From: Nocardioides jiangsuensis
Lineage (GTDB): Bacteria > Actinomycetota > Actinomycetes > Propionibacteriales > Nocardioidaceae
Direction: 5' to 3'
Assembly: GCF_019679455.1 (NCBI RefSeq)
Contig: NZ_JAIEZQ010000001.1
Span: 248,001 to 312,000, forward strand
Length of the DNA stretch: 64,000 bases
Positions 1 through 64,000 of this stretch are shown here, one piece after another (the first letter of the stretch is position 1; the number at the start of each line of letters is the position of its first letter). The position numbers and the translations under genes were made by a program. The notes below the pieces were generated by a model that ran no database searches, had not been told where the DNA came from, and saw only the letters and a list, made by a program, of their open reading frames with translations.

Positions 1-1012
1 TCGACGCCTCGAGCGAGTTGGGCCTGCGGTTGTCGGCCATCCACGCCGCCTGGAGGGTGAGCAGGTAGGCCCCCTCCCAGTCCGCCTCCATCTGCAGGTA
101 CGTCGCCGCCGCGGCCGACTGCACCTGCGCGGGACGGTCGTAGTCGATCGCGACCCCCGCCTTCTCGAGCAGCTCGCGGGTCAGCTCGAGCGAGGCGCGG
201 GCGCAGCCGACGGCCATCGCCGCGACCAGCGGGCGGGTGTTGTCGAAGGTCGCCATCGCGCCCGCGAAGCCCTGCTTGACGTCCACCTCGGGGCTGCCGA
301 GCAGGTTCTCCTTCGGCACCCGGCAGTCCTCGAACCGGATGGTCGCGGTGTCGGATGCCTTGATCCCGAGCTTGTGCTCGAGACGCTCGACGTTCATGCC
401 CGGCGTGCCCTTCGGGACCACGAACGACTTGATCGCGGCGCGACCCAGGCTCTTGTCGAGGGTCGCCCACACGACGACGGCGTCGCAGCGGTCACCCGCG
501 GTGACGAAGATCTTCTCGCCGTTCAGGACGTAGTGGTCACCGTCGAGCACCGCAGTTGTCTGGATGTTGGCGGAGTCCGAGCCGCAGCCGGGCTCGGTAA
601 TGGCCATGCTCGCCCAGACACCGTCGAAGCGCTTGTGCTGCTCCTCGTTCGCGACCGAGGCGATCGCGGAGTTGCCGAGGCCCTGCCGGGGCATGGAGAG
701 CAGCAGGCCGACGTCGCCCCAGCACATCTCCGTGATGGAGAGCACGGAGGCCAGGTTGGAGCCGTTCTTCGTGCCGGCGGCGGCCTCGTCCGGCGTACCC
801 TCCTCGCGCCGCACGCCGGAGGCGCCCGCCCCGCTCGCGGCGCCGGACTCGCTGAGCCCGTCGATCATCGCCGCCAGCATGTCGAGCTCCTTGGGGTACT
901 CGTGCTCGAACTGGTCGTACTTGCGGGAGTTGGGGCGGAGCAGGTTCATCGCGACCTGGTGCGCCTGGCCGACCAGCGGCCGGAACTTCCTGGGTGTCTC
1001 GAGATTGATCAT
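1..1012 (-). CDS. acyl-CoA dehydrogenase (partial, 3' end outside window)
   Basis: FAD-dependent acyl-CoA dehydrogenase, alpha-beta desaturation of an acyl-CoA in fatty-acid or related catabolism. About 337 codons are visible from ATG at 1012 (MINLETPRKFRPL) and the frame stays open to the window edge. Family signatures seen: the flavin/substrate loop around WASMAITEPGCGSD, LNGEKIFVTAG, and the middle beta domain. A Ser/Ala/Gly-rich insertion near residues 55-70 is odd. It lies 26 bp downstream of a second acyl-CoA dehydrogenase on the same strand, so the two probably form an operon and may act as a heteromeric pair (inference). Substrate unknown. Confidence 0.9.
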   Translation of the reverse strand, partial: MINLETPRKFRPLVGQAHQVAMNLLRPNSRKYDQFEHEYPKELDMLAAMIDGLSESGAASGAGASGVRREEGTPDEAAAGTKNGSNLASVLSITEMCWGDVGLLLSMPRQGLGNSAIASVANEEQHKRFDGVWASMAITEPGCGSDSANIQTTAVLDGDHYVLNGEKIFVTAGDRCDAVVVWATLDKSLGRAAIKSFVVPKGTPGMNVERLEHKLGIKASDTATIRFEDCRVPKENLLGSPEVDVKQGFAGAMATFDNTRPLVAAMAVGCARASLELTRELLEKAGVAIDYDRPAQVQSAAAATYLQMEADWEGAYLLTLQAAWMADNRRPNSLEAS

Positions 1013-1038
1013 GACGGGTGCCTGTCGTGAGCCGAGGC

Positions 1039-2424
1039 TCAGACCAGGACGCCTCCTTCCATCACACCGATGGCCCGCAGGTCGCGGTACCACCGTTCGA
1101 CGGGGTGCTCCTTGACGAAGCCGTGGCCGCCGAGCAGCTGGACCCCGTCGTTGCCGATCTGCATGCCGCGCTCGGCGCACAGCTTCCGGGCGAGCGCGAC
1201 CTCGCGGTCGAACGGCTTGCCCTGGGCGGCGCGGCTGGCGGCCTTGTAGGTGACCAGGCGCATGGCCTGCAGCTCGATGCCGATGTTGGCGACCATGAAC
1301 GCGACCGACTGGCGGTTGCTGATCGGCTCCCCGAACGCCTGGCGCTCGTTGACGTAGGGGACGACGTAGTCGAGGACCGCCTGCGCGGTACCGAGCGCGA
1401 GGGCGCACCAGCCGAGGCGTGCGAGCCGGACGCACTCGGCGTAGGCCTCGCCCCGGGTGTCCCCGAGCAGCGCGATCGGTCCGACGCGTACGTCGTCGAG
1501 CAGCACGCGGCCGAGGCCGGCGGCGCGCACGCCCATCGACGGCTCCGACTCGATCCGCAGGCCCTCGGTCGACGACTCGACGAGGAACAGCGCGGGCGCG
1601 CCGTCGAGCAGCGCACCGACCACGAACAGCTCCGCGTCGGCGGCCCGCGGCACGAGGGACTTCACGCCGTTGAGCACGAACCCGTCGCCGTCCCGGACCA
1701 CCGTGGTCTCGGGGGCCAGGGCGTCGTACAGGGGGCGCGGCTCGGTCAGCGCGAGCGCCGCGGCGGGGACGTCGTCGCCGGTGAACGCGGGCAGGTACGT
1801 CGCCTGCTGCTCGTCGCTCCCCCACAGGGACAGCGCGGTGCTCACGGCGCCGGGGGCCAGGCACGCCACCGCGAGGCCGAGGTCGCCCTTCGCGAGCGCC
1901 TCGGCGACGAGCGTGCCGGCCATCGCCGAGCGCTCCGTGGAGATGCCGCCCAGGTCCTCGGGGACACCGAGGATCGGCAGCCCGATCTCGAGGCTGGAGC
2001 GCAGCAGCTCCTCCGGGGCGGCGCAGGCCTCGTCGGCCTCGGTCGCGGCCGGACGGACCACCTCGGCGGCGAACTCGCCGACCACGTCGACGAGCATCTG
2101 CTCGTCCTCGGTCGGGGTGAGGTCGAAGCGACCGGTCGCGGCGGCCGCGGGCAGGCGGACCGGCGTACCGTCGCTTCGGCCCTTGCGGGCGAAGGCGCGG
2201 CTGACGTTCCCCACGGTGCGGAACCCCGCGCGGGTCGTCTCGAACACCACCCGCTCGGTGGGTCTGCGCAGGCCGAACCGGTCGAGCGCGGAGGTCTGGG
2301 CGAGCTTGTTCAGGACCGCCACGGCGATGCCGATCGGGTCACGGCTGTCCGCGGACGTGACGCCGTGCCGGCTGCGGGAGCCGCCGGGTGCCGTCGCGTC
2401 GCGGGTGCTTCGGGTCGTGGACAT
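1039..2424 (-). CDS. acyl-CoA dehydrogenase family protein
   Basis: Second acyl-CoA dehydrogenase, 461 aa. N-terminal helical domain (from about residue 95), middle domain with ALTEPRPL in place of the usual TEPxxGSD, and a C-terminal helical domain with GGHGFVKEHPVERWYRDLR, typical of the family. The middle-domain flavin motif is degenerate, which suggests a non-catalytic or specialised subunit partnering the downstream dehydrogenase (inference). I choose the ATG at 2424 (MSTTRSTRD) rather than the upstream in-frame ATG at 2460, because a palindromic operator-like site at 2434-2448 would otherwise be coding. Confidence 0.88.
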   Translation of the reverse strand: MSTTRSTRDATAPGGSRSRHGVTSADSRDPIGIAVAVLNKLAQTSALDRFGLRRPTERVVFETTRAGFRTVGNVSRAFARKGRSDGTPVRLPAAAATGRFDLTPTEDEQMLVDVVGEFAAEVVRPAATEADEACAAPEELLRSSLEIGLPILGVPEDLGGISTERSAMAGTLVAEALAKGDLGLAVACLAPGAVSTALSLWGSDEQQATYLPAFTGDDVPAAALALTEPRPLYDALAPETTVVRDGDGFVLNGVKSLVPRAADAELFVVGALLDGAPALFLVESSTEGLRIESEPSMGVRAAGLGRVLLDDVRVGPIALLGDTRGEAYAECVRLARLGWCALALGTAQAVLDYVVPYVNERQAFGEPISNRQSVAFMVANIGIELQAMRLVTYKAASRAAQGKPFDREVALARKLCAERGMQIGNDGVQLLGGHGFVKEHPVERWYRDLRAIGVMEGGVLV

Positions 2425-2427
2425 GCG

Positions 2428-2448
2428 GTAACTGTAACTGCGAGTTAC
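2428..2448. promoter_or_regulatory. palindromic operator upstream of acyl-CoA dehydrogenase operon
   Basis: GTAACT-GCG-AGTTAC is a perfect 6-bp inverted repeat with a 3-nt spacer (2434-2448), and an extra direct GTAACT precedes it (2428-2433). It sits 10 nt upstream of the dehydrogenase start codon, where a TetR-family regulator of fatty-acid genes would bind (inference). No regulator gene is adjacent. Confidence 0.5.
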
Positions 2449-2488
2449 ACATTCGGCCACAGGTGCCCGGCGTGGCCCGGGTCACGCC

Positions 2489-2494
2489 TAGGAT
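2489..2494 (+). promoter_or_regulatory. -10 box of leaderless def promoter
   Basis: TAGGAT ends 7 nt before the ATG at 2502, the spacing of leaderless actinobacterial promoters. No Shine-Dalgarno is present. This decides the def start over the in-frame ATG at 2493. Confidence 0.55.
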
Positions 2495-2501
2495 GTCCGG
2501 C

Positions 2502-3086
2502 ATGCCTGATGCCGAGCCGAGCGTCCCCTCACTGCTGCCGAGCGGCGGCACCGTCCGCCCGATCACCCGCTGGGGGTCGCCGGTGATGCACCGGACCCAG
2601 GAGCCGGTGACCGTCTTCGACGAAGAGCTGCGGACGCTCGCCGCGGACATGGTGGCCACGATGTACGCCGCCGACGGGGTCGGTCTGGCCGCCTGCCAGA
2701 TCGGCGTGGACCGCTCGATCTTCGTCTTCGACTGCCCCGACGAGCAGGGCGTGCACCACCAGGGCGTGGTCTGCAACCCCGAGCTGTTCCTCCCCGAGGG
2801 GCGCGACCGCCGGCTGGACGAGGACGACGAGGGCTGTCTGTCCCTGCCGGGCGCGTTCGTGGACTGCGCCCGGCCCGACTTCGCCCGGGTCGAGGGCCAG
2901 GACCTCGACGGGAGCCCGGTCAGCTACGGCGGACGGGGCCTGCTCGCCCGGTGCCTGCAGCACGAGACCGACCACTGCAGGGGCACGGTCTTCGGCGACC
3001 GGCTCGGGCGACGTGCCCGGAAGAAGCTGTTCAAGCAGGCCGACGACCTCGCCGACCGCTTCCCGGAGACCTGGCCCGCGACCTGA
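2502..3086 (+). CDS. def: peptide deformylase
   Basis: Removes the formyl group from the initiator methionine of nascent proteins (cytoplasm, Fe2+/Zn2+ enzyme). 194 aa. All three family motifs are visible: GVGLAACQIG near residue 59 (Cys where most enzymes have Pro or Asn), EGCLSLPG with the metal-binding Cys, and QHETDH with the two metal-binding His and catalytic Glu. Start placed at 2502 (MPDAEPSV) from the leaderless -10 box. It is divergent from the acyl-CoA dehydrogenases and convergent with the split trmH remnant. Confidence 0.95.
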   Translation: MPDAEPSVPSLLPSGGTVRPITRWGSPVMHRTQEPVTVFDEELRTLAADMVATMYAADGVGLAACQIGVDRSIFVFDCPDEQGVHHQGVVCNPELFLPEGRDRRLDEDDEGCLSLPGAFVDCARPDFARVEGQDLDGSPVSYGGRGLLARCLQHETDHCRGTVFGDRLGRRARKKLFKQADDLADRFPETWPAT

Positions 3087-3095
3087 CCGCGCGGG

Positions 3096-3510
3096 TCAGC
3101 GGCGGGCGACCACGTAGCAGGCCACCGCGGTCGCAGCCGCGACGTTGAGCGAGTCGACGCCGGCCGCCATGGGGATCACCGCGCGTACGTCGGCGGTCTC
3201 CATCCACCGGCGGGACAGCCCCGGCCCCTCCGAGCCCATCAGCAGGGCCACCCGGTCCCGTCCGGCGACGGCGTCCTCGATCTCGACGGCGTCGTCGGCC
3301 GGGGTCAGTGCGACGGTCGTGAAGCCCAGCCGCGACAGCGTCGTCACCCCGTCGTACCAGTCGTCCATCCGGGCGTAGGGGATCGTGAACACCGCGCCCA
3401 TCGCGACCTTGATCGACCGGCGGTACAGCGGGTCGGCGCAACGCGGCGAGAGCACGACCGCGTCCACGCCGAGGGCGGCCGCGCACCGGAAGATCGCGCC
3501 GACGTTTATG
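3096..3510 (-). pseudogene. stranded 3' half of trmH-family RNA methyltransferase
   Basis: Encodes the C-terminal SPOUT methyltransferase half: H-I-N-V-G-A-I-F-R, then SPRCADPLYRRSIKV, GSEGPGLS and IPMAAGVDSLNVAAATAVA, ending in a normal stop. No 5' half is attached; the frame meets a TGA at about 3532-3534. The missing N-terminal half lies 3.5 kb away at about 7043-7441, joined to a different, lower-GC copy of this same C-terminal half. Joining 7441-7043 to this remnant gives one continuous TrmH protein, so this is the original host 3' end displaced by island insertion. A GTG at 3467 could start a 123-aa fragment, but function is unlikely. Confidence 0.9.
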
Positions 3511-3515
3511 TGGTC
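3499..3515. repeat. island left attachment site (attL-like)
   Basis: CCGACGTTTATGTGGTC. Differs from the right copy only in the three central bases. The ATA codon it creates fits element DNA from about 3506 onward, so the crossover probably fell within CCGACGT (inference). Confidence 0.7.
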
Positions 3516-3606
3516 GAGTCGCGCAAATCAGATCCACTAGCCCGGGCACTCCATCCCCTACACTTCCTGAGGCGAATTCGAGCCATCGGTCGACCACGGA
3601 GGATCT

Positions 3607-5085
3607 GTGTCGGAGCACCAACATCTCCTCGAACAGTTGCGGCTACCGTCACGCTTCGAGTCACTTGTGGCTGCGATCGGCCCGGAAGTAGCCCAGATTT
3701 TGGTCGCACCGGAGGATCACGTACTCGATGTCTTTCGAGAGTGTGCGCTCCACATCAAGGCCCGGGGTAGGGGCTTGTTCCTTCCGCTTTACGCGCGCTC
3801 GGGCACCGGAAAGACCACCCTGGTCACCAGCGTCGGGTCCTGGCTGCCTGAGGAGTTCGGTCCTACGGCCCGCCTTGCCGGGGGTGACGTTTCTGCGGAT
3901 CGACTCCGGCAGATCGCGGAAGCACTGTCCGACGATCACGGTCTCCCGGCGAACGAGAAGCGTGTCTTGGTAATCAACGTCGATGACCGCGAGAGCGACC
4001 CTCCCTCGGATAAAGAATTGAGCCAGATCAAGTCGTTCCTGCGAGAGAACGGCGTGGGTTCACGTTCACTTGTTGTTTGGCCCGAGACCTCCTTAACGAC
4101 CGCGACGAAGATGGCAACTGACTTCGAGGAACGGGCCGGCAAGTCGCCTGTCTCGATCCCGGCGCGGGTCTCCGGACCGCCTATCGAGTCCTGGCAGGAC
4201 ACCGCCGTCGCGACCCTGAAACTAGTCAATGGCCTCGACAGCCTCGAGGAGTTGGGCGTCGACCCGCGGACTTACGACCCGTGCACCGAGAAGACATTGG
4301 GCGACTTCCTGGACCGGATCGGGAACGACTTCGTCGCTCTACTTGCCAAACTGCTGGCTGAAACCCGCAAGCCCTTGCGGGTAATCATCGGGATGGCCAG
4401 CGAGAGCGGAAAGGCTGGCGTACTCGGCGAACTGACCGGTAGTTCTCGTTATGGTTTCTTGGACGCGGATAAGTTGCTTGGAGCGACCCCCAACAGCGTT
4501 ATTGGGAAGTGGTGGTCGACTCGACGAGGCCTGCTTGTGCAGACCATCGTTCGGCTCGACGCGAGAATCGTGCACCTATCCCCATCCCTGACTGTGCCAG
4601 TCGTGAGGCGTTTCGGACCAGAAGCCGCATCGTCCGTGCTTGAGAAGCTGGGGATCAACTCCCGTCCGCCGAGTGACATCACCAACTACTTCGAGAGGGC
4701 CGATTTCGGCCGGCTACTGCTCGGTACGGATTCGGCGACCGCGGAGATCCGCGGGAATCCGGCGCACGATGCACGCGCAGCGTTCGAACTCCTTGCCGAG
4801 GACTACGGCTTCGGCTCAGGAAACGACAAGAAGCTCAACCAAGCGCTGGGCGACTACCTGACGCAGGGAAAGCCGGACCTGGGCGAGGTGTTCATCGAAA
4901 AGAAGTTGCCGTACATGCCTCTCATCCCCGACATAGCAATCGATACAGAAGAGCTTGTGACCGGCGTCGAGTTGCATTGGCGATCGGGCGACTTCTTGAC
5001 CACCGCGAACAGGTCAGAAATCGCGCAGTACACGCTCAGGAAGTTGAAGGCCTACGCCATCGAGTCCGGGTGGGCATCCGACTAG
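3607..5085 (+). CDS. P-loop ATPase of unknown family, putative island defence effector
   Basis: I do not recognise the family. 492 aa, GTG start preceded by GGAGG 4 nt upstream. Walker A is ARSGTGKTTL near residue 63, and a Walker B-like RVLVINVDDRE lies near residue 118. The middle is alpha/beta without further known motifs. The C-terminal 50 residues hold PDIAID, then VELHWRSGDF and a helix AQYTLRKLKAYA. The PD…E-x-H spacing resembles a degenerate PD-(D/E)xK nuclease core (inference, weak). No membrane segment or signal peptide. It is the first and largest cargo gene, with less GC-rich codons than the flanks. Position beside a C-protein and an Ltp lipoprotein suggests an anti-phage role, unproven. 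Confidence 0.7.
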   Translation: MSEHQHLLEQLRLPSRFESLVAAIGPEVAQILVAPEDHVLDVFRECALHIKARGRGLFLPLYARSGTGKTTLVTSVGSWLPEEFGPTARLAGGDVSADRLRQIAEALSDDHGLPANEKRVLVINVDDRESDPPSDKELSQIKSFLRENGVGSRSLVVWPETSLTTATKMATDFEERAGKSPVSIPARVSGPPIESWQDTAVATLKLVNGLDSLEELGVDPRTYDPCTEKTLGDFLDRIGNDFVALLAKLLAETRKPLRVIIGMASESGKAGVLGELTGSSRYGFLDADKLLGATPNSVIGKWWSTRRGLLVQTIVRLDARIVHLSPSLTVPVVRRFGPEAASSVLEKLGINSRPPSDITNYFERADFGRLLLGTDSATAEIRGNPAHDARAAFELLAEDYGFGSGNDKKLNQALGDYLTQGKPDLGEVFIEKKLPYMPLIPDIAIDTEELVTGVELHWRSGDFLTTANRSEIAQYTLRKLKAYAIESGWASD

Positions 5086-5103
5086 CCGTGTGATCGCAGG
5101 CCG

Positions 5104-5436
5104 CTACTCATCTGATGCTCTGCCCCGCCCGTACGGGTCAGCCTCGTCCCAACGACTCCGGAGGATTCGGAGTTCGTCGTTCGCTCGGTCTAGCTTCCGG
5201 CGCAACAGATCGAGGTGCTCGACAACATCGCTGGCCTCGCGGCGCAGCGGTGCGGCCCGCCGGATGGCCGACCGCGCACGCTGAAACGCCATGGAGCAGT
5301 CTTCGAGAGCGGCGTGCACTTGGCGCGCGTCCTCTGGAGTTAGCCTCGCGCGATTCTCAGCCCACAAGCGCCTACGCGCCGCGATGCGGGCGCGTACCTG
5401 GTCGATGGCATCTTCGAGGGGATGCCTTGTGGACAT
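5104..5436 (-). CDS. small charged coiled-coil protein under C-box control
   Basis: 110 aa, rich in Arg, Glu, Ala and Leu with heptad-like stretches (VEHLDLLRRKLDRANDELRI). Predicted alpha-helical coiled coil, cytoplasmic, no known domain. The ATG at 5436 directly abuts the C-box operator. On its strand TAGACT lies 8 nt before the ATG, so it is probably leaderless and controlled by the divergent C protein. It is convergent with the P-loop ATPase gene, 18 bp apart. Function unknown; an antitoxin or partner of the ATPase is possible (speculation). Confidence 0.65.
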   Translation of the reverse strand: MSTRHPLEDAIDQVRARIAARRRLWAENRARLTPEDARQVHAALEDCSMAFQRARSAIRRAAPLRREASDVVEHLDLLRRKLDRANDELRILRSRWDEADPYGRGRASDE

Positions 5437-5463
5437 GACTTATGAGTCTATCGACTCATAGTC
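5437..5463. promoter_or_regulatory. C-box operator of RM-type controller protein
   Basis: Two GACT…AGTC elements in tandem: GACTTATGAGTC (5437-5448) and GACTCATAGTC (5453-5463); together they also form TATGAGTC-N4-GACTCATA. GACTCATAGTCTGTTG agrees with the C-box pattern of restriction-modification controllers as I recall it. It lies in the divergent promoter region, overlapping a likely C-gene promoter (TGACTT 5436-5441, 17 nt, TAGTCT 5459-5464) and the -10 box of the minus-strand gene. Confidence 0.75.
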
Positions 5464-5488
5464 TGTTGCGTGTCTACCGTCACCGTTC

Positions 5489-5716
5489 GTGACTGCCGAC
5501 CCCCAGCAAGCCCGCGAGTGGCAGGAAGGCTTCGGTCATCGACTGCGCACACTCCGCAAGGAGAGTGGCTTGTCGCAGATGGCCCTAGCCAACGCCGTTG
5601 GGCTTCATCCGACCTACATCTCGGAGATCGAGCGCGGCCAGCGGAACGTTTCGCTGGTGAACATTCGAGCCCTGGCCGCGGCCCTGCGGGTCCCAGTCGG
5701 GTCACTCTTCGACTGA
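5489..5716 (+). CDS. XRE-family controller (C) protein
   Basis: 75-aa helix-turn-helix protein, the usual size of restriction-modification C proteins. It has FGHRLRTLRKESGLSQ, then the HTH, TYISEIERGQRNVSL and NIRALAAALRVPVGSLF, which is the C-protein signature. C proteins dimerise, bind C-boxes, autoregulate, and delay toxin or endonuclease expression on entry into a new host. GTG start at 5489 with no clear Shine-Dalgarno. Unlike classic systems it is not followed by an endonuclease gene and no methylase is nearby, so it is orphaned or rewired to the divergent coiled-coil gene. Confidence 0.85.
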   Translation: MTADPQQAREWQEGFGHRLRTLRKESGLSQMALANAVGLHPTYISEIERGQRNVSLVNIRALAAALRVPVGSLFD

Positions 5717-5742
5717 GCGCCCACTGCGCCAGTATCCGTTTC

Positions 5743-6216
5743 TCAGAGCCCAGTCTGGTTGACGCCATAGGTGGCCTGCTCCGTGGTGAAGCCCTCGTAC
5801 TTCAACTGATCGATCAGACCGGAACGGGAGTAGGCGCTGTAGTCGAGGTAGTCCTTGGCAGACGCAGCGGCCTGCACCTTCCAGTCGACCTTGATGTGAT
5901 CGACCGCGAACGTGGCGTCCTTGGCAGAGAACCCCTCGTACTTCAACTGGTCGATGAGGCCGGAGCGGGAGTAGGCGCTGTAGTCGAGGTAGTCAGCCGC
6001 CAAAGCAATCGCGTTCTCCTGCGCGACGGAGTACTGCGGGGCCTCCGGCTCGTTGGCCTCCTTGACCTCGCCGCTGGGCTTGTCCTTCGACTGCGCGGCC
6101 TGCTGCTCCTTGACGACCCTCTCCGCGTGGGTGGTGCCGTCGTCCTCGGGAACCTCGCATGCACCGAGCGCGAAGACGAGAGCGATGACGGTTCCGATGA
6201 CGAGCTTCTTCTTCAT
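5743..6216 (-). CDS. Ltp-type surface lipoprotein, putative superinfection exclusion
   Basis: 157 aa. Lipoprotein signal MKKKLVIGTVIALVFALGAC with lipobox LGAC, a polar Glu/Lys linker, then two Ltp repeats of about 47 residues, each with YLDYSAYSRSGLIDQLKYEG. Start at 6216 is set by AAGGAG 8 nt upstream; the longer frame to 6369 is not used. The family (host cell surface-exposed lipoprotein; Ltp of Streptococcus phage TP-J34) sits outside the membrane and blocks DNA injection by superinfecting phage. In this island it probably serves as an entry block (inference). It is convergent with the C-protein gene. Confidence 0.8.
   Translation of the reverse strand: MKKKLVIGTVIALVFALGACEVPEDDGTTHAERVVKEQQAAQSKDKPSGEVKEANEPEAPQYSVAQENAIALAADYLDYSAYSRSGLIDQLKYEGFSAKDATFAVDHIKVDWKVQAAASAKDYLDYSAYSRSGLIDQLKYEGFTTEQATYGVNQTGL
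5792..5853 (-). repeat. Ltp-repeat DNA copy 1
   Basis: About 62 bp, nearly identical to 5933-5994, period 141 bp. Encodes the conserved core of the second Ltp repeat and marks recent internal duplication. Confidence 0.7.
5933..5994 (-). repeat. Ltp-repeat DNA copy 2
   Basis: Partner of 5792-5853. Encodes the core of the first Ltp repeat. Confidence 0.7.
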
Positions 6217-6350
6217 GGACGGATCTCCTTCTATCTTTTCTTGTGCTGTTGGGCCTGTCCTTCGGGCATGACAGATCACCCGAGAGGGAGGGAGGGAGAG
6301 ACAATCGTCCCCCCCGGAGAGGACTCGGGGTGGGAGAACTCGAAAAGTTC

Positions 6351-6473
6351 TTAGACCAGTCCGGCGCACGCGGAGCCGATGCCCCGCTCGATGGACGTGC
6401 GTCCGTCGCCTTGCAGGTCAACCCCGGCACCTGTGGCCTTGCCGTCGGGAGACCGATAGGCGAGGAACTCCAC
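6351..6473 (-). pseudogene. short unrecognised coding remnant
   Basis: A 40-codon frame from GTG at 6473 to TAA (VEFLAYRSPDGKATG … IERGIGSACAGLV) with protein-like composition but no ribosome site and a TGA shortly upstream. It lies between the Ltp gene and the substitute trmH end, where an integrase might have been lost. No family recognised. The rest of 6217-6568 shows only purine-rich tracts (GGGAGGGAGGGAGAG near 6285-6300). Confidence 0.25.
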
Positions 6474-6568
6474 ACGAGGAAGTAGACCGAGTCGTCAATT
6501 GTTGCGCCGGACTCACACTGGCTCGACGGGTATCAAACCCTTGCAGGCACGCGGGACGCCCATGGGAA

Positions 6569-7441
6569 TCAGCGGGTGGCGTAGAAGGCGACTGCCGTTG
6601 CAGCGGCAACGTTAAGGGAGTCGACACCGGCAGCCATTGGAATGCGAACACGCAGGTCTGCCATGGACGCTGTCTCTGGGGTTACCCCCGAGCCCTCGGT
6701 GCCGAACACAAGAGCCAGTCGCTCCGGTTCCATCGAAACCAGTTCGTCGAGGTCAACCGCGTCCTTGGCGAGCGTCATCGCGACGACAGTGAACTCGTGC
6801 TCCATGAGTGCTGCGAGGCCATCAGGCCACGGGTCAACCCGCGTCCACGGGATCTGGAGAACCGCCCCCATGGATACCTTGATGGCCCGACGGTAGAGCG
6901 GATCGGCACAGCGAGGCGAGAGCAGAACACCCTCAACTCCAAGTGCCGCGGCATTCCTGAAGGCGGCTCCAACGTTTGCATGGTCAACCAGATCCTCAAG
7001 CACGGCGATCCGCCGTCGAGTGGGGGGCAGTCTAGTGAGCCCGACGTCGGTGTGGTCCACGACGTCCTCAGGCACGACCACGGTCCGGGCACCGGCGACG
7101 ACCTCCTCGACCGAGCGCAGCGGCGTCCGCTCCAGCGACGCCAGCGCTCCGCGGTGCACGTGGAAGCCGGTGACCGCCTCCGCGAGGTCCTCGCTGACCA
7201 CGTAGCAGGGCGCGTCGCTCGAGGCCAGCACCTCCTCGAGACCGTCGAGCCAGCGCGGCGCCATCAGGAACGACCGGGCGGCGAACCCGCCCTCCACGGC
7301 GCGCCGCACCACCTTCTCGCCCTCGGCGAGGAACAGCCCGTGCTCGGCCTCGAGGTGCTTGCGCAGCTCGACGTCGCGCAGGTCCCGGTAGTCGGCCAGG
7401 CGGGGGTCGTCCGGGTCCGTGACCTCGATCAGCGCTGCCAC
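6569..7441 (-). CDS. TrmH/SpoU-family RNA methyltransferase, host-island chimera
   Basis: SAM-dependent 2'-O-ribose methyltransferase of the SPOUT class acting on rRNA or tRNA; target not deducible. 290 aa. Residues 1 to about 132 (host DNA) are the substrate-binding domain and the first strand, ending VVDHTDVG. About 20 residues of element-encoded linker follow, then a whole second SPOUT domain (VLEDLVDHANVGAAF, SPRCADPLYRRAIKV, GTEGSGVT, IPMAAGVDSLNVAA). It is longer than the rebuilt pre-insertion protein by that duplicated segment. The 3' part has lower-GC codons than the 5' part. Last gene of a probable cobT-cobA-trmH operon; its start overlaps the cobA stop by 13 bp. Confidence 0.9.
   Translation of the reverse strand: MAALIEVTDPDDPRLADYRDLRDVELRKHLEAEHGLFLAEGEKVVRRAVEGGFAARSFLMAPRWLDGLEEVLASSDAPCYVVSEDLAEAVTGFHVHRGALASLERTPLRSVEEVVAGARTVVVPEDVVDHTDVGLTRLPPTRRRIAVLEDLVDHANVGAAFRNAAALGVEGVLLSPRCADPLYRRAIKVSMGAVLQIPWTRVDPWPDGLAALMEHEFTVVAMTLAKDAVDLDELVSMEPERLALVFGTEGSGVTPETASMADLRVRIPMAAGVDSLNVAAATAVAFYATR
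7041..7057. repeat. island right attachment site (attR-like)
   Basis: CCGACGTCGGTGTGGTC, 14 of 17 bases shared with 3499-3515. On the minus strand it reads in frame as D-H-T-D-V-G. Host sequence resumes here. Confidence 0.7.
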
Positions 7442-8664
7442 GGGTACCTGTCCGGGTTGGCCACCGCGACCACGTCGCCGACCACGACGATCGCCGGCGG
7501 GCGGACCTGCTCCCGCTCGATGTCCTCGGCGACCTCCGCGAGGGTGGACAGCACGGTCCGCTCCCCCGGCATCGTGCCCTCGCAGACCACCGCGACCGGG
7601 GTCCGCGGCGAGCGCCCCGCGGACGTGAGCCGGGCCGCGATCGCCGGCAGGTTCTCCACGGCCATCAGGAGTACGACGGTGCCGCGCATGCGGGCCAGGG
7701 CGTCCCAGTCGACCAGCGAGGTGTCGTGGTCGGGTGGCACGTGGCCCGAGACCACGGTGAACTCGTGCGCGACGCCGCGGTGCGTCACCGGGATCCCGGC
7801 CACCTCGGGCACGGAGATCGCGCTGGTCAGGCCGGGCACGACCGAGCAGGGCACTCCCGCCTCGGCGCAGGCGATGACCTCCTCGTAGCCGCGGCCGAAC
7901 ACGAACGAGTCGCCGCCCTTGAACCGGACCACGCGCTTGCCCGCCTGCGCCCGCTCGACGATGACCCGGTTGATCTCGTCCTGGGTGGCGGACCGGCCCC
8001 GGGGCAGCTTCGCGACGTCGATCAGCTCGACGTCCGGCGACAGCTCGCTGAGCAGCTCGCGCGGGGCGAGCCGGTCCGCGACCACCACGTCGGCCTCGCT
8101 GAGCGCGCGGCGGGCGGCGACCGTGACCAGCTCCGGGTCACCGGGGCCGCCGCCGACGAGGATCACGCCGGGCGTCTTGTCGCGGTGCGCGGTGGCGTCG
8201 AGCACGCCGTCGCGGAGCGCGGAGATGATCTCGTCGCGCAGGGCCGAGGACCGCTGCGGCTGCCGGTTGCCGAGGACCGCCACCGTCGCACCGGCGTGCC
8301 GGCCGACCGCGGGGGTCCACGCGGTGGCCCGGGTGGCGTCGTCGGCCCGGACGCAGAAGATCCGGCGCCCCTCGGCCGCGGCGCTGACCTGCTCGTTGAC
8401 CGCGGTGACGTCGGTCGCCGCGATCACGTACCAGGCGCCGTCGAGGTCGTCCGGCTCGAAGCCACGCTCCCGCCAGGCGACCTCACCGGAGCCGACGAGC
8501 CCCTCGATGGCCGGGGTCACCGCCGGCGAGACGACCAGGACGTCGGCGCCCACGGCGAGCAGGGCGGGCACCCGGCGCTGCGCGACGTGCCCGCCGCCGA
8601 CCACGACCACCCGGCGGCCGCCCAGCATCAGTCCCGAGGGGTAGGGGGCGAAGCCGTCGCTCAT
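7429..8664 (-). CDS. cobA: uroporphyrinogen-III C-methyltransferase with siroheme-synthase N-domain
   Basis: 411 aa, two-domain enzyme. N-terminal Rossmann domain ([17 protein letters not shown]) is the precorrin-2 dehydrogenase/ferrochelatase type. The C-terminal domain from about residue 165 is the SAM-dependent methyltransferase: [48 protein letters not shown]. Makes precorrin-2 for cobalamin and siroheme. Its ATG overlaps the cobT stop (ATGA), so it is translationally coupled to cobT. Similar to CysG/CobA fusions of other actinobacteria. Confidence 0.93.
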
Positions 8665-9755
8665 CGCCGGCCGTCCTTCCGTGCGACGCCGGCGGAGTCG
8701 AAGGTGGCCATCTCCCGCAGGGTGGCCCCGGCCGCCTGGACGATGGGCAGCGCGAGCACGGCGCCGGTCCCCTCACCGAGGCGGAGGTCCAGGTCGACGA
8801 GCGGACGCAGCCCGAGCCGTTCGAGTGCCACGGTGTGGCCCGGCTCGACGCTGCGGTGGCCCGCGAAGCAGTACCCGACCGCGTCGGGCGCGAGGGCCTG
8901 GGCCACGAGCGCGGCGGCGCCGGCGATGACCCCGTCGAGGATCACCGGGACCCCCCGGGCGGCGCCGCCGAGCACGAGGCCGGCCAGCCCGGCGTGCTCG
9001 AACCCGCCGAGCGACGCGAGCGTCTCGACCGGGTCGTCCCCGACCGGGCGGGCGCGGAGGGCGCGGCGTACGACGTCGACCTTGCGCTCGTGCGTCGCGT
9101 CGTCGACCCCCGTCCCGCGACCGGTGACCGCGGCCGCGTCCGCCCCGGTGAACGCGGCGACGAGCGCGGCCGACGGGGTCGTGTTGCCGATCCCCATGTC
9201 ACCGGTGAGCAGGACGTCGTGGCCGCGGTCCACGAGCAGGTGGGCCACCTCGATCCCGGCGGCGAGTCCCCGCTCGGCCTCCGCCCGGGTCATCGCGGGC
9301 CCGGTCGCCAGGTCCGCCGTACCCCGGCCGATCTTGCGGTCGAGCAGGTCGGTGCCCGGGTCGAGGTCGGCCGCGACCCCCATGTCGACCACGAGCACGT
9401 CGGCGCCGACCTGGCGGGCGAGCACGTTCACCGCCGCCCCGCCGGCGCGGAAGTTGGCCACCATCGCGGCGGTGACCTCCTGTGGCCAGGGGCTCACGCC
9501 CTGGGCGTGCACCCCGTGGTCGCCGGCGAACACCGCGACGACGGGGCGCACGAGCGGACGCGGCGGGCAGGTGCCCTGGATGCCGCACAGGGCGAGGGAG
9601 GCGTCCTCGAGGACGCCCAGCGCGCCCGGGGGCTTGGTGAGCTGGGCCTGCCGCAGGCGGGCGTCGGAGATCGCGGCGGGGTCCGGGGGGACGACGGCGG
9701 CGACCGTCCGGCGGAGCAGGCCGCTGTCGGCGGAGGAGGCGCTCATGTCCCCCAT
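8661..9755 (-). CDS. cobT: nicotinate-nucleotide--dimethylbenzimidazole phosphoribosyltransferase
   Basis: Transfers phosphoribose from nicotinate mononucleotide to dimethylbenzimidazole, activating the lower ligand of cobalamin. 364 aa. Motifs: [47 protein letters not shown] and the catalytic-Glu region [13 protein letters not shown]. Start is ambiguous: ATG at 9755, or ATG at 9746 (MSASSADSG) with GGAG about 10 nt upstream. First gene of a cobT-cobA-trmH unit and divergent from the ybhB homologue. Confidence 0.93.
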
Positions 9756-9836
9756 TCTCCCGGCCCCGTCCGGGTCCCTGGAACGCGCCCACAGAGCGGA
9801 CTAGGGTGCGAGAACGCCCACCACAGGAGGTACCGC

Positions 9837-10358
9837 ATGAGCCTCGACCGTCCGGTCAGCCCGAACCCGTACGAGCTCCTCCCGTCCGTCCCGTCGTTCA
9901 CGTTGACCAGCACGGACGTCCGTGACGGGGAGCCGCTCGACGCCGCCCAGGTCGCCCACGAGGGCAACACCTCGCCGCAGCTGTCCTGGTCCGGGGCTCC
10001 GGAAGGCACCAAGAGCTTCGTGGTCACCTGCTTCGACCCGGACGCTCCCACCCCGTCGGGGTTCTGGCACTGGGTGCTCGTGGACCTCCCGGCCGACGTG
10101 ACCTCGCTCGACACCGGCGCCGCCTCCCGTCACCTGCCCGGCAAGGCGTTCCACTGCCGCAACGACGGGGGCACCATGGGCTTCATGGGTGCCGCCCCGC
10201 CGCAGGGCGACCAGCCGCACCGGTACTTCTTCGTGGTGCACGCGGTCGGCGAGGAGACGCTCGGCGTGGACTCCGACGCCTCCCCCGCGGTGGTGTCGTT
10301 CAACCTCGCGTTCAAGACGCTCGGCCGCGCCATCCTGCACGGCACCTACCAGCACTGA
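9837..10358 (+). CDS. YbhB/YbcL family (PEBP / Raf kinase inhibitor-like) protein
   Basis: 173 aa, PEBP fold. Signatures: [33 protein letters not shown] with the ligand-pocket Asp-Pro-Asp and His, and GPxxPxGxxPHRYFF-like [15 protein letters not shown]. Role in bacteria is poorly defined. ATG at 9837 with GGAGG 6 nt upstream. Single gene ended by a strong hairpin shared with the convergent Nudix gene. Confidence 0.9.
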
Positions 10359-10378
10359 CCGCGACACCCGGAGACACC

Positions 10379-10418
10379 CCGACCCGCCGCATCCCGCTGC
10401 CAGGACGCGGCGGGTCGG
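10379..10418. terminator. bidirectional terminator between ybhB-like and Nudix genes
   Basis: 12-bp perfect stem CCGACCCGCCGC / GCGGCGGGTCGG with a 16-nt loop, between two convergent stops. No T-tract, as is common in high-GC actinobacteria. Confidence 0.7.
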
Positions 10419-10445
10419 CGCGTCGACCCCGCCCAGCACGACGGG

Positions 10446-10940
10446 TCAGCGGAGCATGCCGCGGTAGGTCTCCGAGTCCAGGAACAGCGGCAGCACGTGC
10501 TGCGCCGACAGCGCGAGGTCGAGCTCGCGGCGCCGGATCCGCTCGGGGTCGACGAACACGATCTGCCGGCCCTCGCCGAGGGTGATCTCGTGGTCGGTCA
10601 GCTCGGTGCGGGCCACCCAGATCTGCCACCGGTCCGCGAGGTGTGAGGAGCTCTTCGGAGAGTGCTGGACGATCTCGTCGAACCACAGCTCGTACCCGTC
10701 CGCGCGGACGCCGGTCTCCTCCTCGACCTCCCGGTGCAGCGCGGCCTCCCAGGTCTCCCCCTCCTCGAGGTGCCCGCCGACGAGCCCCCACTGGTTAGGG
10801 GACACGCTCGCGTGCTCGTCGCGCTCCTGGAGCAGGACCCAGCCGCGGGCGTCCACCAGCAGGGCGCTCGCGACCCGGCAGTTGCGGTCGAAGCAGGGGG
10901 TCTCGTCCTCGACGGGCGCGGCGGCGTTGCTGCGGGTCAC
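10446..10940 (-). CDS. Nudix hydrolase
   Basis: Hydrolyses a nucleoside-diphosphate-linked substrate; which one is not predictable. 164 aa from GTG at 10940, chosen because GGAGG lies 4 nt upstream; the longer frame to 11021 lacks a ribosome site. The Nudix box is complete: GGHLEEGE followed by REVEEETGV, with the metal-binding Glu residues. QWGLVGGHLEEGETW resembles mutator MutT-like and NTP pyrophosphatase members. Divergent from the ABC exporter operon. Confidence 0.88.
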   Translation of the reverse strand: MTRSNAAAPVEDETPCFDRNCRVASALLVDARGWVLLQERDEHASVSPNQWGLVGGHLEEGETWEAALHREVEEETGVRADGYELWFDEIVQHSPKSSSHLADRWQIWVARTELTDHEITLGEGRQIVFVDPERIRRRELDLALSAQHVLPLFLDSETYRGMLR

Positions 10941-11102
10941 GGGGCCTCCGGTGGTGAGGGGGGTCGGTCGCTTGGCAGAACGCCAGGGCGTGCTGCACAC
11001 TAACCAACCACAAAACCACACAACGGCTCACCCACTCCCCCGGTCGGCGCGACCTGGGGTTTCTTGCGTGCGCCCACGTGCCGACGAGCTCCAGGGGGAC
11101 CC

Positions 11103-11900
11103 GTGCTGTACGCCGCGATCGCCGCGCGTGCCTTCCGGCGCTACTCGACGTACACCGCGGCCACCCTGGCCGGCATCTTCACCAACTGCGTCTTCGGCGC
11201 GATCATCACCTTCGCCTACATCGCCGTCTGGAGGCAGAACCCGACCGCCGGCGGGTACGACGTCACCGACGCCGTGACCTACGTGTGGCTGGGCCAGGCG
11301 ATGATCATGACCGTCGCGGTGTGGAACGGCGGCGCCACCGACGACCTCGCGGCCCGGATCCGCACCGGCGACGTCGCGATCGACCTGTACCGGCCGGTGA
11401 GCTTCCTCGGCTGGTGGCTGGCCTCGGACCTCGGCCGCGCACTGTTCCACCTGCTGACCCGGGGCGTCGCGCCCACCCTGGTCGGCGGGCTGCTGTTCGA
11501 CCTGCGCTACCCCGCGGGGCTCACGGCCTGGCTGCTGTTCGCGGTCTCGGTGCCGCTGGCGGTGGTGGTCAGCTTCGCGATCCGGATGCTGGTCAGCGCG
11601 AGCGCGTTCTGGCTGCTCGACGACACCGGTGTGCGCAACCTCCAGGCGGTGTTCGCGATGTTCTTCTCCGGGCTCGTGGTGCCGCTGGTGATCTTCCCCG
11701 GCTGGACCCGCGACCTCGCGATGGCGCTGCCCTGGGCGTCCTACCTCCAGGTGCCGGCCGACATCTGGCTCGGCCAGCGGACCGGCGTCGACGCGCTCGC
11801 AGGACTCGGCTTCCAGGTCCTCTGGGCCGGCGTGCTGCTCGCCATGTGCGCGGCAGTGCTCCGGCTCGCGCAGCGCAAGGTGGTGGTCCACGGTGGCTAG
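11103..11900 (+). CDS. ABC-2 type transporter permease (first of pair)
   Basis: 265-aa integral membrane protein with about six hydrophobic segments, of the uncharacterised ABC-2 permease group that occurs as a permease-permease-ATPase triad. GTG at 11103 preceded by AGGGGG. The stop overlaps the next start by 8 bp, so the three genes at 11103-13733 form one operon. Substrate unknown; such triads resemble drug or polysaccharide exporters. Confidence 0.88.
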   Translation: MLYAAIAARAFRRYSTYTAATLAGIFTNCVFGAIITFAYIAVWRQNPTAGGYDVTDAVTYVWLGQAMIMTVAVWNGGATDDLAARIRTGDVAIDLYRPVSFLGWWLASDLGRALFHLLTRGVAPTLVGGLLFDLRYPAGLTAWLLFAVSVPLAVVVSFAIRMLVSASAFWLLDDTGVRNLQAVFAMFFSGLVVPLVIFPGWTRDLAMALPWASYLQVPADIWLGQRTGVDALAGLGFQVLWAGVLLAMCAAVLRLAQRKVVVHGG

Positions 11901-12783
11901 CCCCACGACGCGGACGGCCCCGAGCACAGGCCCGGCACCGACGCCGGCCCCTGCCCCGCTGCGCCGGCTCGGCGGCAACCTGCGCTGGGGCTTCCGCGCC
12001 TACGGCCTGCTCGCGCTGATGTGGATCCGGGTGTCCTTCACCTACCGCACGTCGTTCGTGCTGCTCACCCTCGGGCAGCTGTTCATCACCGCGCTGGACT
12101 TCGTCGCGATCGTCATCATGTTCGCCAACGTCGACGTGCTCGGCGGGTTCGGCCTGGCGGAGATCGCCTTCCTGTACGGCGGCTCGAGCCTCTGTCTCGG
12201 GCTGGCCGACCTGGCCCTCGGCAACATCGAGCGGCTCGGCAACCGGATCCGGATGGGAACCTTCGACGCGATGATGGTGCGCCCGGTCCCGTTGTTCGCC
12301 CAGGTCTGCGCCGACGAGTTCGCGCTGCGCCGCCTGGGCCGGATCGCGCAGGCGGCCGCCGTGCTCACCTGGGCCACCGCGAGCGTGGACGTCGACTGGA
12401 CCGTGGGCCGGGCGCTGATGGTGCCCTACCTGGTGGCGTGCGGCACCGTGATCTTCCTGGCCATCTTCACGCTCGGGGCCGCGCTGCAGTTCTGGACCAC
12501 CGACGGGTCCGAGGCCGCGAACGCGTTCACCTACGGCGGCAGCACGCTCACCCAGTACCCGCTGACGATCTACCCGGTGGAGGCGGTCAAGGCGCTGACG
12601 TTCATCGTCCCGGTCGCCTTCGTCAACTGGTACCCCGCGCTCTACATCCTCGACCGGCCCGACCCGTTCGGGCTCCCCGCCGCGCTCCAGTTCTCCTCCC
12701 CGGTGGCCGGCCTCGCACTCTGCCTGCTGGCGGGCCTGGCCTGGCGCACCGGTGTCCGCCGCTACCGATCGACGGGAAGCTAG
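11893..12783 (+). CDS. ABC-2 type transporter permease (second of pair)
   Basis: 296 aa with a Pro/Ala/Thr-rich cytoplasmic N-terminus of about 30 residues and six hydrophobic segments. GTG start at 11893 within the end of the first permease gene. Partner of 11103-11900 and of the ATPase that follows after 2 bp. Confidence 0.88.
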
Positions 12784-12785
12784 CC

Positions 12786-13733
12786 ATGTCACTGATCGAG
12801 GTCACCGACCTGTCCCGCACGTTCGAGGTGCGCCGGAAGGTCTCCCGGTTCCGCCGCGAGGTGCACGAGGTCCGCGCGGTCGACCACCTGTCGTTCGCGG
12901 TGGGGGCCGGCGAGATGGTCGGCTACATCGGCCCGAACGGCGCCGGGAAGTCCACGACGATCAAGATGCTCACCGGCATCCTCGTGCCCTCCTCCGGGTC
13001 GCTGTCGGTGGCGGGCATCGACCCGTCGCGGAACCGGGTGGAGCTCACGCGGCGGATCGGCGTGGTCTTCGGGCAGCGCACCACGCTCTGGTGGGACCTG
13101 CCGCTGCGCGACTCCTTCGAGCTGCTGCGCCGGATCTACCGCATCGACCGGGACCGCTACCGGCGCAACCTTGCGGAGTTCACCGAGCTGCTCGAGCTCG
13201 GCGACCTGCTCGACACCCCGGTCCGGCAGCTGTCGCTGGGCCAGCGGATGCGCGGCGACATCGCGGCGGCCCTGCTGCACGACCCGGAGATCCTCTACCT
13301 GGACGAGCCGACGATCGGGCTCGACGTGGTGAGCAAGGGCCGGCTGCGGGAGTTCCTGCGCACGCTCAACGCGGAGCGCGGGGTCACCCTGCTGCTCACC
13401 ACGCACGACCTGCAGGACATCGAGCAGCTGTGCTCGCGGGTGATGGTGATCGACCACGGGTTCCTGGTCTTCGACGGGTCGCTCGAGCTGCTGCACGAGC
13501 GGGGTGGGTCGACCCGGACGCTGGTGGTGGACCTCGTCGACGAGGCCCCGCCGATCGACGTACCGGGGGCGGAGGTGCGCAAGGTGGAGGGCCCGCGGCA
13601 GTGGCTGTCGTTCCCGGCCAAGGCGAGCGCAGCCCCCGTGGTGGCGGCGGTCGCGGCGTCGTACGACGTGGCGGACCTGTCCATCACCGAGCCCGCGATC
13701 GAGGACGTGATCCGGGCGATCTACACGCGGTAG
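12786..13733 (+). CDS. ABC transporter ATP-binding protein
   Basis: 315 aa. Walker [12 protein letters not shown]-loop [14 protein letters not shown], signature [19 protein letters not shown], Walker [13 protein letters not shown] and the H-loop TTHD. The extended C-terminal domain (from about residue 245) is typical of the ATPases that pair with two ABC-2 permeases. Energises the exporter encoded just upstream. Confidence 0.92.
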
Positions 13734-13751
13734 ACACACCCCCCGCTTTTC

Positions 13752-13780
13752 TTGACTCGTTCCAGAAACGGTGTTTGGGT
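13752..13780 (+). promoter_or_regulatory. promoter of Fur-catalase unit, with candidate autoregulatory site
   Basis: TTGACT (13752-13757), 17-nt spacer, TTGGGT (13775-13780), then 7 nt to the ATG at 13788: a leaderless layout like that reported for mycobacterial furA. The spacer holds CGTTCCAGAAACG, an imperfect inverted repeat suited to a Fur/PerR-type operator. Confidence 0.55.
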
Positions 13781-13787
13781 GGGACGC

Positions 13788-14240
13788 ATGTTCGTCGACC
13801 CGGCCACCGTCCTGCGCGACTCCGGTCTGCGCGTGACCAAGCAGCGGGTCGCCGTGATGAGGGCGCTCGCGGAGGCTCCTCACTCGGGGGCCGACGCGGT
13901 CCTCGAGCGAGTACGCACCGACGTCGGCCAGGTCTCCACCCAGGCCGTGTACGACGTGCTCAACATCCTCACCGACCGTGGCCTCGTCCGGCGCATCCAG
14001 CCGGCGGGCTCCACGGCGCGGTACGAGCTGCGAGTCGGCGACAACCACCACCACGTGGTCTGCCGCCGGTGCGGAGCCGTCTCGGACGTCGACTGCGCGA
14101 CGGGGTCCGCCCCGTGCCTGGAACCGCAGGACCTCCCCGGCACGGCCCCCGGCTTCGTCGTCGACGAGGCCGAGGTGACCTACTGGGGCGTCTGCGCGAC
14201 CTGTGCGTCGCAGCCCGCTACCGAGACACGCACGTCCTGA
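13788..14240 (+). CDS. Fur-family peroxide-responsive repressor
   Basis: 150 aa. N-terminal winged helix ([14 protein letters not shown] … [20 protein letters not shown]), then the metal-binding dimer domain with [12 protein letters not shown] and CATCAS giving the two CxxC structural zinc pairs. Adjacency to catalase matches FurA-KatG and CatR-CatA arrangements, so it probably represses itself and the catalase until peroxide oxidises it. ATG at 13788 fits the leaderless promoter. 53 bp from the catalase start. Confidence 0.9.
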
Positions 14241-14293
14241 CCACCACCGCACACACGTGGCCCCACCCGGCCGCAGAAGATCTGGAGGAAGGC

Positions 14294-15838
14294 ATGTCCC
14301 CCAACGAAGCCCTCAGCAACGGTGGTTCCACCACCGGGAGCGGCGCCCCGGCCCAGAGCGACCGCAACTCGCTGACCGTGGGCCCCAACGGGCCGATCCT
14401 GCTGCACGACCACCACTTCGTCGAGCAGATGGCGCACTTCAACCGCGAGCGGGTGCCGGAGCGCAACGTGCACGCCAAGGGTTCCGGTGCGTTCGGTGTC
14501 TTCGAGACCACCGAGGACGTGTCGCGGTACACCAAGGCGGCACTGTTCCAGCCCGGCGTGAAGACCGACATGCTCGCGCGCTTCTCCACCGTCGCCGGTG
14601 AGCAGGGCAGCCCCGACACCTGGCGCGACCCCCGCGGCTTCGCGCTGAAGTTCTACACCAGCGAGGGCAACTACGACCTCGTCGGCAACAACACCCCGGT
14701 CTTCTTCATCCGCGACACGATGAAGTTCCCGCACTTCATCCGCTCGCAGAAGCGGCGCGGCGGCAGCGGCCTGCGCGACAACGACATGCAGTGGGACTTC
14801 TGGACCCACAACCCCGAGTCGGCCCACCAGGTCACCTGGCTGATGGGCGACCGGGGCATCCCGAAGACCTGGCGCCACATGAACGGGTACGGCTCGCACA
14901 CCTACATGTGGATCAACGCCGCCGGCGAGAAGTTCTGGGTGAAGTACCACTTCAAGTCCGACCAGGGCGTGGAGACGCTGACCCAGGAGGAGGCCAACCG
15001 GATCGCCGGCGAGGACTCCGACTTCCACCGCCGCGACCTCAACGAGGCCATCGAGCGCGGCGAGCACCCCTCGTGGACGCTGCACGTCCAGGTGATGCCG
15101 TACGAGGACGCGAAGACCTACCGGTTCAACCCGTTCGACCTGACCAAGGTGTGGCCGCACGGCGACTACCCGCTGATCAAGGTCGGCACGATGACCCTGA
15201 ACAGGAACCCGGAGAACTTCTTCGCCCAGATCGAGCAGGCCTCGTTCGCCCCGAGCTCGGTCGTCCCGGGGATCAGCTTCTCGCCGGACAAGATGCTGCT
15301 CGGCCGGGTGTTCGCCTACGCCGACACCCAGCGCTACCGGATCGGCCCGAACTACCAGCAGCTGCCGGTCAACAAGCACCGTGTCGAGGGCGCCTACACC
15401 TACCAGTTCGACGGCCCGATGGCCTACGAGCACACCGCGGACGCCCCGAAGTACGCCCCGAACTCCTACGGCGCCCCCTACAGCGACCTGACCGGTCCGG
15501 TGGAGGACAGCTGGGAGGTCGACGGCGAGATGGTGCGCACGGCGTACACGCTGCGCCCCGAGGACGACGACTTCGGGCAGGCCGGGACGCTGGTCCGCGA
15601 GGTCTACGACGACGCCGGCCGTGAGCGCTTCGTGCAGAACGTGGCCGGTCACATCCTCGGCGGCGTGAAGGACCACACGCTCCTGAGGGTCTTCGAGTAC
15701 TGGAAGAACGTCGACGCGGAGATCGGCAAGCGCATCGAGGAGGCCGTCTACGCCGGCAAGGCGAAGGACGTCGCTCCCCACCCGACCGAGGCCGACCCCT
15801 CGGAGACGGTGGAGAGCTCCACGATCAACAAGGGCTGA
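14294..15838 (+). CDS. katA: monofunctional heme catalase
   Basis: 514 aa; 2 H2O2 to 2 H2O + O2. Catalytic His in [12 protein letters not shown], catalytic Asn in [12 protein letters not shown], proximal heme Tyr in [15 protein letters not shown], and the LPVNKHR-type segment all present. Start ATG at 14294 with GGAGGAAGG upstream. An in-frame open stretch extends far upstream but is a shadow of the ABC ATPase and Fur genes. Probably co-transcribed with the Fur regulator and followed by two hairpins. Confidence 0.95.
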
Positions 15839-15843
15839 GCTAC

Positions 15844-15864
15844 GACCGCCCCTTCCGGGCGGTC
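15844..15864 (+). terminator. first hairpin after catalase
   Basis: GACCGCCC-cttcc-GGGCGGTC, 8-bp perfect stem, 5 bp after the stop codon. Confidence 0.6.
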
Positions 15865-15880
15865 GACGCGGAGCACGCGG

Positions 15881-15910
15881 CGGCGCGGGACCCACGGGGG
15901 TCCCGCGCCG
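15881..15910 (+). terminator. main terminator after catalase
   Basis: 13-bp perfect stem (CGGCGCGGGACCC / GGGTCCCGCGCCG) with loop ACGG, followed by TCCTGCTTCT. Confidence 0.75.
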
Positions 15911-15965
15911 TCCTGCTTCTCCGCCGGTGCACGTCGCACGACCGCGCATGAGCGAGAATCGAGCC

Positions 15966-16928
15966 ATGACGCAGCACCGGGACCCCACACTCGAGGTCGA
16001 CGTCCTCGGCGACCCCTACTTCGCCGAGACCCTCCAGCTGGCCGACGACGACGAGGGCGAGGTCGTCGCCACGCTCGTGTCCCGCCGCGCGGCCGGCCCC
16101 ACCACGCGCGCCGTCCTGCACCTGCACGGCTTCGCCGACTACTTCTTCCAGACCCCGGCCGCGGACTACTGGACCGGGCGCGGCTACGACTTCTACGCGC
16201 TCGACCTGCGCAAGTACGGCCGCTCGCTGCGCCCGCACCAGACCCCCAACTTCGTCACCGACCTCGCGCACTACTTCGAGGAGGTCGACGAGGCGATGCG
16301 CCGCGTCACCGAGCGCGACGGGCACGACCACGTGATCGTGACCGCGCACTCCACCGGCGGCCTCATCGCCCCGCTGTGGGCCGACGCCCGCAAGCCGCCT
16401 ATAGCCGGGATGGTCCTGAACTCCCCCTGGCTCGACCTCCACGGCAGCTTCCTGCTCCGCACCGCGGGTACCACGGCGATCGACCAGGTCGGCGCGCGCC
16501 GGCCCTACCTGACCATCCCCCGCAACGTGTCGGGGCTGTACGCCGAGAGCCTGCACCGCGACCACCGCGGCGAGTGGGACTTCAACCTCGACTGGAAGCC
16601 CCTGGAGAGCTGGCCGGTGTACGCCGGCTGGCTGCGCGCCGTACGCCGCGGCCACGCCAAGGTGCACCGCGGGGTGGACGTCGGAGCGCCGGTGCTCGTG
16701 CTCACCTCGGGCGCGAGCTCCTACCCCAAGGAGTGGGACGAGAGCGTCGAGCAGCACGACATCGTGCTCAACGTCGAGCAGATCCGGAAGTGGGCGCACA
16801 AGCTGGCCGAGCACGTGACGCTGACCCGGGTCCCGGGCGCGCTGCACGACGTCACGCTGTCCGCCGAGCCGGTCCGGCGCCGGGCCTTCGAGGAGGTCAC
16901 CCGCTGGCACGACGCCTACGTCGAGTAG
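15966..16928 (+). CDS. alpha/beta hydrolase (lysophospholipase-like)
   Basis: 320 aa of the serine aminopeptidase S33 / monoglyceride-lipase-like group. LHLHGFADYFFQ forms the oxyanion region, TAHSTGGLIAP holds the nucleophile Ser, and the end ALHDVTLS supplies the catalytic His. Cytoplasmic, no signal. ATG at 15966 chosen; an upstream in-frame ATG at 15948 is possible. Substrate unknown. Confidence 0.88.
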   Translation: MTQHRDPTLEVDVLGDPYFAETLQLADDDEGEVVATLVSRRAAGPTTRAVLHLHGFADYFFQTPAADYWTGRGYDFYALDLRKYGRSLRPHQTPNFVTDLAHYFEEVDEAMRRVTERDGHDHVIVTAHSTGGLIAPLWADARKPPIAGMVLNSPWLDLHGSFLLRTAGTTAIDQVGARRPYLTIPRNVSGLYAESLHRDHRGEWDFNLDWKPLESWPVYAGWLRAVRRGHAKVHRGVDVGAPVLVLTSGASSYPKEWDESVEQHDIVLNVEQIRKWAHKLAEHVTLTRVPGALHDVTLSAEPVRRRAFEEVTRWHDAYVE

Positions 16929-16975
16929 GGCCGCTCCCGCGCCGAAAGCCGTGGGCGACTGTCGGTCGCGGCCCC

Positions 16976-16981
16976 TAGGGT
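16976..16981 (+). promoter_or_regulatory. leaderless -10 box
   Basis: TAGGGT, then 7 nt to ATG 16989. Supports that start over the in-frame GTG at 16980. Confidence 0.55.
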
Positions 16982-16988
16982 GACCGGC

Positions 16989-17735
16989 ATGACCCTCGCC
17001 AAGGACGCCTGCCTCGCCGCGATCGCCGAGCACAGCGCCGGGTTCGCCGCCGCCAGCCGCGACAACCTCGCCGCCCCCGTCGAGCACTGCCCCGGCTGGA
17101 GCGTGGCCGACCTGGTCTGGCACCTGACCGAGGTGCAGTGGTTCTGGGGGACCATCGTGGAGCAGCGGCTCGCGGCTCCGCCGGACGAGTCCCTTCGCCC
17201 CGCCCGACGCCCCGACGGCGAGCTCGTGGCAGCGTTCGAGCAGGGCGCCGAGCGGCTCGTCAGGGCGCTCGCGGCCGCCGACCCGGCCGACCCGGTGTGG
17301 ACCTGGGCCCCGGCCCAGGCCGACGTCGGCTTCGTGCTGCGGCACCAGGTGCAGGAGGCCGCGGTGCACCACTGGGACGCAGCCCACGCCGCCGGCTGCT
17401 CGTTCACGGTCGACCCGGCCGTGGCAGCCGACGCCGTCGAGGAGTTCCTGACCTTCTCGGTCTCCAGCGACGCCGACCCCGCGGAGCCCGGCCGGCCGGC
17501 GCTCGACGGGACGCTGGTGCTGCGCGCCACGGACGTCGGCACGGCCTGGACGGTCACCGACGGAGCGGCCCCCGGCACCACGCGGTGGGAGCGCGGGTCC
17601 GACGACGGCGCACCGGCGGTCACCGGCACCGCGTGGGACCTGCTGCTCTGGCTCTACGACCGGGTCGCCCTCGACACAGGCACGCTCCCGGGCGACCTCC
17701 TCGACCGCTTCCGGGGGCTCTGCTTCACCGACTGA
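16989..17735 (+). CDS. maleylpyruvate isomerase family (MDMPI) mycothiol-dependent protein
   Basis: 248 aa. N-terminal DinB-like four-helix metal-binding domain (PGWSVADLVWHLTEVQWFW; second site HQVQEAAVHHWDA with conserved His), then a C-terminal MDMPI-C domain ending GTAWDLLLWLYDR. The family uses mycothiol as cofactor or in thiol transfer; the substrate is unknown. Leaderless start. Two further DinB/MDMPI proteins occur at 44864 and 48414. Confidence 0.85.
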   Translation: MTLAKDACLAAIAEHSAGFAAASRDNLAAPVEHCPGWSVADLVWHLTEVQWFWGTIVEQRLAAPPDESLRPARRPDGELVAAFEQGAERLVRALAAADPADPVWTWAPAQADVGFVLRHQVQEAAVHHWDAAHAAGCSFTVDPAVAADAVEEFLTFSVSSDADPAEPGRPALDGTLVLRATDVGTAWTVTDGAAPGTTRWERGSDDGAPAVTGTAWDLLLWLYDRVALDTGTLPGDLLDRFRGLCFTD

Positions 17736-17835
17736 CGACCCCTTTCCGCAGGTCCAGACCGGTGCGCGTACCGGCCCGGCCCCGCGCACCAGGTGGGACA
17801 ATGGGAGGTCGGAACACCCCACGGGGGTCGGTACC

Positions 17836-18783
17836 ATGAGCGCACGTCGCCGCCTCCTGGCCCTGCTGCTCCCCTGTCTGCTGGTCGTGGGCTGCGCCGG
17901 TGGTGAGTTGGCGCCGAAGCCGGAACCGGCCCGGGACCGCGTCCGGGCAGCCGTCACGGGCACCGAGCCGCTGGCCCGGATCCGAGGGCCGCTCGTGGTC
18001 GCCGCCGGCGACATCGCCTGCCCGCCGGGGGAGTCCGTGACCGAGGACGGCTGTCGGCATCGCAAGACCGCGCGGCTGGCCAGGTCCTTCAAACCCCGCC
18101 GAGTGCTGCTCCTGGGCGACACGCAGTACGACGACGCCAAGCCCGCCGAGTACCGGAAGTCGTTCGACTCCTCCTGGGGCACGATGCGGGGGCTGCGGCC
18201 CGTGCCGGGTAACCACGAGTACCACACCCACCACGCGCGGGGTTACTACCTCTACTTCCGGGATCAGTCGCCCTCGCACCCCGGCTGGTACTCCTTCCGG
18301 GTCGGCAGCTGGCGCATCTTCGCGCTGAACAGCAACTGCGGCGAGGTGAGCTGCCACAAGCAGAGCCGCTGGCTCAACTGGGCGATGAAGCGCTTCGACA
18401 GACGCTGCTCGGCGATCATGATGCACCACCCGAGGTACTCCTCCGGCGACGTCCACGGGAGCACGACGGAGGTCAAGGCGCTCTGGGAGGTCGCCCTGCG
18501 GCACCGCACCGACGTCGCCCTTGCCGGCCACGATCACGTCTACGAGCGCTTCCGGCGGATGAACGCCGCCGGCCAGCCGGCGAAGCACGGGATCCTGTCC
18601 TTCGTCGCGGGTGCCGGCGGCAGGAGCCTCTACGGTTTCGACCGGCCGGAGCAGGGGTCGCTCGTGCGCGACAACCGGGCGGCCGGGGTCCTCGCGCTAC
18701 GCCTCGGCCAGCGCGGGTTCGCCTGGAAGTACCGCACCATCGACGGCCGCACCGTCGACGCGGGCATGCGCCGCTGCGTCTGA
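17836..18783 (+). CDS. secreted lipoprotein metallophosphoesterase
   Basis: 315 aa. Lipoprotein signal with lipobox VVGC near residue 20, then a calcineurin-like phosphoesterase: AAGDIAC, LLGDTQYDD, PVPGNHEYH, MMHHPRYSSG and LAGHDHVYERF cover the five metal-binding motifs of purple-acid-phosphatase-like enzymes. Anchored outside the membrane, it probably releases phosphate from organic esters. Start ATG at 17836. Confidence 0.9.
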   Translation: MSARRRLLALLLPCLLVVGCAGGELAPKPEPARDRVRAAVTGTEPLARIRGPLVVAAGDIACPPGESVTEDGCRHRKTARLARSFKPRRVLLLGDTQYDDAKPAEYRKSFDSSWGTMRGLRPVPGNHEYHTHHARGYYLYFRDQSPSHPGWYSFRVGSWRIFALNSNCGEVSCHKQSRWLNWAMKRFDRRCSAIMMHHPRYSSGDVHGSTTEVKALWEVALRHRTDVALAGHDHVYERFRRMNAAGQPAKHGILSFVAGAGGRSLYGFDRPEQGSLVRDNRAAGVLALRLGQRGFAWKYRTIDGRTVDAGMRRCV

Positions 18784-18799
18784 CCGGCGTCCGGGCGCG

Positions 18800-19564
18800 T
18801 CAGCCGACGAGGAAGGCGGTCAGCGCGGCCACGCCGACGAGCACGATCACGATCCGCAGCGCCAGGGGCGGCAGGCGGCGTCCCACGGTGGCACCCACCT
18901 GGCCGCCGACGACCGAGCCGACCGCGATCAGCGCGGCGACGACCCAGTCGACCTCGGCGACGGCCATGAAGATCACCGCGGCCACGCCGTTCACCAGTCC
19001 GGCGAGCACGTTCTTGACGGCGTTGAGCCGCTGCAGGGTCTCCTGGATGCCGATGCCCATCACGGCCATCAGCAGCACGCCCTGCGCCGCCCCGAAGTAG
19101 CCGCCGTACACGCCGGTCGCGAACACCAGCACCCACACCCAGAGCGGGCCGTGCTCGTGCACCGTTCCGCGGCCCTCCCTGCGCAGGGCAACCCGGCGGC
19201 TGATGGTCGGCTGCAGCACGACCAGCAGGCAGCCCAGGCCGATGAGGACGGGCACGATCGCGCTGAACGCCTCCTCGGGAAGGGCCAGCAGCAGCACCGC
19301 CCCGACGATGCCGCCGAGCAGGGAGGCGCTCGCCAGCCGGATCAGCCGTGCCCGCTGCCCGACGAGCTCGCGGCGGTAGCCGATCGCGCCGGACACCGAG
19401 CCCGGCACCAGGCCGATCGTGTTCGACACGTTGGCCGTCACCGGCGGCACGCCGAACGCGAGGAGGGTCGGGAACGTGATCAGCGTTCCCGACCCCACCA
19501 CGGTGTTGATGGTGCCGGCCGCGACCCCCGCGAGGAGGACCGCGGTCATCTCCAGGAGCGTCAC
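18800..19564 (-). CDS. TauE/SafE family membrane transporter
   Basis: 254 aa, about eight hydrophobic segments, with the family repeat pattern (GTINTVVGSGTLITFPTLL … GVYGGYFGAAQGVLLMA). Proposed exporter of sulfite, sulfoacetate or other organosulfur anions. Its ATG overlaps the stop of the SPFH gene, so it is coupled to it; the operon is nfeD-like, SPFH, tauE. Confidence 0.9.
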   Translation of the reverse strand: MTLLEMTAVLLAGVAAGTINTVVGSGTLITFPTLLAFGVPPVTANVSNTIGLVPGSVSGAIGYRRELVGQRARLIRLASASLLGGIVGAVLLLALPEEAFSAIVPVLIGLGCLLVVLQPTISRRVALRREGRGTVHEHGPLWVWVLVFATGVYGGYFGAAQGVLLMAVMGIGIQETLQRLNAVKNVLAGLVNGVAAVIFMAVAEVDWVVAALIAVGSVVGGQVGATVGRRLPPLALRIVIVLVGVAALTAFLVG

Positions 19565-20700
19565 TGCGGCGGCGTGCTCCCGGCTCCGCCGTCGGTGGTC
19601 GGGGGCACGTCACCGGCCGCCGGCGACCTCGTACCGCGCTCGGACTCCTGCGCGGCCGCGATGGCCTCCTCGACGGCGCTGTGCGTGTCCGCGAGGGCGC
19701 GCCTGTTGTCCGCCTCGATCGTCGCCACGTCGGGCACCGTGGAGCCCATGTCGACCCGCTTGGCGGGACCGTCCACGTCGTCCGGGATACCCCGCATGCT
19801 GTTCATCGTGGAGCCGAGACCCTCGAGGGCCTTGCCGATCTCGCTGGGCACGATCCACACCTTGTTGGCGTCGCCCTCGGCGATCTTCGGCATCATCTGG
19901 AGGTACTGGTAGGCCAGCAGCGACTGGTCCGGGCGGCCGTCGTGGATCGCCTGGAACACCGTCTGGATCGCCTGCCCCTCACCCTGCGCGCGGAGGATCT
20001 GCGACTCCCGGTCGGCCTGGGCGCGGAGGATCTGCGACTCCCGGGCACCCTCGGCGTTGAGGATCGCGGACTGCTTCGAGCCCTCCGCGGTGAGGATGGC
20101 GGCCTGGCGCTGCCCCTCGGCGGTGAGGATGACCGCGCGCTTCTCGCGGTCGGCCCGCATCTGCTTCTCCATCGAGTCCTTGATCGACGGCGGCGGGTCG
20201 ATGCCCTTGAGCTCGACCCGGTTCACGCGGATGCCCCACTTGCCGGTGGCCTCGTCCAGGACGCCGCGGAGCCGGCTGTTGATCGCGTCGCGGCTGGTCA
20301 GCGTCTCCTCGAGGTCCATGCCGCCGACGATGTTGCGCAGCGTGGTCATGGTCAGCTGCTCCACGGCCTGGATGTAGTTGGCGATCTCGTACGTCGCCGA
20401 GATCGGGTCGGTGACCTGGAAGTAGATGACCGTGTCGATCGAGACCACCAGGTTGTCCTCGGTGATCACCGGCTGCGGCGGGAACGAGACCACCTGCTCG
20501 CGCAGGTCGATCATGTACCGGACCTTGTCCACGAACGGGACCACGACGTTCAGCCCCGCGGGCAGCGTCGCCTTGTACTTGCCGAACCGCTCGACGATCC
20601 CGGCCCGGGCCTGCGGCACGATGCGGATCGTCTTGGCCATCACGGCCACGGCGAACAGCACCAGCAGGACGATCAGCACCAAGATGCCTACGCCGTCCAT
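19561..20700 (-). CDS. SPFH/Band 7 (stomatin-like) membrane protein
   Basis: 379 aa. One N-terminal membrane segment (residues 3-22), Band 7 domain (RIVPQARAGIVERFGKY … VDTVIYFQVTDP), then a coiled-coil stalk with five tandem units of about 11 residues based on AILxAEGxxQ. The DNA at 20000-20100 is correspondingly repetitive. The C-terminus is polar and Pro/Gly-rich. Forms membrane scaffolds with NfeD partners; here the NfeD gene is 57 bp upstream. Confidence 0.92.
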   Translation of the reverse strand: MDGVGILVLIVLLVLFAVAVMAKTIRIVPQARAGIVERFGKYKATLPAGLNVVVPFVDKVRYMIDLREQVVSFPPQPVITEDNLVVSIDTVIYFQVTDPISATYEIANYIQAVEQLTMTTLRNIVGGMDLEETLTSRDAINSRLRGVLDEATGKWGIRVNRVELKGIDPPPSIKDSMEKQMRADREKRAVILTAEGQRQAAILTAEGSKQSAILNAEGARESQILRAQADRESQILRAQGEGQAIQTVFQAIHDGRPDQSLLAYQYLQMMPKIAEGDANKVWIVPSEIGKALEGLGSTMNSMRGIPDDVDGPAKRVDMGSTVPDVATIEADNRRALADTHSAVEEAIAAAQESERGTRSPAAGDVPPTTDGGAGSTPPQ

Positions 20701-20756
20701 GGTGTCCCCTCTCTGTCACTCTTTCGTTGGTGCGGTGCCACGTCGTGGCACCGATC

Positions 20757-21215
20757 TCAGGGACCGATCTCCGGCACCTTGTGCACGTAGGCGGTCGCGC
20801 CCTTGATCTCGAACACGTCGACCTTCGCCCCGGGCTCGATCACCGCGGTGTCGTCGTACGGGCGGGCGGTCCACAGCTCCCCGCCGATCCGGACCTGGCC
20901 ACCTTGCGAGGAGACCTCGTCGACGACCACGCCCTGCTTCCCGACCAGGGCGGCGTGGCCCAGCGTCAGCTCGGGACCGGAGTGGAGCCGCTTGACGATG
21001 TTGGGGCGGACCAGGGCGAGCATGCCGACGGCAGCGGCGACGGCGGCCAGGGCCTGGATCGCGAACGGCAGCCCGACCAGCGCGGCGGCCATGCCGACCA
21101 CGGCACCGACCGCCATCATCAGCAGGACCAGGTCGAGGCTGAACAGCTCGGCCACGCCGAGGGCGATGGCCACGCCGAGCCACGCCTGCCATTCTTGGAA
21201 CCACTCCGGGAGCAT
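20757..21215 (-). CDS. NfeD family membrane protein
   Basis: 152 aa. Four hydrophobic helices in residues 10-85, then a soluble OB-fold C-domain (GKQGVVVDEVSSQGGQVRIGGELWTARP). Partner of the SPFH protein in membrane microdomain organisation. First gene of the three-gene unit. Confidence 0.9.
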   Translation of the reverse strand: MLPEWFQEWQAWLGVAIALGVAELFSLDLVLLMMAVGAVVGMAAALVGLPFAIQALAAVAAAVGMLALVRPNIVKRLHSGPELTLGHAALVGKQGVVVDEVSSQGGQVRIGGELWTARPYDDTAVIEPGAKVDVFEIKGATAYVHKVPEIGP

Positions 21216-21229
21216 GCTCCCAAGACTAG

Positions 21230-22030
21230 TCAGTCCGTACGGTGCCGGACGCGACGGCGCGCGGCCCAGCGCCCGTCGTCGTGATGCAGCTGCAGCGGCA
21301 TGCCGAACGTGGCGGCCAGGATCTCCTCGGTCATCACGTACTCCAGCGGCCCGGCCGCGACCGCCCGCCCCTGGCGCAGCAGCAGCGCGTGGGTGAACCC
21401 GGGCGGGATCTCCTCGACGTGGTGGGAGACGAGCACCGTCGCCGGGGACGTCTCGTCCATCGCCAGCACCGACAGCGTGGACACCAGGTCCTCGCGGCCA
21501 CCGAGGTCCAGTCCGGCGGCGGGCTCGTCGAGCAGCAGCACCTCGGGGTCGGTCATCAGCGCCCGGGCGATCTGGACCCGCTTGCGCTCGCCCTCGCTCA
21601 GGGTGCCGAAGGTGCGGTCGAGCAGGTGCCCGGCGCCGACCTCGGTGAGCAGCTCCGCGGCCCGCGCGTGGTCGAGCTCGTCGTAGTGCTCGCGCCAGCG
21701 GCCGATCACGCTGTACGACGCGGAGACCACCACGTCGCGGACCAGCTCGTGGCGCGGGATCCGGTCCGCGAGGGCGGCGCTGGTGAGGCCGATCCGCGGC
21801 CGCAGGTCGAACACGTCGACCGTGCCGAGCACCTCGCCGAGCACCCCGGCCACCCCGGACGTGGGGTGGATCTGCGCGGAGGCGACCTGGAGCAGCGTGG
21901 TCTTCCCTGCGCCGTTCGGGCCGAGGACCACCCAGCGCTCGTCCTCCTCCACCGTCCAGTCGATGCCCTCCAGGAGCGTCGCCTGACCACGTGTGACGGT
22001 GACGTCGGCGAACTCGATTACGGCGTCCAT
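21230..22030 (-). CDS. ABC transporter ATP-binding protein
   Basis: 266 aa. Walker A GPNGAGKTTLL, signature LSEGERKRVQIARALMTDP, Walker B VLLLDEPAAGLD, H-loop VSHHVEEI. No permease adjoins, so this is an orphan ATPase of unknown partner, similar to ModF/iron-type stand-alone ATPases. Start ATG at 22030 with GAGGG 4 nt upstream; the longer frame runs antisense to the next gene and is rejected. Confidence 0.88.
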   Translation of the reverse strand: MDAVIEFADVTVTRGQATLLEGIDWTVEEDERWVVLGPNGAGKTTLLQVASAQIHPTSGVAGVLGEVLGTVDVFDLRPRIGLTSAALADRIPRHELVRDVVVSASYSVIGRWREHYDELDHARAAELLTEVGAGHLLDRTFGTLSEGERKRVQIARALMTDPEVLLLDEPAAGLDLGGREDLVSTLSVLAMDETSPATVLVSHHVEEIPPGFTHALLLRQGRAVAAGPLEYVMTEEILAATFGMPLQLHHDDGRWAARRRVRHRTD

Positions 22031-22119
22031 GGATCCCTCGTGTGGTCGGTGCGTCCGGCAGGATGGCGGGCTGTCCAAACCTACGTCACCGGCCCGCGGC
22101 GCGCCCAGGCGGACACACG

Positions 22120-22125
22120 TAGCCT
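22120..22125 (+). promoter_or_regulatory. leaderless -10 box
   Basis: TAGCCT, 7 nt before GTG 22133. Sets the start of the following gene. Confidence 0.5.
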
Positions 22126-22132
22126 GGGGCGC

Positions 22133-22870
22133 GTGAACGACCGCGCCACCTTGCCGATGTCCGCGAACCTCGCCCTCTGGTTCTCCGCGTGGGTGTCGGG
22201 ACGGGTCAGCCTCGACGACGCCCGCGACGCGATCGTCGGCGACGACACCGCCCACCACGTGGCCGGCCTGCCCGGCGAGGACGACGCCGTCCCGCTGATC
22301 CTCGCGCTCGGCCGGCTGCGCGCGGAGGGCGCCACCGGCGCCGGGCTCGCCCTGCCCGTCCCCGGCGACCCGCTCGGGCTCGCCGGCCCGGTCCCGTTCA
22401 ACAACGACGTGCTGGAGGCCGGCGAGGGGGTCGTGCTCTCCGGCTGCGACGGCGGCCTGGTCCCGCACCGGGCCGGGGTCGGCGTGGTGTGGACCTACCA
22501 CCGGGCCACCTCCCGGCGCCAGGTGCCGGACCCGGGTGAGGCGGACACCTCCCTGCGCCGGGCCCTGCTGACCGCGGCGAACACGCTCGCCGAGCTCGAG
22601 GTGGCACGGTGGCGTCCCGAGGTGGCGGACGAGCTGATGGCGCTGCGCAGTACCTCGGACCTGCGCTTCCCGCCGGAGACCGGGGCCCGGGCGGTGAAGC
22701 TGGCCTCGCTGTCCGTGCGGTGCATCCGCATCGTCGACCTGGCCCTGGCCGACGACGGCGCCGCGGTCTCCGCGTCCGAGGCCGACCGCCGCCGGGCGGC
22801 CCTGTCCCCGCTGGACCACGCTGCGAGACGGGGCCTCGTCGCCGCCTGCTCGGCCCCGTGGGGGAGATAG
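22133..22870 (+). CDS. conserved hypothetical protein
   Basis: 245 aa, not recognised. Soluble, acidic, no signal or membrane segment. Segments such as LALWFSAWVSGRVSLDDARDAI and AVPLILALGRLRAEGATG suggest an alpha/beta fold. GTG at 22133 follows a leaderless -10 box. It ends 13 bp before serB and may be co-transcribed with it. Confidence 0.75.
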   Translation: MNDRATLPMSANLALWFSAWVSGRVSLDDARDAIVGDDTAHHVAGLPGEDDAVPLILALGRLRAEGATGAGLALPVPGDPLGLAGPVPFNNDVLEAGEGVVLSGCDGGLVPHRAGVGVVWTYHRATSRRQVPDPGEADTSLRRALLTAANTLAELEVARWRPEVADELMALRSTSDLRFPPETGARAVKLASLSVRCIRIVDLALADDGAAVSASEADRRRAALSPLDHAARRGLVAACSAPWGR

Positions 22871-22883
22871 CCTTCAGCCCGTC

Positions 22884-24116
22884 ATGAGAACCGACGACGC
22901 CGCCGCGCCCCGCCCCCAGACGCTCCTGATCACGCTCACCGGCAAGGACCGGCCGGGGGTGACCTCCACGGTCTTCTCCACCCTCGCCGGGTTCGGGGTC
23001 GAGGTCCTCGACATCGAGCAGATCGTGCTCCGTCGCCGCCTGGTGCTGGGTGTGCTGGTCTCCCTGCCGCGGGACGTGAAGGCGCTCCGCGCGGCGATGG
23101 ACCGGGTGGCCGCCGAGCTCGACATGCACGTGGAGGTGGACCGCGGCACCGGCGACAACCGTGACCGGCCGCAGGGTCGCAGCCACGTCACGGTGCTGGG
23201 CATGCCGCTCAGGCCCGCCGCGGTCGCGGCGATCGCCGGACGGATCGCCGACACCGGCGCCAACATCGACCGGATCGAGCGGATGGCCCGCTACCCCGTC
23301 ACCGCGATCGACCTGCACGTCTCCGGCGCCGACCCCGACCGGTTGCGGGTGCTGCTCTCCGAGGAGGCGGCCCGGCAGGCGGTCGACGTGGCGGTGCAGC
23401 CGGCGAACCTGCTCCGGCACGGCATGCGGCTGATCGTGATGGACGTCGACTCCACGCTGGTGCAGGGCGAGGTCATCGAGATGCTCGCCGAGCACGCCGG
23501 CTGCCTCGAGGAGGTGGCCAAGGTCACCGAGGCCGCGATGCGCGGGGAGCTGGACTTCGAGCAGTCCCTGCGGGAGCGGGTCTCGCTGCTCGCCGGCCTC
23601 GACGCGTCGGTGCTCGACCGGGTGTACGCCGGAATCCAGCTCGCCCCCGGTGCGCGCACCATGGTCCGCACCCTCAAGCGCCTCGGCTACCGGTTCGCGA
23701 TCGTCTCCGGCGGGTTCTCCCAGGTGACCGACCAGATCGCGGCCGACCTCGGCATCGACTTCGCCTCGGCCAACGAGCTCGAGGTCGTCGACGGCAAGCT
23801 CACCGGTCGGATCGTCGGGCCGGTCGTGGATCGGGCCGGCAAGGCGACCGCGCTGCGCCGGTTCGCCGAGCGGGCCGGGGTGTCCACCGCCGCGACCATC
23901 GCGATCGGCGACGGCGCGAACGACCTCGACATGCTCGCCGCGGCCGGGCTCGGCATCGCCTTCAACGCCAAGCCCGTGGTGCAGCAGGCCGCCGACACCG
24001 CGGTGAACGTCCCCTACCTCGACTCGATCATCTACCTGCTCGGCATCAGCCGCGAGGAGGTCGAGGCCGCGGACGCGGAGATGGGGATCGTCACGCCCGC
24101 CCCGCCGCTGGCCTGA
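22884..24116 (+). CDS. serB: phosphoserine phosphatase with ACT domains
   Basis: Last step of serine synthesis. 410 aa: two N-terminal ACT-like domains (LITLTGKDRPGVTSTVF; HVTVLGMPLRPAAVAAIA) and a C-terminal HAD phosphatase with nucleophile motif MDVDSTLVQGE near residue 187, SGGFSQV, Lys in RAGKATAL and IGDGANDLDML. The ACT domains probably sense serine, as in mycobacterial SerB2. ATG at 22884. Confidence 0.95.
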   Translation: MRTDDAAAPRPQTLLITLTGKDRPGVTSTVFSTLAGFGVEVLDIEQIVLRRRLVLGVLVSLPRDVKALRAAMDRVAAELDMHVEVDRGTGDNRDRPQGRSHVTVLGMPLRPAAVAAIAGRIADTGANIDRIERMARYPVTAIDLHVSGADPDRLRVLLSEEAARQAVDVAVQPANLLRHGMRLIVMDVDSTLVQGEVIEMLAEHAGCLEEVAKVTEAAMRGELDFEQSLRERVSLLAGLDASVLDRVYAGIQLAPGARTMVRTLKRLGYRFAIVSGGFSQVTDQIAADLGIDFASANELEVVDGKLTGRIVGPVVDRAGKATALRRFAERAGVSTAATIAIGDGANDLDMLAAAGLGIAFNAKPVVQQAADTAVNVPYLDSIIYLLGISREEVEAADAEMGIVTPAPPLA

Positions 24117-24161
24117 CCCGCGCCCCCGTCGTACCCCTTGCCCGGCTCGTCACCGGTCCGG

Positions 24162-24285
24162 CCCGGCCGACCTGCCGGGTAGTTCGTGAGCAGAGCGCCT
24201 GACCCGCGTCCCGGCCGACCTGCCCGGGTAGTGCGTGAGCAAACGGCTGTCCGCACCCGGGAAGACAGCCATCTGCTCACGAACC
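24162..24285. repeat. direct repeat plus alternative hairpins after serB
   Basis: A 31-32 bp direct repeat (24162-24192, 24210-24241; core CCGGCCGACCTGC then GGGTAGT) ends in CGTGAGCA. A single 3' arm, TCTGCTCACGAAC (24272-24284), can pair either with the first copy (13 bp perfect, GTTCGTGAGCAGA) or with the second, where GGCTGTC/GACAGCC (24245-24251, 24264-24270) extends the stem. May act as the serB terminator or a structured element. Confidence 0.5.
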
Positions 24286-24307
24286 GAGCCGTGCCAGCCG
24301 GTCTAGC

Positions 24308-24452
24308 CGAGGAGTACCGCAGGCCGGGCCCGGCCTTCCTCCCGGCCGACGACCTGCCGCCCTCGGTGCTCGCGCTCGCCTGGGACCCGCGCCGTACGAC
24401 GGACGCCGCGACCCGGCTCGCCCGTCTCGCCGGCAGCCGGCGCGAGAGCTAG
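24308..24452 (+). pseudogene. possible 3' remnant of a LysR-type regulator
   Basis: About 48 codons ending in TAG (EYRRPGPAFLPADDLPPSVL then ALAWDPRRTTDAATRLARLA) resemble the last strands of LysR effector domains, where a P-L-D-D-x-P-P…LAW pattern is common. No HTH or upstream portion exists. The call is by pattern only. Confidence 0.3.
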
Positions 24453-24961
24453 CCGCGGCCGACGTAGAAGTCGACCAGCCGGCCGGTCTCGGGGCCGAGC
24501 TCGGCCCAGGGCACCTCCACCTCGAGCACGGCCAGGCATCCGGGCGGGTACCCCTGGAGCAGCTGGGCCTGCGCGTCCGGCTCTCCCTCCCCGTCCTCGA
24601 GCAGGTGCGCGAGGTAGGCCACGGTCGGGTTGTGCCCCACGAAGATCACCGTCCCGGCCGACTCCGGCACCGCGCTCAGCGCCTCCATCACGACGTCGGG
24701 GCTGCCGGTGTACGTCGCGTCGTCGAACACCGGCCCGAGGTCCGAGCCGGCCCCCTCGGCCACCGCGGCCCAGGTCTCCCGGGCGCGCTTCGCCGAGGAG
24801 ACCAGCGCGTGGTCGGGCAGCATGGAGCGCTCGGCGAGGTGGCGTCCCGCGTCGGCGGCGTCCTTCCTGCCGCGCTCCGTGAGGACCCGGTCGTGGTCCG
24901 TGGTCGCGAACGGCTCGGCCTTCGCGTGCCGCATGAGGATGAGTCGCCGCCGGTTGGTCAC
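24449..24961 (-). CDS. SixA-like histidine phosphatase
   Basis: 170 aa, histidine-phosphatase superfamily, small SixA type. Catalytic LILMRHAKAE (phospho-accepting His 12), SSAKRARETW, and the second His in VGHNPTVAYL. Substrate could be a phosphohistidine protein or a small phosphoester. GTG at 24961 chosen at the family's usual N-terminus. Divergent from cphB with only 34 bp between starts. Confidence 0.85.
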   Translation of the reverse strand: MTNRRRLILMRHAKAEPFATTDHDRVLTERGRKDAADAGRHLAERSMLPDHALVSSAKRARETWAAVAEGAGSDLGPVFDDATYTGSPDVVMEALSAVPESAGTVIFVGHNPTVAYLAHLLEDGEGEPDAQAQLLQGYPPGCLAVLEVEVPWAELGPETGRLVDFYVGRG

Positions 24962-24982
24962 GAGCCCCACTTTCTCACCACG

Positions 24983-24988
24983 TAGGCT
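24983..24988 (+). promoter_or_regulatory. leaderless -10 box of cphB
   Basis: TAGGCT, 7 nt before ATG 24996. Confidence 0.55.
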
Positions 24989-24995
24989 GCCCTGC

Positions 24996-26012
24996 ATGCC
25001 GAATGGACTCGATGAGCAGGATGCAGCCGCGGACAGGGATCCGCAGCCCGGCGTCACCCCAGGACCCGGACCGCTGATGGCCATCGGAGGCGCGGAGGAC
25101 AAGCTCGGGAAGCGCACCGTGCTGGCCTCCTTCGTCGAGCACGCGGGCGGTGAGCACGCCCGGATCGCGGTGGTGCCGACCGCCTCGTCGCTCGGCCCGG
25201 AGGTCGTCGAGGTCTACGACGCGCTCTTCCGCAAGCTCGGCGCCGCGGACGTCATCGCCGCACGGCCGGAGACCCGCGAGGAGGCCAACGACCCCGGGCT
25301 CGTCGCCCGGCTCGACACCGTGACCGGCATCTTCATGACCGGCGGAAACCAGCTGAAGCTGTCCGCGGTGATCAGCGGGACCGCGTTCGGCGACGCGATC
25401 AAGGCCGCCCACGAGCGCGGCGTCGTGGTCGCCGGCACCTCCGCCGGCGCCAGCATCCAGTCCTCGCACATGGTGGCCTTCGGCCCCGGCGGCCAGACCC
25501 CCAAGCAGCGGATGACCCAGGTCGCCGCCGGGCTCGGCCTCGTCGACAGCTGCGTGATCGACCAGCACTTCGGCCAGCGCAACCGGTACGGTCGGCTGCT
25601 GATGATCGTCGCGCAGAGCCCCAGCCTCCTCGGCATCGGCGTCGACGAGGACACCGCCGCCGTGATCACCCACACCGGCGGCGAGGACCTGCTCACCGTC
25701 GAGGGCCGCGGAGCGGTCACCATCTTCGACGGCCGCGCGATCGTGTCCAACGCCCACGAGGCCCGCAAGACCGCACCGCTGCTGGCCTCCGGCGTGGTGA
25801 TGCACGTCCTGCCGGAGGGCTCGGTGTTCGACCTCACCGAGCGCCGCCTGGTCCGCCAGCAGGCCGAGGTCGACCCTTCCGAGGCCGAGGAGCTCGCGGT
25901 TGCGGGCCGGGACCTCAGACGCTTGGCTCGTGACATCGCCGCGGGCGACGTGTCCCCCACCCAGCTGCGCCGCCGCCGCGCCCGTCAACACCCCGAAGGA
26001 GAGCGTGCATGA
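24996..26012 (+). CDS. cphB: cyanophycinase
   Basis: 338 aa, peptidase S51 family, cleaves cyanophycin (poly-Asp with Arg side chains) to beta-Asp-Arg. LMAIGGAEDK opening, MTGGNQLKL, nucleophile elbow AGTSAGASIQ, and DQHFGQRNRYGRL. No signal peptide, so it acts in the cytoplasm. The C-terminal 50 residues are Arg-rich. Its stop overlaps the cphA start (ATGA): degradation and synthesis genes form one coupled operon. Confidence 0.93.
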   Translation: MPNGLDEQDAAADRDPQPGVTPGPGPLMAIGGAEDKLGKRTVLASFVEHAGGEHARIAVVPTASSLGPEVVEVYDALFRKLGAADVIAARPETREEANDPGLVARLDTVTGIFMTGGNQLKLSAVISGTAFGDAIKAAHERGVVVAGTSAGASIQSSHMVAFGPGGQTPKQRMTQVAAGLGLVDSCVIDQHFGQRNRYGRLLMIVAQSPSLLGIGVDEDTAAVITHTGGEDLLTVEGRGAVTIFDGRAIVSNAHEARKTAPLLASGVVMHVLPEGSVFDLTERRLVRQQAEVDPSEAEELAVAGRDLRRLARDIAAGDVSPTQLRRRRARQHPEGERA

Positions 26013-28804
26013 CCGAGCAGGTCCGTCCCGCCACCCGCCCGTCGCCCGACCTGGCCATCCTGGAGACCCGCGTCTACCGGGGCGCCAACGTCTGGTCCTA
26101 CGACAAGGCGATCCACCTCGTGGTCGACCTGGGCTCACTGGAGGACTTCCCCACCAACACGCTGCCGGACTTCACCGACAACCTGCTGCAGATGCTCCCG
26201 GGCCTGCGTGAGCACTCGTGCTCCCGCGGCCGCCGCGGCGGGTTCGTCGAGCGCCTGAACGAGGGCACCTGGCTCGGCCATGTCGCCGAGCACATCGCGC
26301 TGTCGCTGCAGCAGGTCGTCGGCCACGACATCCGCCGCGGCAAGACCCGCTCGGTCAAGGGGCAGCGCGGCCGCTACAACGTCATCTACGGGTACGTCGA
26401 CGAGCAGGTCGGGATCGCGGCGGCCCGGCTCGCCGTACGCCTGGTCAACCACCTGGTGCAGGCCGACCCGGAGTTCGACTTCGAGGCCGAGCTCGAGCAG
26501 TTCATCCTCCGCGCCGAGCGCACCGCCTTCGGGCCCTCGACGCAGGCGATCCTCGACGAGGCCGTCTCCCGCGACATCCCCTGGATCCGGCTGAACAAGC
26601 ACTCGCTCGTGCAGCTCGGCCAGGGCGTGCACCAGAAGCGGATCCGCGCCACGATGACCTCGGCGACCAGCGCGATCGCGGTCGACGTGGCCTCCGACAA
26701 GGACCTCACCACCCGGCTGCTCGGCGCCGCCGGCCTCCCCGTCCCGAAGCAGGAGTCGGTGCGCACCGCCGACCAGGCCGTCGCGGTCGCGAACCGGATC
26801 GGCTACCCCGTGGTCTGCAAGCCGCTCGACGGCAACCACGGCCGCGGCGTGTGCCTGGACCTCCAGGACGCCGACGACGTCCGCGCCGCCTTCCCGGTCG
26901 CGCAGGACCAGTCGCGCCGCGGCTGGGTCATCGTCGAGTCGTTCATCACCGGCCGCGACTACCGCTGCCTGATCATCGACGGCAAGCTCGCCGCGGTCGC
27001 CGAGCGCGTGCCCGCGCACGTGGTCGGCGACGGGCACAGCACCGTCGAGCAGCTCGTCGAGCTCACCAACGCCGACCCGCGCCGCGGCGTGGGGCACGAG
27101 AAGGTGCTCACCCGGATCAAGGTCGACGACGCCGCGGTCGGGCTGCTCGCCGACCAGGGCTACAAGCTCGGGGACGTCCCGCCGGCCGGCGAGATGGTGA
27201 AGCTGACCCTGACGGGCAACATGTCGACCGGCGGCATCTCCATCGACCGCACCTTCGAGGCGCACCCGGAGAACGTCGAGATCGCCGAGGAGGCGGCCCG
27301 CGTGATCGGGCTCGACATCGCCGGCATCGACTTCATCTGTCCCGACATCACCGAGCCGGTCCGCGAGACCGGCGGCGCAATCTGCGAGGTCAACGCCGCC
27401 CCCGGCTTCCGGATGCACACGCACCCGACCATCGGCGACCCGCAGTTCATCTCCAAGCCGGTGGTGGACATGCTCTTCCCGCCGGGCGCCGCGAGCCGGA
27501 TCCCGATCGTCGCGGTCACCGGCACCAACGGCAAGACCACCACCTCGCGGATGATCTCCCACATCTTCAAGGGGATGGGTCGCAAGGTCGGGATGACCTC
27601 CACCGACGGCGTGGTCATCGACGAGCGGCTCGTGATCCGCGCCGACGCCTCGGGCCCGAAGTCGGCCCGGATGGTGCTGCAGAACCCCCGCGTGGACTTC
27701 GCGGTGTTCGAGGTGGCCCGCGGCGGCATCCTGCGCGAGGGCCTCGGCTACGAGCGCAACGACGTCGCGGTGGTGCTCAACGTGCAGCCCGACCACCTCG
27801 GCCTGCGCGGCATCGACACCGTCGAGCAGCTCGCCGACGTCAAGGCCGTCCTGGTCGAGGCCGTGCCGCGCGACGGCCACGCGGTGCTCAACGCCGACGA
27901 CCCGCTGGTGCGGGAGATGCGGCGACGCTGCTCGGGCCAGGTGGTCTGGTTCAGCATGGAGGAGCCCGGCTCCGAGGCCCGCGAGATGATCGACAAGCAC
28001 TGCCGCCGCGGCGGCAAGGCCCTGGTCCTCGAGCCCAGCGAGCGCGGCGAGATGATCGTGGTCAAGCACGGCCGCCGTGAGATGCAGCTGGCCTGGACCC
28101 ACCTGCTGCCGGCCACGTTCGGCGGCCGGGCCCGGATGAACGTGCAGAACACCCTGGCCGCGGCGGCTGCGGCGTTCGCCTCCGGCGCCCCGCTGCACGA
28201 CATCCGGCAGGGCCTCCGGTCGTTCTCGACGAACTACTACCTCTCCCCCGGCCGGCTCAACGAGGTGGAGGTCAACGGCACCCACGTGATCGTCGACTAC
28301 TGCCACAACGCCCCGGGCATGCGGATGCTCGGCGACTTCGTGGACCGGGTCGGTGAGTCGCTGAGCAGCACGAGCGAGCTGGGCAAGCCGTCCCGGATCG
28401 GCGTGATCGCCACCGCGGGCGACCGCCGCGACGACGACATGCGCGAGCTCGGGTCGGTCGCCGCCCAGCACTTCGACGTGCTCGTGGTCCGCGAGGACGT
28501 CGCCCTGCGCGGCCGGGATCGGGGTCAGACCGCCGAGCTGGTCGCCGAGGGCGTCCGGTCGGCGATCGCGGACGGTGCCCGCTGCCGGCAGGTCGAGGTC
28601 ATCCACGAGGAGATCGAGGCCGTGCACCACGCGATGTCGCGGGCCAACCCCGGCGACCTCGTCGTCCTGTGCGTCGACAAGCACTCCGCGGTGATGGGCG
28701 AGCTGGAGAGCTGGTCCAAGCAGGCCCAGGCCGGGTCCGGCCCGGACGACACCACGGTCGGCGACCCGGACTTCAGCCCGCCGAGCCCTCCCGCGCAGCC
28801 TTGA
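26009..28804 (+). CDS. cphA: cyanophycin synthetase
   Basis: 931 aa, non-ribosomal polymerisation of Asp and Arg into the storage polymer cyanophycin. N-terminal CphA-specific domain (residues 1-210, ILETRVYRGANVWSYDKAIH), ATP-grasp domain about 220-485 (ATTRLLG-type glycine loop, VCKPLDGNHGRGVCLDL, AICEVNAAPGFRMH), then the Mur ligase-like domain with VTGTNGKTTTSRM near residue 505, VARGGILREGLGY and VIVDYCHNAPGM. Both catalytic halves look intact. Tail-to-tail overlap of 32 bp with the CphA-like gene on the other strand. Confidence 0.95.
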   Translation: MTEQVRPATRPSPDLAILETRVYRGANVWSYDKAIHLVVDLGSLEDFPTNTLPDFTDNLLQMLPGLREHSCSRGRRGGFVERLNEGTWLGHVAEHIALSLQQVVGHDIRRGKTRSVKGQRGRYNVIYGYVDEQVGIAAARLAVRLVNHLVQADPEFDFEAELEQFILRAERTAFGPSTQAILDEAVSRDIPWIRLNKHSLVQLGQGVHQKRIRATMTSATSAIAVDVASDKDLTTRLLGAAGLPVPKQESVRTADQAVAVANRIGYPVVCKPLDGNHGRGVCLDLQDADDVRAAFPVAQDQSRRGWVIVESFITGRDYRCLIIDGKLAAVAERVPAHVVGDGHSTVEQLVELTNADPRRGVGHEKVLTRIKVDDAAVGLLADQGYKLGDVPPAGEMVKLTLTGNMSTGGISIDRTFEAHPENVEIAEEAARVIGLDIAGIDFICPDITEPVRETGGAICEVNAAPGFRMHTHPTIGDPQFISKPVVDMLFPPGAASRIPIVAVTGTNGKTTTSRMISHIFKGMGRKVGMTSTDGVVIDERLVIRADASGPKSARMVLQNPRVDFAVFEVARGGILREGLGYERNDVAVVLNVQPDHLGLRGIDTVEQLADVKAVLVEAVPRDGHAVLNADDPLVREMRRRCSGQVVWFSMEEPGSEAREMIDKHCRRGGKALVLEPSERGEMIVVKHGRREMQLAWTHLLPATFGGRARMNVQNTLAAAAAAFASGAPLHDIRQGLRSFSTNYYLSPGRLNEVEVNGTHVIVDYCHNAPGMRMLGDFVDRVGESLSSTSELGKPSRIGVIATAGDRRDDDMRELGSVAAQHFDVLVVREDVALRGRDRGQTAELVAEGVRSAIADGARCRQVEVIHEEIEAVHHAMSRANPGDLVVLCVDKHSAVMGELESWSKQAQAGSGPDDTTVGDPDFSPPSPPAQP

Positions 28805-30473
28805 CCTTCACGCGCAGGGTGTCGGGGTCGTCGACCGTGAAGCCCTGCGCGGCCAGCCAGTCGTAGACGCCCTGGCGGTCCTCGTGGCACATCAGCCCCA
28901 CCACGTCACCGGGTCGGGCCTGGGCCACGAGGGCCTCGAGGCCGGCGACCTCGGTCGGGTACGACGGCACGTCGGTCACCCCGACCCGGGCCGCACCGGC
29001 GCGGAACAGCGCGTCGAGCTCGTCGGTGGTGCGCCCGCGCAGGTAGCCCGCCTTGTGCGCGACCGCCACCACGTCGGCGTCGCGGGCGCCCATCTCGCCG
29101 AGCCGGTCGACGAGGTCGTCGGTGCGGTCGCCCACGGCGCCGAGGCCGAGCAGCAGCCGGCAGCCGGGGCGCCGTACGCCGTTCATGATCTCGGTGAGCG
29201 CCTCGAGCCCGGCCTCGTTGTGCGCGAGGTCGACCACGACGCTCACGTCCTCGCGGGAGAAGAAGTTCATGCGGCCCGGGTTGTGCTGCGGGTCCGGCCG
29301 GAACGTGGTGAGCCCCTCTCGCACCACCTCGCGTGACAGGCCCACCGCCAGCGCGGCCGAGGCAGCGGCGAGCGCGTTCTCCACGTTGAACCGGGACAGC
29401 CCGGCCAGGGTCATCGGGATGTCGACGACCTCGACGATCGGGTCGGGGTCGCCGTCGGCGGTGAGCACGCTCAGCCAGCCGTCGATGACCGTGGTGGCCC
29501 GGCCGCCCTCGCTCAGCACCTCGCGCACGGCGGGCGAGTCGGGGTCGCGGGAGAACACCCAGGGCCGGGCGCGCAGCGTCGTACGCATGGCGAGCACCCG
29601 GGGATCGTCGGCGTTGAGCACCGCCCAGCCGTCGGCGCGGGTGATCCGCGGGACCACGCCCTTGACCTCGGCGAGCTGGTCGAGGGTGTCGATGCCGTGC
29701 AGCCCGAGGTGGTCGGCGGAGACGTTGGTGACCACGGAGACGTTGTTGTAGGCCAGGCCGATGCCCTTGAGCAGGATGCCGCCGCGGGCGGTCTCGGTGA
29801 CCGCGAGCTCGACCTCCTTGTGCGCGAGGACCCTCCCCGCGCCGCTCGGGCCGGAGTAGTCACCGGGCTCGACCAGGACCCCGTCGACGTAGATCCCGTC
29901 GGTGCTCGACCAGCCCACGTGCATGCCCTGGGTGCGCGCGATGTGCGCGACCATCCGCGAGGTGGTGGTCTTGCCGTTGGTGCCGGTGATCGCGACCACG
30001 GGCACCTTCGGCTTCAGCGTCGTGGGCCCGGGGCCCGGCTCGGACTCCCGGACCTTCCGTGCCGCTTCGTCCACCAGGCCCTCGAGGTCGGCGGTGGGCA
30101 GCGCGTCGAGCACCTCGGCGACGGCCCGGCCGAGCGCCTGCGCACGCAGCCGGTTGCGCCACGGGTAGGCGACCACGATCCGGTGCACGTCGTTCGTGGT
30201 GCGCACCCGCACGCCGAGCCGGCTGGTGCCGGCCTCGACGGCGACCGCCCGCACCAGGCGGGCCACCGCGCGGGTGGCGAACCGCTGCCGGAACCCGGTG
30301 CCCGCAGCCCCGGGACGGGCCTTGGTCAGGCCGATCCGCGAGGCGAACCGGGAGGCCCGGGCCTCGTCGGCCTCGACCAGGCCGGTCAGGTCCAGCGTCA
30401 GCTTGATCGCTGCGCGCGGGAAGTAGAGGTTGGGCCCCTCGAGGACCCGGAGCTCGACGAGTGAGGAAGACAC
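28773..30473 (-). CDS. CphA-like Mur ligase lacking the ATP-grasp domain
   Basis: 566 aa. Residues 1-155 resemble the N-terminal domain of CphA (LRVLEGPNLYFPRAAIKLTL compares with ETRVYRGANVWSYDKAIHLV). The chain then goes straight to a Mur ligase domain: ITGTNGKTTTSRM near residue 165, TARGGILLKGIGLAYNNV, SADHLGLHGIDT, and VVVDLAHNEAG. The ATP-grasp domain that adds Asp in CphA is absent, so it cannot by itself make cyanophycin. It may ligate an amino acid to an Asp-containing acceptor or to a cyanophycin product (inference). Convergent with, and overlapping, cphA. Confidence 0.85.
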   Translation of the reverse strand: MSSSLVELRVLEGPNLYFPRAAIKLTLDLTGLVEADEARASRFASRIGLTKARPGAAGTGFRQRFATRAVARLVRAVAVEAGTSRLGVRVRTTNDVHRIVVAYPWRNRLRAQALGRAVAEVLDALPTADLEGLVDEAARKVRESEPGPGPTTLKPKVPVVAITGTNGKTTTSRMVAHIARTQGMHVGWSSTDGIYVDGVLVEPGDYSGPSGAGRVLAHKEVELAVTETARGGILLKGIGLAYNNVSVVTNVSADHLGLHGIDTLDQLAEVKGVVPRITRADGWAVLNADDPRVLAMRTTLRARPWVFSRDPDSPAVREVLSEGGRATTVIDGWLSVLTADGDPDPIVEVVDIPMTLAGLSRFNVENALAAASAALAVGLSREVVREGLTTFRPDPQHNPGRMNFFSREDVSVVVDLAHNEAGLEALTEIMNGVRRPGCRLLLGLGAVGDRTDDLVDRLGEMGARDADVVAVAHKAGYLRGRTTDELDALFRAGAARVGVTDVPSYPTEVAGLEALVAQARPGDVVGLMCHEDRQGVYDWLAAQGFTVDDPDTLRVKVKAAREGSAG

Positions 30474-30514
30474 CCCGGCACGCTACCCGAGCGTCTCCGG
30501 CGATGTTCCGGCGG

Positions 30515-31285
30515 TCAGGCCCCCATCGCGTGGTAGCCGCCGTCGACGTGCACGATCTCGCCCGTCGTCGCCGGGAAGAAGTCCGAGAGCAGGGCCACGA
30601 CGGCCTTCGCCGTCGGCTCGTGGTCCTTCTCGTCCCAGCCGAGGGGCGCGCGGTCGCTCCACATGGACTCGAGCTCCTCGAAGCCCGGGATCGCCTTCGC
30701 CGCCAGCGTCTTGAGCGGGCCCGCGGACACGAGGTTGACCCGGATGCCCTGGGGGCCGAGGTCCCGGGCGAGGTAACGCGAGCAGGACTCCAGCCCCGCC
30801 TTGGCGACGCCCATCCAGTCGTACGCCGGCCACGCGACGGTCGCGTCGAAGGTCATCCCGACCACCGAGCCGCCCGAGCCCATCAGCGGCAGGCAGGCGT
30901 TGGAGAGCGAGGCCAGGGAGTACGCCGACACCTGCACGGCCTGCGCCACGTCCGGCCACGGGCCGGTGAGGAACTTGCCGCCGAGCAGCGTCTCGGGGTT
31001 GCCGTAGGCGATCGAGTGCACGACCCCGTCGAGCCCGTCCACGTGCTCGCGGAGCAGCTCGGGGAGCCGGTCGAGGTGCTCCTGGTCGGTGACGTCGAGC
31101 TCGACCACCGGCGTCTCCTTGGGGAGCCGGCTCACGATCCGCTTGGTGATGCCCAGCGCGCGCCCGAAGTTGGAGACCACGACCGTGGCCCCCTGCTCCT
31201 GCGCCACGCGCGCCACCGCGAACCCGATGGAGGTGTCCATCGTGACGCCGGCGACCAGGATCCGCTTCCCGTCCAGAATGCCCAT
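30515..31285 (-). CDS. fabI: enoyl-ACP reductase (FabI/InhA type)
   Basis: NADH-dependent reduction of trans-2-enoyl-ACP in fatty-acid elongation. 256 aa, atypical short-chain dehydrogenase: GVTMDTSIGFAVA coenzyme loop, VHSIAYGNP, catalytic Tyr and Lys in YDWMGVAKAGL (Y-x6-K), and SAGPLKTLAA. 99 bp downstream of fabG in the order of the mycobacterial fabG1-inhA operon, so this is the probable isoniazid-target homologue. Confidence 0.95.
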   Translation of the reverse strand: MGILDGKRILVAGVTMDTSIGFAVARVAQEQGATVVVSNFGRALGITKRIVSRLPKETPVVELDVTDQEHLDRLPELLREHVDGLDGVVHSIAYGNPETLLGGKFLTGPWPDVAQAVQVSAYSLASLSNACLPLMGSGGSVVGMTFDATVAWPAYDWMGVAKAGLESCSRYLARDLGPQGIRVNLVSAGPLKTLAAKAIPGFEELESMWSDRAPLGWDEKDHEPTAKAVVALLSDFFPATTGEIVHVDGGYHAMGA

Positions 31286-31384
31286 GCTCGTCGTACTCCC
31301 TCGTCAGGTGCTGCTGTCGGTGCTGCTGTCAGGTGGCCGCGCGTCGCGCGGCCGCGGCCTCCGGGCCGGGGTCGGTGACCGGGG

Positions 31385-32089
31385 TCAGTGGCCCATGCCG
31401 AGGCCGCCGTCGACGGGGATCACCGCGCCGGTCACGTAGGCGGCGCCGTCCGAGGCGAGCCACACGACCGTGGAGGCGACCTCGTCGGAGGTGGCGTAGC
31501 GCCCCAGCGGGATCTGCGCCTTGTACTCCGCCTTCTTCTCCTCCGGCAGGACCTCGGTCATCTCGGTCTCGACGAAGCCGGGGGCGACCACGTTCGCGGT
31601 GATCGAGCGGCTGCCCAGCTCGCGCGCGAGCGAGCGGGCCATCCCGACCAGGCCGGACTTGCTGGCCGCGTAGTTGACCTGGCCGGCCGAGCCGAGCATG
31701 CCGACCACGGAGGAGATGAAGACGATCCGTCCGCGACGCAGCCGCAGCATGCCCTTCGCGGCGCGCTTGGCGACCCGGAACGAGCCGGTCAGGTTGGTGT
31801 CGATGACCGAGGACCACTCGTCGTCGCTCATCCGGAGCACGAGGGTGTCCTTGGTGATCCCGGCGTTGGCGACGAGCACCTCGACCGGGCCCTGCTTCTC
31901 CTCGATCTCGGCGAACGCGGCGTCCACCGCGGCGGCGTCGGTGACGTCGCACTGCACCGCGAGGAAGCCCTCGGGCGGCTCGCCGCTGCGGTAGGTGATC
32001 GCCACCTGGTCGCCCGCGGCCTTGAACGCCTCCGCGATGGCGCGGCCGATGCCGCGGTTTCCGCCGGTCACCAGAACCGATCTGCTCAC
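31385..32089 (-). CDS. fabG: 3-oxoacyl-ACP reductase
   Basis: NADPH-dependent reductase of fatty-acid synthesis, 234 aa, short-chain dehydrogenase. TGGNRGIGRAIAE, ANAGITKD, catalytic Ser in ISSVVGM, YAASKSG with catalytic Tyr and Lys, and VAPGFVETEMT. GTG at 32089 with GAGAGGG upstream. First gene of a fabG-fabI unit. Confidence 0.95.
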   Translation of the reverse strand: MSRSVLVTGGNRGIGRAIAEAFKAAGDQVAITYRSGEPPEGFLAVQCDVTDAAAVDAAFAEIEEKQGPVEVLVANAGITKDTLVLRMSDDEWSSVIDTNLTGSFRVAKRAAKGMLRLRRGRIVFISSVVGMLGSAGQVNYAASKSGLVGMARSLARELGSRSITANVVAPGFVETEMTEVLPEEKKAEYKAQIPLGRYATSDEVASTVVWLASDGAAYVTGAVIPVDGGLGMGH

Positions 32090-32187
32090 AGCCGTTCCCT
32101 CTCGTCGCCGCGTCCCCCGTGGGGCAGGTGCCTCGGACGCTATCGGCTACTGATGGGTACTCCGAATCACCGGGCCCGGAGCGGGCG

Positions 32188-32400
32188 TCAGTCGTCCTCG
32201 AGGCGGAACCCGAGCTTCAGGCCGACCTGGAAGTGCTCGACGGTCTCGTCCTTGACCTGGCCGCGGATCTGGGTGACCTCGAACCAGTCGAGGTGGCGCA
32301 GCGTCCGCGACGCACGCTCGATGCCGTTGCGGATCGCCTGGTCGATGCCGTCGGGAGAGGTGCCGACGATCTCGGTGACGCGGTAGGTGCGGTTGGTCAT
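32188..32400 (-). CDS. dodecin family flavoprotein
   Basis: 70 aa, the usual dodecin size. RVTEIVGTSPDGIDQAI and LDWFEVTQIRGQVKD, with the Trp that stacks on flavin. Dodecamers store riboflavin, FMN or CoA in the cytoplasm. Separate from fabG by about 100 bp without a clear promoter in between. Divergent from the DUF3099 gene. Confidence 0.93.
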   Translation of the reverse strand: MTNRTYRVTEIVGTSPDGIDQAIRNGIERASRTLRHLDWFEVTQIRGQVKDETVEHFQVGLKLGFRLEDD

Positions 32401-32480
32401 GGCTGCTCCTCGTGTCTGGGCGTGCGGTCAGGGCCGATGCTAGTGGTCTGGCACCCGGTGAGGCATGACCACCTTCGACG

Positions 32481-32486
32481 TACGGT
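32481..32486 (+). promoter_or_regulatory. leaderless -10 box
   Basis: TACGGT, 6 nt before ATG 32493. Confidence 0.5.
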
Positions 32487-32492
32487 GGGGTC

Positions 32493-32786
32493 ATGGGCAG
32501 GCACGACTCCGACGCTGTTCGGATCACCTCGGCCACGCGAAGCCACAGCGACGACATCGCCTCGCGGCAGCGTCGCTACGTCATCTCCATGACCATCCGC
32601 ACCGTGTGCTTCCTGCTCGCCGTCGTCTTCGCGGGCGGCTTCCTCATGTGGATCTTCATCATCGCGTCGTTCGTGCTGCCCTACGTGGCCGTGGTCGTCG
32701 CCAACGCCGGAGCCGCGCCGGATCCGGGCGGGCCGGAGGACTTCGACCCGGGCCGCAAGCAGATCGAGCCGCCCCGCGAAATGTAG
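32493..32786 (+). CDS. DUF3099 membrane protein
   Basis: 97 aa, actinobacterial DUF3099 protein. ITSATRSHSDDIASRQRRY at the N-terminus, two hydrophobic helices (residues 32-72), and a polar Pro/Glu-rich tail. Function unknown. Leaderless start, single gene. Confidence 0.85.
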   Translation: MGRHDSDAVRITSATRSHSDDIASRQRRYVISMTIRTVCFLLAVVFAGGFLMWIFIIASFVLPYVAVVVANAGAAPDPGGPEDFDPGRKQIEPPREM

Positions 32787-32861
32787 TGGTCCAGACACCT
32801 ATAAAGGGCTTGCGCGTGTATGCCCTGCGTTGGTGGAAATGCCAGGGGGGCCGTGCAAGAA

Positions 32862-32955
32862 TCGTCGTCGCGCGGGCTCAGCCTCCCCCGTCTGAGTCCG
32901 CGCCCCACAGTGCCGGACGACTTCCCCCGTGGTCGTCCGGCACTGTTCTTTCTCC
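32862..32955 (+). ncRNA. 6C-type RNA, ending in a terminator
   Basis: Two adjacent hairpins, each with a C-run in the loop. Hairpin 1 (about 32870-32903): stem GCGCGGGCTCAG / CTGAGTCCGCGC (one G-T), loop CCTCCCCCGT. Hairpin 2 (32908-32945): 14-bp perfect stem CAGTGCCGGACGAC / GTCGTCCGGCACTG, loop TTCCCCCGTG, followed by TTCTTTCT. Two stem-loops with loop C-runs define the actinobacterial 6C RNA; these have five Cs per run. The 5' end is a guess from AAGAAT at about 32859. Function of 6C RNA is not established. Confidence 0.7.
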
Positions 32956-32995
32956 GCCGGTCCCCCGCCCGGACGGGGCCTCTTCCGGCGCCGGT

Positions 32996-33001
32996 TAGGG
33001 T
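32996..33001 (+). promoter_or_regulatory. leaderless -10 box
   Basis: TAGGGT, 6 nt before ATG 33008. Confidence 0.5.
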
Positions 33002-33007
33002 CGGGTC

Positions 33008-33244
33008 ATGGACAAGGTCTGCTCCGCGAAGGGGTGCCAGCACGACGCCGGCTGGGCGCTGCTGTGGAACAACCCGAAGCTGCACACGCCGGACCGGCTC
33101 AAGTCCTGGCTGGCCTGCTCGGAGCACCGCGAGAGCCTCGGCGACTTCCTGAAGGCGCGCTCGTTCCTGCGCGACGTGGTGCCGGTGGACGACCCCCGTG
33201 CGGGGGGTGTCGGCGAGCCGGGCACCGGCCTCGGTCCCCGCTAG
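33008..33244 (+). CDS. small conserved actinobacterial protein with Cys/His zinc-like motif
   Basis: 78 aa. MDKVCSAKGCQHDA, WNNPKLHTPDRLKSWLACSEH: C-x4-C … C-x2-H suggests a zinc site. Homologues are widespread in actinobacteria; some carry the misleading label acetone carboxylase. Function unknown. Leaderless start. Confidence 0.8.
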   Translation: MDKVCSAKGCQHDAGWALLWNNPKLHTPDRLKSWLACSEHRESLGDFLKARSFLRDVVPVDDPRAGGVGEPGTGLGPR

Positions 33245-33281
33245 GCGGACGGGCGACAGCAGCGGGCGGAGACGCCCTGGG

Positions 33282-34280
33282 TCAGCCGCCGATCGCGGAC
33301 ATCGGCCGGGTCGGCTGGAGGAAGCTCGTGTCGTCGATGCCGTGGCCGGGCCGCTTGGTCATCATCGCCGCGCGCCAGCGGTCGGCGATCTCCTCGTCAT
33401 CGGCCCCGCCGCGAAGCGCCGCGCGCAGGTCGGACTCCTCACGAGCGAAGAGACAGTTGCGCACCTGGCCGTCGGCGGTGAGCCGGACCCGGTCGCAGTC
33501 GCCGCAGAACGGCCGCGTGACCGAGGCGATCACGCCGACCGTGGCCGGGCCGCCGTCGACCGTGAACAGCTCGGCGGGGGCGCTCCCCCGCGGCTCCTCG
33601 GCCGGGGTCAGCTCGAACTGGGACTCGAGCGAGGCGAAGATCTCGTCGGCGGTGACCATCGTGTCGCGGCGCCAGACGTGCTGGGCGTCGAGCGGCATCT
33701 GCTCGATGAAGCGCAGCTCGTAGCCGCGCTCGAGGCACCACCGGAGCAGCTCGGGGCCCTGGTCGTCGTTGACGCCGCGCAGCAGCACCGCGTTGACCTT
33801 CACCGGGCCCAGGCCCGCCTCCTTGGCGGCCTCCAGGCCGCGCACGACGTCATCGAGACGGTCGCGGCGTGTGATCTCGAGGAAGTGCTCGCGGCGGATG
33901 GTGTCGAGGCTGACGTTGACCCGGTCCAGGCCCGCCTCGGCGAGCGCCTGCGCGGTGCGCTGGAGGCCCAGCGCGTTGGTGGTCAGCGACGTCTCCGGGC
34001 GCGGCCGCAGCTGCGCCGTACGGCGCACGATGTCGACGAGGCCGCGGCGGACCAGCGGTTCCCCGCCGGTGAACCGGACCTCTTCGATGCCGAGCCGTTC
34101 CACGCCGATGGTGATCAGCCGGACCACCTCGTCGTCGGTCAGCGTCTCCTCGTGGGGCAGCCAGTCGAGTCCTTCGGCCGGCATGCAGTACGAGCAGCGC
34201 AGGTTGCAGCGGTCGGTCAGCGACACCCGAAGGTCCGTCGCCGTCCGACCGAACGTGTCGACCAGTCCACCTGTACTCAC
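33282..34280 (-). CDS. moaA: GTP 3',8-cyclase
   Basis: Radical-SAM enzyme of molybdenum-cofactor synthesis (with MoaC makes cPMP). 332 aa. N-terminal cluster CNLRCSYCM, SAM region TGGEPLVRRGL, C-terminal second cluster CGDCDRVRL with a further Cys in RNCLF. GTG at 34280 preferred over GTG 34286, because TAGACT (34292-34287) lies 6 nt upstream. The C-terminal GG seen in most MoaA is present (GG at the end). No other moa gene in the window. Divergent from SURF1. Confidence 0.95.
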   Translation of the reverse strand: MSTGGLVDTFGRTATDLRVSLTDRCNLRCSYCMPAEGLDWLPHEETLTDDEVVRLITIGVERLGIEEVRFTGGEPLVRRGLVDIVRRTAQLRPRPETSLTTNALGLQRTAQALAEAGLDRVNVSLDTIRREHFLEITRRDRLDDVVRGLEAAKEAGLGPVKVNAVLLRGVNDDQGPELLRWCLERGYELRFIEQMPLDAQHVWRRDTMVTADEIFASLESQFELTPAEEPRGSAPAELFTVDGGPATVGVIASVTRPFCGDCDRVRLTADGQVRNCLFAREESDLRAALRGGADDEEIADRWRAAMMTKRPGHGIDDTSFLQPTRPMSAIGG

Positions 34281-34286
34281 CCGCAC

Positions 34287-34316
34287 AGTCTAGGCACGAC
34301 GGCCTGAGGTTAGTGT
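34287..34316. promoter_or_regulatory. divergent leaderless promoters of moaA and SURF1
   Basis: Minus strand TAGACT (34292-34287), 6 nt before GTG 34280. Plus strand TAGTGT (34311-34316), 7 nt before GTG 34324. The two -10 boxes are only 18 bp apart, so the promoters must overlap. Confidence 0.55.
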
Positions 34317-34323
34317 CGTCAGC

Positions 34324-35088
34324 GTGACGTTCCTGCTCAGCCGACGGTGGATCCTCTTCTTCCTCACCGTCGTCCTGCTCGCCTTCCTCGCGTTCCGGCT
34401 CGGCGAGTGGCAGTTCCACCGGCTCGAGGACCGCGAGCGGACCAACGCCGTCGTCGAGCGCAACCTCGCCGCCGAGCCGGCCCCCGTGGGGTCGGTGCTC
34501 GCGGTCGGTGAGCCGGTCGACCCCGCCGACGAGTGGCGCCGAGTCACGGCCACCGGCGAGTACGTCGAGGACGAGACCGTGGTGGTCCGGTACCAGACCC
34601 GGGAGGGCCAGTCCGGGGTCGACGTGGTCACGCCGCTGCGCACCGCGAGCGGCGCGGCGCTGCTGGTCGACCGCGGCTGGGTGGCCACCGGCAACGTCGG
34701 CACCACCCGCCCCGACGTGCCCGCGGCGCCGACCGGCACGGTCACCGTGGTCGGCTGGGTCCGCGTGGACGCCACCGGTGACTCGACCGCGGTCGCGGAC
34801 CGGTCCACCCGGGCGGTGTCCAGCGAGGCGATCGGGCCGACCCTGCCGTTCCCGGTGTACGGCGGCTTCGTCGACCTCGAGCGGGAGACCCCGCCGGCCG
34901 CGCAGCCGCTGGCGCGGACCGAGACCCCCGACCTCGGCGAGGGGCCCCACTTCTTCTACGGCCTGCAGTGGTGGTTCTTCGCCGCCCTGGCGGTCTTCGG
35001 CTTCTTCTACCTCGCCTGGGACGAGCGCCGGAAGGCGCGCAGGCCCGAGTCCGAGCCCGAGGATCAGGCGGTGCGCGCCGCGAACTGA
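34324..35088 (+). CDS. SURF1 family cytochrome oxidase assembly protein
   Basis: 254 aa. Membrane helix near residues 8-27 and a second near 222-240, flanking an extracytoplasmic domain with WQFHRLEDRERTN, GEYVEDETVVVRYQ and LLVDRGWVATG. Helps heme a insertion into cytochrome c oxidase; the heme A synthase ctaA lies at 62842. Its 3' end overlaps the convergent ABC transporter gene by 25 bp. Confidence 0.92.
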   Translation: MTFLLSRRWILFFLTVVLLAFLAFRLGEWQFHRLEDRERTNAVVERNLAAEPAPVGSVLAVGEPVDPADEWRRVTATGEYVEDETVVVRYQTREGQSGVDVVTPLRTASGAALLVDRGWVATGNVGTTRPDVPAAPTGTVTVVGWVRVDATGDSTAVADRSTRAVSSEAIGPTLPFPVYGGFVDLERETPPAAQPLARTETPDLGEGPHFFYGLQWWFFAALAVFGFFYLAWDERRKARRPESEPEDQAVRAAN

Positions 35089-36935
35089 GTCTCGTAGAGG
35101 TCGGCGTACAGGCCGCCCTCGGCGAGCAGCGCGGTGTGCGTGCCCGACTGCACGACCCGGCCGTCGTCGACGACCAGGATCAGGTCGGCGTTGCGGACCG
35201 TGGAGAGCCGGTGCGCGATCACCAGCGACGTCCGGCCTTCCAGCGCCTGGTCCAGCGCACGCTGCACGGCGACCTCGGACTCGGAGTCGAGGTGGGCGGT
35301 GGCCTCGTCGAGGACCACGATCCCGGGCGCCTTGAGCAGCAGCCGCGCGATCGCCAGCCGCTGCCGCTCGCCGCCGGAGAGCCGGTAGCCGCGGTCCCCC
35401 ACGACCGTCTCGAGGCCGTCGGGGAGGCTGCGCACGAGGGTGGCGATCTGCGCCGCGGTCAGCGCGTCCCAGATCTGCTCCTCGCTGGCCCCGGGGCGGG
35501 CGTACTGCAGGTTCGCGCGGATCGTGTCGTGGAACATGTGCGCGTCCTGGGTGACGTAGCCCACCGCGTCCTCGAGGGACTGCAGGCTCACGTCGCGGAC
35601 GTCGCAGCCGCCGACGCGGACCGCGCCGGACGAGACGTCGTACAGCCGGGCGACCAGGTGGGTGATCGTGGTCTTCCCGGCCCCCGAGGGACCGACCAGC
35701 GCGACCATCTGCCCGGGGCGCGCGGTGAACGTGATGTCCTTGAGCACCTGCCCGTTGTCGCGCGACTCGGTGCGGGCGACCGACTCCAGGCTGGCCAGCG
35801 AGACCTGGTCGGCGCGCGGGTAGGTGAACGCGACGTGGTCGAACTCCACCTCCGCGGCGTTGCGGGAGAGTACGACGGCGTCCGGGCGCTCCCGGATCAT
35901 CGACGGCAGGTCGAGCACCTCGAAGACCCGCTCGAAGCTGACCAGCGCGGTCATCACGTCGACCCGGACGTTCGAGAGGCCCTGGAGCGGGCCGAGCAGG
36001 CGCAGCAGCAGGGTGGCGAGCGCGAGCAGCGTGCCCACGGTCAGCGTGCCGTCGATGGCGAGCTGGCCGCCGACGCCGTACACCAGGGCCGTGGCCAGGG
36101 CCGGGATCAGCATCAGGCTGGCCCCGAACACCCGGGTCACGAACGCGATCCGGACCCCGAGGTCGCGGACCACCGCGGCCTTCTCCGCGAACCGGGTGTC
36201 CTCCTCGTCGCGGCGGCCGAACAGCTTGAGCAGCATCGCGCCGCCGACGTTGAACCGCTCGGTCATGTTGTTGCCGAGGTCGGCGTTGCCCTCCATCTGC
36301 GAGCGGGTGAGCCCGGAGAGCTTGTTGCCGACCCAGCGCGAGGCGCCGAACAGGATCGGGAAGAGCATCAGGCAGAGCAGGGTCACCTGCCAGCTGAGCG
36401 CGAACATGGCGATGCCGACGACGACCACGCTGATCGAGTTCGACACGGTGCTGGACAGCGTGGAGGTGAACGCCCGCTGGGCGCCGATCACGTCGTTGTT
36501 GAGCCGCGACACCAGGGCGCCGGTCTGGGTCCGGGTGAAGAACGCCAGCGACATCCGCTGGACGTGCGCGAACACCTGGGTGCGCAGGTCGTAGATCAGG
36601 CCCTCGCCGATCCGCGAGGAGAGGTAGCCCTGGCCGAGGGTGAGCAGCGCGCTGAAGATCGCGACCCCGGCGACGGCGAGCGCGAGCAGGGTGACGAGGG
36701 TCGAGTTCTGCTTCAGGATGCCGTCGTCGATGATCCGCTTCACCAGCAGCGGGGTGACCACGACCAGGGAGGCGTCGACCACGGTGAGGGCGAGGAAGAT
36801 CCCGATCAGCTTCTTGTGCGGGCGCGCGAAACCCACCACGCGGCGGACCGTCTCACGCGCGAGCTTCTGCTCGACGACGCTGCGGTCGGTGCGCAGGTTG
36901 CGCCACGCAGGCCCCAGGCCTGACCCCATCGACAC
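35064..36935 (-). CDS. ABC transporter, fused permease and ATPase (ABCB type)
   Basis: 623-aa half-transporter, works as a homodimeric or heterodimeric exporter. Six membrane helices in residues 45-345, then the ATPase: GPSGAGKTTITHLVARL, LSGGERQRLAIARLLLK, VVLDEATAHLDSESE, H-loop AHRLSTV. Multidrug or lipid export by homology. Start GTG at 36935, or ATG two codons downstream. Confidence 0.93.
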   Translation of the reverse strand: MSMGSGLGPAWRNLRTDRSVVEQKLARETVRRVVGFARPHKKLIGIFLALTVVDASLVVVTPLLVKRIIDDGILKQNSTLVTLLALAVAGVAIFSALLTLGQGYLSSRIGEGLIYDLRTQVFAHVQRMSLAFFTRTQTGALVSRLNNDVIGAQRAFTSTLSSTVSNSISVVVVGIAMFALSWQVTLLCLMLFPILFGASRWVGNKLSGLTRSQMEGNADLGNNMTERFNVGGAMLLKLFGRRDEEDTRFAEKAAVVRDLGVRIAFVTRVFGASLMLIPALATALVYGVGGQLAIDGTLTVGTLLALATLLLRLLGPLQGLSNVRVDVMTALVSFERVFEVLDLPSMIRERPDAVVLSRNAAEVEFDHVAFTYPRADQVSLASLESVARTESRDNGQVLKDITFTARPGQMVALVGPSGAGKTTITHLVARLYDVSSGAVRVGGCDVRDVSLQSLEDAVGYVTQDAHMFHDTIRANLQYARPGASEEQIWDALTAAQIATLVRSLPDGLETVVGDRGYRLSGGERQRLAIARLLLKAPGIVVLDEATAHLDSESEVAVQRALDQALEGRTSLVIAHRLSTVRNADLILVVDDGRVVQSGTHTALLAEGGLYADLYETQFAARTA

Positions 36936-36970
36936 GGGCGGTTCTCCTCATCTCGCCTCGCGGCGGTCCT

Positions 36971-37774
36971 CTACCCCTCTCCCATGAGGGAGGCGAGCTC
37001 GCGGAAGCGTCGTACCTGTGCCTCGCGTTCCAGCTTCCGCTGCTCCTCCAGGTCGAGGGCCGCGGCGCTCTGCAGCAGCGACTTGGTCTCCGAGACCGCG
37101 CCGTACAGCGGAGCCGTCAGAGCCGCGACCAGGTCGTGCACCGTCCGGTCGAGCTCCTCGCCGGGCACGACCGCGGTGGCCAGCCCGAGCGCGTACGCCT
37201 CTTCGGCACCGACCGTCCGGGCGGTGGCGCAGATCTCCAGCGCCCGCGAGTACCCAACAAGCTCGACCAGCGGTTTTGTTCCCGTCAGGTCCGGCACCAG
37301 CCCGAGCAGCGGCTCCCGCATGGAGAGCATCGCGTCGTCGGCCAGCACCCGCAGGTCGCAGGAGAGCGCGAGCTGGAACCCGGCGCCGATCGCGTGGCCG
37401 CGGACCGCCGCGATCGTGATGACGTCGCTGCGACGCAGCCAGGTGAACCCCTCCTGGTAGCCGGCGATGGTGTCGGCGAGCTCCCCGTCGGGCATCTCCA
37501 GCAGCGTCAGCAGGGACTCGCCGTCGACCCCCTCGGGGGTGAGCATCCGCCGGTCCAGGCCCGACGAGAACGTCTCACCCCGGCCCCGCAGCACGACCAC
37601 GCGCACGGAGGGGTCCAGCGAGGCGCCGATCACGCGGAGCGCCAGCCAGGTGGCGGGGGTCTGGGAGTTCCTGGTCTCCGGCCGGTCGAGCGTGATCGTG
37701 GCGACCAGTCCGTTGACCTCGAGGTGGAGCCCGGCGCGCTGCAGGACCTCGGGGTCCAACGGGGTGCGAGTCAT
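36971..37774 (-). CDS. enoyl-CoA hydratase/isomerase family protein
   Basis: 267 aa, crotonase fold. TITLDRPETRNSQTP, oxyanion loop GETFSSGLD and AVRGHAIGAGFQLALSCDLRV; the usual second catalytic Glu region reads MREPLLGLVPDLTGT. Acts on an enoyl-CoA in beta-oxidation or a related route. Located 13 bp after the ABC-F gene on the same strand. Confidence 0.9.
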   Translation of the reverse strand: MTRTPLDPEVLQRAGLHLEVNGLVATITLDRPETRNSQTPATWLALRVIGASLDPSVRVVVLRGRGETFSSGLDRRMLTPEGVDGESLLTLLEMPDGELADTIAGYQEGFTWLRRSDVITIAAVRGHAIGAGFQLALSCDLRVLADDAMLSMREPLLGLVPDLTGTKPLVELVGYSRALEICATARTVGAEEAYALGLATAVVPGEELDRTVHDLVAALTAPLYGAVSETKSLLQSAAALDLEEQRKLEREAQVRRFRELASLMGEG

Positions 37775-37787
37775 GCGCGCAGCCTAG

Positions 37788-39386
<1,599 letters not shown>

Positions 39387-39575
39387 GTGACAGGAATCCT
39401 CGGTCGGACGTGACAGCGGACGCGGCGCTGCGGCGGGCCATGGAACGGGGCCCGGTGGGTACGGGGCGGCAGCGGGGTCGGTTAGTCCGTCTCGAGCCTC
39501 ATGAGGTCTAGTCTACGCAAGCAGGTCCGCCTTCGCGGGGCGGTGGCCCTGCCGGCGCCGTACGGAAGGAACACC

Positions 39576-40532
39576 ATGCGCTTCAACCCCAAGGCCCGGC
39601 TCGACTCCGGCCAGGTCCAGAACCGGCGCGGCAGCGGGGGCGGCGGGGGCGGCTTCGGCTTCCCGGCCGGTGGCGGCGGCAGCGGCATGAAGGTCGGCGG
39701 CGGCATCGGCGGCGTGATCGTGGTGATCATCATCATCGTGCTGACCCAGTTCGTCGGCGGGGGTGGCGGCACGTCCTCGCTCCCCGGTGGCGCAGGGGGC
39801 GCGGCCAGCGACAGCGGCCCGGTGTCCACAGGCGGCCAGGAGCTCGCACACTGCCGGACCGGCGCCGACGCCAACCAGGACCCCGACTGCGCGCGGGTCG
39901 CCGTGGTGAACTCCATCCAGGCCTACTGGCAGGACGCGCTGCCCGACCAGGCCGGCCGCCGGTACGCCGAGGCGGACACCGTGATCTTCTCCGACCAGGT
40001 GGGCACCGGCTGCGGCGGCGCCACCTCCGACGTCGGCCCCTTCTACTGCCCGCCCGACCAGCAGGTCTATCTCGACACCACGTTCTTCGAGGACATGCTC
40101 GAGGGCCAGCTCGGCGGCAAGGGCGGCGACTTCGCCGAGGCCTACGTGCTCGCCCACGAGTACGGCCACCACATCCAGAACCTGCTCGGCACGATGGGCC
40201 GGGTGCGCACCCAGCAGGGCGCCGACAGCGACGCGGTCCGGCTCGAGCTGCAGGCGGACTGCTACGCCGGCATGTGGAGCAAGTTCGCCACCGAGGTGGA
40301 GGACGCCGACGGCGAGGTGTTCATCTCCGAGCTGACGCAGGAGGACATCTCCGAGGCGCTCGACTCCGCCCGCGCGGTGGGCGACGACCGGATCCAGCAG
40401 AAGACGTCGGGCCGGGTGAACCCCGACCAGTGGACGCACGGCTCGGCCGAGCAGCGGATGCGCTGGTTCGAGACCGGGCGGGCCAAGGGCAGCCTGCAGG
40501 CCTGCGACACCTTCGGGGCACGCAGCCTGTAG
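39576..40532 (+). CDS. neutral zinc metallopeptidase (YpfJ family)
   Basis: 318 aa. MRFNPKARLDSGQV start with GGAAGGA 6 nt upstream, Gly-rich linker, one membrane helix (residues 45-62), then an extracellular domain with zinc site LAHEYGHHIQ, LELQADCYAG as third ligand, and the C-terminal WTHGSAEQRMRWF. Single gene closed by a hairpin. Confidence 0.92.
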   Translation: MRFNPKARLDSGQVQNRRGSGGGGGGFGFPAGGGGSGMKVGGGIGGVIVVIIIIVLTQFVGGGGGTSSLPGGAGGAASDSGPVSTGGQELAHCRTGADANQDPDCARVAVVNSIQAYWQDALPDQAGRRYAEADTVIFSDQVGTGCGGATSDVGPFYCPPDQQVYLDTTFFEDMLEGQLGGKGGDFAEAYVLAHEYGHHIQNLLGTMGRVRTQQGADSDAVRLELQADCYAGMWSKFATEVEDADGEVFISELTQEDISEALDSARAVGDDRIQQKTSGRVNPDQWTHGSAEQRMRWFETGRAKGSLQACDTFGARSL

Positions 40533-40539
40533 GCAGGCG

Positions 40540-40566
40540 GCCCGAGCCGGGGCTCCCGGCTCGGGC
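40540..40566 (+). terminator. terminator after metallopeptidase
   Basis: 10-bp perfect stem GCCCGAGCCG / CGGCTCGGGC, 7-nt loop, 7 bp after the stop. Confidence 0.7.
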
Positions 40567-40627
40567 GCGTGGCGCTCAGCTCACTGGGCGGTGACGCACT
40601 GGTCCGGGGGCCCGGTCCGGGACGCCG

Positions 40628-41065
40628 CTATGAGCGGGGGGCGATGGAGGGTGAGTCGGCAGACCTCCCCGTTCTCGCCGCGTTGATGGAGAACACCGCA
40701 AGGAAGGTCACGGCCAACACCCCAGCGAGCGAGAACAGGCCAAGTCCGACGAGGAAGATGCCTAGGGGATCAGCGTCGCCGGCCATGAGTGCTCCGATGG
40801 TCGCGATTGGCAGAAGGATGAGACCGCCGAGAACGCAGACTGCGACCACCGACCCGCGGGGCGCCCCCCGCAGTGGGCCAGACGGCTGGCCCGCCTGACG
40901 TTGAGGCGAGCCGGATGCCGAGAGGGCAGCCGCCGAGACACACAGCATGACACCAGGAAGCAGGACCACGACGCCGCCGACATGCAGTGCCCCCAGCACA
41001 ACTCCGAGCGCGATGAGCGCGAGGCCAGCAGCAAGTGCGCGCTTGGCGGGCGTCGGTCTAGGCAC
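40628..41065 (-). CDS. small multi-spanning membrane protein, unknown
   Basis: 145 aa from GTG at 41065 (PRPTPAKRALAAGL). Four hydrophobic stretches (AAGLALIALGVVLGALHV; GVVVLLPGVMLCVSAAAL; VVAVCVLGGLILLPIATIGA; GIFLVGLGLFSLAGVLAVTF) with a Gln/Pro-rich loop. No family recognised. The open frame continues upstream to 41368 but that part looks non-coding. First gene of the accessory region. Confidence 0.5.
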   Translation of the reverse strand: MPRPTPAKRALAAGLALIALGVVLGALHVGGVVVLLPGVMLCVSAAALSASGSPQRQAGQPSGPLRGAPRGSVVAVCVLGGLILLPIATIGALMAGDADPLGIFLVGLGLFSLAGVLAVTFLAVFSINAARTGRSADSPSIAPRS

Positions 41066-41294
41066 GCGATCATGGTTCCACGGCCAAAGCTCTGCCTCGT
41101 CGGATTCGGCTGGACTCGGTCTGCCTCGCTCGCACACATGTGTCGACGCACGGATCTCGACACGACCGGAAGGCTGGTCAGGTACCGGAGGCCATGTAGG
41201 CGGCGAGGATGTAGTTGGGGTGTCGAGCGCCCGTACCGGCGACAGGCTCATCCCCCATGATCGGACCGCGGCATCAGTGCGTTCGGTCGCCAAC

Positions 41295-41560
41295 CTAGGA
41301 CCTAGCGCGCTGCCCCAGGTAGACGAGCTGGTTGTTGCCGGCTTCTTCCGACTGGAGCTCGTACTCATGCCAGACGCCGCTGATGCAGAGGCTGACTACG
41401 GCGTCCTGTAGGACTCCGTGCGATGTCACGCTTGCCGGTAGAGCGAACTCGTCCCCGTCGACCGGACCGCCCTGGACGGTTCCACGGACAACCGCTCGTG
41501 CACCGAGGTAATGCTCCTCTTGGTCCTCCACACTCCGGGTGTAGGGAGACTCGACTCGGC
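41295..41560 (-). CDS. hypothetical protein, start uncertain
   Basis: About 88 codons with protein-like composition (EEHYLGARAVVRGTVQ, ALPASVTSHGVLQDAVVSLC, ending YELQSEEAGNNQLVYLGQ). No family recognised. The frame is open to 41759 but no convincing start or ribosome site is seen, and the upstream part overlaps the next gene. Could be a 5'-truncated remnant. Confidence 0.35.
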
Positions 41561-41689
41561 TCAGAGTGCATGAACGGCGACCGGGTCTCGGCAGTTCCGC
41601 AGGTTCTCTGTCCGCGGAATGAGAGTGCGAGTCCCGTCCCCACCCCAGGCGTGACGGCGCAAAGCGGTCGACGTCACGGGGTTCGGGCT

Positions 41690-42049
41690 TCAGCCCGGGC
41701 CGTTGGGATGAGTGAGATCGTAGGCGCGGGAGAGCTTCTTGGGGACGACCAAGCGCCAAGCGTCCACGACGAGCTCGCGGGCCTCGGTCGGGTCCAGGGC
41801 CGCAAGGTCTGCGTGGACCCAGTTGAAGCGCATGTCCGACGCCGACGGCATCTGGAACTTGTGCGGCTCGCTGGCGACAAGCGCCGCGCGCTCCTCCCTG
41901 GGGAACGCGAAACCCATCACGGTCTCGTCGAGGGAGAACGCCACGTAGACAATCTGCTTGACGCGGAACTTCAGCCGCCCATGTACGTACACCTGGTAGG
42001 AGCGTTCCAACTCGGCGCCGAGCGGCCGAACGTCCTCGATCACCGCCAT
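41690..42049 (-). CDS. MmcQ/YjbR family protein
   Basis: 119 aa, YjbR/MmcQ double-wing fold (FSLDETVMGFAFPREERAAL, HKFQMPSASDMRFNWVHADL, LVVDAWRLVVPKKLSRAY). Often annotated DNA-binding; real role unknown. ATG at 42049 chosen; the longer frame to 42247 is Arg-rich and unlike the family. The gap 42050-42530 shows no gene I can support. Confidence 0.8.
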   Translation of the reverse strand: MAVIEDVRPLGAELERSYQVYVHGRLKFRVKQIVYVAFSLDETVMGFAFPREERAALVASEPHKFQMPSASDMRFNWVHADLAALDPTEARELVVDAWRLVVPKKLSRAYDLTHPNGPG

Positions 42050-42530
42050 GCTCGGAACCCGCCGGTCATGACGGGGGCACGTGCGCCATCCGCACGCCGT
42101 CCGGTGCCCGCAACTCGCCCTGCTTGGGTCTCGTCCATCAGAATCCGCTCCTGGGGCTTCGCGTACGAAAGGTTGACCATGACGGGGGCCCCGAGTCATC
42201 GGTCGCCGCCTTCGGGGGTGACTGGAGGCGGCCCGGGGAACAGTCATCGGCAGGACCGCTCAGCGGCAGTTCCGGGCGCTCGCTGCCCAAGGTGCGACGC
42301 CGCAGAAGAACCAGAAGACGAAACGACCGAGCGCCTTGAAGCACCTGGCCCTCCCTGAGATCGTCCTGGCGACGGCGTGGCTCCTGGCTTTCGCAGCGAT
42401 GGCCGTGGTATCGGCTTCGCATTGCGTGAGGCGCGGGCCGCGGGAATCGGTTTCCTCGCCGCAGTCGGCCGGCTACAGATCCGGACGTTGAGGACCGGCG
42501 CACGCACGACATAGGCCATAGGGTGAGGTT

Positions 42531-42902
42531 GTGACCGCGTTCCACCTGGCGAGGCTGGTGGGCATCTCGCTGGACTGCCCTGACCCGCAGCGGCTTGCCG
42601 ACTTCTACCTGGGGCTGCTCGGAGGCCGTCAGTTGTGGGCGAAGGACTCGAGCGTCGCGATCGAGGTGCCCGGGGCTGTGCTGGTAGCGCAACAGGTCGA
42701 CGGTCATGTCCCCCCGGACTGACAGGGGACGGCGATCGTGCACCTTGATCTCACCGCCGACGATCTCGGCGCGGCTGCGGAGCGGGCGGTCGCGCTTGGC
42801 GCCACGCTGCCAGAGCAGCCGGACCCGCATTGGCGAGTGCTGCTCGATCCAGCCGGCCATCCGTTCTGCCTGACGCCGTTCACACCGGACGCGGTGGGCT
42901 GA
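42531..42902 (+). pseudogene. VOC (glyoxalase-like) gene with in-frame stop
   Basis: GTG at 42531. The first 63 codons give LVGISLDCPDPQRLADFYLG … VLVAQQVDGHVPPD, then TGA (42720-42722), and the same frame continues for 59 more codons (VHLDLTADDLGAAAERAV … HWRVLLDPAGHPFCLTP) to TGA. Family members have a Trp right after this P-P-D, so one TGG-to-TGA change explains it. Otherwise full-length for a VOC domain. Confidence 0.8.
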
Positions 42903-43005
42903 CCGACGCCTCGCTCGCGGGCAAGTGCGCACCCGACTTAGGACTCACTGCGCATCCGCTGATCGGCATGACGGCTCTTTCACTCTCCGCGGCAAATCGT
43001 TGCGT

Positions 43006-43320
43006 TCATTTGGTGAAGTGCCGCCCCGTCTCAGTGCCCGTGGCCGCGTCGAAGTGCACGCGCCAGCCCGACCACGAAGTGGCGACCACAGTGGTGTCGC
43101 CCTCCAGGGAAACAGTCACCCACGCGTCCCGCTCACCGCTTGGGGCTAGCGCTTGCCATCCGACAGACCCGTCTGGCCGGTGACAGACAACGGCGGAGAT
43201 GTATCCATCGCCGGTGTCCGGCAACTCGACGTATCCGCCCTCCCCGGGTAAGGCGATCTTCTGTGCCACGCTGTCGATGATGCCGCAAGCCTGTCCGAGC
43301 CGATTGCGGCTACTTAGAGA
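43006..43320 (-). pseudogene. 5'-truncated gene of unknown function beside IS110 fragment
   Basis: Coding-like frame ending TETGRHFTK (GYVELPDTGDGYISAVVCH, VTVSLEGDTTVVATSWSGW). No family recognised; looks like the end of a small beta-rich or lipoprotein-like protein. Upstream, the frame runs into the IS110 left end at about 43350, so the true start was probably removed by that insertion. Confidence 0.45.
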
Positions 43321-43349
43321 CTTCACGCAGGATCGGCGTCCGGCCAGAC

Positions 43350-43538
43350 TCGGTCCAGGTGTCCGGCGAGACGCTCCCACATTGCGGCTGCCCACCGGTG
43401 TCATTGGTGTGGCTCTCTCATGGCCTGCGGTCTCGCCGGACGCCGCGCGAGGAGAGGCTGAAAGGGGGTTTGTTCTGCTCGAAGTAGCGGTGCCCTCCTT
43501 GCTGACAACCATCTGAGTTCAGCACTGAGGAGGCACCG
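43350..43538 (+). ncRNA. candidate IS110 bridge-RNA region, truncated copy
   Basis: Non-coding left end before the transposase start, sharing GGCTGCCCAC, GTGTGGCTCTC, CATGGCCTGCG and CTGCTCGAAGTAGCGGTG with the intact copy. In IS110-group elements this leader encodes the bridge RNA that pairs with donor and target DNA (established for IS621). Assignment is by position and homology. Confidence 0.4.
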
Positions 43539-43735
43539 ATGGCCGTGATCATCGGGATGGACCCGCACAAGCGTTCGGCCACGATCGAGGTGGTCGACGA
43601 ACGAGCCCAGGTGCTCGCTGTGGGCAGGTACGGCACCGACAAGGCCGGGTATGCCGAGATGCTCGCCGCCGGCCGCGAGCACCGCGATCGGGTTTGGGCG
43701 ATCGAGGGCTGCAACGGCATCGGCAAGGAGCTCGA
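43539..43735 (+). pseudogene. IS110 transposase N-terminal fragment
   Basis: ATG at 43539. Carries the first RuvC-like DEDD residues (Asp in GMDPHK, Glu in IEGCNG) and then breaks off. Cannot be active. Confidence 0.8.
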
Positions 43736-43753
43736 ATCGTCGCAGCGGCCGGT

Positions 43754-44164
43754 TCATTCGCTCGGCGGCGGGCCGGCTGCCACCTCGGCCTCAGAGCGGA
43801 GGATGCAGAACTCGTTGCCTTCCGGGTCGGAAAGGACGACCCATCCGGTGCCGGGGCCGTACTGGCCGCGGTGGTCGGACACCTCCCGCGCACCGAGCCC
43901 GAGCACTCGCTCGATCTCGTCGTCGCGACTGCCCGTGCGCGGCCGCAGGTCGAAGTGGATGCGGTTCTTCACGGACTTCGAATCGGGCACCTCGATGAAG
44001 AGGATCTCGTGGCCGGTCTCCGGGTCACGGATCGCGCATTCCTGATCACCCGGCTCGTTGGGATCGTCGTCGCTGTCGACATAGCCCAGAAGCTGCTTCC
44101 ACCACTCCGAGAGCTCGTAGGCGTTGCCGCAGTCGAGGGTGGTGTGGGAGACGAAGGAGGTCAT
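43754..44164 (-). CDS. VOC family protein (glyoxalase/bleomycin-resistance-like)
   Basis: 136 aa, vicinal-oxygen-chelate fold. FVSHTTLDCGNAYELSEWWKQ, NRIHFDLRPRTG, VLSDPEGNEFCIL. Metal-dependent isomerase, dioxygenase or binding protein; substrate unknown. Its C-terminus ends at the IS110 fragment. The 190 bp upstream to 44358 hold nothing recognisable. Confidence 0.85.
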   Translation of the reverse strand: MTSFVSHTTLDCGNAYELSEWWKQLLGYVDSDDDPNEPGDQECAIRDPETGHEILFIEVPDSKSVKNRIHFDLRPRTGSRDDEIERVLGLGAREVSDHRGQYGPGTGWVVLSDPEGNEFCILRSEAEVAAGPPPSE

Positions 44165-44358
44165 GCCTCACACGCTGCCAATGATCGCCGACGCTCCGCA
44201 ATCCGATTCGGGCTCGGAAGTGCTGCACGCCGACAGGGCCACGACCGGCGACGCTACGTTCGAATGCCGGGTGGCTATCACCCCCTCGAGCCCGTCGAGC
44301 CCCCGCACCATGAAATGACGGGCCCGTCGCTCTCGGCAGCGTCACTCCCGCGACGGCT

Positions 44359-44856
44359 TCACAGCACCTTGGTGCCGTACATCTCCCCGAGCGGGTCAGC
44401 GATCAGTTCGAGCCTTGCGCCATTGGGATCCCGCAAGTAGATCGACGTGCCGCTCTCGTGCAGGTACTCGACACCGGCCTCGTCGAGCTTGCGCCGCAGG
44501 CGCTCCCACTTCTCGGGTTCCACCGAGATCGCGATGTGGTGCAGCCCGCCCAGCACTTCGGCGTACGGGCCGAGGTCCAGGCCCGGGAAGTCGAAGAACG
44601 CCAGGAGGTTGTTGTTGCCGATGTCGAAGAAGAAGTGGTTCGAGCCCTTGTAGTCGCGATTCTCGAAGATCTCCGTCAGCGGGAACTCCAGCAGCTCCTG
44701 GTAGAACCGGATGGTCTCCTCGACGTCGCGGGCGACAACGGCGAAGTGATGCAGTCCGCGGGCGCTCGACGAGGGCCGCCGCTCGTCCGGACGGAGGTAG
44801 GCGTCGCGGATGCGTTCACGTTCGGCGTCGATGGCGGCGAGATCGATGTCGGTCAT
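44359..44856 (-). CDS. VOC family dioxygenase-like protein
   Basis: 165 aa. GLHHFAVVARDVEETIRFYQ, GSNHFFFDIGNNNLLAFF, GGLHHIAISV, YLRDPNGARLELI carry the His/Glu metal ligands of a two-module VOC protein. Catechol-dioxygenase-like or lactoylglutathione-lyase-like. 7 bp after the MDMPI gene, same strand, so co-transcribed. Confidence 0.85.
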   Translation of the reverse strand: MTDIDLAAIDAERERIRDAYLRPDERRPSSSARGLHHFAVVARDVEETIRFYQELLEFPLTEIFENRDYKGSNHFFFDIGNNNLLAFFDFPGLDLGPYAEVLGGLHHIAISVEPEKWERLRRKLDEAGVEYLHESGTSIYLRDPNGARLELIADPLGEMYGTKVL

Positions 44857-44863
44857 GACCGCC

Positions 44864-45679
44864 TCAGATCCTGAAGAAGATGTTCAAGAAGCGGTCGGCT
44901 ACCGCACGGTCGCCTCTGATGGTGCCCGCGTTGCTGCGGCCGAAGGCTGTGAGCACGAAGCTTCCCGGGTCGAACTCGAGCACGGTCAGGTCATCGGTCT
45001 CCCCGGCGGCGTACGAAAACCCGTCCTCGGTCAGCGAGATGCGGGTGTCCCCGGCGTTCGATCCGGAGGTGATCCGGATGCCGATCTCACAGACGCCGTC
45101 CGGGCTGACCGGGTTGGTGGTGTACTGCCACAGCACGAACATGAATGGCGTGAGCAGGTCGGCTGCCTCGCCCGACAGCCCATGTGCCCGACCAGTGCCC
45201 TGCCGGACGTCCCAGGAGTGCACGCCATAGTCCATCAGCTGGAAAGCCGGGTAGAAAAACGACGGCAGCGGCCCCATGTAGAAGTGCGGGACCAGCAGGC
45301 CCGTCCAGTTCTCGTCCGTCAGGCCGTCTAACGTCTCCATCATCCTGTCGAAGTCGGCGCGTGCCCGCTCGACGAGCTCCGCCCGCGGCACGGAGCGAAA
45401 CGCCCGCGCCATCTCGTCGCACCGTACCGCCATGCCGGGCAGGCCGTAGGCCGGCTCCACCTCCGAGTGGTTGCGGGCAGCGTCGAACGACACGAAATAC
45501 GCCTCGGTCGTGTCCACGAGGTGACCGACGACATCGCGTACCTGCCAGTGCCCAGCGCCGGTGGGCGCCTCCCAGGCTTCGTCGCTGTCGACCAGGTCGA
45601 AGAACTGCTCTGCTTCTTGTCGCACGACCCGAAGGATCGTGTCCTTACCTTCCGGGGTCATGGCGTTCCACGTGCCCAT
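44864..45679 (-). CDS. MDMPI/DinB family mycothiol-dependent protein
   Basis: 271 aa. N-terminal DinB-like helical domain (TGAGHWQVRDVVGHLVDTTEA with first metal His, MDYGVHSWDVRQGTG with the second), then an MDMPI C-terminal domain. ATG at 45679 with GGGAGG upstream. Linked to the VOC gene at 44359, suggesting a small catabolic or detoxifying unit for an aromatic or electrophilic compound (inference). Confidence 0.82.
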   Translation of the reverse strand: MGTWNAMTPEGKDTILRVVRQEAEQFFDLVDSDEAWEAPTGAGHWQVRDVVGHLVDTTEAYFVSFDAARNHSEVEPAYGLPGMAVRCDEMARAFRSVPRAELVERARADFDRMMETLDGLTDENWTGLLVPHFYMGPLPSFFYPAFQLMDYGVHSWDVRQGTGRAHGLSGEAADLLTPFMFVLWQYTTNPVSPDGVCEIGIRITSGSNAGDTRISLTEDGFSYAAGETDDLTVLEFDPGSFVLTAFGRSNAGTIRGDRAVADRFLNIFFRI

Positions 45680-45801
45680 GCCCGCACCTCCCTCGGAGAG
45701 GAGTGTCGAGGAGCCGGAGCCGGAGCCGGTCCGGCGCAGGCTGCACCGGGTCACGCGAAGGCCGGAACTCGGCGAGTCGTAGTTGCGCGTTCAACTTCAG
45801 G

Positions 45802-46467
45802 CTACGACAGGAGAGGGCCACCGTCCCAGTGCTCGAGGTGGGTCAATTCGTCCACCGCGATCCGGCTCAGCCGCTTCAGCTGCTTCGCCGGCTTGCCAAG
45901 GGGCACAACGGCCGCGACCGCGAACGGTTCGGGGACGCCGAGCAGCTGCTTCAGCGCCGGCTCCTCGGCGATGGCCATCGTCGTGATCGTGCCTCCGAAA
46001 CCCTCGTTCCGGGCCGCCAACAGGATGTTCCACACCAGCGGATAGACCGACGCGCCGCCGACGATCCCGACCCTGTCGAGCTCCTTGTCCAGCGCGGCCA
46101 CGGCACGCAGGTCGACGCAGACGACGAGGACGACAGCGGCCCGGCGCAGCGGTTCTGTGACCGACGCAGGGACCCGGGTCTGCGTCAACTGCTCCTCGGT
46201 GACCCGGCTGGTGGTGTACGCGCTCCACGGGGTTTCACCCGCAGCACGCTGCGCGTGATACCGCCGGGCACCAGGCTCAGTGATCTCGACCAGCCGGTCC
46301 CGCGTCACAGGATCACGGACCACGACGATCTGGGCGCCTTGGCGGTTGCCGCCACTAGGGGCGAATCGAGCGTTCTCGAGAATGGTATGGAGCACTTCGT
46401 CCGGAAGCGGATCGTCGGTGAACTCTCGAACCGCCGCAGTCGTCCGCATCACCTCGTAGAGGTCCAT
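45802..46467 (-). CDS. nitroreductase family protein
   Basis: 221 aa, FMN-dependent NAD(P)H oxidoreductase. MRTTAAVREFTDDPLPDEVL and ENARFAPSGGNRQGAQ are the FMN-binding signature; GGASVYPLVWNILLAARNEGFGGT the dimer-site segment. ATG at 46467 fits a leaderless -10 box. Between the two IS110 copies with other redox/detoxification genes. Confidence 0.88.
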   Translation of the reverse strand: MDLYEVMRTTAAVREFTDDPLPDEVLHTILENARFAPSGGNRQGAQIVVVRDPVTRDRLVEITEPGARRYHAQRAAGETPWSAYTTSRVTEEQLTQTRVPASVTEPLRRAAVVLVVCVDLRAVAALDKELDRVGIVGGASVYPLVWNILLAARNEGFGGTITTMAIAEEPALKQLLGVPEPFAVAAVVPLGKPAKQLKRLSRIAVDELTHLEHWDGGPLLS

Positions 46468-46474
46468 GAAGCGC

Positions 46475-46480
46475 AGCCTA
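46475..46480 (-). promoter_or_regulatory. leaderless -10 box of nitroreductase gene
   Basis: TAGGCT on the minus strand, 7 nt before ATG 46467. Confidence 0.5.
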
Positions 46481-46610
46481 AGCTCTCGTCCTTGGTGTGG
46501 CCGTCGCCGCTGGCTCGGGACACACGTGGACACCGGCAGTCCAGCGAGTTCCACTATCCGCGGCTACTTGTTCCATTGACGACACGACCGGGGTCTGACG
46601 AGGCTCGGTC

Positions 46611-46787
46611 GAGGTGTCCGAGGTTGTCGCTCTCAACGCGGCTGCCCACGAATCGCGTGTGGCTCTCACATGGCCTGCGCAGCCTCGGGCACCGACCCGG
46701 GCGGGAGAGGCTCAAGAAGGGATTGCTCTGCTCGAAGTAGCGGTGCCCTCCGGCTCGACATTCATCAGTTGAGCAAGAGGAGGCAAC
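46611..46787 (+). ncRNA. candidate IS110 bridge RNA
   Basis: 177-nt non-coding stretch before the transposase, with blocks conserved against the truncated copy while intervening segments differ (CCACGAATCGCG versus CCACCGGTGTCATTG). Variable guide loops between conserved stems are what a bridge RNA predicts. Structure not computed. Confidence 0.45.
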
Positions 46788-47965
46788 GTGAGTCAGGTAT
46801 CCCCGCGGGTCGTCATCGGCATGGACCCGCACAAGCGGTCGGTCACCATCGAGGTGATGGACGGCGACGAGCATGTCCTGGGTGGTGGAAGATTCGCCAC
46901 CGACGCGGCGGGCTACCGCCTGATGCTCGACAGTGTGCGCGCCTGGCCTGATCGGGTCTGGGCCATCGAGGGCTGCAACGGCATCGGCCGGCACATCGCG
47001 CACCGGCTCATCGCCGACGGCGAAGAGGTCGTCGACGTGCCGCCGAAGCTGTCCGCCCGGGCGCGGGTGTTCGCCACCGGGCAGGGTCGCAAGACCGACG
47101 CCACCGACGCCCACTCCGTCGCGCTGGTCGGCACCCGCATGACCGGGCTGCGGCCAGTAGTGGCCGACGACCAGCTCGAGGTGCTCCGGCTGCTGGTCGA
47201 CCGCCGCCGCTCCCTGGGCGAGGAGCACACCCGCAAGGTCTCCCAGCTGCACGCGCTCTTGCTGGAACTCATCCCCGGTGGGGCGAAGGTGTTCTTGTCC
47301 GCTGCCCAGGCCCGCAAGCTGCTGGCATCGGTGCGCCCCCGCGACGTGGTCGGCAAGACCCGCAAGCGCGTCGCGATGGAGCTGGTGGTCGACCTAGAGA
47401 AGATCTACGCCCGCACCAAGGCCGCGGACAAGGAACTCACCGAGCTCGTGAAGGCCACCGGCACCCGGTTGCTGGACCTGCGCGGCATCGGACCGTCCGG
47501 TGCTGCCCGGCTGCTGGCCGAGGTCGGCGACATCACCCGGTTCCCCGACCGCGGCCACTTCGCCTCCTGGACCGGCACCGCACCCATCGACGCCTCCTCC
47601 GGCGACCACGTCCGACACCGGCTCTCCCGCGGCGGCAACCGCCAGATCAACCGGGTCCTGCACATCATGGCCGTCGTGCAGCTGCGCAACCCGACCGAAG
47701 GCCGGGCCTACTTCGACCGCAAGAAGGCAACCGGCAAGACCTCGATGGAAGCCATGCGCTGCTGAAACGACGGCTCTCCGACCTCGTCTACAAGACCATG
47801 CTCGAGGACCTCGTCGCGGCGCAGAAGACGGGCCCGGGAGGACAACTAGGCAACGACTCTGTCTCCAGCGCGACCGGCTCACAGCCCACTGCCGGCTCTT
47901 CGGACAAGTCACTTCCCGGACCCGCCAAGACCAAGCCTAAGCGCACCATTCCCGCCGCGTCTTGA
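46788..47965 (+). pseudogene. IS110-family transposase with C-terminal frameshift
   Basis: GTG at 46788. Catalytic residues in VIGMDPHKRS, IEGCNGIG and KTDATDAHS (D-E-D-D), then the Tnp20 domain with LRGIGPSGAARLLAEVGD and RLSRGGNRQINRVLH. The frame stops at TGA 47763-47765 (325 aa), but the next frame continues LKRRLSDLVYKTMLEDLV to TGA 47963-47965. One base lost at about 47762 explains this; no slippery heptamer is seen. All catalytic residues precede the shift, so residual activity is possible. Confidence 0.85.
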
Positions 47966-47982
47966 CACAGAAGGGAGCCATG

Positions 47983-48237
47983 TCAGTGCGACGTGGAGGC
48001 TTGTGAACGCCACCATTCGTCGTCGACAACCAGGCCGTCCGTCAGCGACTCCATCTGGCCAGCGTGCTGAACGACGAACTCGACCGGAAGCCGCACAGCG
48101 TGGTCCCGGACGTAGTGCGCCAGACCCTCGGGCCAGATGAAAACATCATCGGTCAACTCCAGGTTGCCGTTCTGCGCATTGCAGATCCGGCACCGCGAGT
48201 AGCCCATGTAGGCACGAGCTACGAGCCCGTGCGACAA
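47983..48237 (-). CDS. conserved hypothetical protein, probably 5'-truncated
   Basis: 84 aa from TTG at 48237. GYSRCRICNAQNG (CxxC), DDVFIWPEGLAHYVRDHAVR, ending before the IS110 right end. The same frame stays open upstream (ALYLSHGL preceded by about 20 further codons) but has no good start, so the N-terminus may be missing. Homologues are small zinc-like proteins of unknown role. Confidence 0.6.
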   Translation of the reverse strand: MSHGLVARAYMGYSRCRICNAQNGNLELTDDVFIWPEGLAHYVRDHAVRLPVEFVVQHAGQMESLTDGLVVDDEWWRSQASTSH

Positions 48238-48413
48238 GTAGAGAGCCAGGTCGACCCGCGCACAACAGAACCCCTCTTCGCGGCCTGTGAGTGCGGTTCG
48301 GCCTGAGGCGTTCGCCTGGAAGACACCACTGTGTCGAGCATTCCGGGCGCATCCTGTCCGGATTGGCTAATAGCGTTCAGTGCAACTGATGTCTATGAAG
48401 GGGGCGGTCCGGC

Positions 48414-49130
48414 GTGGCTGAGCATGAGAAGTTCCTTGAGCGTGACTTGCGCGGTGCGCGGTTTGTGGAGTGCGACCTGTCGGGCGTGGTGATGCGCGGT
48501 GTCGAGGTTGCTGGGATGGACATCGATGCACCTTGGTTGAGCGCGGGTCCGGGGTTGCGGGTGAACGGGATCCACGTGACGCCGTTCGTCGAGGCGGAGC
48601 TGGATCGGCGCTTTCCCGGCCGCAGCGAGCGGCGGGCCGAGAGCCCGGTGGGTTTGCGCGAGGCGTGGACCGCGGTAGACCGCGCCTGGGACGCGGCGAT
48701 CGAGCGGGCAGCGGTGCTGCCCTCAGGCTCAGTCAATATCCGGGTTGATGATGAGTGGTCGTTCTCTGAGACCCTGCGTCACCTGGTGCACGCCACCGAC
48801 ATCTGGCTGGGTAAGGGCGTGTTGGGGCTCGGGGAGGCTGACTTCCATCCCCTCGGCCTCGGGCACAGTGACGGCGCCTCGCAGGCGCGCGCTTACGACG
48901 ACGTCCTGGCCGCACGCGCGGACCGGACCGCGATGGTGCGCGACTTCCTGGCCACGGTCACCGACCAGGTACTCGACGAGGAACGCCGCAACCCGCACAG
49001 TCCCGCAGAAGCCGAAACCGTTCGCAGTTGTCTGCACGTGATTCTCGAAGAGAGTTGGGAACACCTACGATTCGCGCTGCGCGACCTCGACGCGATCCAA
49101 TCGCCCAACGGCTGGGCGCGCGGACAGTAG
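48414..49130 (+). CDS. DinB family protein with pentapeptide-like N-terminus
   Basis: 238 aa. Residues 1-45 read LRGARFVECDLSGVVMRGVEV, pentapeptide-repeat-like. Residues 75-235 are a DinB/YfiT-type four-helix bundle with EWSFSETLRHLVHATDIWLG and a C-terminal HVILEESWEHLRFALRDLD. Metal-binding His residues are present. Probably a mycothiol- or bacillithiol-type transferase; substrate unknown. GTG at 48414. 49131-49340 is intergenic apart from the bioY control region. Confidence 0.8.
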   Translation: MAEHEKFLERDLRGARFVECDLSGVVMRGVEVAGMDIDAPWLSAGPGLRVNGIHVTPFVEAELDRRFPGRSERRAESPVGLREAWTAVDRAWDAAIERAAVLPSGSVNIRVDDEWSFSETLRHLVHATDIWLGKGVLGLGEADFHPLGLGHSDGASQARAYDDVLAARADRTAMVRDFLATVTDQVLDEERRNPHSPAEAETVRSCLHVILEESWEHLRFALRDLDAIQSPNGWARGQ

Positions 49131-49237
49131 CCCACAGCCGGACCATGACGATCCCGATGACCGCTCATCGGTGCGAGTTCAGCCGGTAAGCGCCTGAGCT
49201 GCTGCAAGTCGGACGCGAATAGGGACACATCCAGTTA

Positions 49238-49288
49238 GGTTCAAGAACCGGACCACGACAACTGGTCTCGTAAAGGCTCACCTAGACT
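49238..49288 (+). promoter_or_regulatory. bioY promoter region with palindrome
   Basis: A 12-bp palindrome GGTTC-AA-GAACC (49238-49249) lies about 33 bp before a -10 box TAGACT (49283-49288). A biotin-responsive repressor such as BioQ is plausible (inference). The roughly 45-nt leader contains a small CCCCG/CGGGG hairpin and AGAAAGG before the GTG at 49341. Confidence 0.4.
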
Positions 49289-49340
49289 GCTGGCCAAGCC
49301 CCCGAAACCCCGACGGGGACCCGCAGAAAGGCTCATCCGC

Positions 49341-49943
49341 GTGCGCTCGATCTCCTCGGCTCCCCGCACCCCCGCCCGCGACGCCGCCCTGGTGGCGATC
49401 TTCGCCGGGTTCGTCGCCGCCCTCGGCATCGTCCCCGCCTTCACTCCCCCGGGCTTCACCGTCCCGATCACGACCCAGTCGCTCGGCGTGATGCTCGCCG
49501 GCGCCGTACTCGGGGCACGCCGGGGCTTCCTGTCCCTGACGCTGTTCCTGGCCCTGGTCGCCGTGGGACTGCCACTGCTCGCCGGCGGCCGCGGAGGGCT
49601 CGGGGCGTTCATGACTCCCTCGGTCGGGTTCCTGGTCGCCTGGCCGGTCGCGGCGTGGATCGTCGGTTGGATCACCGAGCGGGGCGGTCCGTCGTACAAG
49701 CTGCACTGGGGCGTCGTCGCCAACGTGGTCGGCGGTATCGTGGTGCTCTACGCGGCGGGCATCGTCGGCATCGCCGCTGTGGCCGGCATCTCGGTAGGCG
49801 CCGCCGCGGTCTCCACGTGGATCTTCCTGCCCGGCGACGCGGTCAAGGCGGTGCTGGCGGCCGTCATCGCGCGCGGCGTGCACTCGGCCTACCCGGGTCT
49901 GGTCCGCGGCCGGCGCCGTGAGCGGGAGACCTCGGCTGTCTGA
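49341..49943 (+). CDS. bioY: biotin ECF transporter S component
   Basis: 200-aa membrane protein, six hydrophobic helices, BioY family: ALGIVPAFTPPGFTVPITTQSLGVMLAGAVLG (split by helices) and GGRGGLGAFMTPSVGF. Binds biotin and docks on the BioM/BioN energising module encoded 2.2 kb downstream. First gene of a five-gene operon; its end overlaps the next start by 26 bp. Confidence 0.95.
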   Translation: MRSISSAPRTPARDAALVAIFAGFVAALGIVPAFTPPGFTVPITTQSLGVMLAGAVLGARRGFLSLTLFLALVAVGLPLLAGGRGGLGAFMTPSVGFLVAWPVAAWIVGWITERGGPSYKLHWGVVANVVGGIVVLYAAGIVGIAAVAGISVGAAAVSTWIFLPGDAVKAVLAAVIARGVHSAYPGLVRGRRRERETSAV

Positions 49944-50943
49944 CCGGCTGCTCGACGCCGCCGCCTGCCCCGACCCGGCGGCGGCCGTGCTCGACGCGAC
50001 GGTGCGCGGCGACCGGCTCGCGCTCCGCACCTCCGGCACGTCGGGGGCCACCCGGTCGGTGGTCCGCAGCGCCGCGTCGTGGTCGCACTCGTTCCCGCAC
50101 GTCTCCGCCCTGCTCTCGGTCGGTCACGACGCGCGGGTGTGGGTGCCCGGGCCGCTGTCGTCGACGATGAACCTGTTCGCCGCGGTGCACGCGGCCTGGG
50201 CCGGCGCCACCGTGGTCTCGGACCCGAGGGTCGCCACACACGCGCACCTCACCCCCTCGGCGCTCGCCCGCTGCCTGGACGACGGGGCGCCACTCACCGG
50301 GGTGCACGTCCTGGTCGCCGGCGACCGCCTCGCCGTGGGGTTGCACGACCAGGCGGCGGCGGCCGGCGCCCGGATCAGCCACTACTACGGTGCCGCGGAG
50401 CTGTCCTTCGTGGCGTGGGGCTCCCACGAGGACGACCTCCACCCGTTCCCCGAGGTCGACGTGGTCGACCGGGAGGGAGTGCTGTGGGTCCGCTCCCCCT
50501 ACCTGGCCGACGGGTACGAGGGAGAGCCCGGCGCCCTGCTGCGCGACCCCGATGGGTACGCGACGGTCGGTGACCGGGGGCACGTGGCGGGCGGCCTGGT
50601 CCGGGTCCTCGGACGCGGCACGGAGGCGGTCACCACGAGCGGCGTGACCGTCCTGGTCGCCGACGTCGAGCACGCGCTGCGCCCTGCCGTCGCCGGCGGT
50701 GAGCTCGTGGTGGTCGGTGTGCCGCACCCCGACCTGGGAGCCGTGCTCTGCGGCGTGCTCACGGACGGCGCCCGTGTCGACGCCGTCCGCGCACGTGCGC
50801 GCAGCGTGCTCGACCGGACCCACCGGCCGCGCCGCTGGTTCGCGGTGGACCACCTGCCCCTCACCGCCGCCGGCAAGGTCGACCGGGCGGGGTTGGCCAC
50901 CCTGGTCGCGTCCACCGGCGAGGGCGTGCGACGGCTCCTGTGA
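49918..50943 (+). CDS. short AMP-binding acyl-CoA synthetase-like enzyme in bioY operon
   Basis: 341 aa, adenylate-forming superfamily but about 150 residues shorter than usual at the N-terminus. Has LRTSGTSGATRSVV (P-loop-like A3 motif), SHYYGAAELSFVAWG (A5), DGYATVGDRGHVAGG (A7-A8) and the catalytic Lys in LTAAGKVDRAGL (A10). GTG at 49918 inside bioY. Probably activates a carboxylic acid to an acyl-CoA; the operon points to pimelate or a biotin-related acid (inference). Confidence 0.85.
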   Translation: MSGRPRLSDRLLDAAACPDPAAAVLDATVRGDRLALRTSGTSGATRSVVRSAASWSHSFPHVSALLSVGHDARVWVPGPLSSTMNLFAAVHAAWAGATVVSDPRVATHAHLTPSALARCLDDGAPLTGVHVLVAGDRLAVGLHDQAAAAGARISHYYGAAELSFVAWGSHEDDLHPFPEVDVVDREGVLWVRSPYLADGYEGEPGALLRDPDGYATVGDRGHVAGGLVRVLGRGTEAVTTSGVTVLVADVEHALRPAVAGGELVVVGVPHPDLGAVLCGVLTDGARVDAVRARARSVLDRTHRPRRWFAVDHLPLTAAGKVDRAGLATLVASTGEGVRRLL

Positions 50944-50968
50944 TCCGCGCGGATACCGTTGGCCTGCG

Positions 50969-52117
50969 ATGACCACCTCACCCTCCGAGCCCCGCGACCT
51001 GCCGGTCGTCGTGGACGCGCTGCGCACCCCGATCGGCACGGCCGGTCACGGACTTCGCGACGTGGACGCCGCGGACCTCGCGGCACCGGTGCTCGCCGCG
51101 CTGGCCGCCCGCGCCCCGGCCGTCGACGAGGTGGTGCTCGGCAACTGCATGGGCCCCGGCGGTGACGTCGCCCGGGTGGCGGCGCTCTCCGCGGGCCTGC
51201 CGCTGGCCGTGCCCGCGCTGACCGTCGACCGCCAGTGCGGCAGCGGCCTCGCGGCGGTCACCGTCGGGGCTGCGCTGGTCCGCGACGGCGCCTCGGTGGT
51301 GGTCGCCGGCGGCGTCGAGTCGGCCTCGACCGCCCCGTGGCGGTCCTGGCCCCCGTCGTCGCGGGACGGCGAGCCGGTCCGGTACGCCCGGGCGCCGTTC
51401 GCGCCGGCGTCCGTCGGCGACCCCGACATGGGGCTCGCGGCAGACCTTCTCGCCGCCGAGCACGGCGTCGACCGGCAGCAGCAGGACGCCTACGCTGCAC
51501 GCTCGCACGCCCGCGCGGCGGCCACCCTGGAGCGCGGCGGCTTCGCCGAGGAGACCGTCCCGGTGGGCGCCGTACACGTCGACGAGCGCCCGCGGGCCGG
51601 GCTGACCGCCGAGCGACTCGGACGGCTCCGGCCCCTCCACCGAACCGACGGCACGGTCACCGCCGGGAACTCCTGCGGCGTGAACGACGGGGCGGCGGCG
51701 GTGACGGTCGTGTCCGCGGGCACCCACCGCGAGCTCGGCGTCCCCGGCCTGCGGATCCTCGCGACCGCCACCGCCGGCGTCGACCCGAACCGGCCCGGCC
51801 TCGGCATCGTCCCCGCGACCGGGCGGGCCCTGGCGCGGGCCGGCCTGACCCTCGACGACCTGGATGTCGTCGAGCTGAACGAGGCGTTCGCGGGGCAGGT
51901 GCTCGCCTGCTGCGCGGAGCTCTCCCTGGACCCCGAACGGGTCTGCGTCGAAGGCGGCGCGCTCGCGCTCGGCCACCCGTGGGGCGCGTCCGGGGCGGTG
52001 CTCGTGGTCCGCCTGTTCAGCCAGCTGGTGCGCGCCGGGCGCGGACGTTACGGGCTCGCCGCCATCGCCGCCGGGGGCGGCCAGGGAGTCGCGGTGGTGG
52101 TCGAACGATGCCCGTGA
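50969..52117 (+). CDS. thiolase-like protein lacking second catalytic Cys, in bioY operon
   Basis: 382 aa. Thiolase fold with nucleophile Cys in DRQCGSGLAAV (residue about 90), NEAFAGQ, and GGALALGHPWGASGA with the catalytic His. The C-terminal motif, normally C-x-G-G-G-x-G, reads IAAGGGQGVAV, so the general-acid/base Cys is Ala. It may act as a lyase, transferase or binding protein rather than a normal acetyl-CoA acetyltransferase. Between the AMP-ligase and bioM, overlapping bioM by 10 bp. Confidence 0.88.
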   Translation: MTTSPSEPRDLPVVVDALRTPIGTAGHGLRDVDAADLAAPVLAALAARAPAVDEVVLGNCMGPGGDVARVAALSAGLPLAVPALTVDRQCGSGLAAVTVGAALVRDGASVVVAGGVESASTAPWRSWPPSSRDGEPVRYARAPFAPASVGDPDMGLAADLLAAEHGVDRQQQDAYAARSHARAAATLERGGFAEETVPVGAVHVDERPRAGLTAERLGRLRPLHRTDGTVTAGNSCGVNDGAAAVTVVSAGTHRELGVPGLRILATATAGVDPNRPGLGIVPATGRALARAGLTLDDLDVVELNEAFAGQVLACCAELSLDPERVCVEGGALALGHPWGASGAVLVVRLFSQLVRAGRGRYGLAAIAAGGGQGVAVVVERCP

Positions 52118-52800
52118 TCGACGTCGACAGGGTCAGCCACGCGTACGGCGAGGGGTCGAACCGCCGGGTCGTGCTGAGCGACGTGTCGCTGCGGCTGACC
52201 GAGCAGCGGATCGGGATCGTCGGCGCCAACGGCTCGGGCAAGTCCACCTTCGTCCGGATGCTCAACGGCCTGGTCCTGCCCACGTCGGGGTCGGTCCGGG
52301 TCGACGGGCTGGACACCCGCAAGAGCGGCCGGGAGGTACGCCGTCTGGTGGGGTTCTGCTTCACCGACCCCGACGCGCAGATCGTGATGCCCACGGTGCG
52401 CGAGGACGTCGCGTTCGGCCTCCGACGACGGGGGCTGAGCAAGGACCAGGTCGCGGCCCGTGTGGCGGGGATGCTGGCGACTTACGGGCTCGAGGGCCAC
52501 GCGGACCACCCCGCCCACCTCCTCTCCGGCGGCCAGAAGCAGCTGCTGGCGCTCTCGTCGGTGCTGGTCACCGAGCCGGCGGTGCTCGTGATGGACGAGC
52601 CGACCACGCTGCTCGACCTGCGCAACGCCGCGAAGGTCTCGGGCGCCGTGCGCGACCTGCCGCAGCAGGTCGTGCTGGTGACGCACCACCTGGACCTGCT
52701 CGACGGGTTCGACCGGGTGCTCGTCTTCGACGAGACCCGGGTGGTCTACGACGGCACGCCCGCCTCGGCGGTCGCCCACTACCGGGAACTGATGGCATGA
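52108..52800 (+). CDS. bioM: biotin ECF transporter ATPase
   Basis: 230 aa, CbiO-like ATPase: GANGSGKSTFVRMLNGL, Q-loop FTDPDAQIVMPTV (the DPDxQ form typical of ECF ATPases), LSGGQKQLLALSSVL, LVMDEPTTLLD, THHLDLL. Powers biotin uptake with BioN and BioY. Overlaps neighbours on both sides. Confidence 0.95.
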   Translation: MPVIDVDRVSHAYGEGSNRRVVLSDVSLRLTEQRIGIVGANGSGKSTFVRMLNGLVLPTSGSVRVDGLDTRKSGREVRRLVGFCFTDPDAQIVMPTVREDVAFGLRRRGLSKDQVAARVAGMLATYGLEGHADHPAHLLSGGQKQLLALSSVLVTEPAVLVMDEPTTLLDLRNAAKVSGAVRDLPQQVVLVTHHLDLLDGFDRVLVFDETRVVYDGTPASAVAHYRELMA

Positions 52801-53399
52801 GCGTCCTCGGGCTCTACCAGCCGGGCGGCACGGTCCTGCACCGGGCCCGCGCCGGCACCAAGCTCGGCGTGATGCTCGCCGCCGGTGTCGCGTCGGTCCT
52901 CCTCGACCACTGGTGGCAGGTGCTGGTCGCGCTCGGTGTCGTGCTGGGCGGCTACGCGGTGGCGCGGATCCCCGCCCGGATGGCGGTGCTCCAGGTACGA
53001 CCGCTGGTGTGGATGGTGGGCCTGATCGCGCTCTTCCACGTGCTGTCGGGCAGCTGGGAGCGGGCGTTCGTCGTGACCGGGCTGATCGCGACGCTCGTGC
53101 TGCTCGCGGCGCTGGTCACGATGACCACCCGGACCACGGACATGGTCGATGCGGTGGTGGGCCTCTGCCGGCCGCTGCGCCGGGTCGGCGTCGACCCCGA
53201 ACGCGTCGGCCTGATGCTGGCGCTGGGGATCCGGTCGGTGCCAGTCGTCGTGGGGCTGGCCGAGGAGGTCCGGGACGCGCAACGGGCGCGGGGACTCACC
53301 GCGAGCCCCCGTGCCTTCGCGGTCCCGCTGATCGTCCGCTCGCTCCGGCACGCCGATGCGCTCGGCGACGCCCTCGTCGCGCGCGGCGTCGACGACTGA
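52797..53399 (+). CDS. bioN: biotin ECF transporter transmembrane (T) protein
   Basis: 200 aa, CbiQ/EcfT family, about five membrane helices. Two Ala-Arg-Gly coupling motifs that contact the ATPase: RDAQRARGL and DALVARGVD. Last gene of the operon; the first 22-bp repeat begins 3 bp after its stop. Confidence 0.95.
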   Translation: MSVLGLYQPGGTVLHRARAGTKLGVMLAAGVASVLLDHWWQVLVALGVVLGGYAVARIPARMAVLQVRPLVWMVGLIALFHVLSGSWERAFVVTGLIATLVLLAALVTMTTRTTDMVDAVVGLCRPLRRVGVDPERVGLMLALGIRSVPVVVGLAEEVRDAQRARGLTASPRAFAVPLIVRSLRHADALGDALVARGVDD

Positions 53400-53401
53400 C
53401 C

Positions 53402-53489
53402 CGTTGAGACGTCACTCGTTCGGCGTTGAGGCGTCACTCGTTCGGCGTTGAGAGGTCAGTCGTGAGGGGTTCAGAGGTCAGTCGTTCGG
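53402..53489 (+). repeat. 22-bp tandem repeat array, left (4 units)
   Basis: Four back-to-back 22-bp units (53402, 53424, 53446, 53468), pattern CGTTGAGRSGTCASTCGT plus KMGG, no spacers. The last unit overlaps the stop codon of the acVLRF1 gene (53478-53480). Inverted partner of 54162-54293; the outermost units of both arrays are identical. Confidence 0.9.
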
Positions 53490-54116
53490 GTCGGTGACCT
53501 CGATCGACACCGAGCGGGCGTCGGCGATCGCCTGGTCGAGGACCTGCCGCCGCGGGTCCGGTACGGCGAGCCAGGGTTCGGTGCGCAGCTCGGCGAGACC
53601 ACGCAGCCGCGGGTCGGCGAGTACGGCGTCCACCGCTCCCCTGTCCCCGCCGCAGACGAGCGCCTCGACCTTCCCGAACTCGGTGAGCAGGACGCGATGC
53701 GCATGATCCGCGGCGGCTTCGTAGGCGCTGCGTGCCTGGTTGTCGCGTCGCCGAGCGAACCGCTGCTGGCTCTGACCGCCCGCCTTGGTCCGCCCCTGCA
53801 CGTGCCGCTGCCCGACCTTCGAGACCAGGGGCCTGTCCGCCGTTCCCGCGGCAACGGCGAACCCGCCCTTGCGCACGAGCAGCACGCCCCACCGGACCTC
53901 GGCGTCGGCCGCCCTCCGGAGGTCCTCGGCGGTCGGCGGTCCGTCGTACACCTGGTGGAACGGCAAGGCCGCCTCGGCCCGCGCTCCATCGGGAGCGTGG
54001 GCGACGAGGCGGCCTTCGCGGACCTGCAACTCCGGGGAGCCGTGCCGGGTGGAGAAGTTGTCGAACCACCGGACCAGCCGGGCAGGGGGCACGAGCACCG
54101 TCCGGGTCGGGGTCAT
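53478..54116 (-). CDS. acVLRF1-type peptidyl-tRNA hydrolase / release factor
   Basis: 212 aa, actinobacterial VLRF1-like release factor. The catalytic loop GGQSQQRFARRRDNQA (near residue 115) parallels the GxGxSQQRF motif of eukaryotic Vms1/ANKZF1, which frees nascent chains from stalled ribosomes. N-terminal RWFDNFSTRHG and C-terminal strands match the family. It is the only gene between the two inverted 22-bp arrays. Confidence 0.88.
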   Translation of the reverse strand: MTPTRTVLVPPARLVRWFDNFSTRHGSPELQVREGRLVAHAPDGARAEAALPFHQVYDGPPTAEDLRRAADAEVRWGVLLVRKGGFAVAAGTADRPLVSKVGQRHVQGRTKAGGQSQQRFARRRDNQARSAYEAAADHAHRVLLTEFGKVEALVCGGDRGAVDAVLADPRLRGLAELRTEPWLAVPDPRRQVLDQAIADARSVSIEVTDPND

Positions 54117-54161
54117 GGGTCCAACCTAGTGCCGGTACGGCGGCCAGCCGGCCGCCGCGCG

Positions 54162-54293
54162 CCGAACGACTGACCCCTCAACCCCTCACGACTGACGCTT
54201 CAACGCCTCACGACTGACCTCTCAACGCCTCACGACTGACCTCTCAACCCCTCACGACTGACCTCTCGACGCCGAACGAGTGACGTCTCAACG
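54162..54293 (-). repeat. 22-bp tandem repeat array, right (6 units, inverted)
   Basis: Six exact 22-bp units (54162, 54184, 54206, 54228, 54250, 54272), reverse complement of the left array. Two end types alternate: …TCGTTCGG and …TCGTGAGG. The outermost unit (54272-54293) is a perfect inverted copy of 53402-53423. Lies upstream of acVLRF1 and just after the sufT stop. Confidence 0.9.
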
Positions 54294-54316
54294 AGGGAGC
54301 CCGGGAGGGCAGGGGG

Positions 54317-54679
54317 TCAGACGTTGAAGCCGAGGGCGCGGAGCATCTCGCGGCCGTCGTCGGTGATCTTGTCCGGGCCCCACGGCGGCATCCACACCCA
54401 GTTGATGTTCACGTCGTTGACCAGGCCCTCGAGCGCGGCGTTGGTCTGGTCGGTGATCACGTCGGTCAGCGGGCACGCCGCGGACGTCAGGGTCATGTCG
54501 AGCACCACGTTGTTGCCGTCGTCGAGGTGCACGTCGTACACCAGGCCGAGGTCGACGACGTTGATCCCGAGCTCGGGGTCGACGACGTCCTTCATCGCCT
54601 CGGTCACGTCGTCCTTGGTGACGGCGGAGGTGCCCCCGGTGAGGTCCACCTCGGGGAGGTCGGTCTGGGCGTCGGTCAT
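54317..54679 (-). CDS. sufT: SufT-type metal-sulfur assembly factor (DUF59)
   Basis: 120 aa, MIP18/PaaD-like domain. VVDPELGINVVDLGLVYDV, MTLTSAACPLTDVI with the conserved Cys, WMPPWGPDKI. Helps Fe-S maturation. ATG at 54679 with GGAG upstream, 4-bp overlap with sufU. Last gene of the suf operon. Confidence 0.93.
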   Translation of the reverse strand: MTDAQTDLPEVDLTGGTSAVTKDDVTEAMKDVVDPELGINVVDLGLVYDVHLDDGNNVVLDMTLTSAACPLTDVITDQTNAALEGLVNDVNINWVWMPPWGPDKITDDGREMLRALGFNV

Positions 54680-55185
54680 CGTTGCTCCTTCGTTTCTGCG
54701 TCGGCGGTGGCCCGGTCCGTGCGGAGGGCCTCGGCGCCGAGCACCTGCGATGTCGCGTCCTTCCACGCCATCCATGACAGTAGCGCGCACTTCACCCGGG
54801 CCGGGAACTTCGCGACCCCGGCGAAGGCGATCGCGTCCTCGAGCACCTCCTCGTCGGGCTCGACGGTCCCCCGGCCCTGCATCAGGGTGAGGAACTCCTC
54901 GTGCACCGCGAGCGCCTCCGGGACGGTCTTCCCGATCACCAGGTCGGTCATCACCGACGTCGCGGCCTGGCTGATCGAGCATCCCTCGGCGTCGTACGAG
55001 ACGTCCGCGACGACGGGCTCGCCGCCGTCGCGGGAGAGGTGGACCCGCATGGTGATCTCGTCACCGCACGTCGGGTTCACGTGGTGCACCTCGGCCTCGT
55101 ACGGCTCCCGCAGGCCCTGGTGGTGCGGGTTCTTGTAGTGGTCGAGGATGATCTCCTGGTACAGCGAGTCAAGATCCATCGTCAC
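54676..55185 (-). CDS. sufU: Fe-S assembly sulfur-transfer protein SufU
   Basis: 169 aa. Zn-binding and acceptor Cys residues in NPTCGDE, AEGCSIS and VKCALLSW. Receives persulfide from SufS. Overlaps sufS and sufT by 4 bp on either side. Confidence 0.94.
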   Translation of the reverse strand: MTMDLDSLYQEIILDHYKNPHHQGLREPYEAEVHHVNPTCGDEITMRVHLSRDGGEPVVADVSYDAEGCSISQAATSVMTDLVIGKTVPEALAVHEEFLTLMQGRGTVEPDEEVLEDAIAFAGVAKFPARVKCALLSWMAWKDATSQVLGAEALRTDRATADAETKEQR

Positions 55186-56474
55186 CCCACCCTGAAGTAC
55201 TTCTTGGTGTACTCCAGGCCGTCGACGAGCGCGTCGATCTCGGCCGGAGTCGTGTACAGGTACGACGACGCGCGGGTCGAGCTCTGCACGCCGAACCGCT
55301 TGTGCGCCGGCTTGGCGCAGTGGTGCCCGGCGCGGACGGCGATGCCGCGCGAGTCGAGCACCTGGCTCACGTCATGCGGGTGCACGCCCTCGATCTCGAA
55401 GGAGATCGCCCCGCCGCGCTGGTGCGCAGTGGTCGGGCCCATCACCGTCAGGCCCTTCACCGTGGCCAGGCCCTCGAGGGCGTAGCCGGTGATCGCCTCC
55501 TCGTGGCGCTGCACGTTCTCCATGCCGAGCGCGGACAGATAGTCCACCGCCGCCCCGAGCCCGACCGCCTCGACGATCGGCGGGGTGCCGGCCTCGAACC
55601 GGTGCGGGATGTCGGCGTACGTCGACCGCTCCATCGTCACGGTCGCGATCATCTCGCCGCCGCCGAGGAACGGCGGGAGCTGCGCGAAGATCTCGCGGCG
55701 TCCCCACAGCACGCCGATGCCCGTGGGGCCGACGACCTTGTGGCCGGTGAACGCGAGGAAGTCCGCGCCCGAGGCGACCACGTCGACCGGCATCTGCGGC
55801 GCGGCCTGGGAGGCGTCCACGACGACGACCGCGCCGACCTCGTGCGCCCGGCGGGCGATCTCGGCGACCGGGTTGACCGTGCCGAGCATGTTCGACACCC
55901 AGGTCAGCGCGACCACCTTGGTGCGCTCGGTGATCAGCTCGTCGATCTTGGACAGGTCGAGCCGGCCCTCGTCGGTGAGCCCGAACCAGCGCAGGGTCGC
56001 GCCCTTGCGCTCGGTGAGCAGCTGCCACGGCACGATGTTCGAGTGGTGCTCCATCTCGGTGATGACGACCTCGTCGCCCTCCCCGATCTCGAGCGGCCCG
56101 CGGGCCCACGCCAGGGTGTTCGCCACCAGGTTGAGCGCCTCGGAGGCGTTCTTGGTGAAGACGACCTCGTCGCGGGACGGGGCGTTGAGGAACGCGGCGA
56201 CCTTGTCGCGGGCGGCCTCGAACGCGGCGGACGACTCGGCACCGAGCTGGTGCATCGCGCGCGCCACGTTGGAGTTGTGGCGCTCTAGGTGGTCGACCAT
56301 CGCGTCGATCACGACCTGCGGCTTCTGCGAGGTGTTCGCGCTGTCGAGGTAGACCAGCGGGAACCCGTCGGCGAGCGTGCGGGTGAGGATCGGGAAGTCG
56401 GCCCGGATGAGGTCGAGCCCGTCCAGCAGGCCAGGCAGTGCCTGGCCCGCTGCGACGGCGCCGGGAGCAGTCAT
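55182..56474 (-). CDS. sufS: cysteine desulfurase
   Basis: 430 aa, PLP enzyme giving persulfide sulfur from cysteine. FTKNASEALNLVA, EMEHHSNIVPW, PLP Lys in AFTGHKVVGPTG, active Cys in RAGHHCAKPAH. Group II type with SufU partner next door. Shares one base with the sufC stop. Confidence 0.95.
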   Translation of the reverse strand: MTAPGAVAAGQALPGLLDGLDLIRADFPILTRTLADGFPLVYLDSANTSQKPQVVIDAMVDHLERHNSNVARAMHQLGAESSAAFEAARDKVAAFLNAPSRDEVVFTKNASEALNLVANTLAWARGPLEIGEGDEVVITEMEHHSNIVPWQLLTERKGATLRWFGLTDEGRLDLSKIDELITERTKVVALTWVSNMLGTVNPVAEIARRAHEVGAVVVVDASQAAPQMPVDVVASGADFLAFTGHKVVGPTGIGVLWGRREIFAQLPPFLGGGEMIATVTMERSTYADIPHRFEAGTPPIVEAVGLGAAVDYLSALGMENVQRHEEAITGYALEGLATVKGLTVMGPTTAHQRGGAISFEIEGVHPHDVSQVLDSRGIAVRAGHHCAKPAHKRFGVQSSTRASSYLYTTPAEIDALVDGLEYTKKYFRVG

Positions 56475-57238
56475 CAGGCCGATGCGCCCGCGTTGACGTA
56501 CTTGTCGTAGCCCTCGGCCTCGAGCTGGTCGGCCAGCTCCGGGCCGCCCTCCTCGGCGATCCGGCCGTCGACGAAGACGTGCACGAAGTCGGGCTTGATG
56601 TAGCGCAGGATGCGCGTGTAGTGGGTGATCAGCAGCACGCCGCGGTCACCCTGCTCGCGGAACCGGTTCACGCCCTCGGAGACGATCTTGAGCGCGTCGA
56701 TGTCGAGGCCGGAGTCGGTCTCGTCGAGCACCGCGACCTTGGGGTTGAGCAGCTCGAGCTGGACGATCTCGTGGCGCTTCTTCTCGCCGCCGGAGAAGCC
56801 CTCGTTGACCGAGCGCTGCGCCATCGTGGTGTCCATCTTGACGCGCTCCATGGCGCCGTTGACGTCCTTGATCCAGGTGCGCAGCTTGGGAGCCTCGCCG
56901 TCGATCGCGGTCTTCGCGGTGCGCAGGAAGTTGGCGACGGAGACGCCGGGGACCTCGACCGGGTACTGCATGGCGAGGAAGAGGCCGGCGCGGGCGCGCT
57001 CGTCGACCGACATCGCGAGGACGTCGTCACCGTCGAGGGTCACGCTGCCGCTGGTGATGGTGTACTTCGGGTGGCCGGCGATGGAGTACGCGAGCGTCGA
57101 CTTGCCGGAGCCGTTGGGCCCCATGATCGCGTGGGTCTCGCCCTCGTTGATGGTGAGGTCGACGCCCTTGAGGATCTCCTTGGGGCCGTGCTCCGTGTCG
57201 ACACTGACGTGCAGGTCGCGGATTACCAGGGTGGCCAT
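56474..57238 (-). CDS. sufC: Fe-S assembly ATPase SufC
   Basis: 254 aa, cytosolic ABC ATPase of the SufBCD scaffold. GPNGSGKSTLAYSIAG, FSGGEKKRHEIVQLEL, VAVLDETDSGLDIDAL, ITHYTRIL. Confidence 0.95.
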   Translation of the reverse strand: MATLVIRDLHVSVDTEHGPKEILKGVDLTINEGETHAIMGPNGSGKSTLAYSIAGHPKYTITSGSVTLDGDDVLAMSVDERARAGLFLAMQYPVEVPGVSVANFLRTAKTAIDGEAPKLRTWIKDVNGAMERVKMDTTMAQRSVNEGFSGGEKKRHEIVQLELLNPKVAVLDETDSGLDIDALKIVSEGVNRFREQGDRGVLLITHYTRILRYIKPDFVHVFVDGRIAEEGGPELADQLEAEGYDKYVNAGASA

Positions 57239-57277
57239 TCGTTTTCTCCGTATCAGCTTCTCGTGTGAAGTTCGTTG

Positions 57278-57604
57278 TCAGGCGTCGTTGAGGACGGTGT
57301 GTACGTCGACCAGCACGTCGTCGCCCTGCACCGTCACGGGGTAGACCGCGACGGGCTCGGTCGCGGGCAGGCCGGTCGGCTTGCCGGTGCGGAGGTCGAA
57401 CCGCGAGCCGTGCAGCCAGCACTCGATCTCGCAGCCCTCCACGTCGCCCTCGGACAGGGCGATCGCGGCGTGCGAGCACTCGTCGCGGATCGCGTACCAG
57501 CTGTCGCCGTCGCGGACGACCGCCACGTCGACACCGTCGACCTCGACCGCGAGCGCGGCCCCGGGTGCCACGTCGCCGACTCCGCAGGCGCGGACGTTGC
57601 TCAT
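57278..57604 (-). CDS. Rieske-type ferredoxin of suf operon
   Basis: 108 aa. [2Fe-2S] ligands in CSHAAIALS and CWLHGSRFD (C-x-H … C-x2-H). Labelled non-heme iron oxygenase ferredoxin subunit in related genomes, and regularly found between sufD and sufC in actinobacteria; perhaps an electron donor for cluster assembly (inference). ATGA overlap with sufD. Confidence 0.93.
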   Translation of the reverse strand: MSNVRACGVGDVAPGAALAVEVDGVDVAVVRDGDSWYAIRDECSHAAIALSEGDVEGCEIECWLHGSRFDLRTGKPTGLPATEPVAVYPVTVQGDDVLVDVHTVLNDA

Positions 57605-58791
57605 GCCGTCACCACCGAGGAGGGGTTGGCCCCCACGTTCTTCTCCAGCTCGGCCTCGACCGTGGCGAGCAGGCGCTCCTCCAGGGCCGGGACGCCGATC
57701 TTGCGGATGATGTCGGCGAAGAACCCGTGCACCACGAGGCGGCGCGCCTCGTCCTCGGCGATGCCGCGCGACTGCAGGTAGAACAGCTGCTGGTCGTCGA
57801 ACCTTCCCGTGGTCGAGGCGTGGCCGGCGCCCTCGATCTCGCCGGTCTCGATCTCGAGGTTCGGCACCGAGTCGGCGCGGCAGCCGTCGGTCAGCACGAG
57901 GTTCCGGTTCGACTCGTAGGTCTCGATGCCCTCGGCGGCCTTGCGGATCAGCACGTCGCCGATCCACACGGCGTGCGCGCCCTGGCCCTGCAGCGCGCCC
58001 TTGTAGTCGACGTTGCTGCGCGTCTTCGGCGCGTTGTGGTCGACGAACAGCCGGTGCTCGAGGTGCTGCCCGGCGTCGGCGAAGTACAGGCCGAGGAGCT
58101 CGGCCTCGCCGCCGGGCCCGTCGTACACGACCTCGGTGTTGAGGCGCACCAGACCGCCGAAGCTGATCGCGGAGTGCCGCACCGAGGCGTCGCGGCCGAC
58201 CCGGATCGCGTCGCGACCCAGGTGGACGGCGTCGTCGTCCCAGTCCTGGATGGTGACCGCGGTGACCTGGGCGCCGTCGCCGATGAGGAACGAGGTGGTC
58301 GCGGCGTAGCGCGCGGCACCGGTGTGCTCGAGGACCACCGCGGCCTTGGCGTGGTTGCCCACGCGGACCACGAGGTGGCCCCACACCAGGTCCTCGGGCG
58401 TCGAGCCGTGCAGCGTCACCACGATCGGCTCGGCGAGCTCGAGCTCGGCGGGCACGTCGAGCAGCATCGCGCCGCCGGCGTTGGCCACGGCCAGCGCCGA
58501 GGGGCGGTCGGCCGGCTTCATCTCGCCGAGCCCACGGGCCTCCTCCGCGCTGATCTCGCGCAGCGTCACGCCCTCGGGCAGCTCGGTCTTCCACGTGAGG
58601 CGGGCGTCGGACGCCTCCCCCTCGAGGATGCCGCCGAGCCGCTTGAGCGGCGTGAAGCGCCAGATCTCCTCACGACCCGTGGGGACCGGGTGGTCCGCGA
58701 GGTCGTAGGACGGGGTCGGGTGGAGGTGGCTCGCGACCTTGTCGCTCGTCTCGATGGCGCTCGAGACGTTCGGTGCTTCGGTGACTGTCAC
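57601..58791 (-). CDS. sufD: Fe-S assembly scaffold SufD
   Basis: 396 aa, SufB/SufD beta-helix family. C-terminal core with FVDHNAPKTRSNVDYKGALQ (split in the protein by no gap), GHASTTGRFDDQQLFYLQSRG and EARRLVVHGFFADI. 73 bp after sufB. Confidence 0.94.
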   Translation of the reverse strand: MTVTEAPNVSSAIETSDKVASHLHPTPSYDLADHPVPTGREEIWRFTPLKRLGGILEGEASDARLTWKTELPEGVTLREISAEEARGLGEMKPADRPSALAVANAGGAMLLDVPAELELAEPIVVTLHGSTPEDLVWGHLVVRVGNHAKAAVVLEHTGAARYAATTSFLIGDGAQVTAVTIQDWDDDAVHLGRDAIRVGRDASVRHSAISFGGLVRLNTEVVYDGPGGEAELLGLYFADAGQHLEHRLFVDHNAPKTRSNVDYKGALQGQGAHAVWIGDVLIRKAAEGIETYESNRNLVLTDGCRADSVPNLEIETGEIEGAGHASTTGRFDDQQLFYLQSRGIAEDEARRLVVHGFFADIIRKIGVPALEERLLATVEAELEKNVGANPSSVVTA

Positions 58792-58864
58792 AGTTATCGC
58801 TTTCTCACGGTGGGGGTGGTGGGGCGGGCAGGCGCGGAGGCGGAACCGCCGCGCGAGACGTCCG

Positions 58865-60283
58865 TCAGCCCACGGCCCCTTCCATCTGCAGCTCGATGAG
58901 CCGGTTCAGCTCCAGGGCGTACTCCATCGGGAGCTCCTTGGCGATCGGCTCGACGAAGCCGCGCACGATCATCGCCATCGCCTCGTCCTCCTCCATGCCG
59001 CGGCTCATCAGGTAGAAGAGCTGGTCGTCGCTGACCTTGGACACGGTCGCCTCGTGCGCCATGGACACGTCGTCCTCGCGCACGTCGACGTACGGGTAGG
59101 TGTCGGAGCGGCTGATCTGGTCGACCAGCAGCGCGTCGCACTTCACGATGCTCTGCGAGTGCTCGGCACCCTCGTTGACCTGGATCAGCCCGCGGTACGA
59201 CGTCCGCCCGCCGCCGCGCGCGACGGACTTGGAGATGATCGAGCTCGAGGTGTTCGGGGCGGCGTGCACCATCTTGGCGCCGGCGTCCTGGTGCTGGCCC
59301 TCACCCGCGAAGGCGATCGACAGGGTCTCGCCCTTGGCGTGCTCGCCCATCAGGTAGACCGCGGGGTACTTCATGGTGACCTTGGAGCCGATGTTGCCGT
59401 CGACCCACTCCATGGTGGCGCCGGCCTCGCAGGTGGCCCGCTTGGTGACCAGGTTGTACACGTTGTTCGACCAGTTCTGGATCGTCGTGTAGCGGCAGCG
59501 GCCGCCCTTCTTCACGATGATCTCGACGACCGCGGAGTGCAGCGAGTCCGAGCTGTAGATCGGCGCGGTGCAGCCCTCGACGTAGTGCACGTAGGCGTCC
59601 TCGTCGACGATGATCAGGGTCCGCTCGAACTGGCCCATGTTCTCGGTGTTGATCCGGAAGTAGGCCTGCAGCGGGATGTCGACGTGGACACCCTTCGGCA
59701 CGTAGATGAACGAGCCGCCCGACCAGACCGCGGTGTTCAGCGCGGCGAACTTGTTGTCGCCGACCGGGATCACCGTGCCGAAGTACTCCTGGAAGATCTC
59801 CGGGTGCTCCTTGAGCGCGGTGTCGGTGTCGAGGAACAGGACGCCCTGCTCCTCGAGGTCCTCGCGGATCTTGTGGTAGACGACCTCGGACTCGTACTGG
59901 GCCGCGACGCCGGCGACGAGGCGCTGCTTCTCCGCCTCGGGGATGCCGAGCCTGTCATAGGTGTTCTTGATGTCCTCGGGCAGGTCCTCCCAGCTGGTGG
60001 CCTGCTTCTCGGTGGACCGGACGAAGTACTTGATGTTGTCGAAGTCGATCCCGCCGAGCTCCGCGCCCCAGGTGGGCATGGGCTTGCGCCCGAAGAGCTT
60101 GAGGCCCTTCATCCGCAGGTCGAGCATCCACTGTGGCTCGTCCTTGCGGGAGGAGATGTCGCGGACGACGTCCTCGCTCAGCCCGCGCTTCGCGGTGGCG
60201 CCGGCGGTGTCGGCGTCGGCCCAGCCGAACTCGTAGCGACCGATGCCTTCCAGCTCGGGGTTGCGCTGGTCGATGGTGGTCAT
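58865..60283 (-). CDS. sufB: Fe-S assembly scaffold SufB
   Basis: 472 aa, cluster-building scaffold subunit. [39 protein letters not shown] and [20 protein letters not shown]. No intein, unlike many mycobacterial SufB. Start ATG at 60283 overlaps the sufR stop; the longer frame to 61075 is a shadow. Confidence 0.96.
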
Positions 60284-60987
60284 GGAGTCAACCTCTCGTG
60301 TGAGGACACAGATCTCGTGGGTGCTGTCGTGGTCGTGGTCGGGATGCAGGTGGTGCAGACCCCGTCGCCGTGGGCGATGGTGGCCAGCCGCTGGACGTGG
60401 CGTCCGAGCAGCTTGCTGATCACCTCGGTCTCCGCCTCGCACAGCTGCGGGAACTCGTGCGCGACGTGCGCGACCGGGCAGTGCTGCTGGCACAGCTGGG
60501 GCCCGACCGGACCCTGCCGGACGGAGGCGGCGTACCCGTCCTGGGTGAGGGCCCGGGCGAGCGCCTCCGCGGGGCTCGTCCCGGGGTCCGCGGCGAGGAT
60601 CTCCGCGTAGTGCGTCTCGAGGTCGGCGACCCGGCGCCGGGCGAACTGCATGACCGCCTCGTCCCCCCCGGTCTCGGCGAGGAAGCGCAGCGCCTGGACC
60701 GCGAGGTCGTCGTACTGCTGGTCGAAGCGGTCGCGCCCGGTGTCGGTGAGCGCGAAGGCCTTGGCCGGACGGCCCCGGCCGCGGGTGCCGTACACCCGGG
60801 GCTCGCGGGCCTCGACCGACCCGTCGTCCATCAGGTGGTCGAGGTGCCGGCGCACGGCGGCAGGGGTGAGCGCGAGGCGCTCCGCGAGAGCGGCCGCGGT
60901 GCTGGGACCGTTCTCGAGGATCGACCTCGCCACTCGCTCGCGCGTGGGGGCGTCGCCCACCACACTCACCTGGCCGTCGAATTCCAC
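60280..60987 (-). CDS. sufR: Fe-S-sensing repressor SufR
   Basis: 235 aa. Winged-helix N-terminus ([33 protein letters not shown]), C-terminal cluster-binding Cys in [11 protein letters not shown] and PQLCEAE, with a further GVCTTC. Represses the suf operon when its own cluster is intact. GTG at 60987. First gene of the operon, with a palindrome upstream. Confidence 0.92.
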
Positions 60988-61002
60988 AACACCAGTGTGC
61001 CT

Positions 61003-61033
61003 TTAATGCGGGGGCGCATTCAAATAAGGTCAA
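61003..61033 (-). promoter_or_regulatory. sufR promoter and candidate SufR operator
   Basis: AATGCG-GGGG-CGCATT (61005-61020), near-symmetrical to TTT…AAA on both sides. On the minus strand TTGACC (61033-61028) is a -35 box and the palindrome covers the -10 region 17 nt later, ideal for autorepression. Confidence 0.6.
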
Positions 61034-61115
61034 CCTAACCTCGACCGGACACCGGTCCTCCCTGGCGAGCGGCACGGTACGCCCGCCCGCCCGGAGTGCC
61101 CACCGGGGCGCTCTC

Positions 61116-61121
61116 TAGAAT
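61116..61121 (+). promoter_or_regulatory. leaderless -10 box
   Basis: TAGAAT, 6 nt before GTG 61128. Confidence 0.55.
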
Positions 61122-61127
61122 CGTCGG

Positions 61128-62063
61128 GTGCCCACCTCCCCCGCCGTCATGGTCGAGAACCTCGTCATGAGGTACGGCGACAAGGTGGCCGTCGACGGGT
61201 TGAGCCTGAGCGTCGAGCGCGACAGCATCACCGCGGTCCTCGGGCCCAACGGCGCCGGCAAGACCACCACGCTGGAGACCTGCGAGGGCTACCGCGCCCC
61301 GCAGCAGGGCACGGTGCGCGTCCTGGGGCTCGACCCGCGGGCCGACCGGCGGGCCCTGCTCCCCCGGATCGGCGTTATGCTCCAGGACGGCGGCGCCTGG
61401 TCCGGCGTCCGGGCGGTGGAGATGCTCCGCCACGTCGCCTCGCTGCACGCCCACCCGCTCGACGTCGGGATGCTCGTGGAGCGGCTCGGTCTCGGCGAGT
61501 GCGGGCGGACGCCGTACCGGCGGCTCTCCGGCGGCCAGCAGCAGCGGCTGTCCCTGGCGATGGCCGTGGTCGGGCGCCCGGAGCTGGTCTTCGTCGACGA
61601 GCCGACCGCGGGGATGGACCCGCAGGCGCGCCGGACGACGTGGGCGCTGCTGGAGGAGCTGCGCGCCGACGGGGTCACCATCGTGCTCACCACCCACTAC
61701 ATGGACGAGGCCGAGCAGCTCGCCGACCAGGTCCACGTGATCGACCACGGCCGGCTGATCGCCTCGGGGAGCCCGTTCCAGCTCACCCGAGGCACCGGCA
61801 ACAGCACGATCCGGCTGGTGGTGACCGAGCCGTTCCCGCCGGGCGCCCCCGACTCGCTCCAGGCCGCGCTCGGGCCGGACACCGAGGTCCGGCCCGTCAA
61901 CGAGCAGAGCCTGATGATCAGCGGCCCCGCCGACGCCTCCACCCTGGCCACCGTGTCCGCGTGGTGCCAGCAGCACGGCGTCCTGCCGGAGTCGCTCACC
62001 CTCGGCCAGCGCACCCTGGAGGACGTCTTCCTCCAGCTCACCGGGCGGGAGCTCGCCACATGA
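61128..62063 (+). CDS. ABC transporter ATP-binding protein
   Basis: 311 aa. GPNGAGKTTTLETCEGY, LSGGQQQRLSLAMAVV, VFVDEPTAGMDPQAR, TTHYMDEAEQ, then a C-terminal regulatory domain. DrrA/CcmA-like exporter ATPase, coupled (ATGA) to the following permease. Upstream of ctaA, so possibly linked to heme or oxidase assembly (inference). Confidence 0.93.
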   Translation: MPTSPAVMVENLVMRYGDKVAVDGLSLSVERDSITAVLGPNGAGKTTTLETCEGYRAPQQGTVRVLGLDPRADRRALLPRIGVMLQDGGAWSGVRAVEMLRHVASLHAHPLDVGMLVERLGLGECGRTPYRRLSGGQQQRLSLAMAVVGRPELVFVDEPTAGMDPQARRTTWALLEELRADGVTIVLTTHYMDEAEQLADQVHVIDHGRLIASGSPFQLTRGTGNSTIRLVVTEPFPPGAPDSLQAALGPDTEVRPVNEQSLMISGPADASTLATVSAWCQQHGVLPESLTLGQRTLEDVFLQLTGRELAT

Positions 62064-62851
62064 CCACCCCCACCACCCCCCACGGGACCTTCCGCCCCGC
62101 CCCGGGCGCGGCGCCGTTCGCGACCCAGGTCTCGGCCCAGGCCCGGATGGAGACCCGGCTGCTGCTCCGCAACGGCGAGCAGCTGCTCCTCGCCGTCGTC
62201 ATCCCGCTGATCGTGCTCGTCGGCGGGGTGCTCGCCGCGGACCGGGTGGGGCTCGACTTCCCGTACGGCGTCGTCGACACGCTCACCCCCGGGGTGCTCG
62301 CGCTCGCGGTGATGTCGACCAGCTTCACCTCGCTGGCGATCGCCACCGGGTTCGAGCGCCGGTACGGCGTGCTCAAGCGGCTGGGCGCCTCTCCCCTGCC
62401 CCGGTCGGGCCTGCTCCTGGGCAAGGTCGGCGCGCTGTTGTTCGTCGAGCTGCTCCAAGTGCTCACGATCTCGCTGGTCGCCCTCGCGCTCGGCTGGTCG
62501 CCCGACCTCTCCGTCGGCACCGTCCTCGGCGCGCTGGCGGTCGTGCTGCTCGGCACCGCCGCGTTCGCCTCCCTCGGCCTGCTCATCGCGGGCACGCTGC
62601 GGGCGGAGGCGACCCTGGCCGCGGCGAACCTGGTCTACCTGCTGCTGATGGCCGGCGGCGCCGTGGTGATCCCGTCGACGAGCTACGGCGCGTTCGGCCC
62701 GGTGACCGAGCTGCTGCCCTCCGGCGCGCTCGGCAACGGCATGCGGGAGGCCCTGCTCCACGGCGCGCTGCCCGTCGTACCCCTGCTCGTGCTGGCCGCC
62801 TGGGCCGCCGTCGGAACCCTGCTCACCTCGAGGACGTTCACGTGGGAGTGA
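62060..62851 (+). CDS. ABC-2 type transporter permease
   Basis: 263 aa, six hydrophobic segments, ABC-2 fold (FERRYGVLKRLGASPLPRSGLL is a family landmark). Partner of the preceding ATPase. Overlaps ctaA by 10 bp. Confidence 0.92.
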   Translation: MTTPTTPHGTFRPAPGAAPFATQVSAQARMETRLLLRNGEQLLLAVVIPLIVLVGGVLAADRVGLDFPYGVVDTLTPGVLALAVMSTSFTSLAIATGFERRYGVLKRLGASPLPRSGLLLGKVGALLFVELLQVLTISLVALALGWSPDLSVGTVLGALAVVLLGTAAFASLGLLIAGTLRAEATLAAANLVYLLLMAGGAVVIPSTSYGAFGPVTELLPSGALGNGMREALLHGALPVVPLLVLAAWAAVGTLLTSRTFTWE

Positions 62852-63753
62852 CCACCCCCGCCCCCCGCTCCGGCGCGATCGCGACCGCCCCGGCCACGCC
62901 GCCGCTGCTGCGCGGCCTCGCCATCGCCTCGCTGGTCACCAACATCGCGATCGTGGTGACCGGCGGCGTGGTCAGGCTCACCGCCTCGGGCCTCGGCTGC
63001 CCGACCTGGCCCCGCTGCACCGAGACCTCGTTCGTGCCGCACGGCGAGCTCGGCATCCACGGCGCCATCGAGTTCGGCAACCGGATGGTGACCTTCCTGC
63101 TGGCCGCGGTCGCGATCGCCACCTTCGTCGCCGCGTGGCGGCACGGCCGCCGCTCGCTGACCCGGCTGGCCCTCCTGCTCGCGCTCGGGGTGCCGGCGCA
63201 GGCCCTGGTCGGCGGGGTCACCGTGCTCACCGACCTGAACCCGTGGATCGTGGCCTTCCACCTGCTGGTGTCGATGGCGATGATCGGCGTCGCGGTGGTG
63301 CTGCTGCGGCGGCTGCGCGAGGGCGACGGCCCGGCCTCGCCGACCGTGCCCGGCCGCGTGGCCTGGCTGGTGCGCACGACCTTCGTGACCGGGTGGGTGG
63401 TGCTGTACGTCGGCACCGTGGTCACCGGCAGCGGCCCGCACGCCGGGGACCTCGACGCCCCGCGCAACGGGCTCGACCCCGCGTCGCTGAGCCAGCTGCA
63501 CACCGACTTCGTGTTCCTGCTCCTCGGCCTGACCGTCGGGGCGCTGCTCGCCCTCCAGGCGGTGCACGCGCCGGCCCGCGCGGTCCGCGCGGCGTGGGCG
63601 CTGCTGGCGGTCGAGCTCGCCCAGGGTCTGGTCGGCTTCGTGCAGTACTTCACCGACCTGCCGGTGGCGCTGGTCACCCTCCACCTGCTCGGCGCCGCGC
63701 TCGTCTCCGCGACGATGACCTGGCTGCTCGTGGGAGTCCGGGACCGGTCCTAG
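62842..63753 (+). CDS. ctaA: heme A synthase
   Basis: 303 aa, COX15/CtaA, eight membrane helices. VTGGVVRLTASGLGCPTWPRC (Cys pair), first-half His in GIHGAIEFGNRMV, HLLVSMAM, and second-half His in LSQLHTDFVFLL and VTLHLLGAAL. Oxidises heme O to heme A for cytochrome c oxidase. GTG at 62842 or 62848. Confidence 0.95.
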   Translation: MGVTTPAPRSGAIATAPATPPLLRGLAIASLVTNIAIVVTGGVVRLTASGLGCPTWPRCTETSFVPHGELGIHGAIEFGNRMVTFLLAAVAIATFVAAWRHGRRSLTRLALLLALGVPAQALVGGVTVLTDLNPWIVAFHLLVSMAMIGVAVVLLRRLREGDGPASPTVPGRVAWLVRTTFVTGWVVLYVGTVVTGSGPHAGDLDAPRNGLDPASLSQLHTDFVFLLLGLTVGALLALQAVHAPARAVRAAWALLAVELAQGLVGFVQYFTDLPVALVTLHLLGAALVSATMTWLLVGVRDRS

Positions 63754-63912
63754 CCGGCGGACATGGTGAGGGGCACCATCCCGCGCCCCCGTGACGCCGG
63801 ACGGTGCCCGCCATCTCCTAAGACGCGCCGGACCCGGATTTGGTTGCCCCGCGCGCGAAGAAACTTTGCGGAGTCCTCAGTACACCGGTCCTCACGGCCC
63901 CGCGGCCGGACG

Positions 63913-63930
63913 CCGTACGGCGGCGTACGG
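63913..63930. terminator. hairpin between convergent ctaA and ctaB
   Basis: CCGTACG-gcgg-CGTACGG just before the ctaB stop. A weaker ATGGTG/CACCAT hairpin is at 63763-63779. Confidence 0.4.
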
Positions 63931-63933
63931 AGG

Positions 63934-64000
63934 TCAGCGGGTGAGCAGCGGGTCGAGGGCGACCGCGACGAAGAGCAGCGAGAGGTACATGTTCGACCAG
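63934..64000 (-). CDS. ctaB: protoheme IX farnesyltransferase (heme O synthase), C-terminal end only
   Basis: The last 21 codons before TGA read WSNMYLSLLFVAVALDPLL then TR, the usual C-terminus of CtaB. Makes heme O, the substrate of CtaA, which lies convergent 180 bp away. Confidence 0.75.
   Translation of the reverse strand, partial: WSNMYLSLLFVAVALDPLLTR

Follow-up and report, generated by a model that had tools for sequence, protein, structure and literature searches.

A cphA-linked Mur ligase without an ATP-grasp domain is a candidate second ligase of the cyanophycin system in Actinomycetota

The nitrogen-storage polymer cyanophycin is of interest to industry and to wastewater treatment, and the cph genes were reportedly surveyed by Krehenbrink in 2002 and by Fuser and Steinbuchel in 2007. 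The literature that we searched, with most subscription journals outside its scope, credits cyanophycin synthesis to one enzyme, CphA1 (with CphA2 for recycled dipeptides), and yielded no description of a protein that combines the N and M domains of CphA without the ATP-grasp (G) domain. The question raised by the locus described here is what such a protein, which we call NM, does beside a full-length CphA. In the stretch of 64,000 nucleotides of Nocardioides jiangsuensis DNA that was analysed (the window), the NM gene and cphA meet in the tail-to-tail overlap originally predicted, which measures 32 bases (Table 1).

Table 1. Coordinates of the cyanophycin cassette, its borders and the parts of NM in the window
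Feature	Position	Strand	Remarks
Histidine phosphatase gene	24449..25117	-	Cassette border on the serB side; maximal ORF
cphB, cyanophycinase	25074..26012	+	Start approximate
cphA, full-length cyanophycin synthetase	26009..28804	+	931 aa; N-domain motif Cx19HxxEH present
NM/cphA tail-to-tail overlap	28773..28804	.	32 bases
NM, CphA-type N domain and complete Mur-ligase domain	28773..30473	-	566 aa; GTG start; no ATP-grasp
M lid of NM (about residues 394-566)	28776..29294	-	Houses the presumed amino-acid pocket
HKAGYLRGR loop of NM (residues 473-481)	29031..29057	-	CphA EDVALRGR loop plus one residue
M core of NM (about residues 151-393)	29295..30023	-	Boundary is the end of the 7wac_A alignment
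M-domain P-loop TGTNGKTTT of NM (residues 163-171)	29961..29987	-	
N domain of NM (about residues 1-150)	30024..30473	-	Homologous to the CphA N domain
fabI/inhA	30515..31285	-	Ends 41 bases upstream of NM, same strand
fabG-like short-chain dehydrogenase gene	31385..32089	-	Upstream of fabI

The original prediction described a relative of CphA that keeps a CphA-like N domain and an intact Mur ligase domain and misses ATP-grasp, and on this Pfam, HMM searches, hhalign and the structural model agree. Pfam places Mur_ligase_M at residues 162-374 and Mur_ligase_C at 400-527 and finds no ATP-grasp family in NM, nor does an HMM of the CphA G domain match it. The top NCBIfam match is TIGR02068 (cyanophycin synthetase), aligned over model positions 476-854 only; its 383.8 bits lie below the curated cut-off of 850, and hence NM fails the CphA1 family threshold. 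Pfam PF18921 misses the N domain, for which an HMM made from CphA N domains gives 18 bits over about residues 4-125 and profile-profile comparison (hhalign) gives a probability of 94.7% and an E value of 6e-8 over 123 columns. The GPNLY loop is retained in this domain and the Cx19HxxEH site of the CphA N domain is absent. According to PMC9262961, the CphA N domain binds polymer and makes primers, with Cx19HxxEH marking primer-independent enzymes; judged by its lack of HxxEH, the NM N domain is ruled out as a primer maker.

Structure prediction and comparison of the active site with CphA, both proposed with the original prediction, gave a CphA-like placing of the N and M domains and invariant catalytic residues. 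In the AlphaFold2 model of NM (pLDDT 94.0) the N and M domains superpose jointly on solved CphA1 (Z 53.9, rmsd 3.0, 522 residues), the alignment starting at residue 3, and the best MurE chain gives Z 33.0 over 332 residues. The alignment used for folding held M-only CphA rows; full-length CphA rows, whose N domains were misplaced, were left out. The boundary between M core and lid was set by the alignment to chain 7wac_A of CphA, where no lid is visible.

The structure comparison also shows that the Mur fold of NM is common to MurE, MurC, MurD and FolC, and NM might on this ground be a peptidoglycan or folate ligase that sits at the locus by accident. We find this barely credible: NM reaches 89.7 bits against murE TIGR01085 (cut-off 257.3), lies far under the folC cut-off as well, is separated from MurE and MurD in the tree described below, and is absent together with cphA. 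A peptidoglycan ligase identity was accordingly rejected on the murE score and the tree position, and the grouping with peptidoglycan Mur ligases against which the original prediction had been set was not seen.

The careful tree of the M domain comprised 88 rows, excluding near-identical CphA, NM beyond 25 and CphA pieces cut at locus ends. The outgroup consisted of MurE and MurD rows, with no CapB row in the trees; two ORFs intended as a MurF outgroup had no P-loop match and were unused. Four of the five MurE/MurD rows were named by the scan, and over the kept columns the fifth (L008) does not differ from the L005 row. In this tree 49 CphA rows and two degenerate relatives form a branch (100/98) that excludes all 25 NM, and the MurE and MurD rows are set off at 98/99. 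When 12 CphA rows were added in a quick tree, whose deep forks are open, NM was still one group and the Duganella CphA stood outside the CphA branch. On these alignments the NM M domain is a group of its own, distinct both from the CphA M domains and from MurE/MurD. A cphA copy that recently shed its G domain was rejected as the origin of NM, since the careful tree places NM outside the M domains of CphA. That the NM lineage is older than CphA is only suggestive, since the root is set by the long MurE and MurD branches.

Linkage to cyanophycin genes is strong. The order fabG-fabI-NM facing cphA recurs in all eight named loci, and cphB follows cphA in seven of them, the eighth locus being cut. 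In the window the mechanical cphB ORF starts at 24630, its TIGR02069 match begins at residue 149, and its front is antisense to the histidine phosphatase gene. The serB-fabI interval of a genome of the same genus (G001) has no cphA, NM or cyanophycinase part of cphB, with flanks that match the window. A second genome (G026) has no cphA, NM or cyanophycinase match in the 7.3 kb between fabI and serB, which we counted against the cassette picture. We conclude that cphB-cphA-NM is a cassette beside fabI with NM as its third member; conserved gene neighbours can also reflect common descent, which counts against the functional reading preferred below.

NM-type matches, 64-83% identical, occur in 81 other genomes of the window's family; given these and the invariant catalytic residues, the frame is, on sequence grounds, more than a chance one. 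NM is present in 159 of the 168 matching Actinomycetota genomes and none of the 168 carries NM without cphA, so that the co-occurrence on which the original prediction had been staked is found. Most cphA-bearing Actinomycetota examined thus also carry NM. The other nine have a CphA-type match without NM, two of them at contig ends; in seven matched genomes CphA lies away from a contig end and NM is absent, and these were counted against our preferred reading. Linkage of this kind supports well the original proposal of a new step in cyanophycin metabolism.

The residues of the NM M domain argue for an active enzyme. K168, T169, E227, D254, H255, K271, D415, H418, N419 and G448-D449-R450 are invariant in the 25 NM compared, and the acceptor-side motif GDx(S/T)GP is retained. 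Pairing with CphA through the M core could occur, and NM might then be a non-catalytic partner or regulator of CphA; with every ATP, Mg and catalytic residue examined invariant, we regard this as very improbable. The same invariance disfavours a degenerate pseudo-enzyme, which was considered separately.

The lid is altered at two acids of CphA, D830 and D890, which we presume, from an alignment with MurE and from MurE structures, to lie in the amino-acid pocket. D890, acidic (D/E) in 44 of 48 CphA, is replaced by a non-acid in 25/25 NM (H in 17, L in 7, P in 1); D830, an acid likewise in 44/48 CphA, has no acid counterpart in 20/25 NM. Tyr477 in the longer loop is found in 25/25 NM as against 3/48 CphA, and Arg533 on the lid in 22/25 as against 0/48 (the Duganella pair and the Deinococcus row were kept separate from these counts). 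Taken together, the pocket changes favour a donor other than arginine, and it is this comparison, at the level of sequence, that favours the original suggestion that another amino acid is ligated. An acid persists at the D830 site in 5/25 NM, and the neighbouring position 473 is acidic in 9/25 NM and in 7/7 of the other ligases without a G domain discussed below; the minority of NM with an acid close to the loop blurs the charge argument, and the donor is not readable from the pocket alone. The D830 acid is also missing in 8 of 97 CphA rows, including two Legionella and two Halomonas-type rows without a known second ligase, and we counted these against the reading preferred below. In family f14, which has no NM, the D830 acid is gone from one of the two full-length CphAs in 3/3 genomes.

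The pocket bears most directly on the possibility that NM repeats the CphA M-domain reaction, placing arginine (or lysine) on bare aspartate side chains as a helper or repair enzyme. The CphA fold, nearly identical ATP and acceptor-side motifs and the surviving minority acid near the loop would fit such a role, as would the lid residues R479, G480 and R481, which are common to NM (25, 23 and 24 of 25) and CphA (47, 47 and 44 of 48). We nevertheless think it unlikely, in view of the pocket acids lost and the longer loop, and the separate, deep tree group argues for a distinct role.

The reading that we prefer, at a confidence slightly short of even, is that NM serves the cyanophycin system as a dedicated ATP-dependent amide ligase and attaches to the polymer an amino acid that is not arginine. 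It is supported by the co-occurrence, the cassette, the invariant residues, the CphA-like model, the altered pocket, the f14 CphAs and the other ligases without a G domain. In the model the N domain is placed on the M domain of the same protein in the CphA manner; there it would probably hold polymer, and would do so without a zinc peptidase site. The M domain is expected to bind ATP like CphA and to phosphorylate an aspartate side-chain carboxyl, most likely that of the C-terminal Asp added by the CphA G domain, so that NM would work on the polymer in trans to CphA. Joining of an amino acid other than arginine to the activated Asp would then yield a mixed or end-modified cyanophycin.

NM might instead use a small soluble molecule of the pathway as its substrate, for instance free Asp or the beta-Asp-Arg that cyanophycinase releases, and turn it into a primer, a capped dipeptide or some other product. 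The position of cphB in the NM loci fits this alternative, and contact with a growing chain is not required of an enzyme that has no G domain. It seems to us quite improbable, as NM keeps the N domain that in CphA is polymer-binding and primer-making (PMC9262961), and as the Cx19HxxEH site of the window's CphA makes a separate primer maker unnecessary. Recycling of beta-Asp-Arg by repolymerisation, also raised in the original prediction, is disfavoured because CphA2 does this without a working M domain and NM has no G domain.

Ligases without a G domain were also seen next to cphA in Proteobacteria and Myxococcota. Annotated as 'Mur ligase family protein', they lie beside cphA in Shinella, Ruegeria, a Roseateles-labelled plasmid, Lysobacter, Cysteiniphilum and Plesiocystis. 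They resemble NM in giving no G-domain match, in adjoining cphA, and in a YLRG lid loop that is longer and shares Tyr477, together with Gly211; the Lysobacter protein has a CphA-like model. Unlike NM, they are encoded on the same strand as cphA; their N-terminal part is very divergent and their identity to NM is 32-39% in the rows compared. The two sets are separate in the free tree, and the AU test does not reject a single clade (p 0.185; test set excluding L166 and L051). One CphA (G672) of a group that elsewhere adjoins such a ligase has none in its 13-kb stretch, and one such ligase (L106) has no cphA within its 19.9-kb stretch; both were counted against the cassette picture.

A broader picture can be drawn, which we hold to be doubtful as a whole. 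Cyanophycin in Actinomycetota would mostly be a two-ligase product, its chain made by CphA and a non-arginine residue placed by NM, a stand-alone enzyme whose lineage parted from the CphA M domains before these diversified. Proteobacteria and Myxococcota would be alike in this; one actinobacterial family would rely instead on a second CphA whose pocket is altered. If true, a natural variant of the storage polymer has gone undescribed, and NM offers a glimpse of the way CphA came to be assembled.

That a third gene accompanies cphB and cphA across the phylum, and encodes a full set of ligase residues, suggests that the pathway may be incomplete as drawn. Polymers with different side chains could be explained, or made possible, by NM, and as an enzyme with a single active site it is ready for assay. 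According to PMC10687191, Tetrasphaera MAGs have two cphA copies, of which the shorter is expressed less than the longer; the shorter copy is probably NM, and its lower expression was counted against our preferred reading. Judging from that paper, counts in wastewater actinobacteria have probably taken NM for a second, shorter copy of cphA, so that cphA surveys may need a domain check.

Set beside known systems, NM has most in common with CphA1 (7WAE, 7LGQ, 7LG5), with which it shares the N and M folds, their mutual placing, the M-domain ATP site and the DH, DxAHN, GDR and RGR motifs; it differs in having no ATP-grasp G domain and no Cx19HxxEH site, in its altered lid and in its separate tree group. 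MurE and other Mur ligases share the Mur fold and ATP chemistry with NM. Mur ligases carry a UDP-binding N domain, whereas NM has a CphA-type N domain, is linked to cphA and lies apart from MurE/MurD in the tree. CphA2 of cyanobacteria and NM are each a CphA relative minus one of the two synthetic activities, and the activities missing are opposite ones: as described in PMC9427784, CphA2 has a working G domain and an M domain without P-loop and lid, both of which NM keeps, and in this respect NM is the reverse of CphA2, as the original prediction had it.

The reading frame of NM, the CphA relative that lacks the ATP-grasp (G) domain, lies where the original prediction had placed it, and the tail-to-tail overlap with cphA is present as described. 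The mechanical cphB ORF is overlong at its front (24630-25117), as the NCBIfam cyanophycinase model starts only at residue 149 and the front is antisense to a histidine phosphatase gene. This histidine phosphatase DNA is also found at the empty site of the same-genus genome G001, which has no cphA there.

Features of the cph locus and its flanks (local coordinates)
Feature	Position	Strand	Remarks
NM	28773..30473	-	566 residues, GTG start
cphA	26009..28804	+	tail overlapped by 32 bases by the NM 3' end
fabI	30515..31285	-	41 bases upstream of NM, same strand
fabG-like gene		-	upstream of NM, same strand
cphB	24630..26012	+	mechanical ORF, on the cphA side away from NM
Histidine phosphatase gene	24449-25117	-	antisense to the front of the mechanical cphB ORF

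The domain make-up of NM was also as predicted, a CphA-like N domain and a Mur ligase domain with no ATP-grasp module. HMMs built from CphA rows for each domain gave 379 bits for M, a weak 18 bits for N and no match for G, and profile-profile comparison of the NM and CphA N domains gave a probability of 94.7% (E 6e-8). Pfam detected two Mur domains and nothing else; the best NCBIfam match was cyanophycin synthetase, over the M part only (383.8 bits, cut-off 850), and the murE model scored 89.7 bits. The zinc site Cx19HxxEH, described for the CphA N domain in the available part of PMC9262961, is carried by the window CphA and was absent from NM in a sequence check. The NM loop GPNLY lines up with GxN(Y/W/L) in CphA, and on our reading could correspond to the hydrophobic loop, containing Y14 and I17, that touches the M domain of CphA (same source, available part).

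An AlphaFold2 model of NM, predicted from the window protein and 29 other rows, had a pLDDT of 94.0 and a pTM of 0.91. Among solved structures, Foldseek ranked CphA1 chains highest (query TM-score reaching 0.81). With VIA-align it superimposed on 7wae_A with Z 53.9 and an rmsd of 3.0 over 522 residues, the best MurE chain giving Z 33.0 over 332 residues. The fit to CphA1 over 522 residues indicates that N and M are arranged as in CphA.

An 88-row tree of M domains (49 CphA, 25 NM, 9 other G-less or G-degenerate and 5 MurE/MurD) placed the NM rows in one group (98/98), separate from the peptidoglycan Mur ligases; the outgroup rows were identified by scan as MurE and MurD. The CphA rows and two degenerate relatives, from Deinococcus and Duganella, made up a 51-row branch (100/98), with NM and the other G-less ligases outside it. 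Recent truncation of a cphA is thus an unlikely origin for NM. A single clade of NM and the other seven G-less ligases was not rejected by the AU test (p 0.185). In a quick tree with 12 more CphA rows NM was still one group, the deep forks were unsettled and one CphA, that of Duganella, fell outside the CphA branch. In PMC11915815, CphA is described as ATP-grasp and Mur parts fused into one protein; the ancestor of NM may lie on the unfused side of that fusion, in a tree whose root is set by long branches. The Deinococcus and Duganella relatives (L051, 3011-5215, +; L166, 11268-13370, -) have strong M domains and degenerate G domains of 27 and 31 bits. Family f20 genomes (L175, L176, L177; actinobacterial, 6.0 to 9.4 Mb) lack NM and have a divergent CphA group, which the quick tree places close to Bacillota rows on a long branch.

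The association of NM with cphA was examined with NM as the sole query (P0001, E 1e-30), for which a far-diverged CphA could escape in genomes without a match. Matches were found in 83/245 genomes of its own family, 99/293 of its order, 37/394 of its class and 22/296 of its phylum; these sets overlap, and the distinct matching genomes number 168 (83, then 45, 21 and 19 new). NM, whole or partial, occurs in 159 of them, and 158 of these have at least two matches, in agreement with the predicted co-occurrence. A CphA-type row is present in at least 132 of the 158 among the matches listed, the other 26 being known by match number only. In the remaining NM genome (G984) a cphA fragment adjoins NM at a contig end. 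The other nine have a CphA-type match without NM (G118, G275, G424, G447, G464, G546, G672, G687 and G755), with cphA close to a contig end in G118 and G275.

The order fabG-fabI-NM facing cphA was seen in all eight named NM loci among the matches listed (Ornithinimicrobium, four Nocardioides including MAGs, a Micrococcales MAG, Terrabacter and a Propionibacteriaceae MAG), with cphB following cphA in seven; the eighth locus is cut. We mapped fabI and serB in 14 chosen genomes, two with NM and 12 without. Their spacing was 6.1 and 6.4 kb with NM, and 0.5 to 1.8 kb in eight of the nine NM-less genomes in which both were found, the ninth (G026) having 7.3 kb; fabI had no match in the other three. 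The G001 serB-fabI stretch holds histidine phosphatase-like DNA, with window homology resuming at the fabI end, and searching it for cphA, NM and the cyanophycinase portion of cphB gave no match. The cph genes appear to be gained and lost jointly, the cphB result applying to the G001 stretch.

Aligned M domains of 48 CphA, 25 NM and 7 other G-less proteins have identical ATP and catalytic residues, and the presumed amino-acid pocket differs. The lid sites align with the MurE DNPR loop and C-terminal GKGHE stretch, which we take to be amino-acid contacts. D830 and D890 of the window CphA are each acidic in 44/48 CphA. In NM the D890 site is His (17/25), Leu (7/25) or Pro (1/25), and the D830 site is Glu in 5 and non-acidic in 20; an acid at the adjacent position 473 occurs in 9/25 NM and 7/7 other G-less proteins. 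The NM lid loop is one residue longer than that of CphA. Gly211 (25/25 NM, 7/7 other G-less) and Arg533 (22/25, 6/7) occur in none of the 48 CphA, and Tyr477 (25/25, 7/7) in three; Leu478 is invariant in NM, yet is found in 25/48 CphA too. Judged from these residues, the pocket would suit a second ligase whose donor is an amino acid other than arginine. Across 97 CphA rows, the D830 site is D or E in 89; the other eight comprise three from family f14, one of two planctomycete copies, two from Legionella and two Halomonas-type, in which the acid may be displaced. The three actinobacterial f14 genomes (L178/G424, L180/G464, L182/G447) have no NM and two full-length CphAs each, one with PSRIS, PSSLS or PSLVN replacing REDRN-type letters, changing the lid pair from ED to S(R/S/L).

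We sought a description of such a G-less protein and its architecture in the literature and found none among the papers searched. According to PMC10687191, two Tetrasphaera MAGs each carry a pair of cphA copies in series, with higher expression of the longer one; the shorter is probably NM. PMC9123174 mentions that former Tetrasphaera have both cphA and cphB, and the available text of PMC10206079, a survey of cph genes, has neither 'Mur ligase' nor 'domain'. Lys, Orn, Cit and Glu are alternative residues in recombinant polymer (PMC8050183, accessible portion). We conclude that NM is a real and conserved ligase of the cyanophycin system, probably with catalytic activity.

Other Mur-ligase proteins without a G domain are encoded next to cphA in Shinella, Ruegeria, a Roseateles-labelled plasmid, Cysteiniphilum, Lysobacter and Plesiocystis; a further one, L106, has no cphA within its 19.9 kb. 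The Lysobacter model, which has a pLDDT of 85.1 and some poorly predicted regions in its N-terminal third, matched CphA1 with Z 37.8 over 555 residues. CphAs adjoining five of these ligases form their own group inside the CphA branch (100/100, 88-row tree). The G672 CphA joins them in the quick tree, and no G-less ligase was found in the 13-kb stretch around it. By eye, the stretch before M in proteobacterial and myxococcal G-less ligases (L049, L073, L074, L100, L102, L147) resembles an ATP-grasp start, hinting at loss of the G domain. Betaproteobacterial and gammaproteobacterial records also hold cphA pairs (L128, L133, L135, L142, L148 and similar), in which the upstream copy has an M domain cut short (open frames of 726-819 codons at the five loci named) and the full copy lies downstream. 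This short upstream copy is a different kind of second copy from NM, which in its predicted structure shares the N and M placing of CphA1 but is missing the G domain that lies between them.
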